Below, one piece after another: positions 1 through 64,000 of a DNA stretch of 64,000 nucleotides (positions are counted from its first letter, which is position 1; every line of letters starts with the position of its first letter). Source of the DNA: Crocinitomicaceae bacterium TMED114 (lineage in GTDB: Bacteria > Bacteroidota > Bacteroidia > Flavobacteriales_D > Sanyastnellaceae). The notes below the pieces were generated by a model, which was given only the letters and a program-made list of their open reading frames with translations, was not told the DNA's origin and ran no database searches. Location of the stretch: NCBI GenBank assembly GCA_002172485.2, contig NHFP02000004.1:175817-239816 (forward strand), in the 5' to 3' direction. Made by a program: the position numbers and the translations under genes.

Positions 1-1
1 G

Positions 2-1129
2 GCGAAGGCCTTGGGCCTACCATTCACAGGGCATCGGATCGAGGGGCTCCGCCAAACTGCAGCCGATCGCGGACAGGGTCTCGAAGCCGCTTCCCGTGCA
101 GGCCGTTACCAATGGATGTCAGAACAGGTCGGTCCCGATGGAATCCTCCTGACCGCGCACCATGCCGACGACCAGCGCGAGACCCGATTGCTTCATTGGC
201 TGCGAGGCAGCCGCATGGACGCGTGGGCCGGCATGGCGTCGTGGAGCGCGGAGCGCGGACACGCCTTGGGGCGCCCCTTCCTGGGACTGTCCCGGGATGT
301 GCTTCTTCAATGGATGAAAAGCCAACGCCACGCTTGGCGCGAAGACCCGAGCAATGCCGACCCTGCCCATTTACGCAACCGCGTTCGCCACGAACTGCTC
401 CCTTTGCTCGATGATCTGCGGCTCGGCTGGGAAAGTGGCCTTGTCCGGAATGCCACACTCGCCAGCGAATGGTCTGCGGCCACGGATGCGCGGCTCGACG
501 CCCTCGCCGGCCCGCCCAACAAGTTGCCCCTCGATGCGGTGCACCAAGCGCCGTCTCCAAGGTGGATGCTGGCCCGATGGGCTTCAAACTGGTCCTGGCC
601 ACCTGCCCGATTGGAAGAACTGGTCCACCTGAGCCAACCCGATACCAAAGTCGGCAAGGAGGCCCGGCACGGGGCCTGTCGGGTGGTGCGCGAACGCCAC
701 GCCCTGGTCTGCATCTCGGAGCCGGCCGATTTCGCAGCCAGCTGGTCGTGGCACCCCGAAGAAGGAGCGGGCGCCATCCACACGCCGCTCGGCACGCTCG
801 CCTGGTCCGTGGAAGAGGGAACCGACACCTTGGACCCACGGGATCGGACGGCCCAATTGGACCTCGATGCCCTGCGATTGCCCCTCACCCTGCGCCCCTG
901 GATGCCGGGAGACCGACTGGAGCCGCTGGGGATGACGGGCAGCCAGAGCGTCTCGGACATCCTGACCCAGCGAGGAGTAGACCACGCCCTCAGGAAGCAG
1001 GCCCTCCTCTTAACGCAGTCCGATGGCCGAGCCGCCTGGCTGGTGGGGCACCGCATCGACCGGAGGGCGGCCTTGCCCAACACTGGATCTGCCATCCGAA
1101 CGCTGTCCCTGACTTGGACGCCTGCCTAA
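2..1129 (+). CDS. tilS: tRNA(Ile)-lysidine synthase TilS, 5'-truncated
   Basis: TilS modifies the CAU anticodon of tRNA-Ile to lysidine, which changes its decoding from AUG to AUA. The reading frame is open to the first base of the window, so the N-terminus with the SGGxDS ATP-binding loop lies outside. What remains has the LEAASRAGRY and TAHHADDQRET motifs of the PP-loop domain (about residues 27-60), the R..LRNRVRHELLP segment and a C-terminal TilS substrate-binding domain. It ends 12 bases before the transporter gene, so the two are probably co-transcribed. The TTG at position 11 is not the start, because the upstream codons continue the family alignment. Identification is confident; the gene is incomplete only because of the window edge. 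Confidence 0.9.
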   Translation, partial: AKALGLPFTGHRIEGLRQTAADRGQGLEAASRAGRYQWMSEQVGPDGILLTAHHADDQRETRLLHWLRGSRMDAWAGMASWSAERGHALGRPFLGLSRDVLLQWMKSQRHAWREDPSNADPAHLRNRVRHELLPLLDDLRLGWESGLVRNATLASEWSAATDARLDALAGPPNKLPLDAVHQAPSPRWMLARWASNWSWPPARLEELVHLSQPDTKVGKEARHGACRVVRERHALVCISEPADFAASWSWHPEEGAGAIHTPLGTLAWSVEEGTDTLDPRDRTAQLDLDALRLPLTLRPWMPGDRLEPLGMTGSQSVSDILTQRGVDHALRKQALLLTQSDGRAAWLVGHRIDRRAALPNTGSAIRTLSLTWTPA

Positions 1130-1141
1130 TTTTGCCGCGCC

Positions 1142-1876
1142 ATGACCCCGAAGGACGCCCCCACCCTCGCAGCACCGCTCCGTCCCACCTCAGAGAAGGA
1201 CCGTGAATTTGCGTTGGGCCTGTACCTCTTGCTGGCCGCCATGTTCGTGGCAAGCCTGGTCACGTGCAACCTCGCGTTCCGGAAGTTCTTTGCCTGGACC
1301 CTGCCCGGCCTCGACTACACCTTTGAGGCGAGCGTGGGCCTGTTGCCCTATCCCTTGACGTTTCTCGTCACCGACCTGATCAGCGAGATCTACGGGCGGA
1401 AGCGGGCCGATGATGTCGTCAAAGGCGGACTTGCGGCCTCCATCCTGACGCTCGTGGTGATCACCTTGGCCGGTGCCGCACCCGCCACAGCCTGGTCTCC
1501 GGTGACCGACGGCGAATTCGACCACGTGTTCGGACAAACCGTCCTCGCCGTGGGGGCGTCCATGGCCGCCTACCTCATCGCCCAATTCCTGGACGTCCGC
1601 ATCTTCCACTTCTGGAAAATGCGCACCGGGGGCCGCCAGCTGTGGCTCCGCAACAACTTCTCGACCATCCCGTCCCAGTTGGTGGATACCGTGGTGGTGC
1701 TCGTGTTGCTCTGCAGCGTGGGCGAAATCGAGTGGGCCCTTTTCGGTGCACTTCTGGCGAATGGATTCGGCTTCAAGGTGCTCGTGGCCGCCATGGACAC
1801 CCCGCTGGTCTACCTCGGCACGGGATGGTTCCGCCGCCGATTCGGTCTGGAACCGGGCCAGGAGATTGCCCTCTGA
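1142..1876 (+). CDS. Queuosine precursor transporter (YhhQ/VUT family)
   Basis: A 244-residue inner-membrane protein of the YhhQ (DUF165) family, which takes up queuosine precursors such as preQ0 or preQ1 for tRNA modification. About six hydrophobic segments are visible. The family core LPYPLTFLVTDLISEIYGRK lies near residues 75-95, and NNFSTIPSQLVDT (about residue 170) matches the conserved SQ.iDt region. It follows tilS after 12 bases, so two tRNA-modification functions sit together. The substrate (preQ0, preQ1 or queuine) cannot be told from sequence. Confidence 0.85.
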   Translation: MTPKDAPTLAAPLRPTSEKDREFALGLYLLLAAMFVASLVTCNLAFRKFFAWTLPGLDYTFEASVGLLPYPLTFLVTDLISEIYGRKRADDVVKGGLAASILTLVVITLAGAAPATAWSPVTDGEFDHVFGQTVLAVGASMAAYLIAQFLDVRIFHFWKMRTGGRQLWLRNNFSTIPSQLVDTVVVLVLLCSVGEIEWALFGALLANGFGFKVLVAAMDTPLVYLGTGWFRRRFGLEPGQEIAL

Positions 1877-1937
1877 GCGCCCGGCGGACTTGACATGCGT
1901 TGGCGCACTGTGCCGAGGACAGCCGCCCGTGCGGCAT

Positions 1938-1945
1938 TATCTTTC
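1938..1945 (+). promoter_or_regulatory. Putative -7 element for dsbD
   Basis: TATCTTTC is close to the Bacteroidota -7 consensus TAnnTTTG and lies 15-21 bases before two in-frame GTG codons (1961, 1967). It also argues against a start further upstream at 1895, since the element would then fall inside the gene. Confidence 0.4.
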
Positions 1946-1966
1946 CGCTCGCAAAGCAACGTGCCC

Positions 1967-4417
1967 GTGAAGCCCCTGCATTTCCTCTTCGCCCTGCTCC
2001 TCACCTTCGGAGCGACCGTCCCGTCCATGGCCCAGATCCACGATCCGGTGGAGTGGGACTTCGCCCTGTATGACAACGGAGACGGCACCCTCGACCTCGA
2101 TTTCCACGCCACGGTCGAGCCCGGCTGGCACGTCTACAGCCAATTCCTGAACCCCTTCGACGGGCCGATTCCCACCTCGTTCACCATCGAGACCGAGGGC
2201 GTACAAACGGCGGACACGGCCGCCGCGGAGTGCGAGCCCATCCTCGAGTACGACCCCAACTTCATGCTGGACCTGCTCTTCTTCGAGGAGGACGTCCACT
2301 GGGTGCATACGGTGTCTTTCCCGGGCGCCATTCCGGAGTCGATCAAGGGCTACCTGACCTTCATGGTCTGCGACGAGAGCAAGTGCTTGCCGCCGGAAGA
2401 CGTCGACTTTGACATCGCCCTCGCCGACATTCAGCCGGAAAGCGCCAAGCCCGACTTTTGCGGCGGCCACCACGGCGGAAGCCATGGCGACGATGGCGGT
2501 GTGTTCGGGATGGACGCCGCCGAGGACGAGGCCCCGATGGGCATCTACGACCCGGTTCAATGGGACATCGCCCTGTACGCCGGTGAGGACAATGCGGCCA
2601 CCATCGTCGCCACGGCCGTCATCGAGGAAGGCTGGCATGTCTACAGCCACGACAACGATCCGCTGGACGGCCCAATTCCCACCGCCTTCTCCATCGCCAC
2701 CGAAGGCGTGGAAGTGGGAGACCTGCGGGAATGCACACCGGAGGTCCATTACGACCCCAACTTCGACAAGGACGTCAAGTCGTTCGAGGGCACCGTTCGC
2801 TGGGCGCTTGACGTGAGCTGGACCGGAGACCGTCCCGAGACAATCGACGGCCTGCTGACCTACATGACGTGCGACGACACGAAGTGCATCTTCCCGCCGG
2901 ATGTCGAGTTCTACCTCGCCTTGGACGATGCCCGCACGGAGGCGGTTCCCGAGCTCTGCCCCGGTGACGCCGGAACGGTGGCGGAAGCGGAGGAGGACAT
3001 GGAAATGGGCGACGGGCTGTTCGTCCTGTTCCTGCTCGGCATGGGCCTCGGCTTTGCGGCGCTGTTCACGCCGTGTGTGTTCCCCCTGATTCCGATGACG
3101 GTGAGCTTCTTCACCAAGCAGAGCAAAACCCGCGCGGAAGGCATCCGCAACGCCCTCATCTACGGCGCCAGCATCATCTTCATTTACACCGGGCTTGGCC
3201 TGCTGCTGACGGCGGTGTTCGGGGTGGACGTATTGAACTTGATCTCCACGGATCCCTACTTCAACCTCTTCCTGTTCCTGTTGCTCGTCGTGTTTGGGGT
3301 GAGCTTCCTCGGCGCCTTCGAAATCCAGCTGCCCAACAGCTGGGCCAACAAGGTCGACGCACAAGCGGACCGCGGTGGCCTGATCGGCATCTTTTTCATG
3401 GCCGCCACGCTCGCCATCGTCAGCTTCAGCTGCACCGGCCCGCTGGTGGGCAGTGCGTTGGCCGGCGCCGCTACGGGAGACTTCGGCGGACCCATCGCGG
3501 TCATGTTCGGCTTCTCGTTGGCCCTCGCCATTCCCTTTGCCCTGTTCAGCGCCTTCCCGGGCTGGCTCAACTCGCTGCCCCAAAGCGGCGGATGGCTGAC
3601 CAGCGTTAAGGTGGTGCTCGGCCTGTTGGAAATTGGCTTCGCCTTCAAGTTCCTGAGCAACGCCGACCTCGTCTTGCAACTCGGTTTGCTCAAACGGGAG
3701 CTCTTCATCGCCATCTGGATTGCGGTCGCCCTGTGCATTGCCATCTACCTCTACGGTGGACTGCGCTTCCCCCACGACAGCAAGCTGGAGCGCATGAGCG
3801 TCGGCCGCTGGGGACTCGGCACCGTGTTCCTCGTGCTCGCCATCTACATGATGCCCGGCCTGTGGGGCGCCCCACTCAAGATCATCGCCGGCTTCCCTCC
3901 GCCCATGTTCTACTCCGAAAGCAGCGGCTCCGTCGGCGCCTCTGGTGGCTCCTCGGACGGGCACGCCTCCGGCCACATCGAAGCCCGGTTCCGCGATTAT
4001 GAGGAAGGCCTCGCCGCCGCCCGCGCGGAGGGCAAACCGATGATCCTCGACTTCACCGGGTGGGCCTGCGTGAACTGCCGGAAGATGGAGGAGCAGGTCT
4101 GGCCCGATGCGACGGTGGCCGAGTACCTCACCGAGAAGGCCGTGCTCGTGTCGCTCTACGTCGACGAGCGCAAGGCCTTGCCGGAAGACGAGCAGCGGGT
4201 GGAGGAATTCGGCGGAAAGGACTTCCGGATCCGCACGGTCGGCAACAAGTGGACCTACCTGCAGGCCTCGCGGTTCGGCACCAATGCCCAGCCCTTCTAC
4301 GTCATGATTGACCACGACGGGGAAGCGCTGGGGGATGGCGTCGGCTACGACCCGGACCCGCAGAAATTCATCGACTTCCTCGACGAGAACTACGCCCGCT
4401 TCGAGGCGGGGAAATGA
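1967..4417 (+). CDS. dsbD: Protein-disulfide reductase DsbD with duplicated N-terminal domain
   Basis: DsbD carries electrons from cytoplasmic thioredoxin across the inner membrane to periplasmic thiol proteins. The GTG start at 1967 gives 816 residues beginning with a signal peptide ([22 protein letters not shown]). Unusually, two tandem N-terminal-type domains follow, each opening with a DPVxWD strand and ending in a Cys pair: C135/C140 (VCDESKC) and C302/C307 (TCDDTKC). They are joined by a His/Gly-rich linker. Next comes a membrane domain of about eight segments with the two buried Cys (C370 in TPCVFPL, C489 in SFSCTGP), then a thioredoxin domain with WACVNC (C701/C704). All cysteines needed for the relay are present. 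GTG 1961 is an alternative start. Confidence 0.92.
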
Positions 4418-4464
4418 ACGCCGACAAGCGCAAGGCCGACGTTCGCACATCGCGGGTCGGTCCG

Positions 4465-4472
4465 TAGCTTGC
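4465..4472 (+). promoter_or_regulatory. Putative -7 element for gmhA
   Basis: TAGCTTGC fits a TAnnTTGC variant of the Bacteroidota -7 box. It sits in the 73-base gap after dsbD, 18 bases before the gmhA ATG. Confidence 0.45.
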
Positions 4473-4490
4473 ACCGCGCACCTTTCCGGC

Positions 4491-5069
4491 ATGGAACACA
4501 CCCAACGCCTCCGTGAACATTTCGACCAGGCCCAAGAGGTCCTGAACGCCTTCATGTCCGACCCCCAAGGATTGAATGCGGTGGCGGAGGCGGCGGAGGC
4601 CATGGCGTCGAGCATCTTGTCGGGTGGCAAGGTGATTTCCTGTGGCAATGGAGGCTCCATGTGCGATGCCATGCACTTCGCGGAGGAGCTCTCCGGACGC
4701 TACCGCGAAGACCGAAAGGCCTTGCCTGCCCTCTCCATTTCCGACCCGTCGCACTTGAGCTGCGTCGGCAATGACCACGGCTACGAGTTCGTGTTTTCGC
4801 GGTTTGTAGAAGCCATGGGCCGTTCTGGGGATGTGCTGCTCGCCATTTCCACTTCTGGAAACTCCCCCAATGTGGTGCGGGCTGCCGAGGCTGCGCGGCG
4901 CGCCGGCATGACCGTGGTCGGACTGACGGGCAAGGATGGTGGCGCGCTCGCCGAACTGTGCGACGTGGAAGTCCGCGTTCCTTGGTCCGGCTATGCGGAC
5001 CGCATTCAAGAGGTGCACATCAAGTGCATCCACGCCTTCATCGACCACATCGAGGCGCACTGCGCCTGA
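4491..5069 (+). CDS. gmhA: Sedoheptulose-7-phosphate isomerase (SIS domain)
   Basis: GmhA converts sedoheptulose 7-phosphate to D-glycero-manno-heptose 7-phosphate, the first step of ADP-heptose synthesis for the LPS inner core. The ATG at 4491 gives 192 residues, the same length as the E. coli enzyme. Diagnostic stretches are [20 protein letters not shown] (about 51-70), [13 protein letters not shown], the SIS phosphate loop [20 protein letters not shown] and the C-terminal [16 protein letters not shown] heptose route fits with the heptosyltransferase-like GT9 domain at 29752-31542. ComM follows after 5 bases. Confidence 0.92.
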
Positions 5070-5074
5070 ACCCG

Positions 5075-6661
5075 GTGCTGGTCCGATTGCATGCGGCCGC
5101 CCTCCGGGGCGTCGAAGCCGTGCCCGTCACCGTGGAGGTCCGCGTAGACCGTGGCATTCACTTTCTGATGGTGGGCTTGCCGGACAGCGCCGTGCGGGAG
5201 AGCCAGCAGCGCATCAAAAGCGCCATCGAACACCTCGGGTTCCGGTGGCCCGGCAAAGGCATCACCATCAACCTCGCCCCCGCCGGACTTCGAAAGGAAG
5301 GCGCGGCCTACGACCTTCCCCTCGCACTGGGCATTCTCGCTGCCTCCGAGCAGATTGACCCCGCACCATTGGGCCGCTTGCTGTGCATGGGAGAACTCGC
5401 GCTCGATGGTGCGCTTCGCCCAGTCCGAGGTGCCCTCGCGCTCGCCCAGATTGCCAAGGACTTCGATGGGGTCCTGCTGCCCAGCGACTCCGCGGCTGAA
5501 GCGGCCCTCCTGCCCGACGTTTCTGTCCATCCCGCCACCCATCTGTCGGACGTTCTCGACCACCTCACTGGAGGCGCTCCCATCCCACGCCTGCAGCGCG
5601 ACCTCGCCGGGCTCATGGCTGCCCAAGCCAACAGCTCCCTGGCCCCTCTGGCCACCATTCGCGGCCAGGAACAAGCCGTGGAAGCAATGGCCGCAGCCGC
5701 AGCCGGGGGGCACAATGTCTGCATGGTAGGCCCCCCCGGTGCCGGCAAGACCATGCTGGCGCGGGCCATGGTCGGATTGTTGCCGCCGCTCGACGTCGAT
5801 GAGGCCATTGCCGTCAACCGCATCCACTCGGTGGCAAACCGGTCAGACCGCATCGGAGAGGTGGTGTTGGAACGGCCCTTTCGAAGCCCGCACCACACGG
5901 TTTCCGATGTGGCCCTCGTCGGTGGGGGGTCCGATCCGCGGCCCGGCGAGATCAGCCTCGCCCATGCGGGGGTCCTCTTCCTCGACGAACTTCCGGAAAT
6001 GCCCCGTCATGTACTGGAGGTGCTGCGCCAGCCCCTCGAGTCCCGCCAAATGACGGTGAGCCGGGCCCGCGCCACCGTCGTGTTCCCGGCGGACTTCCAA
6101 CTCATTGCCGCCATGAACCCCTGCCCCTGCGGCCGATACTCACCGGACCCTGCACTCCGACAGCGGTGCACCTGCAGCCAACATGCCCGCCGCCGCTACC
6201 TCGACCGCATCAGTGGGCCCCTGTTGGACCGCATCGACATCCACCTCCACATGACGCCGGTACGTGCAGCCGAACTGCTGCCAACGGCTGGCGCTGCAGG
6301 GCGCGAAGAAGAACGGCGTCGGCTGGAACGGGCCCGAGACTGGCAATCCCGCGCATTTGCCGCCCGCGCCGTCCAACAGGCCCGCAACCCCCAAGGCGTA
6401 TCCAATGCCCGCCTCACCGGCGAAGACGTGCACCGGTTGGCGCCACTCCAATCGAACGGGAGGGCTCTGTTGACCCGGGCCACCGAGTCTCTGGGGCTCA
6501 GCGCCCGGGCCCACGGACGGATTCTTCGGCTCTCACGGACCCTGGCCGATCTCGACGGCGATCGCGACATCGACGTCCACCACCTCGCCCGCGCCATCGC
6601 CTTGCGCCGACCCCACGCGGATGGGGCCCAGGCCGACTCCCTTTTTACCCTGTCCGCCTAA
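5075..6661 (+). CDS. comM: ComM/YifB family Mg-chelatase-like AAA+ ATPase
   Basis: ComM is a hexameric helicase that promotes branch migration when DNA taken up by natural transformation is integrated. The GTG start at 5075, 5 bases after gmhA, gives 528 residues and aligns the N-terminus with the family (VLVRLHAAAL.GVEA.PVTVEV). The order is an N-terminal Lon-S5-like domain (about 1-165), an AAA+ module with Walker A GPPGAGKTM (about 222) and Walker B VLFLDELPEM (about 310), the zinc-like NPCPCGRY...CTCS segment, RISGPLLDRIDIHL, and the C-terminal Mg-chelatase domain. The open frame continues back into gmhA, but that part does not resemble the family. Confidence 0.93.
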   Translation: MLVRLHAAALRGVEAVPVTVEVRVDRGIHFLMVGLPDSAVRESQQRIKSAIEHLGFRWPGKGITINLAPAGLRKEGAAYDLPLALGILAASEQIDPAPLGRLLCMGELALDGALRPVRGALALAQIAKDFDGVLLPSDSAAEAALLPDVSVHPATHLSDVLDHLTGGAPIPRLQRDLAGLMAAQANSSLAPLATIRGQEQAVEAMAAAAAGGHNVCMVGPPGAGKTMLARAMVGLLPPLDVDEAIAVNRIHSVANRSDRIGEVVLERPFRSPHHTVSDVALVGGGSDPRPGEISLAHAGVLFLDELPEMPRHVLEVLRQPLESRQMTVSRARATVVFPADFQLIAAMNPCPCGRYSPDPALRQRCTCSQHARRRYLDRISGPLLDRIDIHLHMTPVRAAELLPTAGAAGREEERRRLERARDWQSRAFAARAVQQARNPQGVSNARLTGEDVHRLAPLQSNGRALLTRATESLGLSARAHGRILRLSRTLADLDGDRDIDVHHLARAIALRRPHADGAQADSLFTLSA

Positions 6662-6676
6662 TGGCGCCGAACAGCC

Positions 6677-6684
6677 CAACTTTG
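6677..6684 (+). promoter_or_regulatory. Possible -7 element, gamma-carbonic-anhydrase-like gene
   Basis: CAACTTTG differs from TAnnTTTG at the first base and stops 5 bases before the ATG at 6690. That spacing recurs at several other genes here. Confidence 0.3.
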
Positions 6685-6689
6685 CGTCC

Positions 6690-7235
6690 ATGGATTCCCC
6701 GACCCCCCAACCTGTGCTCCTCCCTGTCCGCGGCCAATCCCCGCAATTCGGCGACAATACCTGGCTCGCCCCCAATTGCACGGTGGTGGGCGACGTGCGC
6801 ACCGGAAAGGACTGCAGCATTTGGTTTGGTGCCATTGTCCGCGGAGATGTCTGCGCAATCCGAATCGGGGATCGCGTCAACATCCAAGACGGAGCGGTCC
6901 TGCACGGGACTTTCGAAAAAACCGACTGCCGGATTGGCGACGGGGCCAGCATCGGACACAACGCCATCGTCCACGGATGCACCGTTCAAGAAGGCGCCTT
7001 GATTGGAATGGGCGCCATCGTGATGGACCGTGCCGTGGTCGGCCGCCATGCCGTGGTGGCGGCGGGAGCCGTCGTCCTGGAGGGGACGGAGATTGAAGAT
7101 GGGGACCTGTGGGCCGGTGTGCCCGCCAAACGCGTCAAAAAAGTGGACCCTGCACTGCGGGAGCATCTGATGAAAACGGCCATTCGCTACCGCCAGTATG
7201 CCAAATGGTTCGAGGAGGCTCCAGAAGACTGCTGA
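6690..7235 (+). CDS. Gamma-carbonic-anhydrase-like left-handed beta-helix protein
   Basis: A 181-residue trimeric beta-helix protein of the YrdA/PaaY group. Hexapeptide repeats run through most of it (IGDRVNIQDGAVLHG, IGDGASIGHNAIVHGC, IGMGAIVMDRAVVG). The three metal-ligand histidines of gamma-class carbonic anhydrases fit VLHG and GHNAIVHG. The C-terminus (LWAGVPAKRVKKV then a helix) is typical of the group. Whether this branch has carbonic anhydrase activity or another role is not settled by sequence. It is the last plus-strand gene before the convergent murI. Confidence 0.87.
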   Translation: MDSPTPQPVLLPVRGQSPQFGDNTWLAPNCTVVGDVRTGKDCSIWFGAIVRGDVCAIRIGDRVNIQDGAVLHGTFEKTDCRIGDGASIGHNAIVHGCTVQEGALIGMGAIVMDRAVVGRHAVVAAGAVVLEGTEIEDGDLWAGVPAKRVKKVDPALREHLMKTAIRYRQYAKWFEEAPEDC

Positions 7236-7259
7236 AACCCCTGTCGAGCGGAAGGGCGC

Positions 7260-8120
7260 TCAGTCCCACAGCGCGTCCCGATCCAACTGGATGCCTGACC
7301 CGAAGAAACGGCGCGCGGAATCAGCAAAAGAGGGCGTCAAATCACTGACCGCAAACCGATGGTGGGTGGTTGAACCTGAGGTGGACAGCAGACCGGAATC
7401 TGCCAGCCGTTGCGCCACGGCCGCGGCCACAATGTCGGGGCCATTCACCAACTCCACTCCCGGACCCAGCACTTTGCGCAAGGCGTCGAGCGCCAGCGGG
7501 TAATGGGTGCAACCCGGAATCAGGGCATCCAGCTTGTCCGCTGACCAGCCGGCTGCCTCCAAGTAGGCTGCAATGACGGGCTCCATCAGCGCATGCTCGT
7601 GCCAGCCCTCCTCGATGAGGGGGGCCAGCAGAGGGGTGGCCCATTCTTCCACCGACCGGCCTGAAGCCCCGCCAAGTTGGTGCGCCATGGCGTCCCTCAA
7701 GCAACGACCATACACTCCGGAGCCCACGGTGGCCCGGGTTCCGATGACGCCAATGCGGCGCGCTTCTCCCGCGGCCACTTGGGCCGCCACAGGCGTGATG
7801 ACGTCGATGACAGGCACGGCAGGACCCACAGCGTCTCGGACTGCCTCAGCCGCCGTAGCCGACGCGGAATTGCACGCGATGACAATGGCCTTGCAACCGT
7901 TGGAAACGAGGTGCTCGGCAATGCGGACGGACCACGACTGCACCAACTCTGGCGAGCGGTCACCGTACGGCATGTGAGCCGTGTCCCCGAAATAGGAGAT
8001 CGGCTCCGCGGGCATGGCCCGCGAAATGGCATGGGCCACCGTCAGGCCGCCGATGCCGGAATCAAAAACCCCAATGGGGGATTTAGAGGCCAAGCTTGGC
8101 CTTGACGAGGACGAGGACAT
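7260..8120 (-). CDS. murI: Glutamate racemase MurI
   Basis: MurI makes D-glutamate for peptidoglycan. The protein is about 286 residues with PIGVFDSGIGGLTV near the start, YFGDTAHMPYG, the first catalytic cysteine in IACNSASATA and the second in GCTHYPL. The start is uncertain: ATG 8120 overlaps the end of the upstream ompH gene by 38 bases, while TTG 8093 would overlap by 11. It is the last gene of the envelope block, behind the two Skp-like chaperones, an order common in Bacteroidota. Confidence 0.93.
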   Translation of the reverse strand: MSSSSSRPSLASKSPIGVFDSGIGGLTVAHAISRAMPAEPISYFGDTAHMPYGDRSPELVQSWSVRIAEHLVSNGCKAIVIACNSASATAAEAVRDAVGPAVPVIDVITPVAAQVAAGEARRIGVIGTRATVGSGVYGRCLRDAMAHQLGGASGRSVEEWATPLLAPLIEEGWHEHALMEPVIAAYLEAAGWSADKLDALIPGCTHYPLALDALRKVLGPGVELVNGPDIVAAAVAQRLADSGLLSTSGSTTHHRFAVSDLTPSFADSARRFFGSGIQLDRDALWD

Positions 8121-8595
8121 CCTCTCCTCCGTTGTAGACCGTGGCCCCAGCGGAGGTGTCGAATATGTAGGTGAAGCCTTCCTCGGCACCAACCTCTTCG
8201 ATGGCCTTCCGGGCACGCTGGATCATGGGCTCCAACAAGTTCTGCTCCAGCATGGCGAGCTCTTGTTGAACCGTGCCATAGAACTGTTCGAGACCCTGCT
8301 GATCCTGTGTGATCTCCTGCTCCTTCTGAGCGCGGATGGCAGCGGGCCAAGACTCGGCTTTCTGCTGGTACTCGGCCACCTTGGCTTCCAAGTCGCCTTG
8401 CATGCGGACGATTTCCTGCTCGTATTGGGCAGCGGCCCCTTCGATCTCCGTTTGGATGCTGTTGCGCTCCGGCATGGATTCGAGAAGGGACTGCGTGTCG
8501 ATGTGTCCAAAGCGCGCCTCCTTGACTTGTGCGGAGAGCGGTGCGGAGAACAGGAGAGCGGCCAGGAAGAGGCCGAGGGTGAATTGAACTTTCAT
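8083..8595 (-). CDS. OmpH/Skp-family periplasmic chaperone (copy 1)
   Basis: Skp-like proteins hold unfolded outer-membrane proteins in the periplasm for delivery to BamA. This 170-residue copy has a signal peptide ending in FSAPLSAQ, a short FGHIDTQSLLESMPE strand-helix typical of the family, a long charged coiled coil (about 45-130) and a C-terminal beta segment (FTYIFDTSAGATVYNGGEDV). It lies 33 bases after its paralogue and overlaps the start of murI. Confidence 0.88.
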   Translation of the reverse strand: MKVQFTLGLFLAALLFSAPLSAQVKEARFGHIDTQSLLESMPERNSIQTEIEGAAAQYEQEIVRMQGDLEAKVAEYQQKAESWPAAIRAQKEQEITQDQQGLEQFYGTVQQELAMLEQNLLEPMIQRARKAIEEVGAEEGFTYIFDTSAGATVYNGGEDVLVLVKAKLGL

Positions 8596-8628
8596 GATGT
8601 GAATCGTCGTCTTTGGTTGGCGTGTGGC

Positions 8629-9321
8629 TTACTGCCGTGGGCGTCCGCCTTCGCCTTTGATGCCGGATTTGGCCCGGTTGATGACCTGCTCCTTGCGGTC
8701 GTTGAGTTTGTCTTTCCCTTTGTCGAGGGTGTCGTTCATGCGGTCCTGCAGGCTCTTTCCACCTTCCTCACCGGCATTCTCTTCGTCACCGCCCACGATT
8801 TCGCCGGGCTTGTACCCCAGCTCTTTGATGATGCGGTCGGACACGTCATACTTCGGGTTGGTGTACAACATGTTGGAGTCCTTGGCCTTGTCGAAGATCA
8901 CCATATACTGGCGCTGGCTGGCCAAGTCCTTCAACGCCGTGAAGAGTTGCTCCTGGATGGGCTGGATCAATTCTTGGCGCTTCTGGAAAAGCTCCCCTTC
9001 GACACCAAACTTGGCCTTCTGCATGTCGGTCGCTTCGCTGCGCTTGCCCGCAATCTCATCCTCCCGCTTTCTCCGCATTTCAGGCGTCAGCAATACCCGC
9101 TCCGCACGGTAGGCCACCTCGAGCTGGTTGGCCGCGTCGTACTTCTCTTCAATCTCGTCGAGCCAATCCTTGGCCAGGCTGTTCAATTCCTTCTGTGCTT
9201 CGGCATATTCCGGCAGGTGCTGGAGAATGTAATCGGTGTCTACATAGGCATACTTCTGCGCGGCCGCTTGGAGCGGGCCGAACAGCAGGGCGAGGGGAAG
9301 CAGGTAGCGAAGGAGACGCAT
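8629..9321 (-). CDS. OmpH/Skp-family periplasmic chaperone (copy 2, with acidic-basic tail)
   Basis: A paralogue of the next gene, 230 residues from ATG 9321. It has a signal peptide ending in LQAAAQ, YAYVDTDYILQHLPEY, a long coiled coil and MVIFDKAKDSNMLYTNPKYDVSD. Beyond the Skp fold (after about residue 180) there is a low-complexity charged tail of about 50 residues (GGDEENAGEEGGK... ending GGRPRQ) that copy 1 lacks. A good -7 element precedes it, so the chaperone pair may have its own promoter as well as read-through from bamA. Confidence 0.87.
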   Translation of the reverse strand: MRLLRYLLPLALLFGPLQAAAQKYAYVDTDYILQHLPEYAEAQKELNSLAKDWLDEIEEKYDAANQLEVAYRAERVLLTPEMRRKREDEIAGKRSEATDMQKAKFGVEGELFQKRQELIQPIQEQLFTALKDLASQRQYMVIFDKAKDSNMLYTNPKYDVSDRIIKELGYKPGEIVGGDEENAGEEGGKSLQDRMNDTLDKGKDKLNDRKEQVINRAKSGIKGEGGRPRQ

Positions 9322-9335
9322 GGTGTTGGAGGTGG

Positions 9336-9343
9336 CGAAAATA
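9336..9343 (-). promoter_or_regulatory. Putative -7 element for ompH copy 2
   Basis: Read on the minus strand this is TATTTTCG, a TAnnTT[T/C]G match 14 bases before the ATG at 9321 and inside the 71-base gap after bamA. Confidence 0.5.
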
Positions 9344-9392
9344 AGCGGGTTCGTGGGCACAACGGACATAAAGGGGAGAATCGCACGTGCGC

Positions 9393-11921
9393 TTACAAAT
9401 CACCAATGTTCATGCCAAGGGAGAAGTGGAATTGTCCCCGAGCCATCGACGGCACGGAGGGAACGTCATCGAAACGCCATCCGTAGTCCAGACCCAGCAA
9501 GCCGAACATCGGTAGGAAAATGCGCATGCCGATGCCGCCGGAGCGATAGACGTCAAACGGATCAAACCCGTCTCCAGTCTCCCATGTGTTGCCCGCCTCG
9601 AGGAAGGCCATGGTGTAGATGGTGGCACTCGGATTTGTGCTCAACGGGTACCGCAGCTCGGCGCCGTACTTGGCAATGGCGCCCGCGCCGGTGTTCTGGT
9701 CCGGCGCAGTGAGGGACAGGTTGTCGTAGCCCCGCAGGGAGATGATTTCCCGACCGTCGAGGACGAAGCCGCTCAGGAACACCCCGCCGAGGTAGAAGCG
9801 CTCGAATGGGGACAGGCCGATCTGGCGGTTGTACTGTCCGATGATGCCGCCTCCGAAGTAGGTGCGCAGCACCAGCGATTTCGGGTTTTCGCCGCCGCCC
9901 GTGGTGAGGGGAGTGTACCAGTTGGCGACAAACTTCCATTTGTGGTACTCCACGAAACGGAAGCGCTCCTGGTCGCTGAGGCCGGTCCACACCTTGTCGG
10001 GTTGGAACAGGCTGTACGGCGGGGTCGCCTTGACACTGAGCCGCACTTCCGATCCCCACACCGGGAAAATCGGATCGCTCACCGAGTTCCGGCTGACAAT
10101 GAGGTTGAGCGCGATGTTGTTGGACTGGCCATCCGTGAAGCTGAAGAGGCCACTGTTGTACTGGTCGAAGTCGAAGTGCTGATAGCTGAGGCCCGCATTG
10201 ACCGTGAACCAGTCGTCCGGCTTGTTCCAACGCTGCCCAATGGAGGCGGACACCCCCGTGATCATCAGCGTTTGGCGCAGCGGATTGTCTTCGCCTTCGA
10301 CGCGCTTCGGCTGGTTGTTGGATTGGATGGAGCGCCAAGCGGCCACCGTCAGCGCATTGGGCTTCTTGCCTCCCAGCCAGGGCTCGGTGAAGCTGACGTT
10401 GTAGCTCTGGAAGAACAGGCCATTGGACTGGGCCCGGACGCTCACCCGTTGGCCGTCGCCCATCGGCACGGGGCGCCACGCCCCTTTCTTGAAAGCCTTG
10501 CCGACAGCGAAGTTGTTGAAGGTGACGCCCAATGAACCGACAATGCGGCCCCCGCCCCAGCCGCCTTGCAGCTCGATCTGGTCCGTGGGCTTCTCCTCGA
10601 CGACGTACTCGATGTCGACTGTGCCATCCTCCGGATTCTGAACCGGGTTGATCCCGAAGGCCTCGGGGTTGAAATAGTTCAGCTGGTTGAGCTCGCGTTG
10701 CGTCCGGATCACGTCCGTCCGGCTGAACAGGTCGCCCGGCATGGTGCGGATTTCCCGCCGAATGACGTGGTCGCTCGTCTTGGTGTTGCCGCGAACATCG
10801 ACCCGGCCGATGCGGAACTGCTTGCCCTCGACGAGGCGGATTTCAAGGTCGATGCTGTCGTTCTCGGCACGGACCTCTACAGGGATGGCCTGGAAAGTCA
10901 AGTAGCCATCGTCGCTGTATAGCGTGCTGAGGTCAATGCCCTTCGGGTTCATGAAGAGCCGCTTCTCCAACTCGGCGACATCGTACAGATCCCCGCGCTT
11001 GAGGCCCAGCAAGCTATCGAGCTGGCCCGTGGTGTACTTGGTGTTGCCGGTGAAGGTGATCTCGCGCAAGTGGAATTGGCCGCCTTCCTCCACCCGCACG
11101 GCGATCCCCAGATCGCCTTCCGCCGTGCGGAAGAGGCTGTCCTGCGTCACGCGGGCATTCCGGTATCCCTTTTCCCGGTAGTAAGCGACGACGCCCTCGA
11201 TGTCTGCGTTGAATTCTTCCTCCAGGAATTTCGAGGCCTTGAAAATCCGCCACCACGCCCGCTCCTTGACGTTGCGCATCTTCCGCTTGAGCGCTTTGGC
11301 TTCCAAAGCCTCTGCCCCAGCGATGCGGATTTCGCCCACTTTGACCTTGTTGCCCTTGTCGATGGCGATGTCTACCCTGGACGCGTTTTCGAGCAGGGTG
11401 TCGCGCGTGCTGGTGACCGTCACCTTGGCGTCGAAATACCCCTTTTCGATGAAGTGGTCTTGGAGGATGCGGCGGGTCGTGACCTTGAGGTTCTCGTTGA
11501 CGATCTGGCCGCGCACGAGGTCGAGTTTGCCGCGAAGGGTCTCCTGTTCACCCCGCTTGACACCGCTGAACCCGTACTGGGTGAGGCGCGGCATTTCTTC
11601 CACCCGGATGACGAGGTAGACATCGCCCCCCCGGCGTTCACCCAACTCGATGGCCACATCGCTGAACAGACGTTGGTCCCAGAGGTTGCGCACCGCCTCG
11701 CTCAGGCGGTCGCCGGGGATCAGGACCTCATCGCCCACCTGCAGGCCGCTGAACAGCTTGATGGCTTGAATGTCGGTGTAGTCCGCGCCGAGAACCGTGA
11801 TGCCTGCGATGCGATACTCGGACGGCACCTTGAGGTCCACTGTGGATTCCCCCGGTTGGGCCCACAGGGTTCCGCACCACAACAGGCAAGCGCTCAACAG
11901 GGTGTGGGACAAGTTCTTCAT
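9393..11921 (-). CDS. bamA: Outer membrane protein assembly factor BamA
   Basis: BamA inserts beta-barrel proteins into the outer membrane. The 842-residue product has a signal peptide (SACLLWCGTLWAQ), POTRA repeats over about residues 35-430 (for example GITVLGADYTD, YGFSGVKRGEQE, GEIRIAGAEALE, ITFTGNTKYTT, RVDVRGNTKTSD) and an Omp85 barrel whose last strand ends FHFSLGMNIGDL. Its start overlaps the uppS stop by 4 bases (ATGA), so translation is probably coupled. The surrounding gene order is a widespread Bacteroidota envelope cluster. Confidence 0.95.
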   Translation of the reverse strand: MKNLSHTLLSACLLWCGTLWAQPGESTVDLKVPSEYRIAGITVLGADYTDIQAIKLFSGLQVGDEVLIPGDRLSEAVRNLWDQRLFSDVAIELGERRGGDVYLVIRVEEMPRLTQYGFSGVKRGEQETLRGKLDLVRGQIVNENLKVTTRRILQDHFIEKGYFDAKVTVTSTRDTLLENASRVDIAIDKGNKVKVGEIRIAGAEALEAKALKRKMRNVKERAWWRIFKASKFLEEEFNADIEGVVAYYREKGYRNARVTQDSLFRTAEGDLGIAVRVEEGGQFHLREITFTGNTKYTTGQLDSLLGLKRGDLYDVAELEKRLFMNPKGIDLSTLYSDDGYLTFQAIPVEVRAENDSIDLEIRLVEGKQFRIGRVDVRGNTKTSDHVIRREIRTMPGDLFSRTDVIRTQRELNQLNYFNPEAFGINPVQNPEDGTVDIEYVVEEKPTDQIELQGGWGGGRIVGSLGVTFNNFAVGKAFKKGAWRPVPMGDGQRVSVRAQSNGLFFQSYNVSFTEPWLGGKKPNALTVAAWRSIQSNNQPKRVEGEDNPLRQTLMITGVSASIGQRWNKPDDWFTVNAGLSYQHFDFDQYNSGLFSFTDGQSNNIALNLIVSRNSVSDPIFPVWGSEVRLSVKATPPYSLFQPDKVWTGLSDQERFRFVEYHKWKFVANWYTPLTTGGGENPKSLVLRTYFGGGIIGQYNRQIGLSPFERFYLGGVFLSGFVLDGREIISLRGYDNLSLTAPDQNTGAGAIAKYGAELRYPLSTNPSATIYTMAFLEAGNTWETGDGFDPFDVYRSGGIGMRIFLPMFGLLGLDYGWRFDDVPSVPSMARGQFHFSLGMNIGDL

Positions 11922-12676
11922 GGGGCAGGGCTCTCCGCGCCGGCTTGTGCCTGACGCAATTGGTCACCGGTCCGGCCAAAACGGCGCTCCCGGCCTCGGA
12001 ATTCATGCACAGCCGCCCGGAAATGGTCTTCCCGGAAATCCGGCCACATGACCGTGGTGAAATGCAGCTCGGCATAGGCCAACTGCCACAACAGGAAATT
12101 GCTGAGCCGCTGCTCCCCACTGGTGCGAATGAGGAGCTCCGGATCCGGCACATCGGGCAGCCCCATGTGGGCACGAACCGTCTCTTCCGTGATGTCCACC
12201 TCGGGCGTTCCGGCGCGGACAATGCTGCGCACCGCCTCCGTCAATTCCCAACGACCGCTGTAACTCAGGGCCAGGATCAAGGTCAATCCGGTGCAGTGGG
12301 CCGTGCGCTCCTCCACGTCACGCAACGCTGCGCGGCAGGCGTCGGGCAGGCTGTCCAACGCTCCGGTCGACCGGAGCCGAACCCCTTTCCGGGCCAATTC
12401 ATCCACCTCCCCCGCCAGGCTCTCCACCAGCAATTCCATCAGGGCATTGATTTCGGCTTGGGGGCGGGACCAATTCTCCGTGCTGAACGCGTACAGGGTC
12501 AGGTATTCGACCCCCAACTCTCCGGCGGCACGGACCACAGACCGCACGCTTTCCACCCCATGGGCATGTCCGAAAATCCGGTCCTCACCACGCTCTCGGG
12601 CCCAGCGGCCGTTGCCATCCATGATGACCGCAACGTGGCGCGGCAGGGAGTTGGCTTGAGCTGTGGTGTCGACCAT
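11918..12676 (-). CDS. uppS: Undecaprenyl/isoprenyl diphosphate synthase UppS
   Basis: A cis-prenyltransferase that extends farnesyl diphosphate to the lipid carrier used for peptidoglycan and O-antigen. The protein has 252 residues. RHVAVIMDGNGRWA carries the catalytic Asp and the diphosphate loop, GHAHGVESVR and LYAFSTENWSRP are substrate-binding stretches, and PELLIRTSGEQRLSNFLLWQ is the C-terminal signature. It overlaps bamA by 4 bases. With dxs (21921) and ispG (63137), three isoprenoid genes fall in this window. Confidence 0.96.
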   Translation of the reverse strand: MVDTTAQANSLPRHVAVIMDGNGRWARERGEDRIFGHAHGVESVRSVVRAAGELGVEYLTLYAFSTENWSRPQAEINALMELLVESLAGEVDELARKGVRLRSTGALDSLPDACRAALRDVEERTAHCTGLTLILALSYSGRWELTEAVRSIVRAGTPEVDITEETVRAHMGLPDVPDPELLIRTSGEQRLSNFLLWQLAYAELHFTTVMWPDFREDHFRAAVHEFRGRERRFGRTGDQLRQAQAGAESPAP

Positions 12677-12730
12677 GGGAATGACCTGTCGGTCAGATGG
12701 AGGCGAAAGTGAATCGAATGCGCGTGAACT

Positions 12731-12738
12731 GCAAGGTA
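12731..12738 (-). promoter_or_regulatory. Putative -7 element for uppS-bamA
   Basis: TACCTTGC on the minus strand, 54 bases before the uppS ATG, in the 127-base gap after porG. It fits the TAnnTTGC variant also seen before gmhA and polA. I see nothing else in this gap. Confidence 0.4.
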
Positions 12739-12803
12739 GCGCGGCGTTTCACGCCAAGGATTGGGAGTTTTTCACCTCTTCTCACCCAAGTCGGGGACGG
12801 GGT

Positions 12804-13646
12804 TCAATCCCAGCACGTGTTGGGCGACTTATCGATGCGGAACGTGAGGGACACCTGGACCACCGCAAAACGGTCATCCAGTCCATTGTATCCCCGCATC
12901 TGTCCAACGGGGTCTTCGAGGTCGCCCTCGGCTTCAATGCGCTCCTCACTCAGCAGCTCCGACAATGGCCCGGCCTCTTCCTCCAACACCGCCAAGCTGG
13001 CGTAGTAACCGGCCACATCGTCGATGTGGTCGCTCCATGTGCGGCGCATGCCCCACTCGATATTGAGCGCAGAAAAGTGGCCGAGGTTCCATTTGAAACC
13101 GAATCCGAAAGGCACCGCAAAACCGGTGGTGGCGTATCGGTCTCCACCCGCACTGGTTCCTTGCCCCTCCGTGCCGAGGGGCTGCAAATCGTACCAGATG
13201 CCGTCGATTTCGGCCTGCGGCATGTGGCTGTAGAGTGACAGACCCGCGAACAAGTAGCCCGTGAAGCGGTCCTTCGTGTTCCCGATCTGGTACCGCGAGT
13301 AGTTGAATTCCGCCACAACGGACCCTTCCGTGATGGCATTGCGGAAGTGCAGGTTGCGGTTGGCAATCCAAGGATCTTGGGCATCCGCATCGTAATACAG
13401 CAGCCGGGTCTGGTTCACTGCCGCACGCACGCCAAATCTCCGGGTCATGTTGAAGCGCATGAACCCGCCAAACCCAGGCTGGAGCCGGCCTTGGAAATGC
13501 CCCGTGGGGTTCAGCTCTCCGAGGTAATACCCCGTGCCGAACGAGAATCCCATGGTCTTGCTCTGCTCAAATTTCCGCTGAGCAGCAGCTGGCGCCAGGA
13601 TGGCCAAGGCGGCGGACAACAAAACGAGGCGGAGTGCGGAAGACAT
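12804..13646 (-). CDS. porG: DUF6089 family outer-membrane protein (PorG-like)
   Basis: A 280-residue protein from ATG 13646 with a signal peptide (RLVLLSAALAILAPAAAQ) and a predicted eight-stranded barrel: GFSFGTGYYLGELNPTGHF, alternating aromatic strands, and FAVVQVSLTFRI near the end. It matches the DUF6089 family, whose member PorG is a T9SS outer-membrane component. Its place between nadK and uppS is the usual one in this phylum. The T9SS role is inferred from family and context (gldH and T9SS-type tails also occur here). The frame is open further upstream inside nadK, but that part is not family-like. Confidence 0.8.
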   Translation of the reverse strand: MSSALRLVLLSAALAILAPAAAQRKFEQSKTMGFSFGTGYYLGELNPTGHFQGRLQPGFGGFMRFNMTRRFGVRAAVNQTRLLYYDADAQDPWIANRNLHFRNAITEGSVVAEFNYSRYQIGNTKDRFTGYLFAGLSLYSHMPQAEIDGIWYDLQPLGTEGQGTSAGGDRYATTGFAVPFGFGFKWNLGHFSALNIEWGMRRTWSDHIDDVAGYYASLAVLEEEAGPLSELLSEERIEAEGDLEDPVGQMRGYNGLDDRFAVVQVSLTFRIDKSPNTCWD

Positions 13647-13662
13647 GGGCTGGGAGGTGAAT

Positions 13663-14598
13663 TCAACGCTCACCGGGCCGGTTTTCGTGTGCTGATGCAT
13701 TGGACGGCCCCTCGCGGCCATCGAGTCCGAGGTGCAGTTTCCTCCGGACGGTTTCAATGAATTCTCCGCCAGGCAAGCCCACCAGCAAGAAAGGCCGGTC
13801 GGCCTTGCGCACCGTGAACCGGGCCGGAGCCGGAAGGATGTGGGACCGCGTGTCCAAGGTGAGGACGAGGTGGTCATCGCGTCCTTCGGCTTGGATGTCC
13901 AGGGTGCCTTCACTGGGTATCACCAACGGTCGGTCATTGAGGTTGTGCGGGGCCACCGGGTTGAGCACAATGGCCTGGCTGTCCGGGTGCACGATGGGGC
14001 CTCCACAACTCAGGCTGTATGCCGTGGACCCCGTGGCAGTGGACACAATCAAGCCGTCTGCCCAGTAGCGGTTGACGAAGCTGCCGTCGCGCTGAACGGA
14101 AATGCGGATCATGCTGGCCACGTCCCTTCGGTGAATGGTCACCTCGTTGAGGGCCAAACCGCCGCCTTCCAGCTCCATGCCCTCACAGGATACTTCCAGC
14201 ATGTCGCGTTCATCCACCACATACTTGCCCTCCAGAATGTCCACCATGGCTTCGGATGCCCCTTTCGCCGGCAGATGCGACAGGAACCCAAGACGCCCCG
14301 TGTTGATGCCCAGCACGGGCACATTGTCCAAGCCCGGCAGGGCCGCCGTGTCCAACACGGTGCCATCGCCCCCGAAAGACAAGATCATGTCGGGCCTCTC
14401 CCCATGTCCAGCCTGCCATTCTTTCAAAGCGGGCAGCCCCTCTTGCCCTTGCGTGAGGCTCAAAAAGGCCGGCGTCGCCTGCAGGGAGACCCCTTTGGCC
14501 AGAAGGACATCGAGGACACTTCGAATGCTGGGCCATGCGGCAGCGTCCACCACCTTGGCGTGGAGCAGTGCAGAACGGACGGCGTGGTTGGCGGTCAT
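13663..14598 (-). CDS. nadK: NAD kinase
   Basis: NadK phosphorylates NAD to NADP. The protein has 311 residues. SFGGDGTVLDTA is the GGDGT ATP/NAD site, INTGRLGFLSHLP follows, LALNEVTIHR is the NE/D motif, and GLIVSTATGSTAYSLSCGGPIVHP is the family signature. A low-complexity tail of about 15 residues (EGPSNASAHENRPGER) lies beyond the fold. It starts 2 bases after the CBS gene and is followed by porG. Confidence 0.95.
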   Translation of the reverse strand: MTANHAVRSALLHAKVVDAAAWPSIRSVLDVLLAKGVSLQATPAFLSLTQGQEGLPALKEWQAGHGERPDMILSFGGDGTVLDTAALPGLDNVPVLGINTGRLGFLSHLPAKGASEAMVDILEGKYVVDERDMLEVSCEGMELEGGGLALNEVTIHRRDVASMIRISVQRDGSFVNRYWADGLIVSTATGSTAYSLSCGGPIVHPDSQAIVLNPVAPHNLNDRPLVIPSEGTLDIQAEGRDDHLVLTLDTRSHILPAPARFTVRKADRPFLLVGLPGGEFIETVRRKLHLGLDGREGPSNASAHENRPGER

Positions 14599-14600
14599 GG

Positions 14601-15254
14601 TCAGATATTCATGTAACGCATGAAAGCGTCCATGCGCTTTTTCATGTCTTCGGCGTATTCCTCTGCCCGATAGAATGCGCTCACACCGTACCCATGTCGG
14701 CGCAACGAGTCAATCAGACCTTCGATGTTACGAGAAGACAGGCGCAACGCGACTTCAGCATGGTCCGGCTGTGCGCCGTCGCTCACGAGCACCTGCAAAA
14801 TCTTGACCCCTTCGCTTTCCACGCGGTGGGACACCTGCGCCAAGCTGTAATCCTGCCAAGGCATCTCCAAGGTGAGAATGCTGCCTTCGCTATACGGCGT
14901 CAGGCTGTGGTGGAATGCCCTCCACAAGTGGGCGCGGTCAATGCAACCCTTGTACACGCCGTCGTCCACCACTGGAACCACACTCACATCCGCCTCGCAA
15001 AGGACGTCCACCACTTCAAGGAAGTGCTGGCCAGACGCGATGGCCACCGGCATGAGTTGGACATTGGTCAGAAACGTCACCTCCCCTTCCTGATCGAGCA
15101 GGTGGTCTTCCGCCACCAGACCGAGGTAGTGGTTTTCCGCCACGACGGGCAGGTGTTCCACCTTGAGCTCGTCCATGGCGCGGAGCGCTTTTTCGAGGGT
15201 GTCACCCGGGTCGAGGGGGATGAGCTCGGAATTCGTGATGCTGCCTGCGTGCAT
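14601..15254 (-). CDS. CBS-domain protein
   Basis: A 217-residue cytoplasmic protein made of two CBS motifs (about residues 1-60 and 65-125: GDTLEKALRAMDELKVEHLPVV, LEVVDVLCEADVSVVPVVDDGVY) followed by a C-terminal ACT-like segment (ILTLEMPWQDYSLAQVSHRVESE...). CBS pairs usually bind adenine nucleotides. Members of this group stand before nadK in many Bacteroidota, so a sensor role near NADP supply is a fair guess but unproven. ATG 15254 is chosen because the -7 element at 15290-15297 rules out longer forms. Confidence 0.8.
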   Translation of the reverse strand: MHAGSITNSELIPLDPGDTLEKALRAMDELKVEHLPVVAENHYLGLVAEDHLLDQEGEVTFLTNVQLMPVAIASGQHFLEVVDVLCEADVSVVPVVDDGVYKGCIDRAHLWRAFHHSLTPYSEGSILTLEMPWQDYSLAQVSHRVESEGVKILQVLVSDGAQPDHAEVALRLSSRNIEGLIDSLRRHGYGVSAFYRAEEYAEDMKKRMDAFMRYMNI

Positions 15255-15289
15255 GGTGGACGTTTTGGCCCGAATGGTCGGGTCTTTTG

Positions 15290-15297
15290 CGAAATTA
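15290..15297 (-). promoter_or_regulatory. Putative -7 element for the CBS-nadK operon
   Basis: TAATTTCG on the minus strand, 35 bases before the CBS start, in the 76-base divergent gap shared with pdxJ. Confidence 0.5.
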
Positions 15298-15330
15298 GCC
15301 GACCACAGGAAGTCCAACCTCCTCTCGTCC

Positions 15331-16065
15331 ATGGAAACTTTCCCCACGCGTTTGAGCGTGAACGTCAACAAGATTGCCACCCTCCGCAATGCCCGGGGTG
15401 GATCGGTCCCTTGTCCCATCGGTGCCGCCGAGCACCTCCAGCGCTGGGGAGCCGACGGCATCACCGTCCATCCGAGGCCCGATGCCCGCCACATCACGTA
15501 TGACGATGTGCGCGCCTTGCGGCCCGTGGTACACACCGAATTCAACATCGAAGGCTACCCTTCGGAGGACTTCATTCAGCTCGTTTTGGACGTTCGTCCC
15601 GATCAAGTGACACTGGTGCCCGACCCCCCGGATGCCTTGACTTCCAATGCCGGCTGGGACACACTGGCACACGGCGATCTCCTCCGGCCCGTTTTGGCCC
15701 GTTTCCGTGAGGTCGGCATCCGAACCAGCCTGTTCATCGAGACCGATGCAGCGCGCATCCGCGCAGCGGCGAACCTCGGTGCCGACCGGATTGAATTGTA
15801 CACCGAGGCCTTTGCCGTGGCCCATGCCCAAGGCGATCCATCGGCGGCAACTCCATTCGCTGCGGCAGCCAAGGTGGCCCACGAAGCCGGGCTCGGCGTC
15901 AATGCCGGACACGACCTCAACTTGGACAACCTGGCCGACTTCGCTTTGGCCGTGCACCCCCTCGAGGAGGTCTCCATCGGTCATGCCCTCATTTCAGACG
16001 CCCTGTATCTCGGCCTCCAAAACACGGTGGGTCAATACAAGGAAGCCCTGCGTCCCAAGGCCTAA
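15331..16065 (+). CDS. pdxJ: Pyridoxine 5'-phosphate synthase PdxJ
   Basis: PdxJ condenses 1-deoxyxylulose 5-phosphate (made by Dxs, encoded at 21921-23861) with 3-amino-2-oxopropyl phosphate to give pyridoxine phosphate. The protein has 244 residues from ATG 15331. LSVNVNKIATLRNARG, DGITVHPRPDARHI, TEFNIEGYP, VTLVPDPPDALTSNAGWD and GVNAGHDLNLDN match the family; the usual VPE.r.e.TTEgG loop is here VPDPPDALTSNAG. It is separated by one base from the downstream hydrolase gene. Confidence 0.94.
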   Translation: METFPTRLSVNVNKIATLRNARGGSVPCPIGAAEHLQRWGADGITVHPRPDARHITYDDVRALRPVVHTEFNIEGYPSEDFIQLVLDVRPDQVTLVPDPPDALTSNAGWDTLAHGDLLRPVLARFREVGIRTSLFIETDAARIRAAANLGADRIELYTEAFAVAHAQGDPSAATPFAAAAKVAHEAGLGVNAGHDLNLDNLADFALAVHPLEEVSIGHALISDALYLGLQNTVGQYKEALRPKA

Positions 16066-16066
16066 C

Positions 16067-16840
16067 ATGGTTCTGTTTCACCGCATTCTTGGCCCAGACC
16101 CCAGCGCTTCCCCTGAAGTTCCCCTGGTCATCCTACATGGGCTCTTGGGATCTTGCGACAATTGGCAAACCCTCGGGACGCGTTGGGCGGAGCACCGCCC
16201 GGTCATCGCCATGGACCAGCGCAACCATGGACGCAGTCCACACCACCCGAGCCATGGCTATCCGGACATGGTGGTGGACCTGCTGGACACCTTGGATCAC
16301 CTCGGTCTAGAGCGGGTGCACCTACTGGGCCACAGCATGGGGGGAAAGACCATCATTCACTTTGCAGACCGACACCCGACGCGGTGCGGCCAATTGATCA
16401 TCGCGGATATGGCGCCCGTGGCCTATCCCCCGCACCATACGCCGCTATTTGACGCCTTGTCCGACCTCGACCTGAGCGGATTTGAGCGACGCGGAGAGGT
16501 GGACGCCGCGCTGGCTGACCGCATTTCCGATCCGGGCGTTCGCCAATTCTTGCTCAAGGGCCTGTACCGCACCCCATCCAAGCAATTTGGTTGGCGTTAC
16601 AACCTGCCCGTATTGCGCCGACATCTGGCCGACATGACAGCCTTTCTCCCCTTGGGAACGATCGATCTGCCCACCCTCGCCATCTATGGAACTCGGTCCG
16701 ATTATGTGGTGGGCCGGGGGCTGGAAGCGCTGCGCACCCATTTCCCAGCCCTGCAGGAAGCGTCGCTGGACGCCGGGCATTGGCTGCATGCCGAACAACC
16801 GGACACGTTTCACGATGCGGTGAACGCCTTCCTGGGCTGA
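16067..16840 (+). CDS. Alpha/beta-hydrolase (YbfF-like esterase)
   Basis: A 257-residue cytoplasmic alpha/beta-hydrolase. The oxyanion region is LHGLLGSCDNW, the nucleophile elbow GHSMGG holds the catalytic Ser, and the His is in DAGHWLHAEQP. DQRNHGRSPH is a strong marker of the YbfF/ABHD11 branch of thioesterases and esterases. The natural substrate is unknown. The frame is open upstream through pdxJ, but the ATG at 16067 directly after the pdxJ stop gives the correct family N-terminus. Confidence 0.85.
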   Translation: MVLFHRILGPDPSASPEVPLVILHGLLGSCDNWQTLGTRWAEHRPVIAMDQRNHGRSPHHPSHGYPDMVVDLLDTLDHLGLERVHLLGHSMGGKTIIHFADRHPTRCGQLIIADMAPVAYPPHHTPLFDALSDLDLSGFERRGEVDAALADRISDPGVRQFLLKGLYRTPSKQFGWRYNLPVLRRHLADMTAFLPLGTIDLPTLAIYGTRSDYVVGRGLEALRTHFPALQEASLDAGHWLHAEQPDTFHDAVNAFLG

Positions 16841-16848
16841 GGCCAAGA

Positions 16849-16883
16849 AAAACGCCCGACCGAAAAGGACCGGCCGGGCGTTT
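16849..16883. terminator. Bidirectional rho-independent terminator
   Basis: The stem AAACGCCCGaCCG / CGGcCGGGCGTTT (one mismatch) closes a loop of about 8 bases. It is flanked by an A-run on the left and a T-run on the right, so it can end transcripts from both the hydrolase (+) and the convergent secreted-protein gene (-). It is the clearest intrinsic terminator in the window. Confidence 0.85.
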
Positions 16884-16903
16884 CACGCCATTGGAAGTGA
16901 ACG

Positions 16904-17341
16904 TCAGCCTTTGGAGCCGACCATGATGCTCACGCAGCCTTCGTGCTCGATGACTGCATCCGTGGTGGGAACTTGAACACGCACCGTCATCTGCTGCGTA
17001 TTGGCTACCCGGAAGTCAAAGTGGTTGCTCTCCTTGTCCGTGCTGTCGTAGATCCCGTTGCCACGGCTGTCGAGGACTTGGAAGGTCAGGTCACCCAAAA
17101 CGGGGTGTCCGCAGACCAGCAGGCGGTATGCCCGGTCGCCGAAAAAGGTGAGCTCAAGCTCGGCTTCATCCCCAGGGATGAGCACCGCTGTATTGTAGTT
17201 GTCGTTCTGAACGTAATCCTCCAGTTGGGGCAGGCAGCGCTTCTTCGTAAAGGTTCGGCACTGGGCATTGGCGTCAGAGGCGCTGAAGAGCACCATCAGG
17301 AGGGAGAACGCCGCGAGGGAAAATTGATGGATCGCAGTCAT
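16904..17341 (-). CDS. Secreted protein of unknown function
   Basis: A 145-residue protein with a signal peptide (FSLLMVLFSASDANAQ) and a mature part with four Cys (CRTFTKKRC near the N-terminus, one in LLVCGHP, one in EGCVSIMVGSKG). It looks like a small beta-sandwich: ELELTFFGDRAYRLLVCG, LTFQVLDSRGNGIYDST, MTVRVQVP. I do not recognise a named family, though similar proteins occur in Bacteroidota. It starts 17 bases after the lipoprotein gene at 17359-18291, so the two form one operon. Confidence 0.7.
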   Translation of the reverse strand: MTAIHQFSLAAFSLLMVLFSASDANAQCRTFTKKRCLPQLEDYVQNDNYNTAVLIPGDEAELELTFFGDRAYRLLVCGHPVLGDLTFQVLDSRGNGIYDSTDKESNHFDFRVANTQQMTVRVQVPTTDAVIEHEGCVSIMVGSKG

Positions 17342-17358
17342 GGCGAGAAGCTTTACGA

Positions 17359-18291
17359 TTATTGGGCGTATTGGTTACGAACTGCAGCCACGGAATTTGA
17401 AATCGCCGTCAACGTGGCGTCGTCAAACTCGACTTCCGGGCCGCCACTGATGACCACCGTTCCATCCTCTGCAGCCGTTGCAGCGGCGGCATTCTCGGTG
17501 ATCTTCACCCCTGCAAAAGCAGCCTCAACCGGCTCCAAGGCCGCTTTCATTCGGTCGAGGGCTTCCGTGGATTCGTAGCTGTCCAGCAGGCCCATGAGGT
17601 TGTCCAAGGTCATTTTCTGCTCTGCAATGCGCAGTTGCAGGTCAGCCGTGGAACCATCGATTCCGCGGGTCCCGAGGTATACACCCTCGATCCAACCACC
17701 GGCTGCCATCAGGCCGCTGACTTCCTCCATGCCATTCTCACGGAACCGTCCATTGAGTGCGTAGAACGTCTCGGTCACGATGCTGACCAAAGAATCGCGG
17801 ACGTCGCGGTTGTTGTCTGCACGGGCAATCAAGTCTGCGTTGATGATGTCCCCGACCCCAAGGCCATCGCACAGGCGGCGGCAGGTGTTGAGGTAATCGA
17901 CCGAGGCTTGGTTCTGGTTGAAGATGACGCTGTAGCTAAGGTCACCGGCATAGATGCCGAGGTTGACGGCTTGCGCCTCCGTGGTGGCGTATCCAGTGGC
18001 CTTGTCCACGGCATTGAGTGCCCCTGCATCGAAACGAATGCCACTGCGATCGAGCAGCAAGGCAGTCTCAATCGGAGAAGGGACGGCATGGAAGATTTTC
18101 TTGAACGCCTTTTGTCGGCGCGCAGGCATCATGCCTTCCTTACTCACCTCCTGTTGGGCAGCAGCAGGCTGATCTTCTTGGCCAGCGTCGTGGCTGGCTT
18201 CCCCACAGCTGAAGAGCAGGAGGGCAATGGGCAGGGCAATCCAAGCGGAAGTCAACCGCTGGTTCGTCATTCGGGCAAAAGCGCGTTTCAT
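17359..18291 (-). CDS. Predicted lipoprotein of unknown function
   Basis: A 310-residue protein with a lipobox (LLLFSC, Cys about residue 29; an internal ATG at 18267 would shorten the n-region) and an Ala/Gln-rich linker (QEDQPAAAQQ). A mostly helical domain follows: IPSPIET-like HAVPSPIETALLLDRSG, a YATTEAQAVNLGIYAGDLSY stretch, and a repeated helix pattern to the end. No enzymatic motif is seen. It is paired with the secreted protein gene downstream. A periplasm-facing structural or sensory role is possible but not supported further. Confidence 0.7.
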   Translation of the reverse strand: MKRAFARMTNQRLTSAWIALPIALLLFSCGEASHDAGQEDQPAAAQQEVSKEGMMPARRQKAFKKIFHAVPSPIETALLLDRSGIRFDAGALNAVDKATGYATTEAQAVNLGIYAGDLSYSVIFNQNQASVDYLNTCRRLCDGLGVGDIINADLIARADNNRDVRDSLVSIVTETFYALNGRFRENGMEEVSGLMAAGGWIEGVYLGTRGIDGSTADLQLRIAEQKMTLDNLMGLLDSYESTEALDRMKAALEPVEAAFAGVKITENAAAATAAEDGTVVISGGPEVEFDDATLTAISNSVAAVRNQYAQ

Positions 18292-18356
18292 GGAAATTCC
18301 AATATCGTTGATTCAGCAAATTGAGCCCGCGCAACCCTGCGGCAGGCTTCACAGTA

Positions 18357-18365
18357 CGAAAGTTA
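18357..18365 (-). promoter_or_regulatory. Possible -7 element in the polA-lipoprotein gap
   Basis: The 158-base gap 18292-18449 holds TAACTTTCG on the minus strand (one base longer than the usual spacer) about 65 bases before the lipoprotein ATG. A weaker TCAATTTG lies nearer the start. I see no gene or RNA in the gap. Confidence 0.25.
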
Positions 18366-18449
18366 TCCTCCCGGGAAGGTGGAAGCTGTCATCTTCGGCC
18401 ACCGGCCGCGTCAGAATCGACTGAGAACCGCCGTTGCGCCCCCCGTACC

Positions 18450-21308
18450 TCAGTGCGCCTCGAGCCAGTCCTGACCGGTCTGGGCCTCCACCTCCAGTGG
18501 CACGGCCAATTCCACTGCGCGCTCCATGTGCGATTGAACCAGTTCCCGCACAGCCTCGACTTCGTTCGCCGGGACATCGAACACGAGTTCGTCGTGCACC
18601 TGCAGAATCATGCGGGCCGCCAATCCCCCTTCTTCGAGGGCGCGGTGGATGTGGATCATCGCAATCTTGATGATGTCGGCCGCTGAGCCCTGGATGGGGG
18701 CATTGATGGCGTTGCGTTCGGCAAAACCGCGCACCACAGCATTGGCACTGGTGATGTCCGGCAGCCAGCGTTTGCGGCCCAGCACCGTTTCCACGTAGCC
18801 CTTCTCCTTGGCCTCTTCGACCACCCGGGTCTGGTACGCCTTGAGGTCCGCGAATTCAGCGAAATAGGCCTCGATGATCCCCTTGGCCTCCCTCCTTGGA
18901 ATCTTCAGGGTCTCAGCGAGTCCGAATGCGCCCTGCCCGTAGAGGATGCCGAAGTTGACCGCTTTGGCCTGGCTTCGTTGTCCGCGGTCCACCTCCTCCG
19001 CCGGGACGCCGAACACCTTGGCTGCCGTCGCCGTGTGGATGTCCGCACCCTCGAGGAAAGCGGCGCACAATCCGCGGTCCTGACTCAAGGCGGCCACGAT
19101 GCGCAGCTCGACTTGACTGTAGTCGGCCGCCAGCAACACATGGTCCTGGTCGCGGGGGACGAACGCCTTGCGAATTTCCCGGCCGCGCTGGGTCCGAATG
19201 GGGATGTTTTGCAGATTCGGCTGGGTGCTGCTCAAGCGGCCCGTTGCCGCCACCGCCTGCATGTACTGGGTGTGAATCCGACCTGTCTCAGGGTCGACCA
19301 ATTCCGGCAGGGGACGCACGTAAGTGGACAGAAGCTTGTTCAGCTGCCGGTATTCCAAGACCTCCGCAACGATGGGGTGCTTGTCCACAAGCTTTTGCAG
19401 GACATCCTCGCCCGTGGCGTATTGGCCTGTTTTCGTCTTCTTGGCCTTTTCAGTGATGGCCAAATGATCGAACAGCACTTCGCCCAGCTGCCTTGGAGAA
19501 TCGATGGAAAAGGGCACCCCCGCATGGGCCTGGATGGACTCGGTCAGCTTGCGCAGGTCCTCCTGCAAACCCTCCGCCATGGCACGAAGCACGTCCACAT
19601 CGAGCCGGACGCCCTCCATCTCCATGTCGGCCAGAACGGGTACGAGGGGCATTTCCACAGCTTCGAGGATGTGGCGCTCGGGGGAGCCTTCCGGCATCCT
19701 TGCCTCCAACACCTCGGCCAAGCGCAAGGTGATGTCGGCGTCCTCACAGGCGTAATTCACCACATCCGCCGGCGGGATGTCCGCCATCGTCTTCTGATTC
19801 TTGCCCTTCTTCCCCAGCAGGTCGGTGATGGGAATGGTTCGGTAAGCCAGCTCCGTCTCCGCGAGGTAATCCATGCCGTGCTTCATGTCCGGCTGAAGGA
19901 CATAGTGCGCCAGCATGGTATCGAACACCGGGCATTGGATGGTCACACCTGCCCGGCGCATCACCTTGAGGTCATACTTCCAATTCTGGGCGACCAGCAC
20001 CTTGTCTTTGGACGACCAAACCGAGGCAAAGGCGTCGAGTACCTTGCAGACCTCGGGGTCCTGCGACTGGAGCGTCTCCGCCCCGCCCAGCGGGACCGGA
20101 ACATACCAGCCCGAGCCGGCCTTCGTCGAGAAGCTCATGCCGACCATCCGCGCTGTCCGGGCATCCAAACCGGTCGTCTCCGTGTCGAAGGCAAACCGGT
20201 CGGCCCCGGCCACTTCCTTGCACACCTCGGCCCACAATTCCGGCGTGTCCGCCATGCGGTAATCCACCTTTTCGGCGTCGAAGGCATCCAACCCACCGCC
20301 AGACTCCGCCTCTCCCGAGGTCGCCTCATCGCCGCCGCCAAACATGTCCATCTGGGCATCGGCCGGGCCAGCTGCGGATGCGGGCGCGGGCGCGGTTGAT
20401 TTGGACGCACCGCCAGTGGCCGCAGCCCCAAGGACACGACGCGCCAGCGTGCGGAATTCCAGAGACTCAAACACAGCCAACAGCTTCTCCGCGTCCGGGT
20501 CTTGCACGCGCATCGCTTCGAAGTCCGCCTCCACCGGTACATCCAATGCGATGGTCGCCAACCGCTTGGACAGCTGGGCCTGCTCGCGGAAATTCTCGAG
20601 GTTTTCTTTTTGCTTGCCCTTGAGCTCCTCCGTGGAGTCCAACAAGGTTTCCATCGACCCGTACTTGGCGAGCAGCTTGGCCGCGGTCTTCGGCCCGATG
20701 CCCGGCACTCCAGGGATGTTGTCGGCGCTGTCGCCCATGAGGCCCAGCAAGTCGATGACTTGCTCCGTACGTTCAATGCCGAACCGCTCACACACCTCCG
20801 CCGGCCCCCAGATGTCGGGCGGATTGCCCGATCGGCCAGGCCGGAACATGCGCACCTTTTCGGTGACGAGCTGACCGTAGTCCTTGTCCGGGGTCATCAT
20901 GTAGACATCGAAGCCGGCTTCTTCCGCCTTGACCGACAACGCGCCAATGGTGTCATCCGCTTCATACCCTGGAATGGTGATCGTCGGAATGTTGAGCGCA
21001 TCCGCCACTTCGAGCACCCGCGGAACGCTGGCCCGGATGTCCTCCGGCGTCTCGTCCCGATTGGCTTTGTATTCGGTGTACTCCTCGTGGCGGAATGTCG
21101 GCCCGGGTGGGTCAAAAACCACCGCGATGTGGGTGGGCTTCTCGTTTTTCAGGACATCCAGCACGGTGGTGGTGAAGCCGAATACGGCGCTGGTGTTCTG
21201 GCCTTTGCTGTTGATCCGCGGATTCCGGATGAAGGCATAGTATGCTCGGAAAATCAAGGCATACGCGTCGAGCAGGAAGAGTTTCTTGTCGGATTCAGCG
21301 GTCAACAT
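18450..21308 (-). CDS. polA: DNA polymerase I
   Basis: A 952-residue full-length Pol I. The order is an N-terminal 5'-3' exonuclease (FDPPGPTFRHEEYTEYKANR, GYEADDTIG, TPDKDYGQLV, GLMGDSADNIPGVPGIGPKTA), an Ala/Gly-rich linker (about 300-345), a 3'-5' exonuclease whose acidic residues are intact (FDTETTGLDA, NWKYDLKVM, YACEDADIT), and the polymerase domain (LLAADYSQVELRI, RSQAKAVNFGILYGQGAFGL, QVHDELVFDV). Proofreading therefore looks functional. It has its own -7 element 7 bases before the ATG. Confidence 0.97.
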   Translation of the reverse strand: MLTAESDKKLFLLDAYALIFRAYYAFIRNPRINSKGQNTSAVFGFTTTVLDVLKNEKPTHIAVVFDPPGPTFRHEEYTEYKANRDETPEDIRASVPRVLEVADALNIPTITIPGYEADDTIGALSVKAEEAGFDVYMMTPDKDYGQLVTEKVRMFRPGRSGNPPDIWGPAEVCERFGIERTEQVIDLLGLMGDSADNIPGVPGIGPKTAAKLLAKYGSMETLLDSTEELKGKQKENLENFREQAQLSKRLATIALDVPVEADFEAMRVQDPDAEKLLAVFESLEFRTLARRVLGAAATGGASKSTAPAPASAAGPADAQMDMFGGGDEATSGEAESGGGLDAFDAEKVDYRMADTPELWAEVCKEVAGADRFAFDTETTGLDARTARMVGMSFSTKAGSGWYVPVPLGGAETLQSQDPEVCKVLDAFASVWSSKDKVLVAQNWKYDLKVMRRAGVTIQCPVFDTMLAHYVLQPDMKHGMDYLAETELAYRTIPITDLLGKKGKNQKTMADIPPADVVNYACEDADITLRLAEVLEARMPEGSPERHILEAVEMPLVPVLADMEMEGVRLDVDVLRAMAEGLQEDLRKLTESIQAHAGVPFSIDSPRQLGEVLFDHLAITEKAKKTKTGQYATGEDVLQKLVDKHPIVAEVLEYRQLNKLLSTYVRPLPELVDPETGRIHTQYMQAVAATGRLSSTQPNLQNIPIRTQRGREIRKAFVPRDQDHVLLAADYSQVELRIVAALSQDRGLCAAFLEGADIHTATAAKVFGVPAEEVDRGQRSQAKAVNFGILYGQGAFGLAETLKIPRREAKGIIEAYFAEFADLKAYQTRVVEEAKEKGYVETVLGRKRWLPDITSANAVVRGFAERNAINAPIQGSAADIIKIAMIHIHRALEEGGLAARMILQVHDELVFDVPANEVEAVRELVQSHMERAVELAVPLEVEAQTGQDWLEAH

Positions 21309-21315
21309 GGGACAG

Positions 21316-21323
21316 GCAAATTA
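21316..21323 (-). promoter_or_regulatory. Putative -7 element for polA
   Basis: TAATTTGC on the minus strand ends only 7 bases before the polA ATG, so the transcript would be leaderless or nearly so. Confidence 0.45.
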
Positions 21324-21363
21324 GCCCGAAGGCCCCGCCAGACCGCCCATTCGCTGCCTTCGG

Positions 21364-21867
21364 TTATCGCGACTTGTACACGGGAACCGTACTGCATGGC
21401 TCGCCGAACATCAGCGACTTGACGACCGGCTGCAGCCGCTCCACGAGGCGCATTGCGGGACCCGCACCCGATTTCAGACCACACCCCTTGACGACCAAGC
21501 GTTGTCCGGCGTATTCCGCGGGATCCAATTCTTCTGCAATGCGCGCCAGCACCGCCCCCTCCAAGTCTTCAGGAAGGCAATCGTGCACGCTCGCCGCGAC
21601 CCCTTGCAGTCGGGATGTCACCAGCATCCACACCCATTCCGGAACGATGGCTTCTGCGCTGCAATGCAACGCCACGTCGGCCCCTTCGAACGGGGTCACA
21701 TCCCACTCCTGAAGCCAAGCCCGAAACTCCTTTTCCCGGATCGCCAAGCCCTGCCAGAGCTGGGGGGCCAAATCGAGGTCGCACAGGGTTCTCTGCCGGA
21801 GCAAGGCCGACAAATCGAGCTGTACGATGCCACTTTCTTTCACGCGGTTGCGGATGGTGTCGTCCAT
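21364..21867 (-). CDS. DUF2480 family protein
   Basis: A 167-residue cytoplasmic protein from ATG 21867. It matches DUF2480, a Bacteroidota family of unknown function: NRVKESGIVQLDLS at the N-terminus, LWQGLAIREKEFRAWLQ, VALHCSAEAIVPEWVWMLVTSRL, VVKGCG and the C-terminal SLMFGEPCSTVPVYK. Three conserved Cys (about 98, 138 and 160) stand out. Orientation and the short gaps to dxs and polA fit a minus-strand transcription block. Confidence 0.82.
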   Translation of the reverse strand: MDDTIRNRVKESGIVQLDLSALLRQRTLCDLDLAPQLWQGLAIREKEFRAWLQEWDVTPFEGADVALHCSAEAIVPEWVWMLVTSRLQGVAASVHDCLPEDLEGAVLARIAEELDPAEYAGQRLVVKGCGLKSGAGPAMRLVERLQPVVKSLMFGEPCSTVPVYKSR

Positions 21868-21872
21868 GGTGG

Positions 21873-21880
21873 CGAAGGTC
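21873..21880 (-). promoter_or_regulatory. Possible -7 element for the DUF2480 gene
   Basis: GACCTTCG on the minus strand, one base off the consensus, ends 5 bases before the ATG at 21867. Confidence 0.3.
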
Positions 21881-21920
21881 GGTCGGACCTGTGGCTCGAA
21901 ACAAAAAGGAGTCCGGCGGG

Positions 21921-23861
21921 TCAGCCGGCTTTCTGAGCGCTGGCTTGGACGCCCACCAGTTTGCGGGCTGCGGCGGAGATGTCCTCGACATTGTAGCCAC
22001 ACTCGCTGTAGAGCTCCGGTTGGGTGCCGTGTTCAACCCAGCGGTCGGGAACGCCGAGTCGGACCACTCGGGCTGCGTAGCCCTGGTCGGCTGCGAATTC
22101 GAGCACCGCACTGCCCAAGCCACCTTGGATACTTCCGTCCTCGACCGTGACCACCTTGTCAAACTTCCCGAAGACCTCGTGCAGGAGGGTTTCGTCGAGC
22201 GGCTTCACGAAGCGCATGTCGTACATGGCGGCCGAGACGCCCTCCGCCTCAAGCTGTTCTGCTGCCTGGAGGGCGTGGTTGCCGAGGTGGCCGATGCCGA
22301 GAATGGCGATGTCATCACCGGTCCGAACACGACGGCCTGTTCCCACCTTGATCTTGCGCAACGGCGTTTTCCATTCGGTCATCACGCCCTTTCCGCGCGG
22401 GTAGCGGATGCTGAACGGACCGTGGTTGTCGGCAGACGCCGTGTACATGAGGTTTCGCAACTCCTCCTCGTTCATCGGTGCGGACACAATCATATTGGGA
22501 ATGCACCGCATGTAAGCGAGGTCAAACACGCCGTGGTGCGTGGGGCCATCGGCGCCCGCCATGCCGGCGCGGTCGAGGCAGAAGACCACGTGCAGGTTCT
22601 GCAGGGCCACGTCGTGCACCACCTGGTCGTAGGCCCGTTGCATGAAGGAGCTGTAGATGTTGCAGAACGGCACCATGCCCTGTGTGGCCATGCCCGCAGA
22701 GAAGGTGACAGCATGCTGCTCGGCGATGCCCACGTCAAAAGCGCGTTCCGGCATGGCCTCCATCATGAATTTCAGGGAGCAACCCGTCGGCATGGCCGGG
22801 GTGACCCCGACGATGCGCTCGTCTTTCTCGGCGAGCTCGATGATGGTGTGCCCGAAGACGTCTTGGTATTTCGGCGGCTCGGGTGCCTTGGGCGCGACCT
22901 TGATGATCTCGCCGGTATCCTTGTTGAACAGCCCGGGGGCGTGCCATTTGGTTGGGCTGCCGGCCTCGGCCGGTGCATACCCCTTGCCCTTCGTGGTGAT
23001 CAGGTGCAACAGCTTGGGCCCGGGAATGTCCTTGAGGTCCCGCAGCACGTGCTCGACCTGCTCCACATCGTGGCCGTCAATGGGGCCGAAGTATCGAAAA
23101 TTCAGGGATTCGAAGAGGTTGGACTGCTTGAGCAAGGACCCCTTGACCATGTCGCTCACCTTCGATGCGATGGTCTGTGCGTCCGGTCCAAACTTGGAGA
23201 CTTTGCCCAGCAATTGCCACACCTCATCCTTCACACGGTTGTATGTATGGGAGGTCGTGATGTCCGTGAGGTAATCCTTCAACGCCCCGACATTGGGGTC
23301 AATCGACATGCAGTTGTCGTTGAGGATCACAATCATGTCGTTGTCCTGCCAACCGCCGTGGTTCAAACCTTCAAAGGCCAATCCCGCTGTCATGGCACCG
23401 TCGCCGATGACCGCGATGTGCTGGCGCTTGTCGCCCCGGATCTTGTTGGCGACGGACATGCCGAGGGCCGCACTGATGCTGGTGGAGCTGTGTCCGACGC
23501 CGAAGGTGTCGAATTCACTTTCGCTGCGCTTAGGAAAACCGCTCAACCCGTTGTGCACTCGGTTGGTGTGGAACTGGTCCCGGCGCCCGGTCAGGATCTT
23601 GTGCCCGTAGGCTTGGTGCCCGACGTCCCAGACAATCTGATCCTCGGGGGTGTTGAAGACATAGTGGAGGGCCACAGTCAATTCAACCACACCCAGGCTG
23701 GCACCGAAGTGACCGCCCTTTTCGCTGACCACGTCCACAATGAATTGGCGGAGCTCATCGCACACCTGCGGCAAGTCCTCCACACCGCACTCCCGACGCA
23801 AGTCGGCAGGCTCGGTGATTCTCGACAAGAGGGGGCCGGCGGAATAAGGGGTGTCGGACAT
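21921..23861 (-). CDS. dxs: 1-deoxy-D-xylulose-5-phosphate synthase
   Basis: Dxs makes DXP from pyruvate and glyceraldehyde 3-phosphate, the entry to the MEP isoprenoid pathway and a precursor of PLP and thiamine. The 646-residue protein has the TPP site (GDGAMTAGLAFEGLNH...ILNDN), VGHSSTSIS, the transketolase middle domain with GIAEQHAVTFSAGMA, and CLDRAGMAGADGPTHHGVFD. The C-terminal domain (TVEDGSIQGGLGSAV) is complete. Its product feeds PdxJ (15331) and IspG (63137), both encoded here. Confidence 0.97.
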   Translation of the reverse strand: MSDTPYSAGPLLSRITEPADLRRECGVEDLPQVCDELRQFIVDVVSEKGGHFGASLGVVELTVALHYVFNTPEDQIVWDVGHQAYGHKILTGRRDQFHTNRVHNGLSGFPKRSESEFDTFGVGHSSTSISAALGMSVANKIRGDKRQHIAVIGDGAMTAGLAFEGLNHGGWQDNDMIVILNDNCMSIDPNVGALKDYLTDITTSHTYNRVKDEVWQLLGKVSKFGPDAQTIASKVSDMVKGSLLKQSNLFESLNFRYFGPIDGHDVEQVEHVLRDLKDIPGPKLLHLITTKGKGYAPAEAGSPTKWHAPGLFNKDTGEIIKVAPKAPEPPKYQDVFGHTIIELAEKDERIVGVTPAMPTGCSLKFMMEAMPERAFDVGIAEQHAVTFSAGMATQGMVPFCNIYSSFMQRAYDQVVHDVALQNLHVVFCLDRAGMAGADGPTHHGVFDLAYMRCIPNMIVSAPMNEEELRNLMYTASADNHGPFSIRYPRGKGVMTEWKTPLRKIKVGTGRRVRTGDDIAILGIGHLGNHALQAAEQLEAEGVSAAMYDMRFVKPLDETLLHEVFGKFDKVVTVEDGSIQGGLGSAVLEFAADQGYAARVVRLGVPDRWVEHGTQPELYSECGYNVEDISAAARKLVGVQASAQKAG

Positions 23862-23897
23862 GGTTCAGACCCAATGATTAAGGGCGTGAGGGAAGAA

Positions 23898-23905
23898 CAA
23901 ACTTA
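23898..23905 (-). promoter_or_regulatory. -7 element for dxs
   Basis: TAAGTTTG on the minus strand is a perfect TAnnTTTG match, 36 bases before the dxs ATG in the 111-base gap after purQ. Confidence 0.6.
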
Positions 23906-23972
23906 GCCCATTCATGTTCCCGTCCCTCCCAAGAGGCGCAAAGGGCCAAGTGCCGGAGGCTGAAAGGCCGGA

Positions 23973-24668
23973 TTAGGCAGTCGCGACGGCGGTCGCCAAA
24001 GCGGCGAGCATGGCCCGGCCATCGGTGTTGCCAAGGGCTTCACTGCATGCCCGCTCAGGGTGGGGCATCATGCCGAACACATTGCCCCCAGCATTGCAGA
24101 CCCCAGCAATGTGGTCCACTGAACCGTTGGGGTTGAACTCGTCGCCAATGCCGCCATCTGGACCGCAATACCGGAACAAGATTTGGTCTCCGTCTTCCAG
24201 TGCGTCCAGCCCAGCATCATCGATGGTGTAGTTGCCCTCGCCGTGGGCAATCGGAATGCACAGTGGCTGGCCATCGGGCAGGCCGGCGGTCATAGGGGCC
24301 ATGAGGGACTCCGGACGCAGCAGGACGTTGCGGCAAATGAACTTGCGGCTTTCGTTGTGGCGCAACGCACCCGGCAGCAAGCCCGCCTCGCAGAGCACCT
24401 GGAATCCATTGCAGACACCGAGGACCAGTCCGCCGCGGCCCGCATGGGCCACCACCTCATCCATGATGGGGGAAAATCGCGCGATGGCTCCACTGCGGAG
24501 ATAGTCTCCGTAGCTAAAGCCACCGGGCAGGACCACCAGGTCGACCCCTTTGAGGTCGCGGTCCTTGTGCCAGAGCCGCTCGATCTTGAACCCAAGTTCC
24601 GTGCCGAGGGCATATTCCATATCGTGGTCGCAGTTGGACCCCGGGAAGGTGATGACGCCGACTTTCAC
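23973..24668 (-). CDS. purQ: Phosphoribosylformylglycinamidine synthase subunit PurQ
   Basis: PurQ is the glutaminase subunit that supplies ammonia for FGAM synthesis in purine biosynthesis. The protein has 231 residues from GTG 24668. VITFPGSNCDHDM, LPGGFSYGDYLRSGAIA, the nucleophile Cys in GVCNGFQVLCEAGLLPGAL, and MMPHPERACSEALG with the catalytic His/Glu are all present. It is a stand-alone subunit, so separate PurL and PurS genes are expected elsewhere. PurD (28377) is the only other purine gene in the window. Confidence 0.95.
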   Translation of the reverse strand: MKVGVITFPGSNCDHDMEYALGTELGFKIERLWHKDRDLKGVDLVVLPGGFSYGDYLRSGAIARFSPIMDEVVAHAGRGGLVLGVCNGFQVLCEAGLLPGALRHNESRKFICRNVLLRPESLMAPMTAGLPDGQPLCIPIAHGEGNYTIDDAGLDALEDGDQILFRYCGPDGGIGDEFNPNGSVDHIAGVCNAGGNVFGMMPHPERACSEALGNTDGRAMLAALATAVATA

Positions 24669-24698
24669 GTCGGTAAAGGTCGCACTCCCGATTCAGAT

Positions 24699-27170
24699 TC
24701 AGCGGGCAATCCGCCAAGTCTTTTGTCCACCACTCCGTGCACCTTGCCAACGCAACAAGCACACCGCCGGCAAATCCCATGCCGACAGCTGCAAGGGAAC
24801 GCCCGGAGCGCCCTGAAGCTGCAGCACGATGCGGCCCGTCAAGTCGAAGACATCCACTGTGAACGCCTCCTCAGCGTGAGAGATGGCCCACCCTCCGGCG
24901 TCCCGGTACAATTCCGGGTCCGTGGCCAATCCAGCCTCGCCGACGCTGTTGACCATCTCCACGGTCACCACAGTCTGCTGGGTGTCTGAGCAGTAGTCAT
25001 TCCAGGCGTTGAGCCCCACGGTGTATGCACCTGCGGCAGTAAACACGTGGATCGGTACGCTGTCCGTGCTCGCCGATCCGTCCCCGAAATTCCATTGGTA
25101 GGACGTGGCGCCGGTGCTCGCATTGCCAAAGGTGACCTCCGCTTCACCATCCACGAGGGTGACCAGGGCCTCCTCGAGGACCATCGCCGCTTCCACCTGC
25201 GGCGCTGCCAGAACGTCCACTTCGGTGGTGTCGGCGCACCCTGCCGCATCGGTGATCACCGCAACGTACTGTCCGGCCGCCACCACATCGATGTCTGCCC
25301 CCACGTCTCCGTGGGCCCAGTCCACCGTGTAGGGCGCCTGTCCACCTTCAATGTCGAGGTGCACGCTACCATGGTCATCGTAACATCCGATGTGATCCGG
25401 CATGGCCTGGATGGCAAAGAGGCCTTCACCACTTTCCCAAGCCGTGACTTCGACCACCTCCGCGACATCCGAGCATCCGTCGGTCAGTGCGGTGACCGTG
25501 TAGGTGCCCATGCCGAGCCCTTCGAAAGCTCCGGTGGGTCCCGTACCTGAGAAGATGCCGGCCGCTTCGCCGGCGGCATCGGTCAAGGTGAACGACGTGG
25601 TCAACAGCGGTCCGCTCACTTCAATGGACCCGTCCTCGGAACTCGCGCAGGCCGTGGCCTCCACAGCAGCAGAGATGCCCGCACTGCGCACCACGTTGAA
25701 CCGATGGTGGTCTGAGCTGGTCGTGGTGGTGAATTCGTAGGTGAACCCAGGGGCAATGCCACCGCTCCACCCCGTCTCCACGTCTTCCAGCGTCAGACAG
25801 ACGTTGTCCGGAACCGTTGGGAATTCGAGGGTCAACAAATTGCTACTGGACGCCTTGATCCACACTGGAATCGTCTCCGTCCCTGCCGCAGTCCGGTTCA
25901 CCATCACGCCGATGGAATCCGCTGTATGGGTGTAGATGTCCAGGTTGTTCCGGCCCCGGAAGGCGGAACTAAACGCCGCGTCTTCTTTCCGATCGTAGTC
26001 GCCGTCGCCAAGACCATAGCCAACGATGCATTGCTCGCTGCGAATGGCGTCTGCCATTTCCATGGTGAGCACGCCTGCCGAAGTCACTTCACCCTGTCCG
26101 GCCCACTGGGCCTTGGATACCAAGGAGGCTTCCGTGAACTCCATGGTGAACGCCGTATCCGCAATCGTCCAGAAGGCGTTGCCCGGGGCCACAATGCCCG
26201 CTTCTCCGAAGAGACCCAGTCCGCCCACCTGGGCCACCCAAGTCTGCAAGGAGTCCACCCAGCGATAGGTGGCCCCCAAACTGCCTGGACCTTGGGTGCC
26301 CACGGCATTGAGGTCCACGAATCCCGTCAAGGGATTGGCCACCAGGTTCCACCCTCGCCAGCTGGCGCTGGCCGCTTCAGCCGTGATGTTCACCGACGCC
26401 GAGACCACGGGTTCACCCGCCACCGTGAACGTGTAATTTCCAGCCGGAAGGGAGCACGTGAAGCCGCTCCCGACTTCCAATTCGTCCGAGTCGATGAGGC
26501 TCTGGTACGTAGTGCCGGATTCCACCCACTGCTTGACGTACACGGCGCCAGGTTGGTCCAGGAATGCCGAGGCGGTGGCGCCTGCCAATCCCGATCCCAC
26601 TTGGTGCGTGTAGGGACTCGTCTTGGTCCAATCATAGCGACGCAGCGCCTGGCCGACAATGCTGCCTCCAGCGGAGGTCAATCCCGAAGCCCCTTCCAAC
26701 ACCAGCATGCCCGCCGTTTCAACGGTGGCTTCTTGGAGGGACAATTCACCCCGGATGGAAACCGTATCCATCAAGGTGGTGGTGCCCACGCCGCAATCGA
26801 GGAAGGCCAGGTTTGCAGGCCCACACTGGTGCGGGCCTTCGCCAACGAAGTACACGCGGCCTTCGACTTCGCCCTCGTTGACCCACTGGGTACCCACTTC
26901 GATCCGGGCAGAGGCCGACAAGGCCAAACTGGCGTCGGCGGTGACCACCACCGAATTGGCCCGGACCGTATCAGCTTCCGACACCAGGATCGCGTGGCCG
27001 CCAAGGATGGTCACGTCGTGCTCAGCACTGGGGACACAACCGCAGTCCCAACTGGCAGCATCATTCCAAAGTCCGCCTTGCATGGAGTTCACAGCTTCGC
27101 CGACCGAGGACTGGGACCAGCCGCTCAGCACCAAACACAACAACAGGAGGAGGATGAAGTGGGATTTCAT
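24699..27170 (-). CDS. Secreted T9SS cargo-type protein with PKD domain
   Basis: An 823-residue protein from ATG 27170 with a signal peptide (FILLLLLCLVLSGWSQ). The N-terminus has an opening seen in many Bacteroidota surface proteins (GGLWNDAASWDCGCVPSAEHDVTI) followed by beta-helix-like repeats. Later come gliding/adhesin-type SprB-like modules (about 540-690: GTYTVTALTDGCSD, GQAPYTVDWAHGD), a PKD domain (SYQWNFGDGSASTDS, about 725-765) and a C-terminal domain ending FDLTGRIVLQL...KTWRIAR, consistent with a type A T9SS sorting tail. Likely a surface or secreted protein; the ligand is unknown. Gaps of about 30 bases link it to purQ and to the membrane-protein gene upstream. Confidence 0.8.
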   Translation of the reverse strand: MKSHFILLLLLCLVLSGWSQSSVGEAVNSMQGGLWNDAASWDCGCVPSAEHDVTILGGHAILVSEADTVRANSVVVTADASLALSASARIEVGTQWVNEGEVEGRVYFVGEGPHQCGPANLAFLDCGVGTTTLMDTVSIRGELSLQEATVETAGMLVLEGASGLTSAGGSIVGQALRRYDWTKTSPYTHQVGSGLAGATASAFLDQPGAVYVKQWVESGTTYQSLIDSDELEVGSGFTCSLPAGNYTFTVAGEPVVSASVNITAEAASASWRGWNLVANPLTGFVDLNAVGTQGPGSLGATYRWVDSLQTWVAQVGGLGLFGEAGIVAPGNAFWTIADTAFTMEFTEASLVSKAQWAGQGEVTSAGVLTMEMADAIRSEQCIVGYGLGDGDYDRKEDAAFSSAFRGRNNLDIYTHTADSIGVMVNRTAAGTETIPVWIKASSSNLLTLEFPTVPDNVCLTLEDVETGWSGGIAPGFTYEFTTTTSSDHHRFNVVRSAGISAAVEATACASSEDGSIEVSGPLLTTSFTLTDAAGEAAGIFSGTGPTGAFEGLGMGTYTVTALTDGCSDVAEVVEVTAWESGEGLFAIQAMPDHIGCYDDHGSVHLDIEGGQAPYTVDWAHGDVGADIDVVAAGQYVAVITDAAGCADTTEVDVLAAPQVEAAMVLEEALVTLVDGEAEVTFGNASTGATSYQWNFGDGSASTDSVPIHVFTAAGAYTVGLNAWNDYCSDTQQTVVTVEMVNSVGEAGLATDPELYRDAGGWAISHAEEAFTVDVFDLTGRIVLQLQGAPGVPLQLSAWDLPAVCLLRWQGARSGGQKTWRIAR

Positions 27171-27201
27171 GTGGGCCCTTACGCCCACACATCCCAGAAG
27201 G

Positions 27202-28122
27202 TTACAATCCCGGAATCGCGGGACCCAAGGTGGCCACACTCGACAATGCCAAGGCAAGCCAAGGCATGATTTTGGTGCCCTTCCAACCCGGCGGAAAACA
27301 CCACGCCAAAGTCCACGTAACAACGCAGGCAGATCCAGTCAAGCGCAACGCTTGTCCGCTGCAATGGTCGAGGCCCACCCCCGTGGCGACCACCCCGATG
27401 ACGGCGGTCAACAGACCCGGCCACTGGGTCCACTTGCGAACCACGCGCTGTCGCGCCGTTGCCCGAATCAAAGACTGCTGGCGCCAAACCCAACCGACCG
27501 CAGCCATCGGCGCCAATGCCCAGACCATTGGGCTGAGATTCACCGCACATTCGGACCATGGCATGGCATCCATGGCCACAGACCCGGTTGCCCACCATGT
27601 GACGCCGCCGCGAATCCACCAAGGCGTGGCCATCCCCAAGGCCCACATCAACGCTTCTGAAGCCTTGGGTGTGCGCCACACGAACAACACTCCCCCCAAA
27701 ACGAGGCACCAGGCCGCCAATTCTGGAGCCAACATGGGCGCCAACCCAGCGGGCACCCCCAGCCAAAAATGGAGGTCCGGACGAGGTTCTCCCAGCCGAA
27801 GCCGGAGCCCTTGACCCACCGATACCCAGAGGAGTGCCATCCCCCACCACCAGGAATTCGGAGTGGTCCACAGCATGGGCGTCGCAGCGAGCACCCAAGC
27901 CCAACTCGGCACCATGCCGGGCCGTGTCCGCATGCCACTCTCGAGGTACATTCTGTGGATCCAACGCGCCGAAACCAACACGGCCAGCCAAGCCGACCAC
28001 GGCACCTCCACTGCAGCTCCACCTTGGAACGCCATCCATCCCCCCAATGCGAACAGCAAGGCAGACGTGAGGGGCACAATGCCCCAAGCGACCGGTTGAC
28101 TGGATTGAAGTAGCCTGAGCAT
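27202..28122 (-). CDS. Multi-pass membrane protein, probably DUF6427-like
   Basis: A 306-residue, very Trp-rich integral membrane protein with about nine to ten hydrophobic segments. Topology, the N-terminus (LRLLQSSQPVAWGIVPLTSALLF) and the position next to purD and a small membrane protein suggest the Bacteroidota DUF6427 family, but that rests on context as much as on sequence. No transporter signature or catalytic motif is evident. It is divergent from the small gene at 28162, with overlapping control regions in about 40 bases. Confidence 0.6.
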   Translation of the reverse strand: MLRLLQSSQPVAWGIVPLTSALLFALGGWMAFQGGAAVEVPWSAWLAVLVSARWIHRMYLESGMRTRPGMVPSWAWVLAATPMLWTTPNSWWWGMALLWVSVGQGLRLRLGEPRPDLHFWLGVPAGLAPMLAPELAAWCLVLGGVLFVWRTPKASEALMWALGMATPWWIRGGVTWWATGSVAMDAMPWSECAVNLSPMVWALAPMAAVGWVWRQQSLIRATARQRVVRKWTQWPGLLTAVIGVVATGVGLDHCSGQALRLTGSACVVTWTLAWCFPPGWKGTKIMPWLALALSSVATLGPAIPGL

Positions 28123-28135
28123 GCCGAAAGGTGAT

Positions 28136-28143
28136 TAAATTCG
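28136..28143 (+). promoter_or_regulatory. Putative -7 element for the 62-residue membrane protein
   Basis: TAAATTCG, a TAnnTTCG match, ends 18 bases before the ATG at 28162. Confidence 0.45.
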
Positions 28144-28161
28144 CGACAGCAAAGCGTGACC

Positions 28162-28350
28162 ATGAACGTTCAGGACATCATCACCCCCATTGGCAAGTTC
28201 ATCCAGTGGACCTTCAACACCGTGCTCGTCCCGGCGAGCAACCCGTTCAACCTGGCGGTCATCCTGCTCGTCGTGGGCGGCATCGCTTTCTGGCTCCGCA
28301 AGCAGCGCAAGTACACCGCTGCTGCCCGCCAGAACGGCGACATCATCTGA
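28162..28350 (+). CDS. Small single-pass membrane protein
   Basis: A 62-residue protein with one clear transmembrane helix (FNLAVILLVVGGIAFWL, about 30-47) followed by the positive stretch RKQRKY and an acidic end (NGDII), so the C-terminus should be cytoplasmic. In flavobacteria a similar-sized membrane protein (DUF6341) stands between purD and DUF6427 genes, and this one has the same neighbours, so it may be the counterpart. The sequence likeness is weak. A -7 element and the +1-to-stop length support a real gene. Confidence 0.65.
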   Translation: MNVQDIITPIGKFIQWTFNTVLVPASNPFNLAVILLVVGGIAFWLRKQRKYTAAARQNGDII

Positions 28351-28376
28351 TTTTCTGTCGTCCACCCGGACGAGGC

Positions 28377-29657
28377 TCATCCCACCGACCCGATGTCGGT
28401 GCGGAACGTTTTGCCTTCGAATTCCACCTTGTCCACGAGGTCATAGGCTTTTTGCACGGCCTTCTCCAATTCCGCATCCATGCCGATGCACGCCAGGACA
28501 CGCCCTCCTGAGGTGACGACTCGACCGCCATCCTGTCGCGTCCCAGCGTGGAACAAACGCTGATCGGCGTCCAAGTCCTTGGGGGCCGGAAGGGCCATGG
28601 GCACGCCCTTGTCGTACGCCCCCGGATAGCCTGCACTGGCTACGGTGACGGTGGCTGCTGCACGGGGAGACAGCGCCACGTCGATTTCGGACAGCAGGCC
28701 ATTGGACAGGCCATCCATGAGGTGGAGCAAATCGGTCTCCAGCAAGGAGAGGATGATCTGGGTTTCCGGATCGCCAAGTCGGCAATTGTACTCGATCACG
28801 TATGGGTCCCCTTGCACCTTCATCAAGCCGAAGAAGAGGAATCCCTTGTATCCAAATCCATCCCGCTGGATGCCACGGATGGTCGGAATCACGACCTGGT
28901 TCTTCACCTTTTCCATGAATTCCGGGGTCACATGCGGGACCGGACTGATGGCCCCCATCCCTCCGGTGTTGGGGCCGGTGTTGCCCTCTCCGATGCGCTT
29001 GTAGTCCATGGCGGACGGGAGCAGGCGCCAAGCATCGCCATCGGTCACGGCGAACATCGACACCTCCACGCCCTTCAAGAACTCTTCGATGACCACCTCC
29101 TTTCCGGCACCGCCAAAGGCCTTGCCCTTGATCATGTCCTTGACAGCCTTCTCCGCTTCTGCGTAGTCTTCTGTGACAATCACGCCCTTGCCCGCTGCCA
29201 AGCCACTTGCCTTGACGACATACGGGGCCTTCATGGTCTTGAGGAACGCCACCGCATCTCGAATCTGCCCCTTGCCGAAGGTGGCAAACTTGGCGGTGGG
29301 AATGCGGTGGCGCTTCATGAAGTCCTTGGCGAACTTCTTGCTGCTCTCCAGCTGAGCGCCTTCCTTGCCAGGTCCGATGACCGCCACGTGGCCCAAGTCT
29401 TTGGCTTTGACAAAGTGGTCTACAATGCCTGCGGCCAATGGGGCTTCGGGGCCCACGACGATCATGTGGATGTCCTGCTCACGCACGAAGGCCTCCACCC
29501 CCTTGAAGTCCATGGGGTCGAGGTCCACATTCTGCCCGAATTCCGCAGTACCGGCATTGCCGGGTCCAAAAAACAAGCCCTCCAGCAGGCTGCTGCTGGA
29601 CACTTTCCAACCGATGGCGTGCTCGCGGCCGCCGGATCCAAGAATGAGTACGCGCAT
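28377..29657 (-). CDS. purD: Phosphoribosylamine-glycine ligase PurD
   Basis: PurD (GARS) joins phosphoribosylamine and glycine with ATP in purine synthesis. The 426-residue product is the usual length for the monofunctional enzyme. VLILGSGGREHAIGWK begins the N-domain, VVGPEAPLAAG follows, the ATP-grasp core has YVVKASGLAAGKGVIV and EEFLKGVEVSMFAVTDG, and the family signature RLGDPETQ is present. The promoter overlaps that of the divergent glycosyltransferase gene. Confidence 0.96.
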   Translation of the reverse strand: MRVLILGSGGREHAIGWKVSSSSLLEGLFFGPGNAGTAEFGQNVDLDPMDFKGVEAFVREQDIHMIVVGPEAPLAAGIVDHFVKAKDLGHVAVIGPGKEGAQLESSKKFAKDFMKRHRIPTAKFATFGKGQIRDAVAFLKTMKAPYVVKASGLAAGKGVIVTEDYAEAEKAVKDMIKGKAFGGAGKEVVIEEFLKGVEVSMFAVTDGDAWRLLPSAMDYKRIGEGNTGPNTGGMGAISPVPHVTPEFMEKVKNQVVIPTIRGIQRDGFGYKGFLFFGLMKVQGDPYVIEYNCRLGDPETQIILSLLETDLLHLMDGLSNGLLSEIDVALSPRAAATVTVASAGYPGAYDKGVPMALPAPKDLDADQRLFHAGTRQDGGRVVTSGGRVLACIGMDAELEKAVQKAYDLVDKVEFEGKTFRTDIGSVG

Positions 29658-29665
29658 AGCGCCTC

Positions 29666-29673
29666 AAAACTAC
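29666..29673 (-). promoter_or_regulatory. -7 element for purD
   Basis: TAGTTTTG on the minus strand is a perfect TAnnTTTG match ending 8 bases before the purD ATG. Its last two bases on the plus strand (29672-29673) are shared with the divergent plus-strand element. Confidence 0.55.
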
Positions 29674-29679
29674 CTTCGC
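29672..29679 (+). promoter_or_regulatory. Putative -7 element for the GT2-GT9 gene
   Basis: TACCTTCG on the plus strand, 72 bases before the GTG start at 29752. It overlaps the purD element by two bases, so the two promoters probably exclude each other. Confidence 0.45.
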
Positions 29680-29751
29680 CACAGACCCGGAGGAGGGCAG
29701 GTTTTCAACACCGCGTTCCCATTCCTCACCAATCCGGGCACCTGAACAGGC

Positions 29752-31542
29752 GTGAAACCCAATTCCACCCCCCCGACAAAGGCGACCGACATCCGGTTGA
29801 GTGTGGTCGTGATCACGCGCAATGAGGCCCACAACCTCCCCCGTTTGCTCGATTCCGTCGCCGGATTGGCTGACGAGGTCATTGTGTTCGATTCGGGCAG
29901 CACCGATGGCACGGTGGACATCGCGAAGCGCGCTGGAGCCCAGGTGACCAACTGCGAATGGACGGGCTGGTCGGACACGAAGAACCGGGCCAATGCGGCC
30001 GCTTCTGGACAATGGATCCTCAGCCTGGATGCAGATGAGGCGCTGACCCCGGCCTCCACAGCGTCGATTCGCGCCTTCATTGAGAAACCCGCCCGCACGG
30101 ACTCTGGCGCCCTGCGCGTCGGGGAAATCAACCGCTTGACACGGTATGTCGACCAATGGGTCCACCACAGTGGCTGGCACCCCGACCGCAAAGTGCGCCT
30201 GTGGCCGGCAAGTGCTGGATCTTGGTCTGGCGACATCCATGAGCGCATGTCGTTCGAGGGGCCGTCCAAGGTGACCCGCATCGATGGGGTGGTGGAGCAC
30301 CACAGTTATCCCACGGTGGCCAGTCACCTTCACCAGATCGAGCGGTTCGGGGAAGTCTGGGCCCGCAGCCAGTTCGCCCTTGGGCGCAACAGCTTTGTGG
30401 CCGTGGCCTGCGTCAAGGTGGTGGCCCAGTGGATCAAGACGGCCTTCCTCAAGGGCGGCTTCCGGGACGGTCCTACCGGCTGGGCCATTGCGCGCAGGAG
30501 CGCTTGGGCCACGTGGCGAAAGCATGCCCGCCTGAGGGCCCTGCACCGCCCTGTGGCTGCCCCGCAGCGGGTGTTGATTGCCCGGACCGACGCCCTGGGC
30601 GACCTCATGTGCACCTTGCCGCTCGTGCGCGCCGTGAAGGAGGCGCACCCCAACGCGGTCGTCGACCTGTTGGTCCGGCCGTACGCTGCGCCCATTGGCC
30701 GCTGCGCCATCGGTGTTCGTGACGTGCTCGAGTGGACCGCGTCGTGTGCAGAGGAGCCGCGGGGTGCAGGCAAGGCCCTGCTCGAGCCAGGGCAATACGA
30801 CGCTGTGGTCCTCGCATTCCCTGACCCCGCCGTCGTTCGGGCCGCCTGTGCTGCCCGCATCCCCGTTCGCATTGGAACCGGACGAAGGCGGCACACCGTC
30901 CTGCGGCTCACCCACCGCAACTGGGACAGCCGAAAGCACTCCGGAGGGCACGAAGCCTGGCACGGGCTGCGGTTGTTGATGCCGCTCGGCGTGGATGTGC
31001 CTGACATTCGACCCACGGGCCAATTCCTCGAGCCACCTGCCCCAAGTGATCGGGTCCAGGGTTGGCTGGGCAAGCTGGGCTCCACCTTCATCCTGCTCCA
31101 TCCCGGATCGCATGGCAGCGCCGGGAATGCGTCTCCGGACGCCTTTGCGCAATGGGCTTTGGCCTTGGCTGAATCCGGGCACCAGGTCGGATTTACGGGC
31201 ACCTCTGCCGAAGGCGAAGCATTTGCCCCGAATCTGCCGGAACACCCCAGCATCCACGGGCTGTTTGGCGCCTTGGACCTGCGCGAACTCATGGCCCTTC
31301 AAGCCCAGGCCAAGTTGGTCATCGCCTCCAGCACCGGCCCCCTGCACACGGCCGCGGCTCTCGGGACGCCTGTGTTGGGCCTCTACCATGCTGCAGCGCC
31401 GGCTTGGCCACAACGCTGGGCGCCCATTGGACCTGCGGCCCATGTGCTGGTCACCTCAGAATTCACCGAGGCCGGCTGCCTGAAGTTGTCCCCGGAATCG
31501 GTCCTGCAGGCCGCCAAGGAGGCCATGGCTACCTCCGCCTGA
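29752..31542 (+). CDS. Fused glycosyltransferase: GT2 (WaaE/KdtX-like) + GT9 (heptosyltransferase-like)
   Basis: A 596-residue two-domain protein. Residues about 15-250 are a GT2 domain of the WaaE/KdtX LPS-core type: LSVVVITRNEAHNLPRLLDS, VFDSGSTDGT, LSLDADEAL with the DXD-like Asp pair, and GDIHERMSF. From about residue 270 a GT9 ADP-heptose:LPS heptosyltransferase fold starts: VLIARTDALGDLMCTLPLVRA, HPGSHGSAGNASPDAFAQW, and IASSTGPLHTAAALGTPVLGLY. The two are usually separate genes. Both domains look intact, so one polypeptide may carry out two LPS-core steps. GTG 29752 is the first good start. The 3' end overlaps the convergent O-antigen ligase gene by 14 bases. Confidence 0.85.
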   Translation: MKPNSTPPTKATDIRLSVVVITRNEAHNLPRLLDSVAGLADEVIVFDSGSTDGTVDIAKRAGAQVTNCEWTGWSDTKNRANAAASGQWILSLDADEALTPASTASIRAFIEKPARTDSGALRVGEINRLTRYVDQWVHHSGWHPDRKVRLWPASAGSWSGDIHERMSFEGPSKVTRIDGVVEHHSYPTVASHLHQIERFGEVWARSQFALGRNSFVAVACVKVVAQWIKTAFLKGGFRDGPTGWAIARRSAWATWRKHARLRALHRPVAAPQRVLIARTDALGDLMCTLPLVRAVKEAHPNAVVDLLVRPYAAPIGRCAIGVRDVLEWTASCAEEPRGAGKALLEPGQYDAVVLAFPDPAVVRAACAARIPVRIGTGRRRHTVLRLTHRNWDSRKHSGGHEAWHGLRLLMPLGVDVPDIRPTGQFLEPPAPSDRVQGWLGKLGSTFILLHPGSHGSAGNASPDAFAQWALALAESGHQVGFTGTSAEGEAFAPNLPEHPSIHGLFGALDLRELMALQAQAKLVIASSTGPLHTAAALGTPVLGLYHAAAPAWPQRWAPIGPAAHVLVTSEFTEAGCLKLSPESVLQAAKEAMATSA

Positions 31543-33040
31543 AAAACGCGGGCAGCGCGAGACACCACAAGGCGAGCGTCACGCCCGCTTGGGTCTGCAA
31601 GGTATCTTCCGTCAATCCGCTCATGGCCAAGACGAGCACAGCAGGCCAAGCTTGTGAAATTCGCCCCCCTTGCAACAGGGCCCAGAGCCACAAAGCGAGG
31701 CCAACCCAACCCAGCCCCAGCATCAAAGACAAGTACTGCTGGTGGGGACGGTGCCGAGATTCAGCCGGCCAATCCGGCCGGTGATTGGCATAGGCTTGTT
31801 CCATCGCCATTTGTGCATCCCCGGACCCCGTTCCGGCCATCCAAAACCCAAGCGCCATGCCATCTTCAATGGCTTGCCAGGCCGTTTTTTGGTAGACACT
31901 TCTCGCCAACAAACTCGCGTCCACACTTTGTCTGCCGTCCAACCACTGGCCCCAATTGAAGCACATCCGATTCCACCTCGGGGCCCAGCCGACCCCCTGC
32001 CATTCCACCACCGACGCGTAACCCATTTCAATGGCCGCCACTTCCTCCGCAGTCAGCGCCGCGACGCCCTCCCGGTCTTTCCGGAGCCCTTTGGAGGCGA
32101 GGAACCGAATCAGCCTCGGTTCCACTTCCTTGAACGGCACCGAACTGCGCTGCTTCCATCCATGGGCCAGTTCACCCCAAGCCACATGGGTCCAGATGAA
32201 ATGGCCATTCTCCGTCGCCCTTTTGTCCAGCCGATGGACATAGGGTTCTCCCCCTGCTGTGCGCGCGGACAGGGAGGCGGTGTCCGGGAATGCGCTTGGC
32301 AACGCGGAAGTCAACCCTAATGTCACCGCGCTCCCCGCGCAAAACAGAACGGCCAAGTGACGAACCACGCGCCGCTTGATGGGCCAGCGCAGCGACTCGG
32401 AGGATCGGCTGGCGTCCCATAGCATGGGGGCCCACCATGCCGCCGTGACCGCCCCGGCCAACAAGCCTGTCAAACTCTCCGTCCACGTCCATGTGAGCCC
32501 CGCAGCGACCACCGCCAACCATGCCCAGCCACGCGAAAGGAAGTGAGCGGTCCAGGGCAACAGCACCGCCCACCACAGCCCGAAACGGATGTGGGAAATG
32601 AAACGGGACGATGAACGTCCACCAAACGGCGCACCTTCCCAAACGTCCAGCCCCACCACAGCACACGTGGCCAACGTTGCGGAAAACACCGCGCAGCGCA
32701 GAACCCATTGCACTTCCACCTTGCTGTCGGGATGTTGTCCCGCCCACCAGGCCAAGCCCGCCACGAGCAGCGGCAACTTGACCCTCACGTCATGGATGGC
32801 CCCTGCCGGATTGGAGCTCCACAACGCCGAACACCCCGTCCAGAGGACGAGGCCCACCAAAGCCCAGCCTCCGAATGCCCCTCGATTCAAGGGCAGTCCC
32901 GTCTTGACCAAGGTCGCGATGGCCGCGAGCCCAAGTCCCGCTGTGGCCACGCTCATGAACGCATTGGACCACGGATAAGCCAGGGCCACAGCACACCAGG
33001 CTGCAGTCCAGATGTGACTTTGGTCCAAGCGGGGCTTCAT
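31529..33040 (-). CDS. O-antigen ligase / polymerase family membrane protein
   Basis: A 503-residue inner-membrane protein with about ten to twelve hydrophobic segments and one large periplasmic loop (about 265-400) before the last helices. That is the Wzy_C (WaaL / O-antigen polymerase) layout. The loop carries many Arg/His residues and ends in HRPHQQYLSLMLGLGWVGLALW, matching the conserved H..yl......Gi.Gl pattern near the end of the family domain. It lies beside the LPS-core glycosyltransferase. Ligase versus polymerase cannot be decided. It overlaps ctpA by 4 bases. Confidence 0.75.
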   Translation of the reverse strand: MKPRLDQSHIWTAAWCAVALAYPWSNAFMSVATAGLGLAAIATLVKTGLPLNRGAFGGWALVGLVLWTGCSALWSSNPAGAIHDVRVKLPLLVAGLAWWAGQHPDSKVEVQWVLRCAVFSATLATCAVVGLDVWEGAPFGGRSSSRFISHIRFGLWWAVLLPWTAHFLSRGWAWLAVVAAGLTWTWTESLTGLLAGAVTAAWWAPMLWDASRSSESLRWPIKRRVVRHLAVLFCAGSAVTLGLTSALPSAFPDTASLSARTAGGEPYVHRLDKRATENGHFIWTHVAWGELAHGWKQRSSVPFKEVEPRLIRFLASKGLRKDREGVAALTAEEVAAIEMGYASVVEWQGVGWAPRWNRMCFNWGQWLDGRQSVDASLLARSVYQKTAWQAIEDGMALGFWMAGTGSGDAQMAMEQAYANHRPDWPAESRHRPHQQYLSLMLGLGWVGLALWLWALLQGGRISQAWPAVLVLAMSGLTEDTLQTQAGVTLALWCLALPAFFRRR

Positions 33041-34740
33041 CGGCGCGCGCCGTCCCGTTGCTGGGTGGGGTCCACTGGAGCCAAGATGGACGTCAACTCC
33101 TCACCGAACACCGACTGTGCACGGAGGACGGTCGGATCCACGGTCAAACTGCGTTCCACTATCCCCGCTGCCAGGTGGAATCGGAGCACGACCTCTTCTT
33201 CCAAGGCCCTTCGGATCTCGGACTCAAACAACTGAAGGTCCCGCCCCAGATTCGGCTCCAACGCAACCTCCAGTTGGTCCAAGGCCGCACCTGCAACGGA
33301 TTGGTACTGCTCGAAATCAATGGCTTCTTCCAGGTCTTCCAATACGGCCATGCTTTCCGTCGAGTAAGCGAAGCCGTCGGACTCAAGGTGGTCCTCAAAG
33401 CCGCGCCAAGTGACGTCGTCCATCCGGTAACTCACGGGGTCTGGAACCACAGTGCTGTCCAACCCGGCTGCCACACGCGTGGCGTAATCGAAGACGGCAA
33501 AATCATCGAGCAAACTCTCCATCAAAGTGGACATGAAGGGGGTCTCCACCTCGATGTCAGGCTGGATGCCGCGGCCCTCGATGACAGGGCGCCCACCGGC
33601 TGTGGTGAACACGCGAAGCAGGGAATCGGACACAGCCTGGGCCTTGCCCTGGGCGTCCCGTTCTCCGCCATAATCCAAGCGCTGAATGCAACGGCCGCTG
33701 GCCGTGTAATACTTCGCCACGGTCACCTTGAGTCGGGTGTTGAAGGCCATGTCCTTGGTCTGTTGGACCAGGCCTTTTCCGAAACTGTCCATGCCGACGA
33801 TGACGGCGCGGTCGAGGTCTTGAAGGGTGCCACTCACGATCTCGGAAGCACTGGCGGATTGGCCGTCGATGAGGACCACCAATGGCATGTCCGGCGCCGT
33901 GGGGCGGCCGAGGGCCGTGTACGACTTGTTCCACTTCTCGTCCTTGCCCCGGGTGGACACGATTTCCGTCCCCTTGGGGACGAACAGATTGACAATCGCC
34001 ACGCTCTCCTTGAGCAAGCCACCCCCATTGCCGCGCAAGTCCAGCACCAATTGCTCCATGCCGGCGCTGTCCCGCAACGCCATCAGGGCCTGACGCACCT
34101 CACCTGCAGAGCCACGGGTGAACTTGGAGAGGTAGATGTACCCCGTCTTGTCGTCCAACATGCCGCTGTACGGCACAGCGGGCACCCGCACCTTGGCGCG
34201 CTCGACTTCAAATTCCAGCATGCCGCCGCCATAGGGGCGCTCCACGCCCAAGGTCACCGTACTGCCGGATTCTCCTTGGAGCAGGTCGCCCAATTCGTCG
34301 GTGTCCATATCCGCGTCCACACGTCGGCCCGCCACGCTGCGCACCATGTCGCCAGGCCGAATGCCCGCATTGTGCGCCGGATATCCTTTATACACCTCCA
34401 CCACGGTCATGTCGCCGTCGATGGGCTGGACCAACGCGCCGATTCCCCCGTACTCGCCCGTGTTCATGAATCGGATGTCCTCGATCCGGGACTCCGGGTA
34501 GTACACCGTGTAGGGATCCAACTTGTCGAGCATGGCATCGATGGCCACGCGCATCAATGTTCCGGGCTCCGGTTCCTCCACGTAGAATTCATGCACGCCT
34601 CGAAAGACAGACGTCAGAATTTCGAGGTGCTTGGTGACTTCGAAGTAGGTGCCAGAAGGCCGGGCCGCGCGGACGCCGAGGATGACAGTCAGGACGAGGA
34701 TGCCCATCCAGGCAGCGCGGGGGAGTCGGATGCGGTTCAT
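33037..34740 (-). CDS. S41 family C-terminal processing peptidase
   Basis: A 567-residue periplasmic protease anchored by an N-terminal segment (AWMGILVLTVILGV). A PDZ domain spans about 100-185 (GIGALVQPIDGDMTVVEVYKGYPAHNAGIRPGD). The S41 core follows, with catalytic Ser297 in GQSASASEI and Lys322 in SFGKGLVQQ, exactly 25 residues apart as in Prc and CtpB. A helical C-terminal extension of about 150 residues is present. Such proteases trim envelope proteins. It is coupled to rnpA upstream and the ligase gene downstream by 4-base overlaps. Confidence 0.92.
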   Translation of the reverse strand: MNRIRLPRAAWMGILVLTVILGVRAARPSGTYFEVTKHLEILTSVFRGVHEFYVEEPEPGTLMRVAIDAMLDKLDPYTVYYPESRIEDIRFMNTGEYGGIGALVQPIDGDMTVVEVYKGYPAHNAGIRPGDMVRSVAGRRVDADMDTDELGDLLQGESGSTVTLGVERPYGGGMLEFEVERAKVRVPAVPYSGMLDDKTGYIYLSKFTRGSAGEVRQALMALRDSAGMEQLVLDLRGNGGGLLKESVAIVNLFVPKGTEIVSTRGKDEKWNKSYTALGRPTAPDMPLVVLIDGQSASASEIVSGTLQDLDRAVIVGMDSFGKGLVQQTKDMAFNTRLKVTVAKYYTASGRCIQRLDYGGERDAQGKAQAVSDSLLRVFTTAGGRPVIEGRGIQPDIEVETPFMSTLMESLLDDFAVFDYATRVAAGLDSTVVPDPVSYRMDDVTWRGFEDHLESDGFAYSTESMAVLEDLEEAIDFEQYQSVAGAALDQLEVALEPNLGRDLQLFESEIRRALEEEVVLRFHLAAGIVERSLTVDPTVLRAQSVFGEELTSILAPVDPTQQRDGARR

Positions 34741-35153
34741 TCGTTTTCGGATGCGGCCGTGGTCATGCGGCTCAGCAATTTGACCATTCCCCGCTCCACC
34801 TCATCGGCAGAGGGGAGGCCCTTGCCCACAAAGATGAGAACGACCGCACACTGTTGGTCCGGCGGAAGGGTCGCTTCAAAGGAGGAACGATGCAATCGCC
34901 ACATTTCGCGCATCCATCGCTTGGTCATGTTGCGATCGACGGCCTTGCGCAGGCGCTTTTTGGACACGGTGAACGCCACGCGGGTGGGTGCCGGGCCGTC
35001 CTGCTTCACCAAAGCATAGCGGGCGATGAGGGGAAATCCTTTGGCCGTATCCCCTTCCGCGAAGACGCGGTCAATGACCACCCGCCGTTTGAGGCTGCGG
35101 TCCCGGCCTTGCTTGAGGTCCGGTGTTGGGGAGATGTGCTGCTCGGAAGTCAG
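34737..35153 (-). CDS. rnpA: Ribonuclease P protein component RnpA, probable CTG start
   Basis: RnpA binds the RNase P RNA and helps mature tRNA 5' ends. The first ordinary start (GTG 35081) gives 114 residues but leaves out the conserved N-terminal RSLKRR of the family, which is present in frame just upstream. No ATG, GTG or TTG lies between that motif and the hemD stop. A CTG at 35153 overlaps the hemD stop as CTGA, the layout of a coupled ATGA junction, and gives 138 residues. Later motifs are RVFAEGDTAKGFPLIARYAL and the RNA-contact helix TVSKKRLRKAVDRNMTKRWMRE. The gene is certain; the CTG start is my inference. Confidence 0.85.
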   Translation of the reverse strand: MTSEQHISPTPDLKQGRDRSLKRRVVIDRVFAEGDTAKGFPLIARYALVKQDGPAPTRVAFTVSKKRLRKAVDRNMTKRWMREMWRLHRSSFEATLPPDQQCAVVLIFVGKGLPSADEVERGMVKLLSRMTTAASENE

Positions 35154-35896
35154 TCCTTGCCGAGAATGTGGTTCTCGATGGCCATGGTCATCGAGGGAGC
35201 CTTGGGGTTCGGGGCGCCGACGTCAATGCGCAGATTCTTCGCCTCCGCCGCTTTTCGCGTGGTGGGACCGAAGACGGCGATGCGCGTCTCACCTTGCTCG
35301 AAATCGGGGAAGTTCTTGAAGAGGCTCTCGATGCCCGAAGGCGAAAAGAACACGAGCATGTCGTACTTCACATCCGACAGGTCAGAGAGGTCGCTGCACA
35401 CGGTCTTGTACATCACCGCCTTCGTGAAGTCGATGTTGTTTTCCTCCAGCAATTGGGGGATGCTCGGCTTCAAAATGTCGGCGCAAGGGAGGAGAAACTT
35501 CTCCTTTTTGTGCTTCTTGATTGAGCCAATGAGTTCCGTGAAGCGCAGTTGGCCATGGAAGATCTTTCGCTTCCGGTACACGATGTACTTCTGCAGATAG
35601 TGGGCGGTGGACTCGCTGATGCAGAAATACTTCATGCTGTCCGGCACGTCGAAACGCAGCTCCTCGGCCATTCTGAAATAATGGTCCACGGCGTTGCGGG
35701 ACGTGAAGATGACACTGGTGTGTTCCCCAAGGTCGATGCGCTCTTGCCGGAAAGTCTGGCCATCCACGCCCTCGACGTGAATGAAACTGCGGAAATCAAT
35801 CTTCAGCTTGAGCTTGTCAGCCAAGTCGAAGTAAGGTGACTTCTCCGTGCTTGGCTTGGGTTGAGAAATCAGAATGGTCTTGACCTTCTTGCCCAT
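35150..35896 (-). CDS. hemD: Uroporphyrinogen-III synthase
   Basis: HemD closes and isomerises hydroxymethylbilane to uroporphyrinogen III for heme and siroheme. The 248-residue protein from ATG 35896 has the loose HemD pattern: ILISQPKPSTEKSPYFDLADKLKLK, SVIFTSRNAVDHYF, YIVYRKRKIF, VMYKTVC, and MLVFFSPSGIESLF with RIAVFGPTTRKAAEA. It is a Bacteroidota-type HemD, lower in GC and richer in Lys than its neighbours. It sits in the conserved run DUF4271 - hemD - rnpA - ctpA. Confidence 0.88.
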   Translation of the reverse strand: MGKKVKTILISQPKPSTEKSPYFDLADKLKLKIDFRSFIHVEGVDGQTFRQERIDLGEHTSVIFTSRNAVDHYFRMAEELRFDVPDSMKYFCISESTAHYLQKYIVYRKRKIFHGQLRFTELIGSIKKHKKEKFLLPCADILKPSIPQLLEENNIDFTKAVMYKTVCSDLSDLSDVKYDMLVFFSPSGIESLFKNFPDFEQGETRIAVFGPTTRKAAEAKNLRIDVGAPNPKAPSMTMAIENHILGKD

Positions 35897-35900
35897 GGTA

Positions 35901-36584
35901 TTACCCCTGCCATGCGCGGAAGAGGACCGCGACTGGGAGGATTTCAAGGGCGCAAAGATACAGAATTGGGACGAGTGAGCCTGCCCGGAACACCCGGTTG
36001 TCGAAGATTGCACGCCACTGACGAAGGGTCCAACCCGCCCCCCAAATCGCGCCACACAGCACCAGTGCCACCCCAGCGCCACGCGGTCCCATGGCCAACC
36101 CAAGCAGGGCCACAGGGGCCATGGCCCAACCCGCTGAATCCTGAAGCCAACGGTGATGCCGGGACCAAACCACGCCCTCCACGCTTCGTCCTGTAATGCG
36201 GCCCATCAGATACCCCACTCCACCGCGCATCCCTGAAATCAAGAACCACGTACCCCACAACCGCAAGAACAGAGCTCCATCCACAGGTGCCTCTTCAGAA
36301 TGCGCCCACAATGCGGTGATACTCAAGGCCACAGCCATTCCTGCTCCTGCGTGGATGAGCACATCCTGAACACGCCATTCACTGCCATCTCCAAGCTCCT
36401 GAAACAACAAGCGCACATCCGTCCAAGCCCAAAGCAAACGCCGCTCAAACCCGCGGCTAGACCAACGCAAACCCCCGGCCAAAAAGCCAAGGCACAACCA
36501 CACCAGCCACCAAACGGCAGGCGAAGAAGCGGTCCATCTGAGGGTGCCCTCGAACATGTGTCGAAGGTCGCATTCAACCTCCAT
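35901..36584 (-). CDS. DUF4271 family membrane protein
   Basis: A 227-residue protein from ATG 36584 with about six hydrophobic helices, matching DUF4271, a Bacteroidota membrane family always found near hemD. Its start overlaps the end of the lamin-tail gene by 11 bases, and it ends 4 bases before hemD, so the operon is tight. The function is unknown. ATG 36557 is an alternative start with no overlap. Confidence 0.72.
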   Translation of the reverse strand: MEVECDLRHMFEGTLRWTASSPAVWWLVWLCLGFLAGGLRWSSRGFERRLLWAWTDVRLLFQELGDGSEWRVQDVLIHAGAGMAVALSITALWAHSEEAPVDGALFLRLWGTWFLISGMRGGVGYLMGRITGRSVEGVVWSRHHRWLQDSAGWAMAPVALLGLAMGPRGAGVALVLCGAIWGAGWTLRQWRAIFDNRVFRAGSLVPILYLCALEILPVAVLFRAWQG

Positions 36585-38961
36585 ATCCCGGCACACGGAT
36601 TCTGTGGCGCTTTCGACCCGCGCACGAGGCTCCACGCCAATGCACATCCACCAACACCTGACCCGGTCGAACCGGCTGACCCAATCCGTCCAATCCGTTC
36701 CACACCCACCGTCCGGCGGTGGTCTCCGGCGGTGGTGTGTAGGTGCGCAAGAGTCGCCCCTCGGGCCAACTGACCAAGCCCACCGAGAGGCCATGCCCCG
36801 CTGCATCCAGCGACCAGCTCACTGCAGGCCACCCTCCGACCTCCACCACGTCAACGCCGCCCCCCTTCTCATCGCAGGAAGGCACGTCGAGTCCATTGGG
36901 GCTGCCCGGGCTCGCCCGGTTCGGCATGGGGTACAGCCCTGCGCCATCCCCACGCCCCCAAGCCCAATCTTCAGCCCTCCACCACCACGGACCCTCCACA
37001 TCGGACGTCCACCCCAAAGAATCCAAGACCGCCAGACCGGCAGAGGGCAGCCGGATGCGCATCGTGCCGGCCGTGTTGGGCAGTGACAACCAAGATTCAA
37101 CGGCCCACGTGCGGGGCCCAGCAGCCGGATGCGGTCCTGCAAACCACCGTGGGCATTCGCCGAAGGCCATGGCCTCACCCGGAAGCAACACCAAGCTCGT
37201 GAGTGGATCCACCCATGTCCGCCAATCCGAGGGAAACGGGGTGTCCACATCCACGAGGGTGGCCTGCAGCCCGCTCAAATCCACGGGGAAATCGCTGCGA
37301 TTCACTACCTCCACAAACTCCCCAGCGGTGTCGGTCGCATGCCACAAGATTTCATCTACCCTCAATTGGACCGGTCCCGGCAACGGAATCCGGGGACAGG
37401 ACACGGACACTTGGCCCTCCGGATTCAAGGAGTCCTTTCCCCATTCCAAGGTCCATGCAGACGGCCACTGCAGGCCATCCAGAACGGGCTCATTTATCGC
37501 AACCTCCCATTCGTGGGGCCGTTTCCCTGCCGCCATCAGGGGCCGCCATTCGCTCTGAACAGCAGCCGATGTCCATCGGGCCCAACGGGGCACCATCAAG
37601 CTGACTGGCCGATTGGTGTGCAGCACCACGCCCGTCAATTCGCCCGTCCAATCCCGCAAACAACCGTACCCCGCCACGGACACGGGGGGATCCTGAACGG
37701 GATGGCCCTCCGTGTGCCATGCCGCATCCCTTCGCGCCTCCCGAACCAGGGGCAAACCCTGGCCTGCCATGGCCCGCTGGCTGTGACCACAGGGGCCCCA
37801 CGACAAGCTCATGGCTTTGGCACCCCAAGCAGCCCAGACCGTCCAAGATCCGCCACCATTCCGCAGCCCGGGCCAAGGCTGGACGTCCGCGGCACTGAAC
37901 CGGATTGGGATGCCGGGCTCCAATGGCCGCCTCCGCATCGTGCTCCCGCCATCCCAATCCCAGGCACTTGGGTCCACGTCGTGGTTGGACGTGTTGACCA
38001 ACTCGACGAATTCCGCTGCATGCTCGGGATCTCCGGCCCATGGGTCGGCCAACAGCCGAACGGGTTCGATGGCCCCTTGGCCCCGCAACCGTTCGCACGG
38101 GTGCCTGAGCTGTTTCCATTCCGCCCCTGGGCGACACCCGCGAAGTGGACCCAACCGAACCACAGGTGCGCCCTCACCGGGCGGCATCTCCGACAGTCGC
38201 CCCGCCCAGCTGAGGGTCACTGCAGAATCCGATGCCCAAGTCACCTCGGTTTCTTCCCCTCCGATGTGCCCTTTGGCCGTGGCCCTCGAGACCGGATCCA
38301 ACGCCATTCCAAGTCGCCATTCCAGCCGCCCGGGACCACGGGGTAAAACCCGTTCGAAGACCTCCGCCTGGTCGAGTGCATCGGATGGACCGGACGGCCA
38401 AGCCCCTTCACCGGTGGGCTTGAACGGCGACATGCCTGTGGTCCATGGCAACCGGTTCGGATGGGCGCCACAACCTCTCGGGTCTCGGCGCAGCAAGGGG
38501 CGTCCTCCCCCCTCCAAATCCGACTCCGCATAGCTGAACGCATCGAGCACCTCACCCGTGGAATCCCGGAGCTCAATGACGGTGCCGCCATTGACGAGTG
38601 CCGGCCAGGAATCCAACGCCAACCGCTCGATACTCCATCCTGAAAACGCCGCACTGTCCGACCTGCGGTGAACCACCACAGTCCTTCCGGCAGGCCGCCG
38701 GGGACCCGCCTCCAAGCCCCGTTCGTGGCCATTCCAAGCCAACCGCATCCCCGCCAAGGACAGGGAGTCTGGAGGTGCCCCCAACAAGTGCAACGCCACG
38801 AATTCCGCATCGGGCGCCCCCAATGAAGGTGTAGGGTCAGGGTGCACCGCGCTGATGACCCACCCCATGGACGCGGTGCGCTGACCCCACAATTCGAGAC
38901 AACATCCCGTCCACAACAAGACCCCCATTGCGACCTGCAATCCTGCGCCAATCCTTGACAT
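36574..38961 (-). CDS. Secreted protein with lamin-tail-like domains
   Basis: A 795-residue Trp- and Pro-rich protein from ATG 38961 with an N-terminal signal segment (VAMGVLLWTGCCLELWGQ). At least three lamin-tail-like beta-sandwiches are visible by their opening pattern: about 25-140 (DAEFVALHLLGAPPDSLSL), about 300-420 (HAAEFVELVNTSNHDVDPSAW) and about 540-650 (AGEFVEVVNRSDFPVDLSGL). The C-terminal 60 residues (WNGLDGLGQPVRPGQVLVDV) resemble a FlgD/Ig-type repeat, not an obvious T9SS tail. It likely acts outside the cytoplasm. What it binds is unknown. Confidence 0.72.
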   Translation of the reverse strand: MSRIGAGLQVAMGVLLWTGCCLELWGQRTASMGWVISAVHPDPTPSLGAPDAEFVALHLLGAPPDSLSLAGMRLAWNGHERGLEAGPRRPAGRTVVVHRRSDSAAFSGWSIERLALDSWPALVNGGTVIELRDSTGEVLDAFSYAESDLEGGGRPLLRRDPRGCGAHPNRLPWTTGMSPFKPTGEGAWPSGPSDALDQAEVFERVLPRGPGRLEWRLGMALDPVSRATAKGHIGGEETEVTWASDSAVTLSWAGRLSEMPPGEGAPVVRLGPLRGCRPGAEWKQLRHPCERLRGQGAIEPVRLLADPWAGDPEHAAEFVELVNTSNHDVDPSAWDWDGGSTMRRRPLEPGIPIRFSAADVQPWPGLRNGGGSWTVWAAWGAKAMSLSWGPCGHSQRAMAGQGLPLVREARRDAAWHTEGHPVQDPPVSVAGYGCLRDWTGELTGVVLHTNRPVSLMVPRWARWTSAAVQSEWRPLMAAGKRPHEWEVAINEPVLDGLQWPSAWTLEWGKDSLNPEGQVSVSCPRIPLPGPVQLRVDEILWHATDTAGEFVEVVNRSDFPVDLSGLQATLVDVDTPFPSDWRTWVDPLTSLVLLPGEAMAFGECPRWFAGPHPAAGPRTWAVESWLSLPNTAGTMRIRLPSAGLAVLDSLGWTSDVEGPWWWRAEDWAWGRGDGAGLYPMPNRASPGSPNGLDVPSCDEKGGGVDVVEVGGWPAVSWSLDAAGHGLSVGLVSWPEGRLLRTYTPPPETTAGRWVWNGLDGLGQPVRPGQVLVDVHWRGASCAGRKRHRIRVPGYGG

Positions 38962-38974
38962 CCGGGCAACCTCG

Positions 38975-38982
38975 TACCTTTG
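38975..38982 (+). promoter_or_regulatory. -7 element (with possible -33 TTGAC) for asd
   Basis: TACCTTTG is a perfect TAnnTTTG match, with TTGAC at 38955-38959 about 17 bases upstream as a likely -33 box. This is the best two-part promoter in the window. The asd ATG lies 58 bases downstream. The minus-strand lamin-tail gene starts 13 bases away in the other direction. Confidence 0.6.
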
Positions 38983-39040
38983 TAGCAGGTGAACACCACC
39001 GTTGGTGAATGCCTCGCACACTCCCACAAACCCATTCTCC

Positions 39041-40057
39041 ATGGCTTCCCCCGCACACGGACGTACCCTCGCAGTGGTTGGCGCCACCGGCCTGGTTGGT
39101 CAAGCGATGCTTCGCGGCCTCGCCACCCGCAAATTCCCGGTCAAAACGCTGCTGCCCGTGGCCAGCGCCCGATCCAAAGGGAAAACTGTGGAATTCAAAG
39201 GACAGGATGTGCCCGTCTTGACCATGGAAGAGGCCTTGGAACGGAAGCCAGACTTGGCCCTGTTCAGTGCAGGCGGAGACGTCAGCCGCCAATGGGCCAA
39301 GGCCTTCACCGACATCGGAGCGACCGTCATCGACAACAGTTCCGCTTGGCGCATGCACAGCGAAGTGCCGCTGGTGGTGCCGGAGGTCAATGCAGACAGC
39401 ATTGAAAACCACCACAAGCTCATTGCCAACCCCAACTGCTCCACCATCCAATTGGTGATGGCATTGAAACCGCTCCACGACCGGTTCCTCATCCGCCGGG
39501 CCATTGTGAGCACCTACCAAAGTGTGACCGGAACAGGACAAGCCGGCATTGACCAGCTCAATCAAGAGCGCGAGGGCGCCGAAGCCAACCGCATTTACCC
39601 CCATCCCATCGACCGGAATTGCCTGCCGCACTGCGATGTTTTCTTGGAGAACGACTTCACCAAGGAGGAGATGAAACTCCACCACGAAACCAAGAAAATC
39701 CTCGGAGATGCTGAGGTCGAAGTCAGTGCCACAGCGGTCCGGGTTCCCGTGGTCGGCGGACACAGCGAAAGCGTGTACCTCGAGATGGAGCGGCCATTCA
39801 GCGTGCCCGACGTGCGCGGCGCACTGCAACTCATGCCGGGCTTGATCATCCAAGACGACCCGATGGCCAATGTCTACCCCATGCCGGTCAAGGCTGCGGA
39901 CAAGGATGAGGTCTTTGTCGGCCGCATTCGGCGCGACCTCTCCTACGAGCAGGGGTTGCACCTCTGGATTGTCTCGGACAACCTCCGGAAGGGCGCTGCG
40001 ACCAATGCCATCCAGATTGCCGAATTTCTCCAGCGCTCCGGCCGGTTCCGCAAATGA
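39041..40057 (+). CDS. asd: Aspartate-semialdehyde dehydrogenase
   Basis: Asd reduces aspartyl phosphate to the semialdehyde for lysine/diaminopimelate, threonine and methionine. The protein has 338 residues from ATG 39041. The NADP fold is LAVVGATGLVGQAMLRGL, the catalytic Cys133 lies in ANPNCSTIQLVMAL, and VSTYQSVTGTGQAG and RVPVVGGHSESVYLE follow. TTG 39002 is in frame but would add 13 non-conserved residues. Its stop overlaps the Kunitz gene start (ATGA). Confidence 0.95.
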   Translation: MASPAHGRTLAVVGATGLVGQAMLRGLATRKFPVKTLLPVASARSKGKTVEFKGQDVPVLTMEEALERKPDLALFSAGGDVSRQWAKAFTDIGATVIDNSSAWRMHSEVPLVVPEVNADSIENHHKLIANPNCSTIQLVMALKPLHDRFLIRRAIVSTYQSVTGTGQAGIDQLNQEREGAEANRIYPHPIDRNCLPHCDVFLENDFTKEEMKLHHETKKILGDAEVEVSATAVRVPVVGGHSESVYLEMERPFSVPDVRGALQLMPGLIIQDDPMANVYPMPVKAADKDEVFVGRIRRDLSYEQGLHLWIVSDNLRKGAATNAIQIAEFLQRSGRFRK

Positions 40058-40812
40058 GCCTGAAGCCCTGCGTTCTCCTCGCGCTCACTTGGGGCAGTCA
40101 CCTGGCGGCCTGCGCTCAGGAGAATCCCTGCATGCTGTTGCCTGATCCGGGGCCCTGTGAAGCGGCGATTCCCGCTTGGTATTTCGACCAGGATTTCCAG
40201 ACGTGCACCGTTTTCAGTTGGGGCGGATGCGGCGGCGTGGTGCCGTTCGAAACGCTGGAAGAATGTGAAGCCGCTGCCTGCGGCGAAGGAAGCGGCGGAC
40301 TCACCGGACTCTGCGATTCCATTGCAGTGACACCCCTGGTCGTGGGCGATGCCAACCTGGGCCACCTCGAAGTGGAGGTGGAAGCCTTCTACGAGACCGA
40401 CTACTGGTTTGGCTATGCGGGTTTCGCGCTGTTTGACGATGCCGGTACGCTGGTCGCCGCTGAAAATGTGGCCACTGCGCCCAATGCGTTTGGATTTGAC
40501 GGCCAATTGGGGGCCCACCCGCGTTACCTCGACTACCAGCCGGGCGTCGACCTCAGCACTTGGGCATCGCCCTTTTCATTGGAGCTGCGCCTGTACGAAG
40601 GTTGGATGGCCGGATTGCCCACGGAACGCTGTGCTTGGACCTGGACGGATTTCGCCACGCCTGCTGACGTGGAGCGCATCCCAGAGGACCGCGAAGAGCG
40701 TGGCACGCCGGAATGGTTGGACCTCCTGGGCCGACCGACGTCGCCCACACCAGGCCGCTGGCTCTTGCGCAAGGAAGGCCGCTCGGTGACCCGGGTGATG
40801 ATCAGCGAATGA
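40054..40812 (+). CDS. Secreted/lipoprotein with N-terminal Kunitz (BPTI) domain
   Basis: A 252-residue exported protein. The signal segment (LLALTWGSHLAACAQ) contains LAAC, so Cys20 may be lipidated. Residues 26-75 form a Kunitz domain: Cys 26, 35, 51, 59, 71, 75 with spacings 8-15-7-11-3, against 8-15-7-12-3 in BPTI. Also present are GPC before the reactive site, Phe54, WGGC in place of YGGC, and FETLEECE at the end. The P1 position (after Cys35) is Glu36, where trypsin inhibitors have Lys or Arg. The remaining 175 residues are a beta-rich domain I do not recognise. It overlaps asd by 4 bases and the convergent metG by 11. Confidence 0.8.
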   Translation: MSLKPCVLLALTWGSHLAACAQENPCMLLPDPGPCEAAIPAWYFDQDFQTCTVFSWGGCGGVVPFETLEECEAAACGEGSGGLTGLCDSIAVTPLVVGDANLGHLEVEVEAFYETDYWFGYAGFALFDDAGTLVAAENVATAPNAFGFDGQLGAHPRYLDYQPGVDLSTWASPFSLELRLYEGWMAGLPTERCAWTWTDFATPADVERIPEDREERGTPEWLDLLGRPTSPTPGRWLLRKEGRSVTRVMISE

Positions 40813-42871
40813 TGTCGCCGGGTTCGGCACCCTCTTCGGGGGTGACGAAGCGAAGTCCCCCGTCCTCGGTGGAGGCCATCAACACCATGCCCTGAGAGAC
40901 CACGCCGCGGATCTTGCGCGGCGCCAGGTTGGCCAGCAGGGTGACGCGCCGTCCCACCACGTCCTCCGGTGCAAAGTGTTCTGCGATGCCACTGACCACC
41001 GTCCGCTCATCGTATCCGGTGCGGACGGTGAGTTGAAGCAGCTTGTCTGCGCCCTTCACCTTTTCCGCCGCGACCACCTCCGCCACGCGGAGGTCCATGG
41101 CCTGAAAATCATCGAATGACGTGCCAGGCTTCTCCGGCTCCACGTCGCGCAGGCCGAGTTCGGCTGCGTCCGGACCCAATTTTTCGCGCTGTGCCGCCAC
41201 TTGCTCATCCGTCACCTTGTCAAACAAGATGGGCAATGTGCCGAGCGGCTGTCCAGTGGGGACCAGATCTCCGCCCGCCGCATCCCATGGCAACGCGGAG
41301 GTTCCCAGCGCGGCAGACAGCTTTTCTGACGTCCTCGGCAAGAAGGGCGCGAGGACAATGGCCGCATTCGCCGTCACCTGCAAAGCGAGGTTGAGAATGT
41401 CTGCCGTGCGTTGCGCATCGCTCTTGATGACCTTCCAAGGCTCTTCCTCCGTCAGATACTTGTTGCCGGCACGCACAAGGCCCATGGCATGCTGCAGGGC
41501 GTCCCGGAAGCGGTAACGCTCGATGGATTCGCCCACTGCGGCAGGGGTCCGGCCCATCAGATCGCGCAATGCCTGATCAGTCTCCGTCCACGACCCGCTC
41601 GCCTCGGGCACCTTGCCATTGAAGTATTTGCCGGTCAGCACCAACACCCGGTTCACGAAGTTTCCGAGAACGTCGGCCAATTCGTTGTTGACCCGGGCTT
41701 GAAAGTCTTCCCACGTGAATTCGGCGTCCTTCTGTTCGGGCATGATGGACGCCAGGACGTAGCGCATCTCGTCGCTGCGGTCGGGGAAGTCATCGATGTA
41801 CTCCTTCGCCCAGACTGCCCAGTTGCGCGAGGTGGAGATCTTGTCGCCTTCGAGGTTCATGAATTCGTTGGCCGGCACATTGTGGGGCAACAGATATCCG
41901 CCATGCTCCTGGAGCAGGATGGGGAAGATGATGCAATGGAAGACAATGTTGTCCTTGCCGATGAAGTGGACCAACTGGGTGTCCTTGTCTTTCCAATAAG
42001 GCTCCCAGTCCGTTCCGTTCTGCTCCGCCCAATTCTTTGTAGCGGTGATGTAGCCCAGCGGCGCGTCGAGCCAAACGTAGAGGACCTTGCCGGCCGCCCC
42101 TTCCACCGGAACTGGCACGCCCCAGTCCAAGTCGCGTGTCATGGCCCGGCTCTGCAGCCCGCCGTCAACCCAACTCTTGCACTGTCCCAGCACATGAGCT
42201 TTCCACGCCTGGGGGTCGTGGTGGGCATGGCCATCCAACTCGCCTTGCTCCAGGTAGGTCCGGAGCCAATCCTCGTGGCGGTCCATCGGCAAGTACCACA
42301 GGGTGGTGTCCTTCCATTCCGGCGTGGCCCCGCTGAGGGTGCTTTGGGGGTCGATCAATTCCTCGGGTGACAACGCCGACCCACACTTTTCACATTGGTC
42401 ACCGAAAGCACCATCGTGCTGGCATTTCGGGCACGTCCCCTGCACATACCGGTCCGCGAGAAATTGATTCTCCACCGGATCGAAAAATTGCTTCCGGGTC
42501 TCCTCCGTGAACGCGCCCTTCTCGAGCAGCGTCAAGAAAAATTCCTGTGCAAACGCATGATGCTGTGGGCTGGAGGTCCGGTCGTAGTGGTCGAAGGCAA
42601 TGTCCAGTCCGCGGAAGGCCTCTTGCATCTCCTCGTGGTACCTGTCCACAATGGCACGCGGTGTGGTGCCCTCCTTTCGGGCGCGCAAGGTGATGGCCGC
42701 ACCATGTTCATCCGAACCGCAGACCCAGACCACATCCCGCTTTCGGGCGCGGAGGTACCGGACGTACAGATCGGCCGGCAGGTAGGCGCCGGCAATGTGA
42801 CCAATGTGGATCGGGCCGTTGGCATACGGCAAGGCAGAAGTAACCAAGGTGCGCGCGGGGTGCTCGGACAT
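40802..42871 (-). CDS. metG: Methionyl-tRNA synthetase with C-terminal tRNA-binding domain
   Basis: MetG charges initiator and elongator tRNA-Met. The 689-residue protein from ATG 42871 has the HIGH motif (YANGPIHIGHIAGAY), a zinc knuckle with two CxxC pairs (CPKCQHDGAFGDQCEKCGS), the KMSKS loop as GDKISTSR, the anticodon-binding helical domain and a C-terminal EMAP/Trbp111 tRNA-binding domain (about 580-689: MDLRVAEVVAAEKVKGADKLLQLTV). The -7 element 6 bases upstream supports this start. Confidence 0.97.
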   Translation of the reverse strand: MSEHPARTLVTSALPYANGPIHIGHIAGAYLPADLYVRYLRARKRDVVWVCGSDEHGAAITLRARKEGTTPRAIVDRYHEEMQEAFRGLDIAFDHYDRTSSPQHHAFAQEFFLTLLEKGAFTEETRKQFFDPVENQFLADRYVQGTCPKCQHDGAFGDQCEKCGSALSPEELIDPQSTLSGATPEWKDTTLWYLPMDRHEDWLRTYLEQGELDGHAHHDPQAWKAHVLGQCKSWVDGGLQSRAMTRDLDWGVPVPVEGAAGKVLYVWLDAPLGYITATKNWAEQNGTDWEPYWKDKDTQLVHFIGKDNIVFHCIIFPILLQEHGGYLLPHNVPANEFMNLEGDKISTSRNWAVWAKEYIDDFPDRSDEMRYVLASIMPEQKDAEFTWEDFQARVNNELADVLGNFVNRVLVLTGKYFNGKVPEASGSWTETDQALRDLMGRTPAAVGESIERYRFRDALQHAMGLVRAGNKYLTEEEPWKVIKSDAQRTADILNLALQVTANAAIVLAPFLPRTSEKLSAALGTSALPWDAAGGDLVPTGQPLGTLPILFDKVTDEQVAAQREKLGPDAAELGLRDVEPEKPGTSFDDFQAMDLRVAEVVAAEKVKGADKLLQLTVRTGYDERTVVSGIAEHFAPEDVVGRRVTLLANLAPRKIRGVVSQGMVLMASTEDGGLRFVTPEEGAEPGDIIR

Positions 42872-42877
42872 GATGGA

Positions 42878-42885
42878 CGAAGTTA
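42878..42885 (-). promoter_or_regulatory. Putative -7 element for metG
   Basis: TAACTTCG on the minus strand ends 6 bases before the metG ATG, implying a leaderless or near-leaderless mRNA. The rest of the metG-kbl gap (to 43088) holds only a 12-base inverted repeat at 42937-42948 and no gene that I can see. Confidence 0.5.
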
Positions 42886-43088
42886 CTCCCCGGCTTCCGG
42901 GTGCACTCCCTTTGGGATTCACGATGTTGGGCAGCGGATTTTCAAATCATGTGTCCACGCATTTTCCTCCTGTCTTTTCTGACGCATTGGCCATCCCCTC
43001 ATCGTCCGCACCAAATCGGAAAGCGACAAGCGCATCGTTCTCTATCGCATTCAAGACTTCGGTGCCCCTAACTGAGCGTGGGGTCGGG

Positions 43089-43096
43089 TATCTTCG
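43089..43096 (+). promoter_or_regulatory. Putative -7 element for kbl
   Basis: TATCTTCG ends 5 bases before the kbl ATG at 43102. The same octamer precedes holB and ricT. Confidence 0.5.
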
Positions 43097-43101
43097 CCAG
43101 C

Positions 43102-44307
43102 ATGTACGGTTCCATGAAAACCCACCTCGGTGAAACGCTCAGCGCCATCGAGGCCGACGGCTTGTTCAAGAAAGAACGCGTCATCGTCTCCGTCCAGGAT
43201 GCGGCGATTCGACTGGACGACGGCAGTGAAGTCCTGAATTTCTGTGCGAACAACTACTTGGGCCTGTCCTCCCACCCCCGGGTGGTGGAGGCGGCCAAGC
43301 GGGCCATTGACGAGCGTGGTTTCGGCGTGAGCTCTGTCCGCTTCATCTGCGGAACACAGGACATCCACAAGGAACTCGAGCAGACCATTGCCGACTTCCA
43401 CGAAACGGAGGACACCATTCTGTACGCCGCCGCCTTTGATGCGAATGGCGGGGTGTTCGAACCGCTTCTCACAGCAGAAGACGCGATCATCTCAGATGCG
43501 CTGAATCACGCGTCCATCATCGACGGTGTGCGCCTGTGCAAGGCGGCCCGCTACCGGTATGCCAACAACGACATGGCCGACCTGGAGAAGCAGCTCCAAG
43601 CCGCCAACGAGGCCGGTCATCGCTTCAAGATCATCGTTACCGACGGGGTCTTCTCCATGGATGGATATGTGGCCCAGATTGACCGCATCTGCGACCTCGC
43701 GGACCAGTACGACGCCCTCGTGATGGTCGACGAATGCCACGCCACCGGCTTCATCGGAAAGACAGGCCGGGGTTCTGTTGAACTCCGAAACGCGTTGGGC
43801 CGCGTGGACATCATCACCGGCACGCTGGGCAAGGCCTTGGGCGGTGCCATGGGCGGATTCACCACGGGCCGTGCGGAGATCATCGAGATGCTGCGGCAGC
43901 GCAGCCGGCCTTACTTGTTCAGCAACTCCCTCGCCCCCAGCATCGTGGGCGCCAGTTTGGAGGTCTTCCGCATGCTGGATGAGACCACAGAGCTTCGGGA
44001 CCGCCTAGAGGACAACACGGCCTATTTCAAGGACGGCCTTCGCCGCATTGGTCTCGATTTCAAGGACGGGGAGAGTGCCATCGTCCCGGTCATGCTGGGC
44101 GACGCCAAACTCAGCCAAGTCATGGCGGACGCCTTGCTCAAGGAGGGCATTTACGTCATTGGATTCTTCTACCCGGTCGTTCCCAAGGACCAAGCCCGCA
44201 TCCGGGTTCAGCTGAGTGCCGCCCACACCAAGGAGCACCTCGACCGCGCCCTCGCCGCGTTCGAAAAAGTGGGCCGCGAACTGGGCGTAGTCGCCACGCC
44301 GGCCTGA
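43102..44307 (+). CDS. kbl: Glycine C-acetyltransferase (KBL)
   Basis: Kbl is a PLP enzyme that splits 2-amino-3-ketobutyrate with CoA to glycine and acetyl-CoA in threonine breakdown. The protein has 401 residues from ATG 43102 (E. coli Kbl: 398). [65 protein letters not shown] and the PLP lysine Lys244 in GTLGKALGG are all present. The usual partner, threonine dehydrogenase (tdh), is not adjacent. An FAD oxidoreductase gene follows after 5 bases instead. Confidence 0.94.
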
Positions 44308-44312
44308 AGCCC

Positions 44313-45311
44313 GTGCGCGTTCTCATCGTCGGACAAGGCCTCGCGGGCACGCTGGCCAGCCATGCCTGTCTGCAACGAGGCTGGGACGTGCACGTCGTGG
44401 ATTCTGGTGAACACTGTGCGTCCTCCGTGGCCGCTGGCATGTACAACCCCATGTCCTTCCGGCGCATAGTCGAAGTCTGGGATGCCCGGCTGCACTTGGA
44501 CGCCATGCTGGCCACCTACGCCGACTTTGAGTCCATTCTACATGACACCTTTCTCCATCCGCTCCCCATTCAGAAACGCATTCCCAACCAAGAGTATGCA
44601 GCCCTCTGGAACTCCAAATGCGACCAGATTCCGTGGATCGAACCTGTATCCAAGCTGACCACCGGCGCACAAATCGGGCCCGTGAAAGGTGGGGGATGGG
44701 TGAATTTGCCCAAACTCTTGGTCTCTTGGCGCCAGCATCTGACTTCGCTCGGCCGATTCAGCCGGCAGAAGTGGACCCCCGCTGACAACGACGCGAACTG
44801 GGACGCTGTGGTCCACTGTCGCGGCGTCCATGAGCGCTTTTCTCCGCAGCTAGAGACCCTTGACATCCGCGCCAATCGAGGGGAAATCCTGACCATTGGG
44901 ACGAAGGGCCACACCATCGCCGATGACCTCATTGACAACTTCGGAAAGTGGACCCTGCCCATGGCGCCTGGACAGTGGCGGCTCGGCGCGAGCTATGAAT
45001 GGAACCGCACCGACCTCGACCCCACCGCCGAGACACGCGCCTTCCTGCTCGAACGCCTCCAGCAGGCCCACACCACCGACGTTCGCGTTGACGTGACAGC
45101 CCATGATGCCGGGCTCCGGCCCGTATCCAAGGACAGACGTCCCGCGGTGGGTCCGAGACCGAGTCGGGATGGGCATTTCGTGTTCAATGGCCTTGGCACA
45201 CGCGGCGTCCTCATCGGTCCACGGTGGGCCCAACACCTCGCCGACGGGATGGCTGGTGTGAACCACTGGGACCCCCAAGTCGACCCCGCCCGCTTGCAGA
45301 TGACCGATTGA
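44313..45311 (+). CDS. FAD-dependent oxidoreductase (DAO family)
   Basis: A 332-residue protein from GTG 44313. VLIVGQGLAGTLASH is the dinucleotide-binding Rossmann loop, and HVVDSG follows at the end of the second strand. ANRGEILTI and the C-terminal GLRPVSKDRRPAVGP with FNGLGTRGVLIGP match the D-amino-acid-oxidase-like (DAO/GlyOx) fold. The substrate is not clear, but an amine is typical of the fold. The 5-base gap to kbl suggests one operon, so a link with glycine or threonine metabolism is possible. Confidence 0.78.
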   Translation: MRVLIVGQGLAGTLASHACLQRGWDVHVVDSGEHCASSVAAGMYNPMSFRRIVEVWDARLHLDAMLATYADFESILHDTFLHPLPIQKRIPNQEYAALWNSKCDQIPWIEPVSKLTTGAQIGPVKGGGWVNLPKLLVSWRQHLTSLGRFSRQKWTPADNDANWDAVVHCRGVHERFSPQLETLDIRANRGEILTIGTKGHTIADDLIDNFGKWTLPMAPGQWRLGASYEWNRTDLDPTAETRAFLLERLQQAHTTDVRVDVTAHDAGLRPVSKDRRPAVGPRPSRDGHFVFNGLGTRGVLIGPRWAQHLADGMAGVNHWDPQVDPARLQMTD

Positions 45312-45330
45312 TTTCATTTTTTCGTGAAAT
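45311..45330. promoter_or_regulatory. Palindromic operator before the GbsR-like regulator gene
   Basis: ATTTCA-N8-TGAAAT is a perfect inverted repeat with 6-base arms, ending 2 bases before the regulator ATG (45333). The spacer carries TTTTTTCG, a weak -7-like element, so a bound protein would block transcription or leaderless translation. The same TTTCA-N8-TGAAA core stands 2 bases before the ferritin ATG. Confidence 0.55.
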
Positions 45331-45332
45331 TA

Positions 45333-45815
45333 ATGGCGCAACCTGACACAGCTCCAACTCACTCGGAAAGCGCGGCTGCACAGCTTTTCATGGAAAAATG
45401 GCCTGCCATCTTGAAGAGTTGGGGGCTCTCGAAAACCGCTGGCCGCATTCACGCCTATCTCCTGGCTGAAGGAACCACCCGCAGCCAAGACCAGATCATG
45501 GAGGCCCTGGACATCAGCCGCGGGGGGACCAGCACACAGCTCTCTATTCTGGAAAACGCCGGGTTGGTCAACCGATTGCGCATTCTGGGCCACCGAAACG
45601 ACCAATTTCGGGCGGTCAGTGACCCCATCACCTTGTTCAGCGCCCTACAATTGCGCCATTTCCAACAGACACTGCGACCTTTACAAGACATGGGGCTCAG
45701 CCTGGGTGCGATCGCCAGCCAGCAAGACCTCGCTTGGCTCGACCCCATTCAAGGTCTGGGACAACACCTTGAAACTCAACTCACCATTACAGAATACCTG
45801 ATTGAATCCCAATGA
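45333..45815 (+). CDS. GbsR/MarR-type winged-helix regulator
   Basis: A 160-residue cytoplasmic DNA-binding protein. Residues about 15-95 match the GbsR branch of the MarR superfamily: PAILKSWGLSKTAGRIHAYLL, TTRSQDQIMEALDISRGGTS (recognition helix), LSILENAGLVNRLRILGHRNDQFRAVSD. The C-terminal helices (about 100-160) should dimerise. GbsR proteins in Bacillus control osmolyte genes; the signal here is unknown. ATG 45333 is preferred to GTG 45324, which lies inside the operator. Palindromes before this gene and ferritin suggest self-control and ferritin control. Confidence 0.8.
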   Translation: MAQPDTAPTHSESAAAQLFMEKWPAILKSWGLSKTAGRIHAYLLAEGTTRSQDQIMEALDISRGGTSTQLSILENAGLVNRLRILGHRNDQFRAVSDPITLFSALQLRHFQQTLRPLQDMGLSLGAIASQQDLAWLDPIQGLGQHLETQLTITEYLIESQ

Positions 45816-45842
45816 TTTATGATGTCATCAATCGCCTGTTTT

Positions 45843-45862
45843 GTTTCAGTAAAATTTGAAAT
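45843..45862. promoter_or_regulatory. Palindromic operator before the ferritin gene
   Basis: GTTTCA-N8-TGAAAT repeats the arrangement before the regulator gene: TTTCA-N8-TGAAA core, ending 2 bases before the ATG (45865). The spacer plus right arm contains AAAATTTG, close to a -7 element, so operator and promoter overlap. Confidence 0.55.
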
Positions 45863-45864
45863 AC

Positions 45865-46371
45865 ATGCTTGACAAGCAAATTGAAGCGGCGCTCAATGCC
45901 CAAATTGAAATGGAGGCCCAGTCCTCCCATTTTTACCTCGCCATGGCTACTTGGGCGGAAACCAACGGCCTCAATGGCACCTCCGCATTCCTTTACCGTC
46001 ACAGTGATGAGGAACGCGAGCACATGCTGAAATTGGTCCACTTCGTGAACGAACGTGGTGGAACGGCTCGCATTCCTGCGCTGAGCGCCCCAGCGGCAGA
46101 ATTTGACGGTCTCAAGGGCATCTTCACCAAGCTGCTCGAACATGAAACGAAAGTGACGGCCAGCATCAATGAAGTGGTGGACCTGTGCCTTTCAAGGAAG
46201 GATTACACCACCCACAACTTCATGCAGTGGTACGTCGCGGAGCAAATCGAAGAAGAAGCGCTGGCCCGCACCATCATGGACAAACTGGCGATGATCGGTT
46301 CCGATTCTGCAGGCCTGTATCTCTTCGATCGGGACTTGGAAATGCTCGAACCTGCAGAAGACGGGAAATAA
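45865..46371 (+). CDS. ftnA: Non-heme ferritin
   Basis: Ferritin stores iron as a mineral inside a 24-subunit shell after oxidising Fe(II). The 168-residue product from ATG 45865 has the four-helix ferritin fold. Ferroxidase-type residues are in NAQIEMEAQSSHFYLAMATW, HSDEEREHMLKLV and YVAEQIEEEALARTIMDKL, and the fifth helix region (AGLYLFDRDLEML) is present. No heme-ligand Met of bacterioferritin is seen. The TTG at 45856 is inside the operator and unlikely to be the start. Confidence 0.93.
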   Translation: MLDKQIEAALNAQIEMEAQSSHFYLAMATWAETNGLNGTSAFLYRHSDEEREHMLKLVHFVNERGGTARIPALSAPAAEFDGLKGIFTKLLEHETKVTASINEVVDLCLSRKDYTTHNFMQWYVAEQIEEEALARTIMDKLAMIGSDSAGLYLFDRDLEMLEPAEDGK

Positions 46372-46387
46372 GACCGCACCCAACGTG

Positions 46388-46396
46388 TAATTTTCG
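46388..46396 (+). promoter_or_regulatory. Possible -7 element for the YfiR-SpoIIE operon
   Basis: TAATTTTCG, one base longer than TAnnTTCG, lies 16 bases before the ATG at 46413 in the 41-base gap after ferritin. Confidence 0.3.
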
Positions 46397-46412
46397 GGTC
46401 AACGCCCACACC

Positions 46413-47024
46413 ATGCTCCGCACGACACTGCTTCTTTTCGGACTTCTGCTTCCGCTGCTTCACACAGCGGTACGAGGGGCCGAAGTGCCGCATATAAACG
46501 GGGCCGATGAGGCGCCGGTGTCAGACCCCGAAATTGACCGTTCGCCCATCTGGGCGAGGATGTATGCCCAATACCTCTTTTTCCTGGGGCGGGAAATGTT
46601 TTGGCCCGATCTCGACCAGCGGGCCTCCTTCCAGCTGGCTGTGGTCAATTGGCCCAATCTGGCGGAAGAACTTGGTTCCTTTCTGGAAGGCCGGTCCATA
46701 GCAGGCATGCCCGTAGAGCTTGTCACACTGGACGCCGATGCCCTTGCTGCAAACAAACAGGATTTCACCCTGCTGTTCCTCGGCGGAACGCGTCAAGATG
46801 CCGAGCGGGAAACCTTGGAGTCCGCCATCCGGAAATGGAACCGGAAAGGCAATCGGAACGCGCTGGTCATCACCGATGACCAAGAGGTAGAGGGCCACGA
46901 CCTCATCTTCCGCCGACTCAAGGAGGGGGAAGACCTGCGCTTGTGCGTGGCCGCTGCATTGCGCTCCCTCGAATCCAAAGGGCTGGAACTGCCCGCTGCA
47001 TTTGCCAAACGCCAATGTCCATGA
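46413..47024 (+). CDS. YfiR-family (DUF4154) periplasmic protein
   Basis: A 203-residue protein from ATG 46413 with a signal peptide (LLLFGLLLPLLHTAVRGA). The mature part fits the YfiR fold: MYAQYLFFLGREMFWPD (the kA.fiynFakyveWP strand), ASFQLAVVNWPNLAEELGSFL, GMPVELVTLDAD, DFTLLFLGG, NALVITDDQEVEGHDLIF and LRLCVAAALRSLESKGLELPAAF at the end. In Pseudomonas, YfiR is a periplasmic inhibitor of the HAMP-GGDEF enzyme YfiN. Here the operon partner has HAMP plus SpoIIE. It overlaps the next gene by 4 bases (ATGA). Confidence 0.75.
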   Translation: MLRTTLLLFGLLLPLLHTAVRGAEVPHINGADEAPVSDPEIDRSPIWARMYAQYLFFLGREMFWPDLDQRASFQLAVVNWPNLAEELGSFLEGRSIAGMPVELVTLDADALAANKQDFTLLFLGGTRQDAERETLESAIRKWNRKGNRNALVITDDQEVEGHDLIFRRLKEGEDLRLCVAAALRSLESKGLELPAAFAKRQCP

Positions 47025-47902
47025 AGCGATTCAACGTCTCTCTCCTATTTCTGGCGCTCACGGCACCGCTTTGGTCCCAAGGCCCCATCACGTCCCAAGC
47101 CATTCAGCAGGCGCAGGAAGGTCGGACCGAAGCCGCGGCGCTCACGGTGGACGACGCCATTAAAGGTCTCGAGGGCCAAGACGCCATGACGTGGTACGTC
47201 AAGGCGTTCATCCAAAAGACCTTGTACGTGGAGCGGGATGGGCGAGACCCCGGCTCACCCGCCCGAGATGTCGCTGTGGGGGCCATTCTCCGCAGCCATG
47301 AACTCGACCAGAACGGACGCCTTTCGGAACGCCTTGAGCCTCTGCTCACCTTCCTGGCTGAAACCCACCTTGAAGATGCCCGGGACGCCATCCGGACCAG
47401 CACCCCTGGTGACGCCACATCGGCGCAACGGCACTTCGAACAGTACGCGCTGCTCCAATCCGCGGTAGACCCCATGTGGGACCCCACTCCCGATGCTGTT
47501 CTACTCGACCAGCAATTGGCCGAATTCGCCTTTGCCCGCGCTGAAACAGAGGAACGCACCGCAGCAGGGCCCTGGTTCGCGTGGGGTGTGCAACGTTACT
47601 CGGCTGCGGCCAATCAAGGCCACGACCAATACCGTTCGCTTTACAACCTCGCCGTTCACACCTACAATCAAGGGGTGCGTCAATTCAAAGCGGCAGAGGA
47701 CAACCTTGACGCGCTGGACAACGCTTTGAAGAATGCCGCTGTGCTGTGGCGAATTGCAGCGGAGGAGCTGGAGGAGGCCATCGAAATCGACCCCAACCGA
47801 CCCACCGGATACGAGGCGCTCGCTGTGGTGTCTGAGGCCTTGCTGAATCAAGACCGCATCGAATGGTGCAAAACCCACTTGTCCGAATTGGGCGGCCGTT
47901 GA
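47021..47902 (+). CDS. Exported helical-repeat protein between YfiR and SpoIIE genes
   Basis: A 293-residue protein with a signal peptide (LLFLALTAPLWSQ) and an all-helical mature part. Helix pairs resemble TPR or SEL1-like repeats (GRTEAAALTVDDAIKGLEGQDAMTWYVKAFI, ALKNAAVLWRIAAEELEEAIEIDPNRPTGYEALAVVSEAL). No named family beyond that. Its place between YfiR and the HAMP-SpoIIE gene, with an ATGA overlap on one side and a single spacer base on the other, suggests it acts with them in the periplasm, perhaps as an adaptor. Confidence 0.68.
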   Translation: MKRFNVSLLFLALTAPLWSQGPITSQAIQQAQEGRTEAAALTVDDAIKGLEGQDAMTWYVKAFIQKTLYVERDGRDPGSPARDVAVGAILRSHELDQNGRLSERLEPLLTFLAETHLEDARDAIRTSTPGDATSAQRHFEQYALLQSAVDPMWDPTPDAVLLDQQLAEFAFARAETEERTAAGPWFAWGVQRYSAAANQGHDQYRSLYNLAVHTYNQGVRQFKAAEDNLDALDNALKNAAVLWRIAAEELEEAIEIDPNRPTGYEALAVVSEALLNQDRIEWCKTHLSELGGR

Positions 47903-47903
47903 G

Positions 47904-49718
47904 ATGAGGCGCTGGTTCCGATCCATCGGAGCCCGCATCTTCGCGGGATTCGGCCTCTTCATCGGAGCGCTGGCCGTGTTTTTCGTCTTGACGGCGCGCA
48001 CCACCCAGCACCAGAGTGACCTCTTGGAAGAGGCGGTCCGGGTCGATGCCGCCAAGGCCGATGTCGCCAAACTGCTTCAACGTGTCGAAGCGATGCGCGC
48101 TTATGCACTGCTCGCGGCCCGGCTTCCCGAACCCGTGCACCTCCACGTAGACGCACACCGCTCTTTGGACCGGCTTCAGGAAGGCTTTGCACCGAAACTG
48201 GCCCAGCTTCGCGAGCAGACTTCCGGGTTGGACAGTCTCCATGCCCGCCTCTTCCGGCACCACATTGAGACGGACGCACTCTTGGACGAACTTCAAGGTC
48301 TGGTCCCTCCAGGAACGCGCAAATCCGCTTTCGACGAGGACTTCGAGCGGATTCTCAGGGTGGATGAATTGCTGGACAACCCCTTTGATCCGGGACATGA
48401 CATCCGTGCCCACCTCGACTCCATGCAGGTTGGTCTTCAATCGCTGGCCCTGCACCTCGATGAAGCCGTGCGCATCACCGACGAGGCCGTCGAGCAGAGT
48501 GGCCGGCGACTGGACACCCTCGTTCGCTGGATCTCCCTTTTCGTCCTGTTGGCTGGCCTGGCCATCGCTGCTGGCGTGACGCGGGGCATCCGCGTGCCGC
48601 TGCGCAAAGTCCGGGCGCGACTGCTTTACCTCTCTCGCGGCATCGACCATCCCTTCCCCATGCCCGCACGGCGCGACGAAATCGGAGAGATGGCAGAAGC
48701 GCTGGACCGCTTGGCAGACGGCCTTCACCGGACCCGGGAGTTCAGTGCCGCTGTGGGACGGGGCCAATTCGACACGGAATACACGCCGCTCTCCGAGGAG
48801 GACGTGCTCGGCAAGACCTTGCTCGCCATGCGCGATGACCTCGCGAGCTACGAGCGCGAAATGGAGGCCAAAGTGGCCGAACGTACAGAGACCCTGACCC
48901 GACAGACCGCCCAATTGGAGGCGCAGGGTGAGGAGATCCGCAAGCTCTACACCGACCTGACCTCGAGCATCGATTATGCGCGCCGCATCCAAGGCGCCAT
49001 TCTTCCGAGCGAATCCCTGCGCAAGAGCGTATTCGACCGGCAATTCGTGCTCTACATGCCCCGCGATGGGGTCAGCGGGGACTTCCCTTGGTTCCACAAG
49101 CTGGATGCCTGGCGCATGTTTGCGGCGGTCGACTGCACGGGCCACGGCGTCCCGGGCGCCTTCATGAGCCTACTGGGTCACAACGCCTTGCAGCACATCG
49201 GCAAAGTGTACACCCAGCCGGGCAAAATCCTCGACCGGCTCAACGAGCACGCACGCAACGTCCTTCACCGCGGCACCCAATCGGAGGACCAGGTTCCCGA
49301 TGGCATGGACCTCGGCCTGATGTCCATCAACCTCGAGGAACGGAAACTGGAGTTTGCTGGCGCCAATGCCCCAGGCTACCACGTTCGGAATGGCCAGGTC
49401 ACAGAATTGAAGCCCGACAAACGGGCCATCGCGAGTTTCGAACCCGGCGAATTCCGGTTCACCACCCAGGTCATTGGCCTGGAAGAAGGCGACATGGTGT
49501 ACTGCGCCTCGGATGGCTATCAGGACCAGTTCGGCGGGCCGAAAGGCCGCAAATTCATGCGGAAGCAACTGCGTCAGCTGCTGGGTGAAATCTCCGCGTT
49601 GCCGGTGGGCCGGCAGGAAGAGGAATTGCGGAAACGCATCGAGGACTGGCGCGGTACCGCGGGCGAAGAACAGGTGGATGACATCCTCATCTGCGGGGTG
49701 CGCGTCCGATTGGGATGA
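47904..49718 (+). CDS. Membrane HAMP-SpoIIE (PP2C-type) serine phosphatase
   Basis: A 604-residue membrane signalling protein. TM1 (about 11-31) and TM2 (about 208-228: LDTLVRWISLFVLLAGLAIAAGV) bracket a helical periplasmic sensor of about 175 residues. A HAMP domain (about 229-285, ending before FSAAVGRGQFDTEY) and a coiled coil (about 305-350) lead to a SpoIIE/RsbU phosphatase. Metal-binding Asp residues are in PRDGVSGDF (about 388), AAVDCTGHGVPGAFMS, YCASDGYQDQFGG and QVDDILICGVRV. Such enzymes normally dephosphorylate an anti-sigma-factor antagonist, but no STAS or kinase gene is nearby. It overlaps the ClC gene by 4 bases. Confidence 0.9.
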   Translation: MRRWFRSIGARIFAGFGLFIGALAVFFVLTARTTQHQSDLLEEAVRVDAAKADVAKLLQRVEAMRAYALLAARLPEPVHLHVDAHRSLDRLQEGFAPKLAQLREQTSGLDSLHARLFRHHIETDALLDELQGLVPPGTRKSAFDEDFERILRVDELLDNPFDPGHDIRAHLDSMQVGLQSLALHLDEAVRITDEAVEQSGRRLDTLVRWISLFVLLAGLAIAAGVTRGIRVPLRKVRARLLYLSRGIDHPFPMPARRDEIGEMAEALDRLADGLHRTREFSAAVGRGQFDTEYTPLSEEDVLGKTLLAMRDDLASYEREMEAKVAERTETLTRQTAQLEAQGEEIRKLYTDLTSSIDYARRIQGAILPSESLRKSVFDRQFVLYMPRDGVSGDFPWFHKLDAWRMFAAVDCTGHGVPGAFMSLLGHNALQHIGKVYTQPGKILDRLNEHARNVLHRGTQSEDQVPDGMDLGLMSINLEERKLEFAGANAPGYHVRNGQVTELKPDKRAIASFEPGEFRFTTQVIGLEEGDMVYCASDGYQDQFGGPKGRKFMRKQLRQLLGEISALPVGRQEEELRKRIEDWRGTAGEEQVDDILICGVRVRLG

Positions 49719-51526
49719 AACGGAAACCCTCCCTCCTTCGACGTCTGCTGCCGTGGGCCGTCCTGACCCGGTTCCTGCAAAAGGAGTTGTGGATCCGGCT
49801 CGGTCCCCGCAATGGCGTCATCCTGTTGGCCAGCGTCATCGGCATGGCCGCCGGCCTTCTGGCAGTCCTCCTCAAGAATGGTGTCGGCTGGCTCCGCTCC
49901 CTGCCGCAACTGGCGGGCGCAGCTGGAACCAAAGAACTGCTGTTCGTCCTCCCCACGGTTGGATTGGTCCTGACCCACCTGCTCGTCCACCGGGTATTTG
50001 GCGGACGCCATCCCGGACCCGGCATTCCGTCCACCCTGCACGCCCTCTCCCGCATGCGGGCGCGCTTGTCGAGGATGTCCATGGTGAGTCCGGCTGCCAC
50101 ATCGTTGTTGACCGTGGGCTTCGGGGGCAGCGCTGGATTAGAGGCCCCCGCGGTCCAGGGCAGCGCCGCCATCGCCTCGGAAGTCGCCGAGCGGTTCAAG
50201 CTGGACTACCGCTACCGGCTCGTCCTCATCGGTTGTGCGGCCACTGCCTCGCTTGCGGCCATGTTCAAGGCGCCCCTGGCCGCCATCGTGTTTGCGGTCG
50301 AGGTCATCATGATCGACTTGACCACGGCCAGCCTCGTCCCCTTGTTGGTGGCCTCCTTGTCTGCCCTGTTGACCACCACGCTGTTCATCGACCCCGAGGA
50401 ACTGATGCGGGCTGGACGTGACTTGCCCGAATGGGACGGCACCATCCTCGCCTACCTGCCTTTTGCTGTGCTGTGCGGTTTGGCTTCCGTCTGGTTCAGC
50501 GATGTCTATCGGGTGACCGGTGGACTGGTCAAGCGGTTTCGGCACCCCCTTGCCCGCATCGTGCTTGCCGGAGCTGCCATTGGGGGGGTGCTGATGCTGT
50601 TTCCGTCGCTGTACGGCGAGGGATTCGAGCTGATCAATGAGCTGCTTCGGGGCCAATACGATGGCCTCGACCCCGAAGGGCGCGCCGAAGTCTTGCCGGG
50701 AACCACAGGGCGCATTCTGCTCGTCATGGCCATTCTCTGGGCTTGCAAACCGGCCCTCACCGGACTGACTGTCGGAGCCGGTGGCGTCGGTGGGGTCTTC
50801 GCACCCGCACTCGTCAGCGGGGCCCTGCTCGGCGGCATATTCCTGTTTGCGACCGACATCGTCTTCCCCAGCTGGCACCTCATCGGGGGCCATTTCGTAC
50901 TGGCTGGCATGGCTGGCCTGATGGCGGGCATCCTTCGCGCTCCATTGACCGCCATCTTCCTCACCGCGGAGGCCAGCGGCGGGTATGACCTGTTCATCCC
51001 TTTCATGCTGACCAGTGCCATTGCCTTCCAAGTGGCGCGGTTCATTCGCCCCAACAGCATCTACACTCAAGAGCTCGCGGACCGGGGAGAACTGATTACG
51101 CACGACAAGGACAAGGCCGTGCTGACGTTGATGAAACTCGGCGACCAGATCGAGACGGATTTCGACCCGGTTCAGGCGGATTGGACGCTGGGAAAACTGG
51201 TGGGCACCGTCTCCAAAAGCCGGCGGAACATCCACCCCGTGGTCGACGACCGCGGCACACTGATGGGCATCGTACCGCTCGAGGAAATCCGAGGGGTCAT
51301 GTTTGACCATTCGCGATACGAGAGCCTCACGGTACAAGACCTCATGGTCATGCCTGCAGCTACACTGGAGTGGTCCGATGCCATGGAGGCCGTGATGGAG
51401 AAATTCGACCGCACCCAAGCCTGGAACTTGCCCGTCACCCGCGACGGCAGGTACGTCGGCTTCGTGAGCCGGTCCAAGCTCTTCGGGGCATACCGCTCCT
51501 GGCTGCAAGAGGTCTCCGACGACTGA
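49715..51526 (+). CDS. ClC-family anion channel/transporter with CBS pair, GPGIP filter
   Basis: A 603-residue ClC protein with about ten to twelve helices, then a CBS pair (about 475-600: HPVVDDRGTLMGIVPLEEI, LPVTRDGRYVGFVSRSKLF). Filter motifs: GPGIP at 101-105 (usually GSGIP or GHGIP in bacteria), GFGGSAGLEAP with the gating Glu143, and GVGGVFAPALVSGALLG. The internal proton glutamate of CLC-ec1 (E203) corresponds to Val197 (FAVEVIM), as in ClC channels and, as far as I recall, in other Bacteroidota ClCs. It therefore looks like a channel, perhaps nitrate-selective. It is coupled to the SpoIIE gene by an ATGA overlap. Confidence 0.9.
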   Translation: MKRKPSLLRRLLPWAVLTRFLQKELWIRLGPRNGVILLASVIGMAAGLLAVLLKNGVGWLRSLPQLAGAAGTKELLFVLPTVGLVLTHLLVHRVFGGRHPGPGIPSTLHALSRMRARLSRMSMVSPAATSLLTVGFGGSAGLEAPAVQGSAAIASEVAERFKLDYRYRLVLIGCAATASLAAMFKAPLAAIVFAVEVIMIDLTTASLVPLLVASLSALLTTTLFIDPEELMRAGRDLPEWDGTILAYLPFAVLCGLASVWFSDVYRVTGGLVKRFRHPLARIVLAGAAIGGVLMLFPSLYGEGFELINELLRGQYDGLDPEGRAEVLPGTTGRILLVMAILWACKPALTGLTVGAGGVGGVFAPALVSGALLGGIFLFATDIVFPSWHLIGGHFVLAGMAGLMAGILRAPLTAIFLTAEASGGYDLFIPFMLTSAIAFQVARFIRPNSIYTQELADRGELITHDKDKAVLTLMKLGDQIETDFDPVQADWTLGKLVGTVSKSRRNIHPVVDDRGTLMGIVPLEEIRGVMFDHSRYESLTVQDLMVMPAATLEWSDAMEAVMEKFDRTQAWNLPVTRDGRYVGFVSRSKLFGAYRSWLQEVSDD

Positions 51527-51585
51527 ATCCAGCCGTCTTGAGCAGGATGTGTTGTGGCGCCAACTTCAGGTGACGCGGCGTGCAC

Positions 51586-53688
51586 TCAGCGGCCCGTGAC
51601 CACCAACCGCAGGACCTCCCGGCGGCCATCAGCCGTCAACTCCAACAAGTGGACACCCGGGGTGAGCCCTTCAAGGCGGGCACGGCGCCCCCCTTCTCCA
51701 CGAAGGAGCATTTGCCGCTCAAGGCGGCCTGCTGCATCGCGCAAGATCAGCACGGCATCCTGTCCCGCCCAACGGGCATCCACCGTGAAGTGGCCCTCAC
51801 TCGGGTTCGGGAAAGCGTTCAGCCCGAAGGCCAACTCCGGGTCGGCTTCCGCGAGGTTCACCACGTTGCCGAGCGTGTCCACACCGTAGATGTTCAAGTC
51901 ATCCAGAAACACGTTGTTGCCCCCTTTGGACTCGAACTCGAACCGAATTCGCAAGTTGGGCACCAAGTAAATCGGGTTGTCGACTTCTTCGATGTGGCCG
52001 GCCCATTCATCCGTGCCGGAAGGGTAGAAGTTGCCGCCGTGATCAGGTGCCGTGGCCAAGTCAATCAGGCCCCGGTGAAACTGCCGCGTGTTCCAGCTCT
52101 GTCCGCAATCCTTGCTGACCTGCAGCTTCAGGCGGTCGTCGGTCTCTCCCGTCGTGCGGTGGCTGAAGGCGTACTTATAGCCGATGTACAACGCGGCGAG
52201 GCCACCGGCATCGTAAATCGACGAGGTCACCCGGGTGATTTCACCGCCTACATTCTGTCGGTTCCGCACAAACAAGGAACGGGAACCTGTGTAGCCGGTG
52301 GTCTGGCGAATCTGCCATGGCTGACCGGACAAGGTCTCGACGGACCACAGCCCTTCGCTCCACGTTCCCTCTTCTGGTTCGAAGCTGTCCTCCAACACCG
52401 CAGGCAAGACACCTTCTCCGAGCACCGAGATGGTCACCGGAGACTGGGACGTCACAACACCCGTGGCGTTGGACACGGTGAGGTACACATCGAATTCGCC
52501 GGCTTCATTGAAGGCATGGACGGGATTCTGGTGAACGGTATCCACCTCACCCGCGAGCACAGTGCCATCTCCGAAGTCCCAGCTCCAGCCAGTCACACCG
52601 AAGAAACTCTGGTCGGTGAATTGAACCTCTTCTCCGATACAAACCTCGAAGCGATCCACAGTGAATTCCGCCTTACACAGCAACTCCTCTTCGAAGACCC
52701 CCGTGTCCTCCAGATTCTGTGGGGTCCACAGCTGGTTGCGGTCCGCAGTGGAGCTGTTCAAAGCGGCGCGCATCCGAGCGCGCTGACCCGTGGTGTACAT
52801 GCGGCTGCAATAGCTGTACTCCATGTAGTTCTGGACGTTGTCAAGGGAACCACATGTGGTGCGCTCCGGATCACAGAATCCCACCGGGCTGCCCAGACAC
52901 AAGGGGGTGTCTTCCACGCCATCGTCCACATCACAGTTGTCCGGCTGATTGGGGTTGTTCGAGCTGCCCCAAGTGTGCGGCAGGTTGAGCCAGTGCCCGC
53001 ACTCATGGGTGAGCGTGCGGCTCCGATAGGGGTTGCCCGTACCGATGCTCCCCACGTATTCATGCTTCAGCACGATGCCATCGGTTCCCGCCCCCCAATT
53101 GCTTGGGTAATTGGTGTAACCCGCAGCGCCGCCGGCTTCCGCAGCAACGTAGACATTCAAGTAGCTCTCACGGGGCCAGTTGATGAGCTGCTTCATCTCG
53201 TTGTCTCCCGCGTAGGTGAGGTCGCTTTCGATGCGGTTGATGCCCGAATGGCAGTTGCCTTGTGGATCCCGCTTAGCGAGCCGGAATTCCACGTCGATGT
53301 CGGCCGCGACATCCACGAATCCTGCCACGATTTGGAAGGTGTCGGGATTCAACTTTCGGAAATCCCGATTCAAGATGTCCATCGCGTCTTGAATCTGTAC
53401 GGTCGAGATGTTCTCCGGGCCGTTGTCGTGAATGACATGGAAGACCACCGGAATCACGTACAGCTCGTGGTCCTGTCTTCCACGCGACAAGAATTCCTGC
53501 GCTGCCAAGCGCACCTCGGCCTCCTGGGCCTCGCGGGCTTCACGGGCACCGGGGTGGGCCGCATCGAACGCCGCTTGCGCCTCAGGTTGGCCACAGGGCC
53601 ACACATCTTGAGCGTGCGCGGTGATGTCCGACGCCATCCAAAACAGAAACGCGGCCAGGCAGGCCAATGGGAATTGCAGTTTCATCAT
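51586..53688 (-). CDS. Secreted M43 (pappalysin-like) metalloprotease with PKD and T9SS tail
   Basis: A 700-residue exported zinc protease. Signal peptide: ACLAAFLFWMASDITAHAQ. The M43 catalytic domain (about 75-330) has the zinc site LTHECGHWLNLPHTW and the Met-turn NYMEYSYCSRMYTTGQRARM. A PKD domain (about 340-430: GWSWDFGDGTVLAGE) and a jelly-roll region follow, and the end is a type A T9SS tail (GLNAFPNPSEGHFTVD...TPGVHLLELTADGR). The role is probably degradation of external protein. Two adjacent ATGs (53688, 53685) are possible starts. Confidence 0.92.
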   Translation of the reverse strand: MMKLQFPLACLAAFLFWMASDITAHAQDVWPCGQPEAQAAFDAAHPGAREAREAQEAEVRLAAQEFLSRGRQDHELYVIPVVFHVIHDNGPENISTVQIQDAMDILNRDFRKLNPDTFQIVAGFVDVAADIDVEFRLAKRDPQGNCHSGINRIESDLTYAGDNEMKQLINWPRESYLNVYVAAEAGGAAGYTNYPSNWGAGTDGIVLKHEYVGSIGTGNPYRSRTLTHECGHWLNLPHTWGSSNNPNQPDNCDVDDGVEDTPLCLGSPVGFCDPERTTCGSLDNVQNYMEYSYCSRMYTTGQRARMRAALNSSTADRNQLWTPQNLEDTGVFEEELLCKAEFTVDRFEVCIGEEVQFTDQSFFGVTGWSWDFGDGTVLAGEVDTVHQNPVHAFNEAGEFDVYLTVSNATGVVTSQSPVTISVLGEGVLPAVLEDSFEPEEGTWSEGLWSVETLSGQPWQIRQTTGYTGSRSLFVRNRQNVGGEITRVTSSIYDAGGLAALYIGYKYAFSHRTTGETDDRLKLQVSKDCGQSWNTRQFHRGLIDLATAPDHGGNFYPSGTDEWAGHIEEVDNPIYLVPNLRIRFEFESKGGNNVFLDDLNIYGVDTLGNVVNLAEADPELAFGLNAFPNPSEGHFTVDARWAGQDAVLILRDAAGRLERQMLLRGEGGRRARLEGLTPGVHLLELTADGRREVLRLVVTGR

Positions 53689-53702
53689 CTAAGGCAGGGC
53701 GT

Positions 53703-53710
53703 ACAATTTA
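53703..53710 (-). promoter_or_regulatory. Possible -7 element for the M43 protease
   Basis: TAAATTGT on the minus strand, 14 bases before the ATG at 53688. The last base departs from the usual G or C. Confidence 0.3.
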
Positions 53711-53780
53711 CCGAGGGAGGGACCAACAGGCCAAAACCAAGGCAATGAATGCGCCAACTGAGGGAACAACCGGCGAACGG

Positions 53781-53788
53781 TACTTTCG
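53781..53788 (+). promoter_or_regulatory. Putative -7 element for the rhodanese gene
   Basis: TACTTTCG ends 4 bases before the ATG at 53793, again a leaderless arrangement. It also argues that the longer in-frame extension upstream is not translated. Confidence 0.5.
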
Positions 53789-53792
53789 TTGC

Positions 53793-54281
53793 ATGGAACT
53801 GCGCTCCTTCACCCTTGTTCGTTTGATACTGCTCTGTTTGACCTTGCTCGGGCTCCATTCTGCAACCTCCGGTTGCGCAGATGCCGCAAACCCGTCCTCA
53901 GAAACTGAAGCCGCCCAGCCAGGCTCTGCCATTGCCCGCGATGTCAGCGTTACGGAACTGAAGGCCATGCTCGGTGACCGGCCGGACATTCTCCTGATCG
54001 ACGTCCGCACAGACAAGGAATGGGAGGGCGGCCACCTGCCAGGCGCCGCCTTCCTCGACTTCTTAGAAGACGACTTCGAATCCATCGCCTTTACCCTCCC
54101 GAAGGACCGGCCCATTGCGCTGTACTGCGCTGCAGGCGGGCGAAGCGAAGACGCGATGAAGCGCATGGCCAAGGCCGGCTTCTCTGAGCTGTACAACTTG
54201 CGTGGCGGGTTCTACGACTGGGAGGATGCCGGCGAAACGGTGTCCAACGACTCGCCAGTCGCGCTGCCCATCGGCGAGTGA
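53793..54281 (+). CDS. Rhodanese-like lipoprotein or secreted protein
   Basis: A 162-residue protein with an N-terminal hydrophobic segment (LVRLILLCLTLLGLHSATSGC). TSGC may be a lipobox, so the protein is likely tethered to a membrane. The rhodanese domain covers about 50-150: DILLIDVRTDKEWEGGHLPGA, the active-site Cys112 in LYCAAGGRSEDAMK, and LYNLRGGFYDWEDAG. The CAAGGRS loop suits a persulfide- or thiol-handling role. The partner is unknown. It is convergent with gldH with one base between the stop codons. Confidence 0.85.
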   Translation: MELRSFTLVRLILLCLTLLGLHSATSGCADAANPSSETEAAQPGSAIARDVSVTELKAMLGDRPDILLIDVRTDKEWEGGHLPGAAFLDFLEDDFESIAFTLPKDRPIALYCAAGGRSEDAMKRMAKAGFSELYNLRGGFYDWEDAGETVSNDSPVALPIGE

Positions 54282-54282
54282 T

Positions 54283-54759
54283 TCACTCGACCTCGCGGTC
54301 GAACAAGGCAAACCTCACTTCTGCCATCCCGGGCAGTGGGTCTTGGCGCATGGCGTGAACCACCTGCAGGGTGTATTCCCCAGGCAATGGGAACCCCACA
54401 CCGCGTTTGTATCCGATGCGCTGGTCGATCCACCGACTCCCATCGCCGTACCACTCCCCAGTGGGAGCGGCCAAAGGACACTCCAGCGTATCGGTCAAGG
54501 ACCGGCCATTGGGGTAGTCCAAGCGCACGAAGAGGTAGAGGTTCGAATACGGGTAATCCTCGCTGTGGCGCAAGCCGAATTGAAGGTCGTGCCGATGCTC
54601 GGGCTGGTCCACGCTGAAGGTCAGCCGTGCGGTGTCTGCCGCATGCCACCCTTCCGGATCCAGTTCTACCGAATCCACCGCCACGGGTCCAGGACCACAT
54701 CCTACGGCGGCCAACAACAGGGAAATGGCCCCTGCAATCCACATCTCCCTTCGCATCAC
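54283..54759 (-). CDS. gldH: Gliding motility lipoprotein GldH
   Basis: A 158-residue lipoprotein. The lipobox is in SLLLAAVGC (Cys about 21). The mature part shows the GldH pattern: LRHSEDYPYSNLYLFVRLDYPNG, DTLECPLAAPTGEWYGDG, and LPGEYTLQVVHAMRQDPLPGMAEV. GldH is needed for gliding and spreading in Flavobacterium and belongs to the T9SS-linked Gld set. It overlaps ricT by 4 bases (or 1 with the second ATG), the usual Bacteroidota order holB - ricT - gldH. Confidence 0.88.
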   Translation of the reverse strand: MMRREMWIAGAISLLLAAVGCGPGPVAVDSVELDPEGWHAADTARLTFSVDQPEHRHDLQFGLRHSEDYPYSNLYLFVRLDYPNGRSLTDTLECPLAAPTGEWYGDGSRWIDQRIGYKRGVGFPLPGEYTLQVVHAMRQDPLPGMAEVRFALFDREVE

Positions 54760-56027
54760 GACGCCGATTTTGGTGCGCCGGACCCACCGCGCGGCTTGCG
54801 GCGCTTTTTGCGGCGTTTCCCGACGCCACTTTGCTGGCCTTCTTTGGCCTGAGGTGCTTTCTGGCCACCGCCGCCAGCTGGTCCGCCTCCTTTTCTGCCC
54901 TTGCGGCCCTTGCGACGGCGACCGCCCCTTCCAGATTGGTCGAAGCGGTTGAGGTCGTCCTGACCCACCACATCTCCAAAGAGGGCATCCTCGGGCGCGG
55001 CTTCTTCCACCACAGCGAAGCCGAGGAGGTCGTCAGGCTTCTCCCCGCGCTCATTCATGGCCATGATGTCGCGCACATCTTCGAGGTCAATGGCCACAGG
55101 AGAAGCGCCTGGATCGTCGAAATACTGGAACCACATCCGGCCACCGAAAATGTCGGTCTTGAAGTGGCCGGCCTTGCCCTTGCGGGTGTGCAGCTTGGTG
55201 CTCGGCGGCGGAAACTTCGCCACCGCTTCCTTGTACTGGTCCAGCTCGAAATTCAAGCAGCACTTGAGCTTGCCGCATTGGCCCGCCAGCTTTTGCGGAT
55301 TCAGCGACAATTGCTGGTACCGGGCCGCCCCCGTGGACACGCTCCGGAAATCCGTCAGCCATGTGGAACAGCACAGTTCGCGCCCACAAATGCCGATGCC
55401 GCCCAAGCGGGCTGATTCTTGTCGGGCGCCGATCTGGCGCATCTCCACTTTGATTTTGAATGCGGCGGCCAAGGCCCGAACCAGCTCCCGGAAATCCACC
55501 CGTTGCTCGGCCGTGTAGTAAAACGTGCACTTGGTCCCGTCACCTTGGAACTCAACATCGCCCAACTTCATCTCAAGGTGGTGCTCGGCGATGATCTTTC
55601 GGGCTTCGAACAGGGCGCTCTCCTCCCGTTCTTTGGCCGCTTGCCACGTCGTGATGTCCTCCATGGTCGCCTTGCGAACGACCCGCTTGATTTCGTGGGT
55701 GTCCTTGACCCCTTTGGACTTCATCTGGGCCCGGACCAGCTCTCCGGTGAGGGAGACAATGCCCATGTCTTCGCCGGGATTGGCGTCCACCACGGCGACA
55801 TCGCCCGTCTGGACACGCCGCCCCTGGCCGATGCGGAAATAGCCCTTCCGGTTTCGCTTGAACCGGATTTCCACGATGTCAAATGCGCGCTGGCCTTCAG
55901 GAATCGGAACCCCTTCCAGCCAATCGAACACGGTCATGACATCGCAACCGCAGTTGCCGCAATTGCCGTTGGACCGGCAGCCGAGCGGCTTTCCGTCCTC
56001 TCCTTTCTTGCATGATGCACAGCCCAT
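54756..56027 (-). CDS. ricT: PSP1-domain protein RicT
   Basis: RicT belongs to the Ric (YlbF-YmcA-YaaT) group in Bacillus, which binds iron-sulfur clusters and affects RNA processing; the Bacteroidota role is less clear. The 423-residue protein begins with a Cys-rich stretch (GCASCKKGEDGKPLGC and CGNCGC). The PSP1 domain (about 45-300) has VEIRFKRNRKGYF, the cluster-type motifs GICGRELCCSTW and GQCGKLKCCLNFE, and ends near residue 330. A long Lys/Arg/Gly tail (about 370-423) should bind nucleic acid. Confidence 0.88.
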   Translation of the reverse strand: MGCASCKKGEDGKPLGCRSNGNCGNCGCDVMTVFDWLEGVPIPEGQRAFDIVEIRFKRNRKGYFRIGQGRRVQTGDVAVVDANPGEDMGIVSLTGELVRAQMKSKGVKDTHEIKRVVRKATMEDITTWQAAKEREESALFEARKIIAEHHLEMKLGDVEFQGDGTKCTFYYTAEQRVDFRELVRALAAAFKIKVEMRQIGARQESARLGGIGICGRELCCSTWLTDFRSVSTGAARYQQLSLNPQKLAGQCGKLKCCLNFELDQYKEAVAKFPPPSTKLHTRKGKAGHFKTDIFGGRMWFQYFDDPGASPVAIDLEDVRDIMAMNERGEKPDDLLGFAVVEEAAPEDALFGDVVGQDDLNRFDQSGRGGRRRKGRKGRKGGGPAGGGGQKAPQAKEGQQSGVGKRRKKRRKPRGGSGAPKSAS

Positions 56028-56048
56028 CGTTCCTGTTCCTCGATTTCC

Positions 56049-56068
56049 CGCCGGACCACACCGGCGGA
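56049..56068 (-). other. GC-rich hairpin in the ricT 5' leader
   Basis: CCGCCGG-TGTGGT-CCGGCGG on the minus strand, a perfect 7-bp stem with a 6-base loop, lies between the ricT -7 element and its ATG. There is no T-run after it, so it is not a simple terminator. It could act on RNA stability or ricT translation, or slow read-through from holB. Confidence 0.5.
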
Positions 56069-56074
56069 CACCCT

Positions 56075-56082
56075 CGAAGATA
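56075..56082 (-). promoter_or_regulatory. Putative -7 element for ricT-gldH
   Basis: TATCTTCG on the minus strand, 47 bases before the ricT ATG. It is identical to the holB and kbl elements and gives ricT a leader that contains the hairpin at 56049-56068. Confidence 0.5.
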
Positions 56083-56100
56083 GGGCCCTCCGAAGCCCGC

Positions 56101-57225
56101 TTATTTGGGTCGGTGAAGAAGTTCCATCATCCGCATGCTCAAATCAAGGAAGACGGTCCGACCGTAGACGTTTCCCGCCACTTCACGCGCTGCACGCTCC
56201 AGGATGGACTGCATGTCGATGACGTTTCCGTGGTGAATGAATGCTGCGAATTTCTTGGCGAATCCCTGCTCTGCTGCCCGAAGTCGAACGGCCCCCTTGG
56301 CGCCGTAATTGCCGACAATGCACTGGCGCACCATGTGCAGCGCGTACGCGAGAAATTGCTTTTGCGCCTCCCGGCCCAGATCGTGGAACCGGTCTGCCAT
56401 GCCGGCGGCCTTTCGGCCGTCCCGCGCGTAACACGTCCGCATCCATTCCACGTACATCTCAAATTCATCCGCAGCGTCAGAGAGCATGAGCCGCCGTGCC
56501 TCGGCCAGGTCGCCATCGCACAGCGCCACGGCGTCGGAAATGGCCTCCGCGGCGCCCCCCTCTGCCTGCAACTGCTGCCGGATCGCCTCAGCTGAGATGG
56601 GCGGGACCGGGATGATTTGTGTGCGCGACAGGATGGTCGCAAGCAGGGCCTCCGTGTTGTCCGCCAGCAAGACGAACAGGGTCTTTTTCGGCGGCTCTTC
56701 CAGCAACTTCAACAGCTTGTTGGCCGTGTCGATGCGCATGGATTGCGCGCCGTAGATCACCTGCACCTTCCCCCCGCCGGCGTGGGCGGTCAAAGACAGC
56801 CGCCGCTGGATGTCTTGGGCCTCGTGGACGGAGATGTAGGGCTGTTTGTTGCCCAATGCCATCCGCTCCCTCAGGTCCACCATGTCGATGTGGGGGCCCT
56901 TTTCCATCAAAAGCTCCCGCCAGACCTCGAGCTGGTCAATGCTCAGGGCTTTGTCCTTGCCGGCGGGCTTGGCGACCGGGAAAGTGAAGTGCAAATCCGG
57001 GTGCTGCAGCTGGTCGTGCTGCTGACAAGCGGGACAGGTGCCGCAGGGCGCAGCGTCACTCGTCTGACAATGCAGATGTTTGGCGAGGGCGAGGGTCAAG
57101 GCCAATCCGCCGCGACCGGGTACACCGGTGAGCAGGAGGGCATGGGCCAAACTGCCATCCTGCGCATGTCGAGCCAGCCGGTTGGCCAATGCTTCTTGGC
57201 CAATGGCCACGCGTTCCGCTCCCAT
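56101..57225 (-). CDS. holB: DNA polymerase III delta' subunit
   Basis: HolB is the clamp-loader delta' subunit. The protein has 374 residues from ATG 57225. It shows a degenerate P-loop (GVPGRGGLALTLALA), a zinc module CGTCPACQQHDQLQHPD, VIYGAQSMRIDTANKLLKLLEEPPKKTLFVLL and the sensor region ILSRTQIIPVPP. A C-terminal helical clamp-loader domain follows. The loss of a standard GKT loop is normal for delta', which does not hydrolyse ATP. The frame is open upstream into the TonB gene, but the -7 element at 57230-57237 marks the start. Confidence 0.92.
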   Translation of the reverse strand: MGAERVAIGQEALANRLARHAQDGSLAHALLLTGVPGRGGLALTLALAKHLHCQTSDAAPCGTCPACQQHDQLQHPDLHFTFPVAKPAGKDKALSIDQLEVWRELLMEKGPHIDMVDLRERMALGNKQPYISVHEAQDIQRRLSLTAHAGGGKVQVIYGAQSMRIDTANKLLKLLEEPPKKTLFVLLADNTEALLATILSRTQIIPVPPISAEAIRQQLQAEGGAAEAISDAVALCDGDLAEARRLMLSDAADEFEMYVEWMRTCYARDGRKAAGMADRFHDLGREAQKQFLAYALHMVRQCIVGNYGAKGAVRLRAAEQGFAKKFAAFIHHGNVIDMQSILERAAREVAGNVYGRTVFLDLSMRMMELLHRPK

Positions 57226-57229
57226 GCCC

Positions 57230-57237
57230 CGAAGATA
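57230..57237 (-). promoter_or_regulatory. Putative -7 element for holB
   Basis: TATCTTCG on the minus strand ends 4 bases before the holB ATG, in the 19-base gap after the TonB receptor gene. Confidence 0.55.
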
Positions 57238-57244
57238 GCCGCCA

Positions 57245-59656
57245 TCAAGCGGCAGGCCGCCAACGCAGGCCGATCCGCCAATCCCGCCCGGCCGCGCTGA
57301 TTCCGGAGGCGAACACCTTGTAGTGGCGGTCCAAAAGGTTGTGTACGCCCACACTGAACGTGGTGCGCTCAGTCAACCGCGCATCCAGGTCGAGCCCCAC
57401 CGTCCACCAAGCTGGTGTGCCATCCACGGTGGCCTCCGCGAGGTTGTCGGTCGAACCCGGTCCGTAATCCTCCGCACGCTTCCACGCACTCCAGCGCAGG
57501 TGGCTGTTCAAGGTCAACCACGTCCAGCTGCGTGCTGCGATGCACGTCCCGAAAGCAGGCGGGATGTGCGACAGGGGCCGGCCCTCCGCATCGCGGCCGC
57601 GCGTCACGTTGTAGGTCGCCCGAAACCGCCAGTCGCTGTCTGTTTTGTACATCACTTGGCCCTGGATGCCCACGATGGACGCCCGCCCGATGTTGGCTTG
57701 AACCTGAATCTGGCTGGTGTCCCCTTCCACCACCAAGGTGGCTTGCGCTCCACCACCGGGCAGGGAGAGCGCGGTGTCGACAGGTTGGATGGCGTCCCGA
57801 AGTGCGGTGGCAAAGCCGGCCCAACGGGTGGTGAACCGGCGGTTGGAAGACCGCCAGAATCCCCCGAGCTCTGTGCTGTACAGGCGCTCGGGCTTCAAGC
57901 TGTCCGTCGGCACGACGACAAATCCGTCCTTGGTCCGCACCTTGCCGACATCGTCCACATTGGGATTGCGAAATGCCGTGGCAAGTTGGGCGTGGGCACC
58001 GACCCGGCCATTGCGCTGCCAATGGGCTGTACCACTGCCGGTCAAGGAACCGCGGTCATAGCCGACCCGATCAAAGGGCAGCTTCAACCCCACCTGATCT
58101 TCGAACCGTGCGTCCAACCACCCTCTCTGGGCGCGGGCTGCCCCTTCGAAGAACCAATTCCTCCAATGGCGAGACAGCGCGCCGTAGGCGGAGATGGACC
58201 CCATGGTGGACCCTCCATTCGGGTAACGCGTCAACACGGTTTCCGGCAAGCGGAGCCCGTCCGATCGGCGTTCCAACCAAGCTTCCGAGCGGACGCGCTG
58301 GTGGTCCCAATGTCCCCCGTAGGCCACCCTCCATGAGCCGATCCGATGGTCGATGTCCAGCTGCAGGCTCGCCACGTCCACGCCCTCCTGTTGGACCTCC
58401 CTGTCCTGAGCGCCGAAGTGGGCCTTCAACCGGCTTTCCGCCACACGCTGCCAAGCCGAGGTCAGCGTCACGCGCCCCAACCCCCGAACTTCACTGAAAA
58501 ATCGCAGGGAAGCCAATGTCCGGTCCTGCGGGCCGTAGTTCCATTCTGCCCACTTCGGCCCACCATCCCCGTCCGCATCGTTGAGGCGGTCAAACCGGGG
58601 CACATCCGAACTCGTGCTGTGCTGCAGGTTGACTTCCACATGCCGTTCCATACGGCCGTAGCGCAGCTTCTGGACCACATCGGTTTGCCGGTAGCCCGTG
58701 CCGGGTTGCAGGTGGTCCACTGCGTTGGGCGTGGTCCTGTCCGCATACCCGACGCCAGCGCTGGAGGACGCGATGGTCCAGGGCACCTTTCCCCACTCGG
58801 TATAACCATGCGGGCGCCAGCGGCCCATCCTCAAGTCGCCATAGCGCCGGTGGGTCACACTTGTGAAACTGGCAAACCGGCCCCGCGTCACTTCTGCGTC
58901 CGCATGCACGGTTGGGGAACGGGAGGCCGAAGAAAATGCAGTCTGGGCGCGGGCGCGGGTGCCATCCTGCCACCGGGGGGAGCGCGTCCGATAGTGGATG
59001 ACCCCGCCCAATGCGTCGCTCCCGTATTGGACCGACCCTGCGCCATGGCGAACCTCCGTGGACCGCACGGCAAACGGGTCGACGGTCAAAGCATTCTGCA
59101 AGTGGCCACTGCGGTAGATGGCATTGTTGAGGCGCACCCCGTCGACCACCAGGAGAATCCGATTCGCCTCGAAACCGCGAAGAATGGGAGACCCCCCGCC
59201 CTGCTGGCTTTGCTGCACCATGACCTGCCCGGAATTCCACAACAGCGTGGCGGCATTGGACGGCACTTCCCGTGCAATGGTCGCCGCGGAAAGGCGGCTC
59301 ACCGTGGTGGCTCCCATCGCTTGCCGAGCGGGTTCGGCCACTGCGACGACCACCTCGTTGAGGTTCACGGACTCGGCGGACAACTGAACTTCCATGTCCA
59401 GTACCCCGGCTGGCATCGACATGGACCGCGTGGCATAACCCAAGCTCCGGATTTCCAGCGTATCGCCTTGGCGAAGCAGGCTGTCCAATTCAATTCGGCC
59501 ATCCAAATCGGTCATCCTGGCCGTCCCCATGTTGTTCTGGATGACGGCAGCGGGGACCGGATTGCCCGATTCATCCCGGACCTCGATGACCTGGCCGGCC
59601 AAGCCGGTGGACATCAGCAACGCCCAGCACAGCCAACCCCATCGCGCGGCATCAAT
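57245..59656 (-). CDS. TonB-dependent outer-membrane receptor
   Basis: An outer-membrane receptor of about 803 residues. After the signal segment (WGWLCWALLMSTGLAGQ) come a carboxypeptidase-regulatory-like domain (VIEVRDESGNPVPAAVIQN, about 20-100), the plug (about 115-230: ILRGFEANRILLVVDGVRLNNAIYR split over two strands) and a full 22-strand-type barrel ending WRIGLRWRPA. The start is unclear. ATT 59656 overlaps the recO stop and gives a complete signal peptide; ATG 59614 cuts the signal to 8 residues; ATG 59734 lies deep inside recO. The substrate (siderophore, metal or cobalamin) is not evident. Confidence 0.88.
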   Translation of the reverse strand: MDAARWGWLCWALLMSTGLAGQVIEVRDESGNPVPAAVIQNNMGTARMTDLDGRIELDSLLRQGDTLEIRSLGYATRSMSMPAGVLDMEVQLSAESVNLNEVVVAVAEPARQAMGATTVSRLSAATIAREVPSNAATLLWNSGQVMVQQSQQGGGSPILRGFEANRILLVVDGVRLNNAIYRSGHLQNALTVDPFAVRSTEVRHGAGSVQYGSDALGGVIHYRTRSPRWQDGTRARAQTAFSSASRSPTVHADAEVTRGRFASFTSVTHRRYGDLRMGRWRPHGYTEWGKVPWTIASSSAGVGYADRTTPNAVDHLQPGTGYRQTDVVQKLRYGRMERHVEVNLQHSTSSDVPRFDRLNDADGDGGPKWAEWNYGPQDRTLASLRFFSEVRGLGRVTLTSAWQRVAESRLKAHFGAQDREVQQEGVDVASLQLDIDHRIGSWRVAYGGHWDHQRVRSEAWLERRSDGLRLPETVLTRYPNGGSTMGSISAYGALSRHWRNWFFEGAARAQRGWLDARFEDQVGLKLPFDRVGYDRGSLTGSGTAHWQRNGRVGAHAQLATAFRNPNVDDVGKVRTKDGFVVVPTDSLKPERLYSTELGGFWRSSNRRFTTRWAGFATALRDAIQPVDTALSLPGGGAQATLVVEGDTSQIQVQANIGRASIVGIQGQVMYKTDSDWRFRATYNVTRGRDAEGRPLSHIPPAFGTCIAARSWTWLTLNSHLRWSAWKRAEDYGPGSTDNLAEATVDGTPAWWTVGLDLDARLTERTTFSVGVHNLLDRHYKVFASGISAAGRDWRIGLRWRPAA

Positions 59657-60392
59657 CCGCCAGAACCGTGCGGAGCACGTCCCACGACTTGAGGTCCCGC
59701 GGGGAGGACAGGTGGAGCTGGAGGTAGTGCACATGCTGGAGCACAAGCTGATTTCGGACATCGGCTGGAAGCGGTTGGGACTTCACCTCATCAATTTCCG
59801 TGCCTTGAATGCGAAGAAACGCGGTGGCCTCCGAAGGCGAAAGAAAGTCATCCCCGATGGGAGGGCCTTGTTCCCATTCGGCAGTGGCCAGATTGAACCG
59901 ACCCGCACCCACCGGCGGGGCGACCGGCGCATCGGGTTTCAACCCCTCCACCTGCACGGCTTCCACAAGGAAAGCGAGGTGGAGCCGGGCACAGCTCGAC
60001 TCCGTCTCCAACGCCACCGCCGTGCGCCACATGGCATCAAACAAGGCGGGGTGTGGCGCATCCGATTCCACCGTCTTCAGGACCAACTCGGAGAGGAACA
60101 TGGCCACAGCGCTGCGGGGGATGTCCTGCAACGTCCGCTCCTGGGGAAGTGGACGTTCGGTCCGGTCAAATTTGTACAGGTCCCCTTTCATGACCCGCAA
60201 GCCGATAAGCTCGAGCAGGGAAAGCGGTGCATGCAGGTTCCTAGCGCGACGTGGGCCTTTCGTGCCTTCGCGGACGAGACACCCGATCACGCCATGCTCG
60301 CGGGTGAAGACACGAAGAATGGACACGCCATCCTTGTGCCGCACGGTACTCAGGGCAATGGCCCGGTCGCGGTGGGGTTCAGAGGGGGTCAC
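59652..60392 (-). CDS. recO: DNA repair protein RecO
   Basis: RecO loads RecA on SSB-coated DNA in the RecFOR pathway. The 246-residue product from GTG 60392 has the N-terminal OB fold (DRAIALSTVRHKDGVSILRVFTREHGVIGCLVREG), a helical middle (LLELIGLRVMKGDLYKFDR, FLSELVLKTVESDAPHPALFD) and the C-terminal part (GLKPDAP...). The four-Cys zinc finger of some RecO proteins is missing, as in many Bacteroidota. It overlaps the AAA gene by 4 bases (GTGA). Confidence 0.88.
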   Translation of the reverse strand: MTPSEPHRDRAIALSTVRHKDGVSILRVFTREHGVIGCLVREGTKGPRRARNLHAPLSLLELIGLRVMKGDLYKFDRTERPLPQERTLQDIPRSAVAMFLSELVLKTVESDAPHPALFDAMWRTAVALETESSCARLHLAFLVEAVQVEGLKPDAPVAPPVGAGRFNLATAEWEQGPPIGDDFLSPSEATAFLRIQGTEIDEVKSQPLPADVRNQLVLQHVHYLQLHLSSPRDLKSWDVLRTVLAD

Positions 60393-61867
60393 TCCTCGTC
60401 GCTGTCCGGTTCAAACAGGTTGCCGATCAGATCCCCGAAGGTGACATTGCTGCCCACCACGGACTGCCCGATTTCATTGTACGCCGCGAGGCCGTGAAGG
60501 ACGAACTCCATGTTGGCCAAGGCCTCTTCGCCCTCAATACCCGGGCAGTATTTCTCGACCACGGCCCGCAAGCCGTCCACCGACTCCAACGCCGCTGCGT
60601 ACTCCCCGTCCGGCTGGTCCCGCAACACCGAGAGGTCATGGCGGTTGAACCAGGCCACGATGGGCTGGTAGGGGTCCTCCACCTTGCCACGCTTCACGGA
60701 CTCGAGGTCGGGAAACACGGTCGGGAATTCGCGGCGGATGGCCTTGCTGACCAGAGCGAGTGCCACGCCGGCGGCCCCTTCCTGTTCTCCTTCATAGACC
60801 AGCTCCACCTTGCCGTTGACGGCCGGCACGACGGCCAACAAATCAGTCACCCGGACCGTGGTCCGCTTGGACCCATTTCGCAGGGCGCGCAACTCGCCCG
60901 CCGCGACGAGGTGCTCCAAAGCACTGATCGGCAAGCGCGCGGACACGCCGCTCTTCTCGTCGATGTATTCGCTGTCGCGCGCTTCGAATGCAATGCGCTC
61001 CAACACCCGGCGAACCACGCTCGGAATCGCCACCCGATCCGCCTGACCCGGCTGCCATTGGGCCTCCTGGTCGGTGATGGACATCGCCTCTTCTAAGGAG
61101 GCTGGGTAATGCGTCAAAATCTGGCTCTGGATGCGGTCCTTCAGCGGCGTAATGATGGCGCCGCGGTTGGTGTAATCCTCGGGGTTGGCCGTGAAGACGA
61201 ACTGGATGTCCAAATCCAACCGCATCTGGAAGCCGCGAATCTGGATGTCGCCCTCCTGGAGGATGTTGAACAGCGCAACCTGGATGCGGGGCTGCAGGTC
61301 GGGCAGCTCATTGATGGCGAAAATGCAGCGGTGGCTCCGCGGAATTAGGCCGTAATGCAAAGCCCGAGGGTCGCTGTAGTCGAGGCCTTCATTGGCTGCC
61401 TTGATGGGGTCGATGTCACCGATGAGGTCGGCCACACTAACATCCGGGGTGGCGAGCTTCTCCACGTAGCGCTCCGTGCGGTGCATCCATGCGATGGGCG
61501 TATCGTCGCCACCGGCTTCCACCATAGCGCGGCCTTGCTCGCTGATCGGCGCCATGGGGTCTTCGGGAAGCGGTGCACCGGGCAGCACCGGCACCCACTC
61601 ATCGAGCAGGTCGGTCAGGCCCCGGGCAATGCGGGTCTTGGCCTGTCCGCGCAAGCCAAGGAGGTTCATGCTGTGACCGGCAAGCAGGGCGCGCTGCACA
61701 TCGGGCAACACCGTGTCGTCGTAGCCGACGATGCCGTCAAACACAGGCGCGCCGGACTGGATGCACTCCATCAGGTTGGCGCGGATTTCCGCGGAAATCG
61801 AGCGCGGCGTGTAGCCGGAAGCGCGCAAGGCGCCGAGGGTCTGGATGTCGGGGGAATGTGATGACAT
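60389..61867 (-). CDS. MoxR-type AAA+ ATPase (Mg-chelatase-like)
   Basis: A 492-residue AAA+ ATPase. Walker A is LLGLRGQAKTRIARGL (about 70), Walker B is RCIFAINELPDL (about 195) with Asn before Glu, and TANPEDYTNRGAIITPLKDRIQSQILTHYP is the sensor and arginine-finger region. This group is called magnesium chelatase in databases, but it works as a MoxR-type chaperone with a VWA partner, which is the next gene upstream. The target is unknown. It is followed by recO with a GTGA overlap. Confidence 0.87.
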   Translation of the reverse strand: MSSHSPDIQTLGALRASGYTPRSISAEIRANLMECIQSGAPVFDGIVGYDDTVLPDVQRALLAGHSMNLLGLRGQAKTRIARGLTDLLDEWVPVLPGAPLPEDPMAPISEQGRAMVEAGGDDTPIAWMHRTERYVEKLATPDVSVADLIGDIDPIKAANEGLDYSDPRALHYGLIPRSHRCIFAINELPDLQPRIQVALFNILQEGDIQIRGFQMRLDLDIQFVFTANPEDYTNRGAIITPLKDRIQSQILTHYPASLEEAMSITDQEAQWQPGQADRVAIPSVVRRVLERIAFEARDSEYIDEKSGVSARLPISALEHLVAAGELRALRNGSKRTTVRVTDLLAVVPAVNGKVELVYEGEQEGAAGVALALVSKAIRREFPTVFPDLESVKRGKVEDPYQPIVAWFNRHDLSVLRDQPDGEYAAALESVDGLRAVVEKYCPGIEGEEALANMEFVLHGLAAYNEIGQSVVGSNVTFGDLIGNLFEPDSDEE

Positions 61868-61873
61868 GGCGGT

Positions 61874-62995
61874 TCAGCGGGCTCTGCCGCGGCGGTTTCG
61901 TTCGAAGTCGGCGAAAATGGTGTCGCCCAGGCCTTGCAGGCCGGTGAAGAACGCCCGGCCATTGTTGGCATCGGTGAAGTCCGAGACAAACTCCTGCAGT
62001 GCAGGATCCGTGGCGATCATGAAGGTGGTGATGGGAATGCCCAGCTTGCGGCACTGGCGCGCCAGGTTGTGGCATTTGCCCGTGATGTAGGGGTCGAGGC
62101 CCCAGCTGTTCTTGTAGTATCCGTCGGGCTCCTTGAGACAACTGGGCTTGCCGTCGGTGATCATGAAAATCTGCCGGTTCGGCGTTTTCCGGCGGCGGAG
62201 GATGTCCATGGCGCGCTCGAGGCCCGCCACGGTGTTGGTGTGATAAGGGCCCACCTGCAAATAGGGCAGGTCCGCAATGGAGACCTCCCAGGCATCATTG
62301 CCGAACACCACAATGTCGAGGGTGTCCTTGGGGTACTTCACCATCACCAATTCAGCCAGCGCCATCGCCACCTTTTTGGCGGGGGTGATGCGGTCCTCTC
62401 CGTAAAGGATCATGCTGTGGCTGATGTCAATCATCAAGACGGTCGACGTGGTGCTCCTGTGCTCCCTGTCCTCCACAACGAGGTCGTCCTCGGTCATTCG
62501 AAACCCGCCCCGGCCACTGCGGGTGCCAGGCCCGTGATGGATCTGGGCATTGCGCAGGGACGCCCCGAAGTCCACCTGGTCGAGCTTGTCGCCGAACCGG
62601 TAGGGCCGGCGGTCTTCATTGGGCTCGTCCCCTTGGCCGCGTTCTTTGGTTCGGTGTCGGCCTTGCGCGCCCTTCTTCAGGTTGCCGAAAATCTGGTCGA
62701 GTGCGCGGCGGCGCATCTGCTGTTCTCCTCGGGAGCCCAACTCGACCCCACCTCCACCTGGACCGGTCGCCTCCCTCAAATATCCCTTGTCCTTCAGGTC
62801 TTCGAGGAAGTCATCCAAGGTGTAGTCCGACTCGGTCAACCCATATTGGTCATCCAGGGCCCGCATCCAATCCATGGCTTCATCCACATCTCCACTGGTG
62901 TGGGTGATGACCTCCATGAAAATCTCGAGCAAGCGCTCAAAGGGCGATCGCTTGTCCTGGTCTGGACGCAGTTCATGGAATTGGAAACCGAGCAT
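61874..62995 (-). CDS. VWA-domain protein, partner of the MoxR-type ATPase
   Basis: A 373-residue cytoplasmic protein from ATG 62995. The N-terminal half (about 1-165) is charged and partly disordered (GPGGGGVELGSRGEQQMRRR). The von Willebrand A domain (about 190-365) has an intact MIDAS: DISHSM, the Thr region, and FMITDGKPSCLKEPDG. It pairs with the AAA gene 6 bases downstream, as MoxR and VWA genes generally do, for assembly or maturation of another complex. Confidence 0.85.
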   Translation of the reverse strand: MLGFQFHELRPDQDKRSPFERLLEIFMEVITHTSGDVDEAMDWMRALDDQYGLTESDYTLDDFLEDLKDKGYLREATGPGGGGVELGSRGEQQMRRRALDQIFGNLKKGAQGRHRTKERGQGDEPNEDRRPYRFGDKLDQVDFGASLRNAQIHHGPGTRSGRGGFRMTEDDLVVEDREHRSTTSTVLMIDISHSMILYGEDRITPAKKVAMALAELVMVKYPKDTLDIVVFGNDAWEVSIADLPYLQVGPYHTNTVAGLERAMDILRRRKTPNRQIFMITDGKPSCLKEPDGYYKNSWGLDPYITGKCHNLARQCRKLGIPITTFMIATDPALQEFVSDFTDANNGRAFFTGLQGLGDTIFADFERNRRGRAR

Positions 62996-63004
62996 GGAAG
63001 ACAC

Positions 63005-63012
63005 CGAAGCTA
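63005..63012 (-). promoter_or_regulatory. Putative -7 element for the VWA-AAA-recO-TonB operon
   Basis: TAGCTTCG on the minus strand, 9 bases before the VWA ATG, within the 141-base divergent gap shared with ispG. Confidence 0.5.
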
Positions 63013-63104
63013 ATGAGGGAACCCCTCTGGTCGCGGTGGGTTCATCCCCCAGCCACAAACTCACAACCGGCGGGAATCAAAGAACAGGGCGTGCCCGCTG
63101 GTGT

Positions 63105-63112
63105 TACCTTCA
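63105..63112 (+). promoter_or_regulatory. Possible -7 element for ispG
   Basis: TACCTTCA departs from TAnnTTCG only at the last base. It lies 24 bases before the ATG at 63137. Confidence 0.35.
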
Positions 63113-63136
63113 TCCACGGAATGCCATACGCGTTCC

Positions 63137-64000
63137 ATGCCCGTTCAAACCCGCTCTGAACCACCTCATGTTCGCCCCATGACTCCGGAATCGCCCGACC
63201 CTTCTTCCCGCCGGATGCCCACACGCCCTGTCCAGATTGGGGGCGTGACCGTGGGCGGACAAGCCCCCATTGTCCTGCAGTCCATGACCACGGCGGACAC
63301 CATGGACATTGAAGCCACCGTCGCCGAATCTCTTCGGATGATCGAAGCCGGCTGCCAAATCGTACGGATCACGGCACCGAGCAAAAAGGAGGCCACCGCC
63401 CTCGGTGAAATCCGGGCGCGATTGGACGATGCCGGGCACGCCGGTGTGCCCCTCGTCGCCGACATCCACTTCACCCCCAATGCGGCAGAGATCGCCGCCG
63501 ACCACGTCGAAAAGATTCGGGTCAACCCTGGCAATTACGCCGACAAGAAAAAATTCGAAGTCCACGACTACACAGCGGAAGCCTACGCGGACGAATTGGC
63601 CCGCATCCGCGAGCGCTTCACCCCCTTGGTTCGCAAGTGCAAGTCCCTCGGACGCGCCATGCGCATCGGCACCAACCACGGGTCCCTGTCCGACCGCATC
63701 CTGAGCCATTACGGGGACACCCCCCTCGGGATGGTCGAAAGTGCGCTGGAATTCCTGCGCATCTGTCGCGACGAGGATTACCACGACATCGTGCTCTCCA
63801 TGAAGGCGAGCAATCCGCAAGTCATGGTCCAGGCTTACCGCATGCTGGCCGACCGGATGCAAGCGGAAGGCATGGCCTATCCGCTCCACCTCGGCGTCAC
63901 GGAAGCCGGTGAAGGAGAAGATGGCCGAATCAAGAGCGCCGTTGGCATCGGCACCCTCCTCGCAGAAGGGCTCGGCGACACGGTCCGCGTCTCGCTGACT
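63137..64000 (+). CDS. ispG: 4-hydroxy-3-methylbut-2-en-1-yl diphosphate synthase IspG, 3'-truncated
   Basis: IspG is the [4Fe-4S] enzyme that reduces MEcPP to HMBPP late in the MEP pathway. The frame is open to the last base of the window, so only the N-terminal 288 residues are seen. [73 protein letters not shown] and [14 protein letters not shown] (the TIM-barrel half) are clear. [13 protein letters not shown] is typical of the long Bacteroidota/Chlamydia/plant type with an inserted domain. The Cys cluster lies beyond the edge. ATG 63179 is a second possible start. Confidence 0.93.

Follow-up and report, generated by a model that had tools for sequence, protein, structure and literature searches.

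Predicted paired operators of a GbsR/Mj223-like regulator at its own gene and at a ferritin gene in an uncultured marine flavobacterium

The window, that is, the whole stretch of DNA that was analysed (64 kb, 62% G+C), comes from the uncultured marine flavobacterium Crocinitomicaceae bacterium TMED114. It contains a GbsR/Mj223-like regulator gene with one palindrome on either side, followed by the gene for a ferritin. The features of the locus are compiled here, with the two palindromes named as predicted operators:

44313..45311, + strand: FAD-dependent oxidoreductase of the DAO family (Pfam DAO, 1.1e-22)
45312..45329, no strand assigned: predicted operator 1, core TTTCATTTTTTCGTGAAA, ahead of the regulator gene (pattern match and conservation)
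45333..45815, + strand: GbsR/Mj223-like MarR-type regulator, a winged helix-turn-helix protein of 160 aa (Pfam HTH_5, 1.7e-7)
45844..45861, no strand assigned: predicted operator 2, core TTTCAGTAAAATTTGAAA, its end 3 nt from the ferritin start (pattern match and conservation)
45865..46371, + strand: non-haem ferritin of the FtnA type, 168 aa (Pfam Ferritin, 7e-38)

The oxidoreductase gene, whose stop codon abuts operator 1, is the conserved upstream neighbour in many relatives. Directly after ferritin lies a YfiR/HmsC-like (DUF4154) gene (window positions 46413-46910), and such a gene adjoins ferritin in several relatives too, genomes without the regulator included. The full palindromes read ATTTCA-N8-TGAAAT (45311-45330) and GTTTCA-N8-TGAAAT (45843-45862), and both stop 2 bases short of an ATG (45333 and 45865, respectively), in full agreement with the first-pass annotation of this DNA, which had described them as matched sites before the regulator and ferritin starts.

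The best PDB profile match of the regulator is Mj223 (1ku9, 3.4e-15), the protein which served as the template in GbsR modelling (PMC6207618). An AlphaFold monomer model (mean pLDDT 82.7) displays a winged helix-turn-helix and long C-terminal helices, and Foldseek searches with this model gave 1ku9 (1.1e-7) and 4nb5 (TM 0.72-0.74) as the best hits, such that profile and model both identify an Mj223-like winged helix-turn-helix with a C-terminal helical part, and the earlier placement in the GbsR branch is upheld. The protein scores far below the cut-off of the CudC equivalog model (24.7 bits, cut-off 218), and its neighbours are the oxidoreductase, ferritin and YfiR-like genes, not the glycine betaine synthesis or Opu transport genes that surround the osmostress subgroup, outside of which the aromatic cage for choline or betaine is absent (PMC6207618). 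For the ferritin, the PDB matches are ferritins (e.g., 3bve, 1.8e-42), and E17, Y24, E49, E50 and H53 occupy the corresponding positions of E. coli FtnA, as seen by inspection of the alignment; the ferritin domain together with these ferroxidase-centre residues identifies the FtnA type. No clear canonical −33/−7 promoter was recognized around operator 2 and the ferritin start.

Within the window, a pattern search found the exact core TTTCA-N8-TGAAA in these two copies only. The genome-wide scan which the first-pass annotation had proposed returned three exact cores in the organism's own genome (1.73 Mb, about 68% complete), two of them flanking the regulator gene and the third in coding sequence, where each strand has an open frame (202 and 275 codons); the reversed control pattern gave no copy in this genome. 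At 62% G+C about 0.28 exact cores are expected per 1.73 Mb and 0.01 per window, and both places are conserved in relatives, in accord with the earlier judgement that chance is an unlikely origin. In the genus, one other exact core was read per genome, each of them inside an open frame or overlapping one, and relaxed as well as cross-genus scans for a wider regulon yielded, among the matches read outside the locus, only coding or unconvincing ones. A conserved TTTCAAAATCCCTTGAAA present in eight genomes of the genus was considered as an extra site and discarded, both copies read being part of a long coding frame.

The genus was sampled with 17 genomes, 14 of which carry the regulator beside ferritin, one of them (G013) twice, resulting in 15 loci; in another genome, G002, the locus is broken off at a contig end. 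Each of these 15 loci has the palindrome ahead of ferritin with 8-10 of 10 matches (9 of 15 exact, the others 8-9 of 10), always at a distance of 1-4 nt from the start; shuffled upstream regions score at least 9 of 10 in 0.7% of cases. The regulator's own site is equally persistent, with 9-10 of 10 matches in 14/14 genus loci that reach it. Where the regulator stop lies about 550 nt from ferritin, as in G013, the palindrome still abuts ferritin. The two regulator-ferritin loci of G013 (L009, L032) both have operators, and a ferritin site of this genome is altered symmetrically to ATTCA-N8-TGAAT. In G012 (L016) the regulator frame is seemingly shifted, by an assembly error or because the gene is decaying, and both palindromes are kept. 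Two further genomes, G003 and G005, retain the order oxidoreductase-ferritin-YfiR-like and lack both the regulator and any site. In the ferritin tree the site-bearing sequences cluster with G003 and G005 outside, at modest support; because the latter share one branch, they do not represent two independent losses. Phylogenetic footprinting, by which the first-pass reading could have been refuted had the sites not been conserved, thus left it standing.

Beyond the genus, the exact palindrome precedes the regulator gene in 30/30 other family loci fetched. In a phylum-wide draw it was present in 26 of the 27 best-matching regulator loci; for the more distant homologues the figure was 1 of 22, and shuffles reach at least 9 of 10 in 1.5% of cases. 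Of 16 loci tested outside the genus, 12 use the TTG of the right arm as the −33 box, 19-20 nt before TAnnTTTG (one of the 12 having CTG, and one genome being counted twice among the 16), and in 9/16 the −7 element lies 4 nt before the regulator start. Within the genus, a −7-like element starts at most 2 nt past the palindrome end and 3-5 nt before the start codon in 10/14 loci. In these relatives, the palindrome accordingly overlaps the core promoter of the regulator's own gene; the window species has the palindrome and, after operator 1, a degenerate −7 position which reads TAATGGCG and overlaps the regulator ATG. The equal 2-base offset of both palindromes, which the first-pass annotation had pointed out, is coincidental for the regulator: in most relatives the regulator start is further downstream, with the −7 element between palindrome and start. 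For ferritin, the short gap of 1-4 nt is conserved.

Early on it was suggested that the site may block a leaderless start. Transcription in F. johnsoniae starts 4-5 nt after the −7 element (PMC6847099); if the same distance applies, the regulator mRNAs of those relatives would be leaderless or nearly so. In cultivated Flavobacterium, the majority of mRNAs carry leaders (PMC6847099, PMC9723704). By promoter geometry only, the suggestion may hold for the regulator genes of most relatives; for the two genes of the window it cannot be demonstrated. In the window at large, a Shine-Dalgarno-like motif precedes 3 of 48 called genes, and four of five TAnnTT(T/C)G matches upstream of genes end at a distance of 5-9 nt from the start codon, a hint that leaders may be very short.

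A second palindrome following the regulator gene is by no means confined to the ferritin loci. Outside the genus, 33/63 loci have it no more than 150 nt from the regulator stop (2% in shuffles). Of these sites 29 are exact; the other 4 score 9 of 10, and two of them extend into the end of the regulator gene. This second TTTCA-N8-TGAAA after a GbsR-like gene is widespread in Bacteroidota (L131-L154; family loci L067-L077). In several family members it is located 2 nt before the ATG of an epimerase-family or a small membrane protein gene, and in other loci a DCC1-like or DUF2071 gene follows. In one group (g16) the regulator is followed by an operator, a membrane protein gene and then ferritin, which has no operator of its own; in another (g5) regulator and ferritin are adjacent and operator 2 is absent, hence adjacency alone does not equal control. 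For homologues of the epimerase elsewhere in the genus, 10 loci were read; these gave only two matches of 9 of 10 and none that was exact. As judged from the sequence comparison, the arrangement is not peculiar to TMED114; it is a widespread predicted two-site module, and ferritin here takes the position that usually belongs to other targets (epimerase, DCC1-like, DUF2071 or small membrane proteins). The layout with operators at the regulator's own and at the next gene is probably ancestral. The simplest history we infer is that ferritin moved behind a pre-existing second operator in the genus of the window; alternatively, the site may have newly formed before ferritin.

The palindromes are, with considerable confidence, explained as predicted operators of the regulator encoded between them, which would repress both its own gene and ferritin until released by a signal. 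It can be rationalized that a regulator dimer would read TTTCA and TGAAA, one half-site per winged helix, over the A/T-rich 8-bp centre. Bound to operator 1, it would block its own core promoter; autorepression by such promoter occlusion is well supported by the position of the site in relatives and would apply by extension to the window. On operator 2 the regulator would cover the stretch immediately ahead of the ferritin gene, the expected place of the −7 element and of the transcription start, and judging from this position it may block ferritin transcription. Release would then be caused by some signal, perhaps iron, a small molecule, or redox or light stress, such that ferritin and regulator rise together. 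The combination of autoregulation and ferritin control, proposed by the first-pass annotation, gains in weight through the co-conservation of gene and sites in 14 genomes, their joint absence in 2, and the presence of the predicted operator at the promoter of the regulator gene itself in a broad range of Bacteroidota.

Other readings of the two sites have to be weighed. The regulator might bind both and activate ferritin, or activate one gene and repress the other, and the ferritin gene without a recognizable core promoter is what might be expected of an activated gene. However, with its gap of 1-4 nt to the start codon, operator 2 is placed downstream of the normal position of an activator, in relatives operator 1 shares bases with the −33 box or the spacer, and GbsR, OpuAR and CydE all work as repressors (PMC6207618); repression rather than activation is what we infer from these positions, and activation appears unlikely. 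Somewhat less probable is the involvement of another transcription factor controlling both genes, conceivable in so far as the tie between regulator and sites, and with it binding, is deduced from sequence comparison. Such a factor would have to account for sites which track the presence of the regulator gene, which are found at its promoter throughout a wide Bacteroidota set, and whose AT-centred copies are nearly restricted to the regulator locus in the genomes scanned. A function at the RNA level, with hairpins at the 5' end of the mRNA hiding the start codon and controlling translation, is marginally less probable still: both palindromes can fold (−8.5 and −5.1 kcal/mol) and the start codons are beside them, yet TTCA/TGAA is the same in every regulator locus (14/14 in the genus, 35/35 others) and does not covary, several ferritin sites are altered on one side only, and no Rfam match was obtained. 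Furthermore, the −7 element lies downstream of the palindrome at most regulator genes, which places the palindrome outside the transcript from that promoter. The hairpin reading was rejected on account of the near-invariant half-sites. A chance pair of AT-rich inverted repeats, for which the shortness of the motif and the AT-rich intergenic DNA might be invoked, is of negligible probability given the 0.28 copies expected genome-wide and a position that is conserved throughout the genus and, in the case of the regulator site, well outside it.

Taken as operators of the regulator, the sites define an autoregulated GbsR/Mj223-like MarR repressor, as predicted from sequence, with a conserved paired-operator module whose target has been swapped to ferritin. 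It seems an even question whether this represents a widespread, so far undescribed Bacteroidota module, in which a GbsR-like autorepressor uses TTTCA-N8-TGAAA at its own and the next gene, with exchangeable targets; the usual targets may form a stress response, and iron storage would have been put under that signal in one marine genus. The usual targets might conceivably act in light or oxidative stress, but the literature search did not support this, and nothing useful was found on a connection with light stress or with the neighbouring genes. The regulatory site was apparently retained while the controlled gene changed.

In an earlier survey, the neighbourhoods of 73 GbsR-like proteins, mainly from Euryarchaeota and Bacteroidetes, gave no function (PMC6207618). 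The operator and targets described here probably concern part of these proteins, and provide a concrete predicted operator and target list for the Bacteroidota members. Literature searches found neither a description of the operator for GbsR in this bacterial group nor, in the collection searched, a paper with GbsR, the MarR family and ferritin together; the present proposal introduces a ferritin regulator from outside the usual iron-sensor families.

MarR and MepR are MarR-type repressors that regulate their own genes through a palindromic operator within the promoter. The predicted module resembles them in that a palindrome of some 18-20 bp lies over the core promoter and a second operator is present at a neighbouring target gene, and differs in the TTTCA/TGAAA half-sites, the Bacteroidota-type −33/−7 promoter and the ferritin target. 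Among known regulators of ferritin are also IdeR/DtxR. Fur (with RyhB) and Irr belong here as well (PMC7762939). With all of these the predicted system shares the control of an iron-storage gene; they are iron- or haem-responsive families, whereas the protein encoded here is of the MarR/GbsR type, with sites apparently local to one locus. GbsR, OpuAR and CydE, repressors of neighbouring genes (PMC6207618), belong to the same Mj223-like winged-helix branch of MarR proteins, but their neighbours are osmolyte or cytochrome bd genes, in contrast to the predicted ferritin target of the present regulator.
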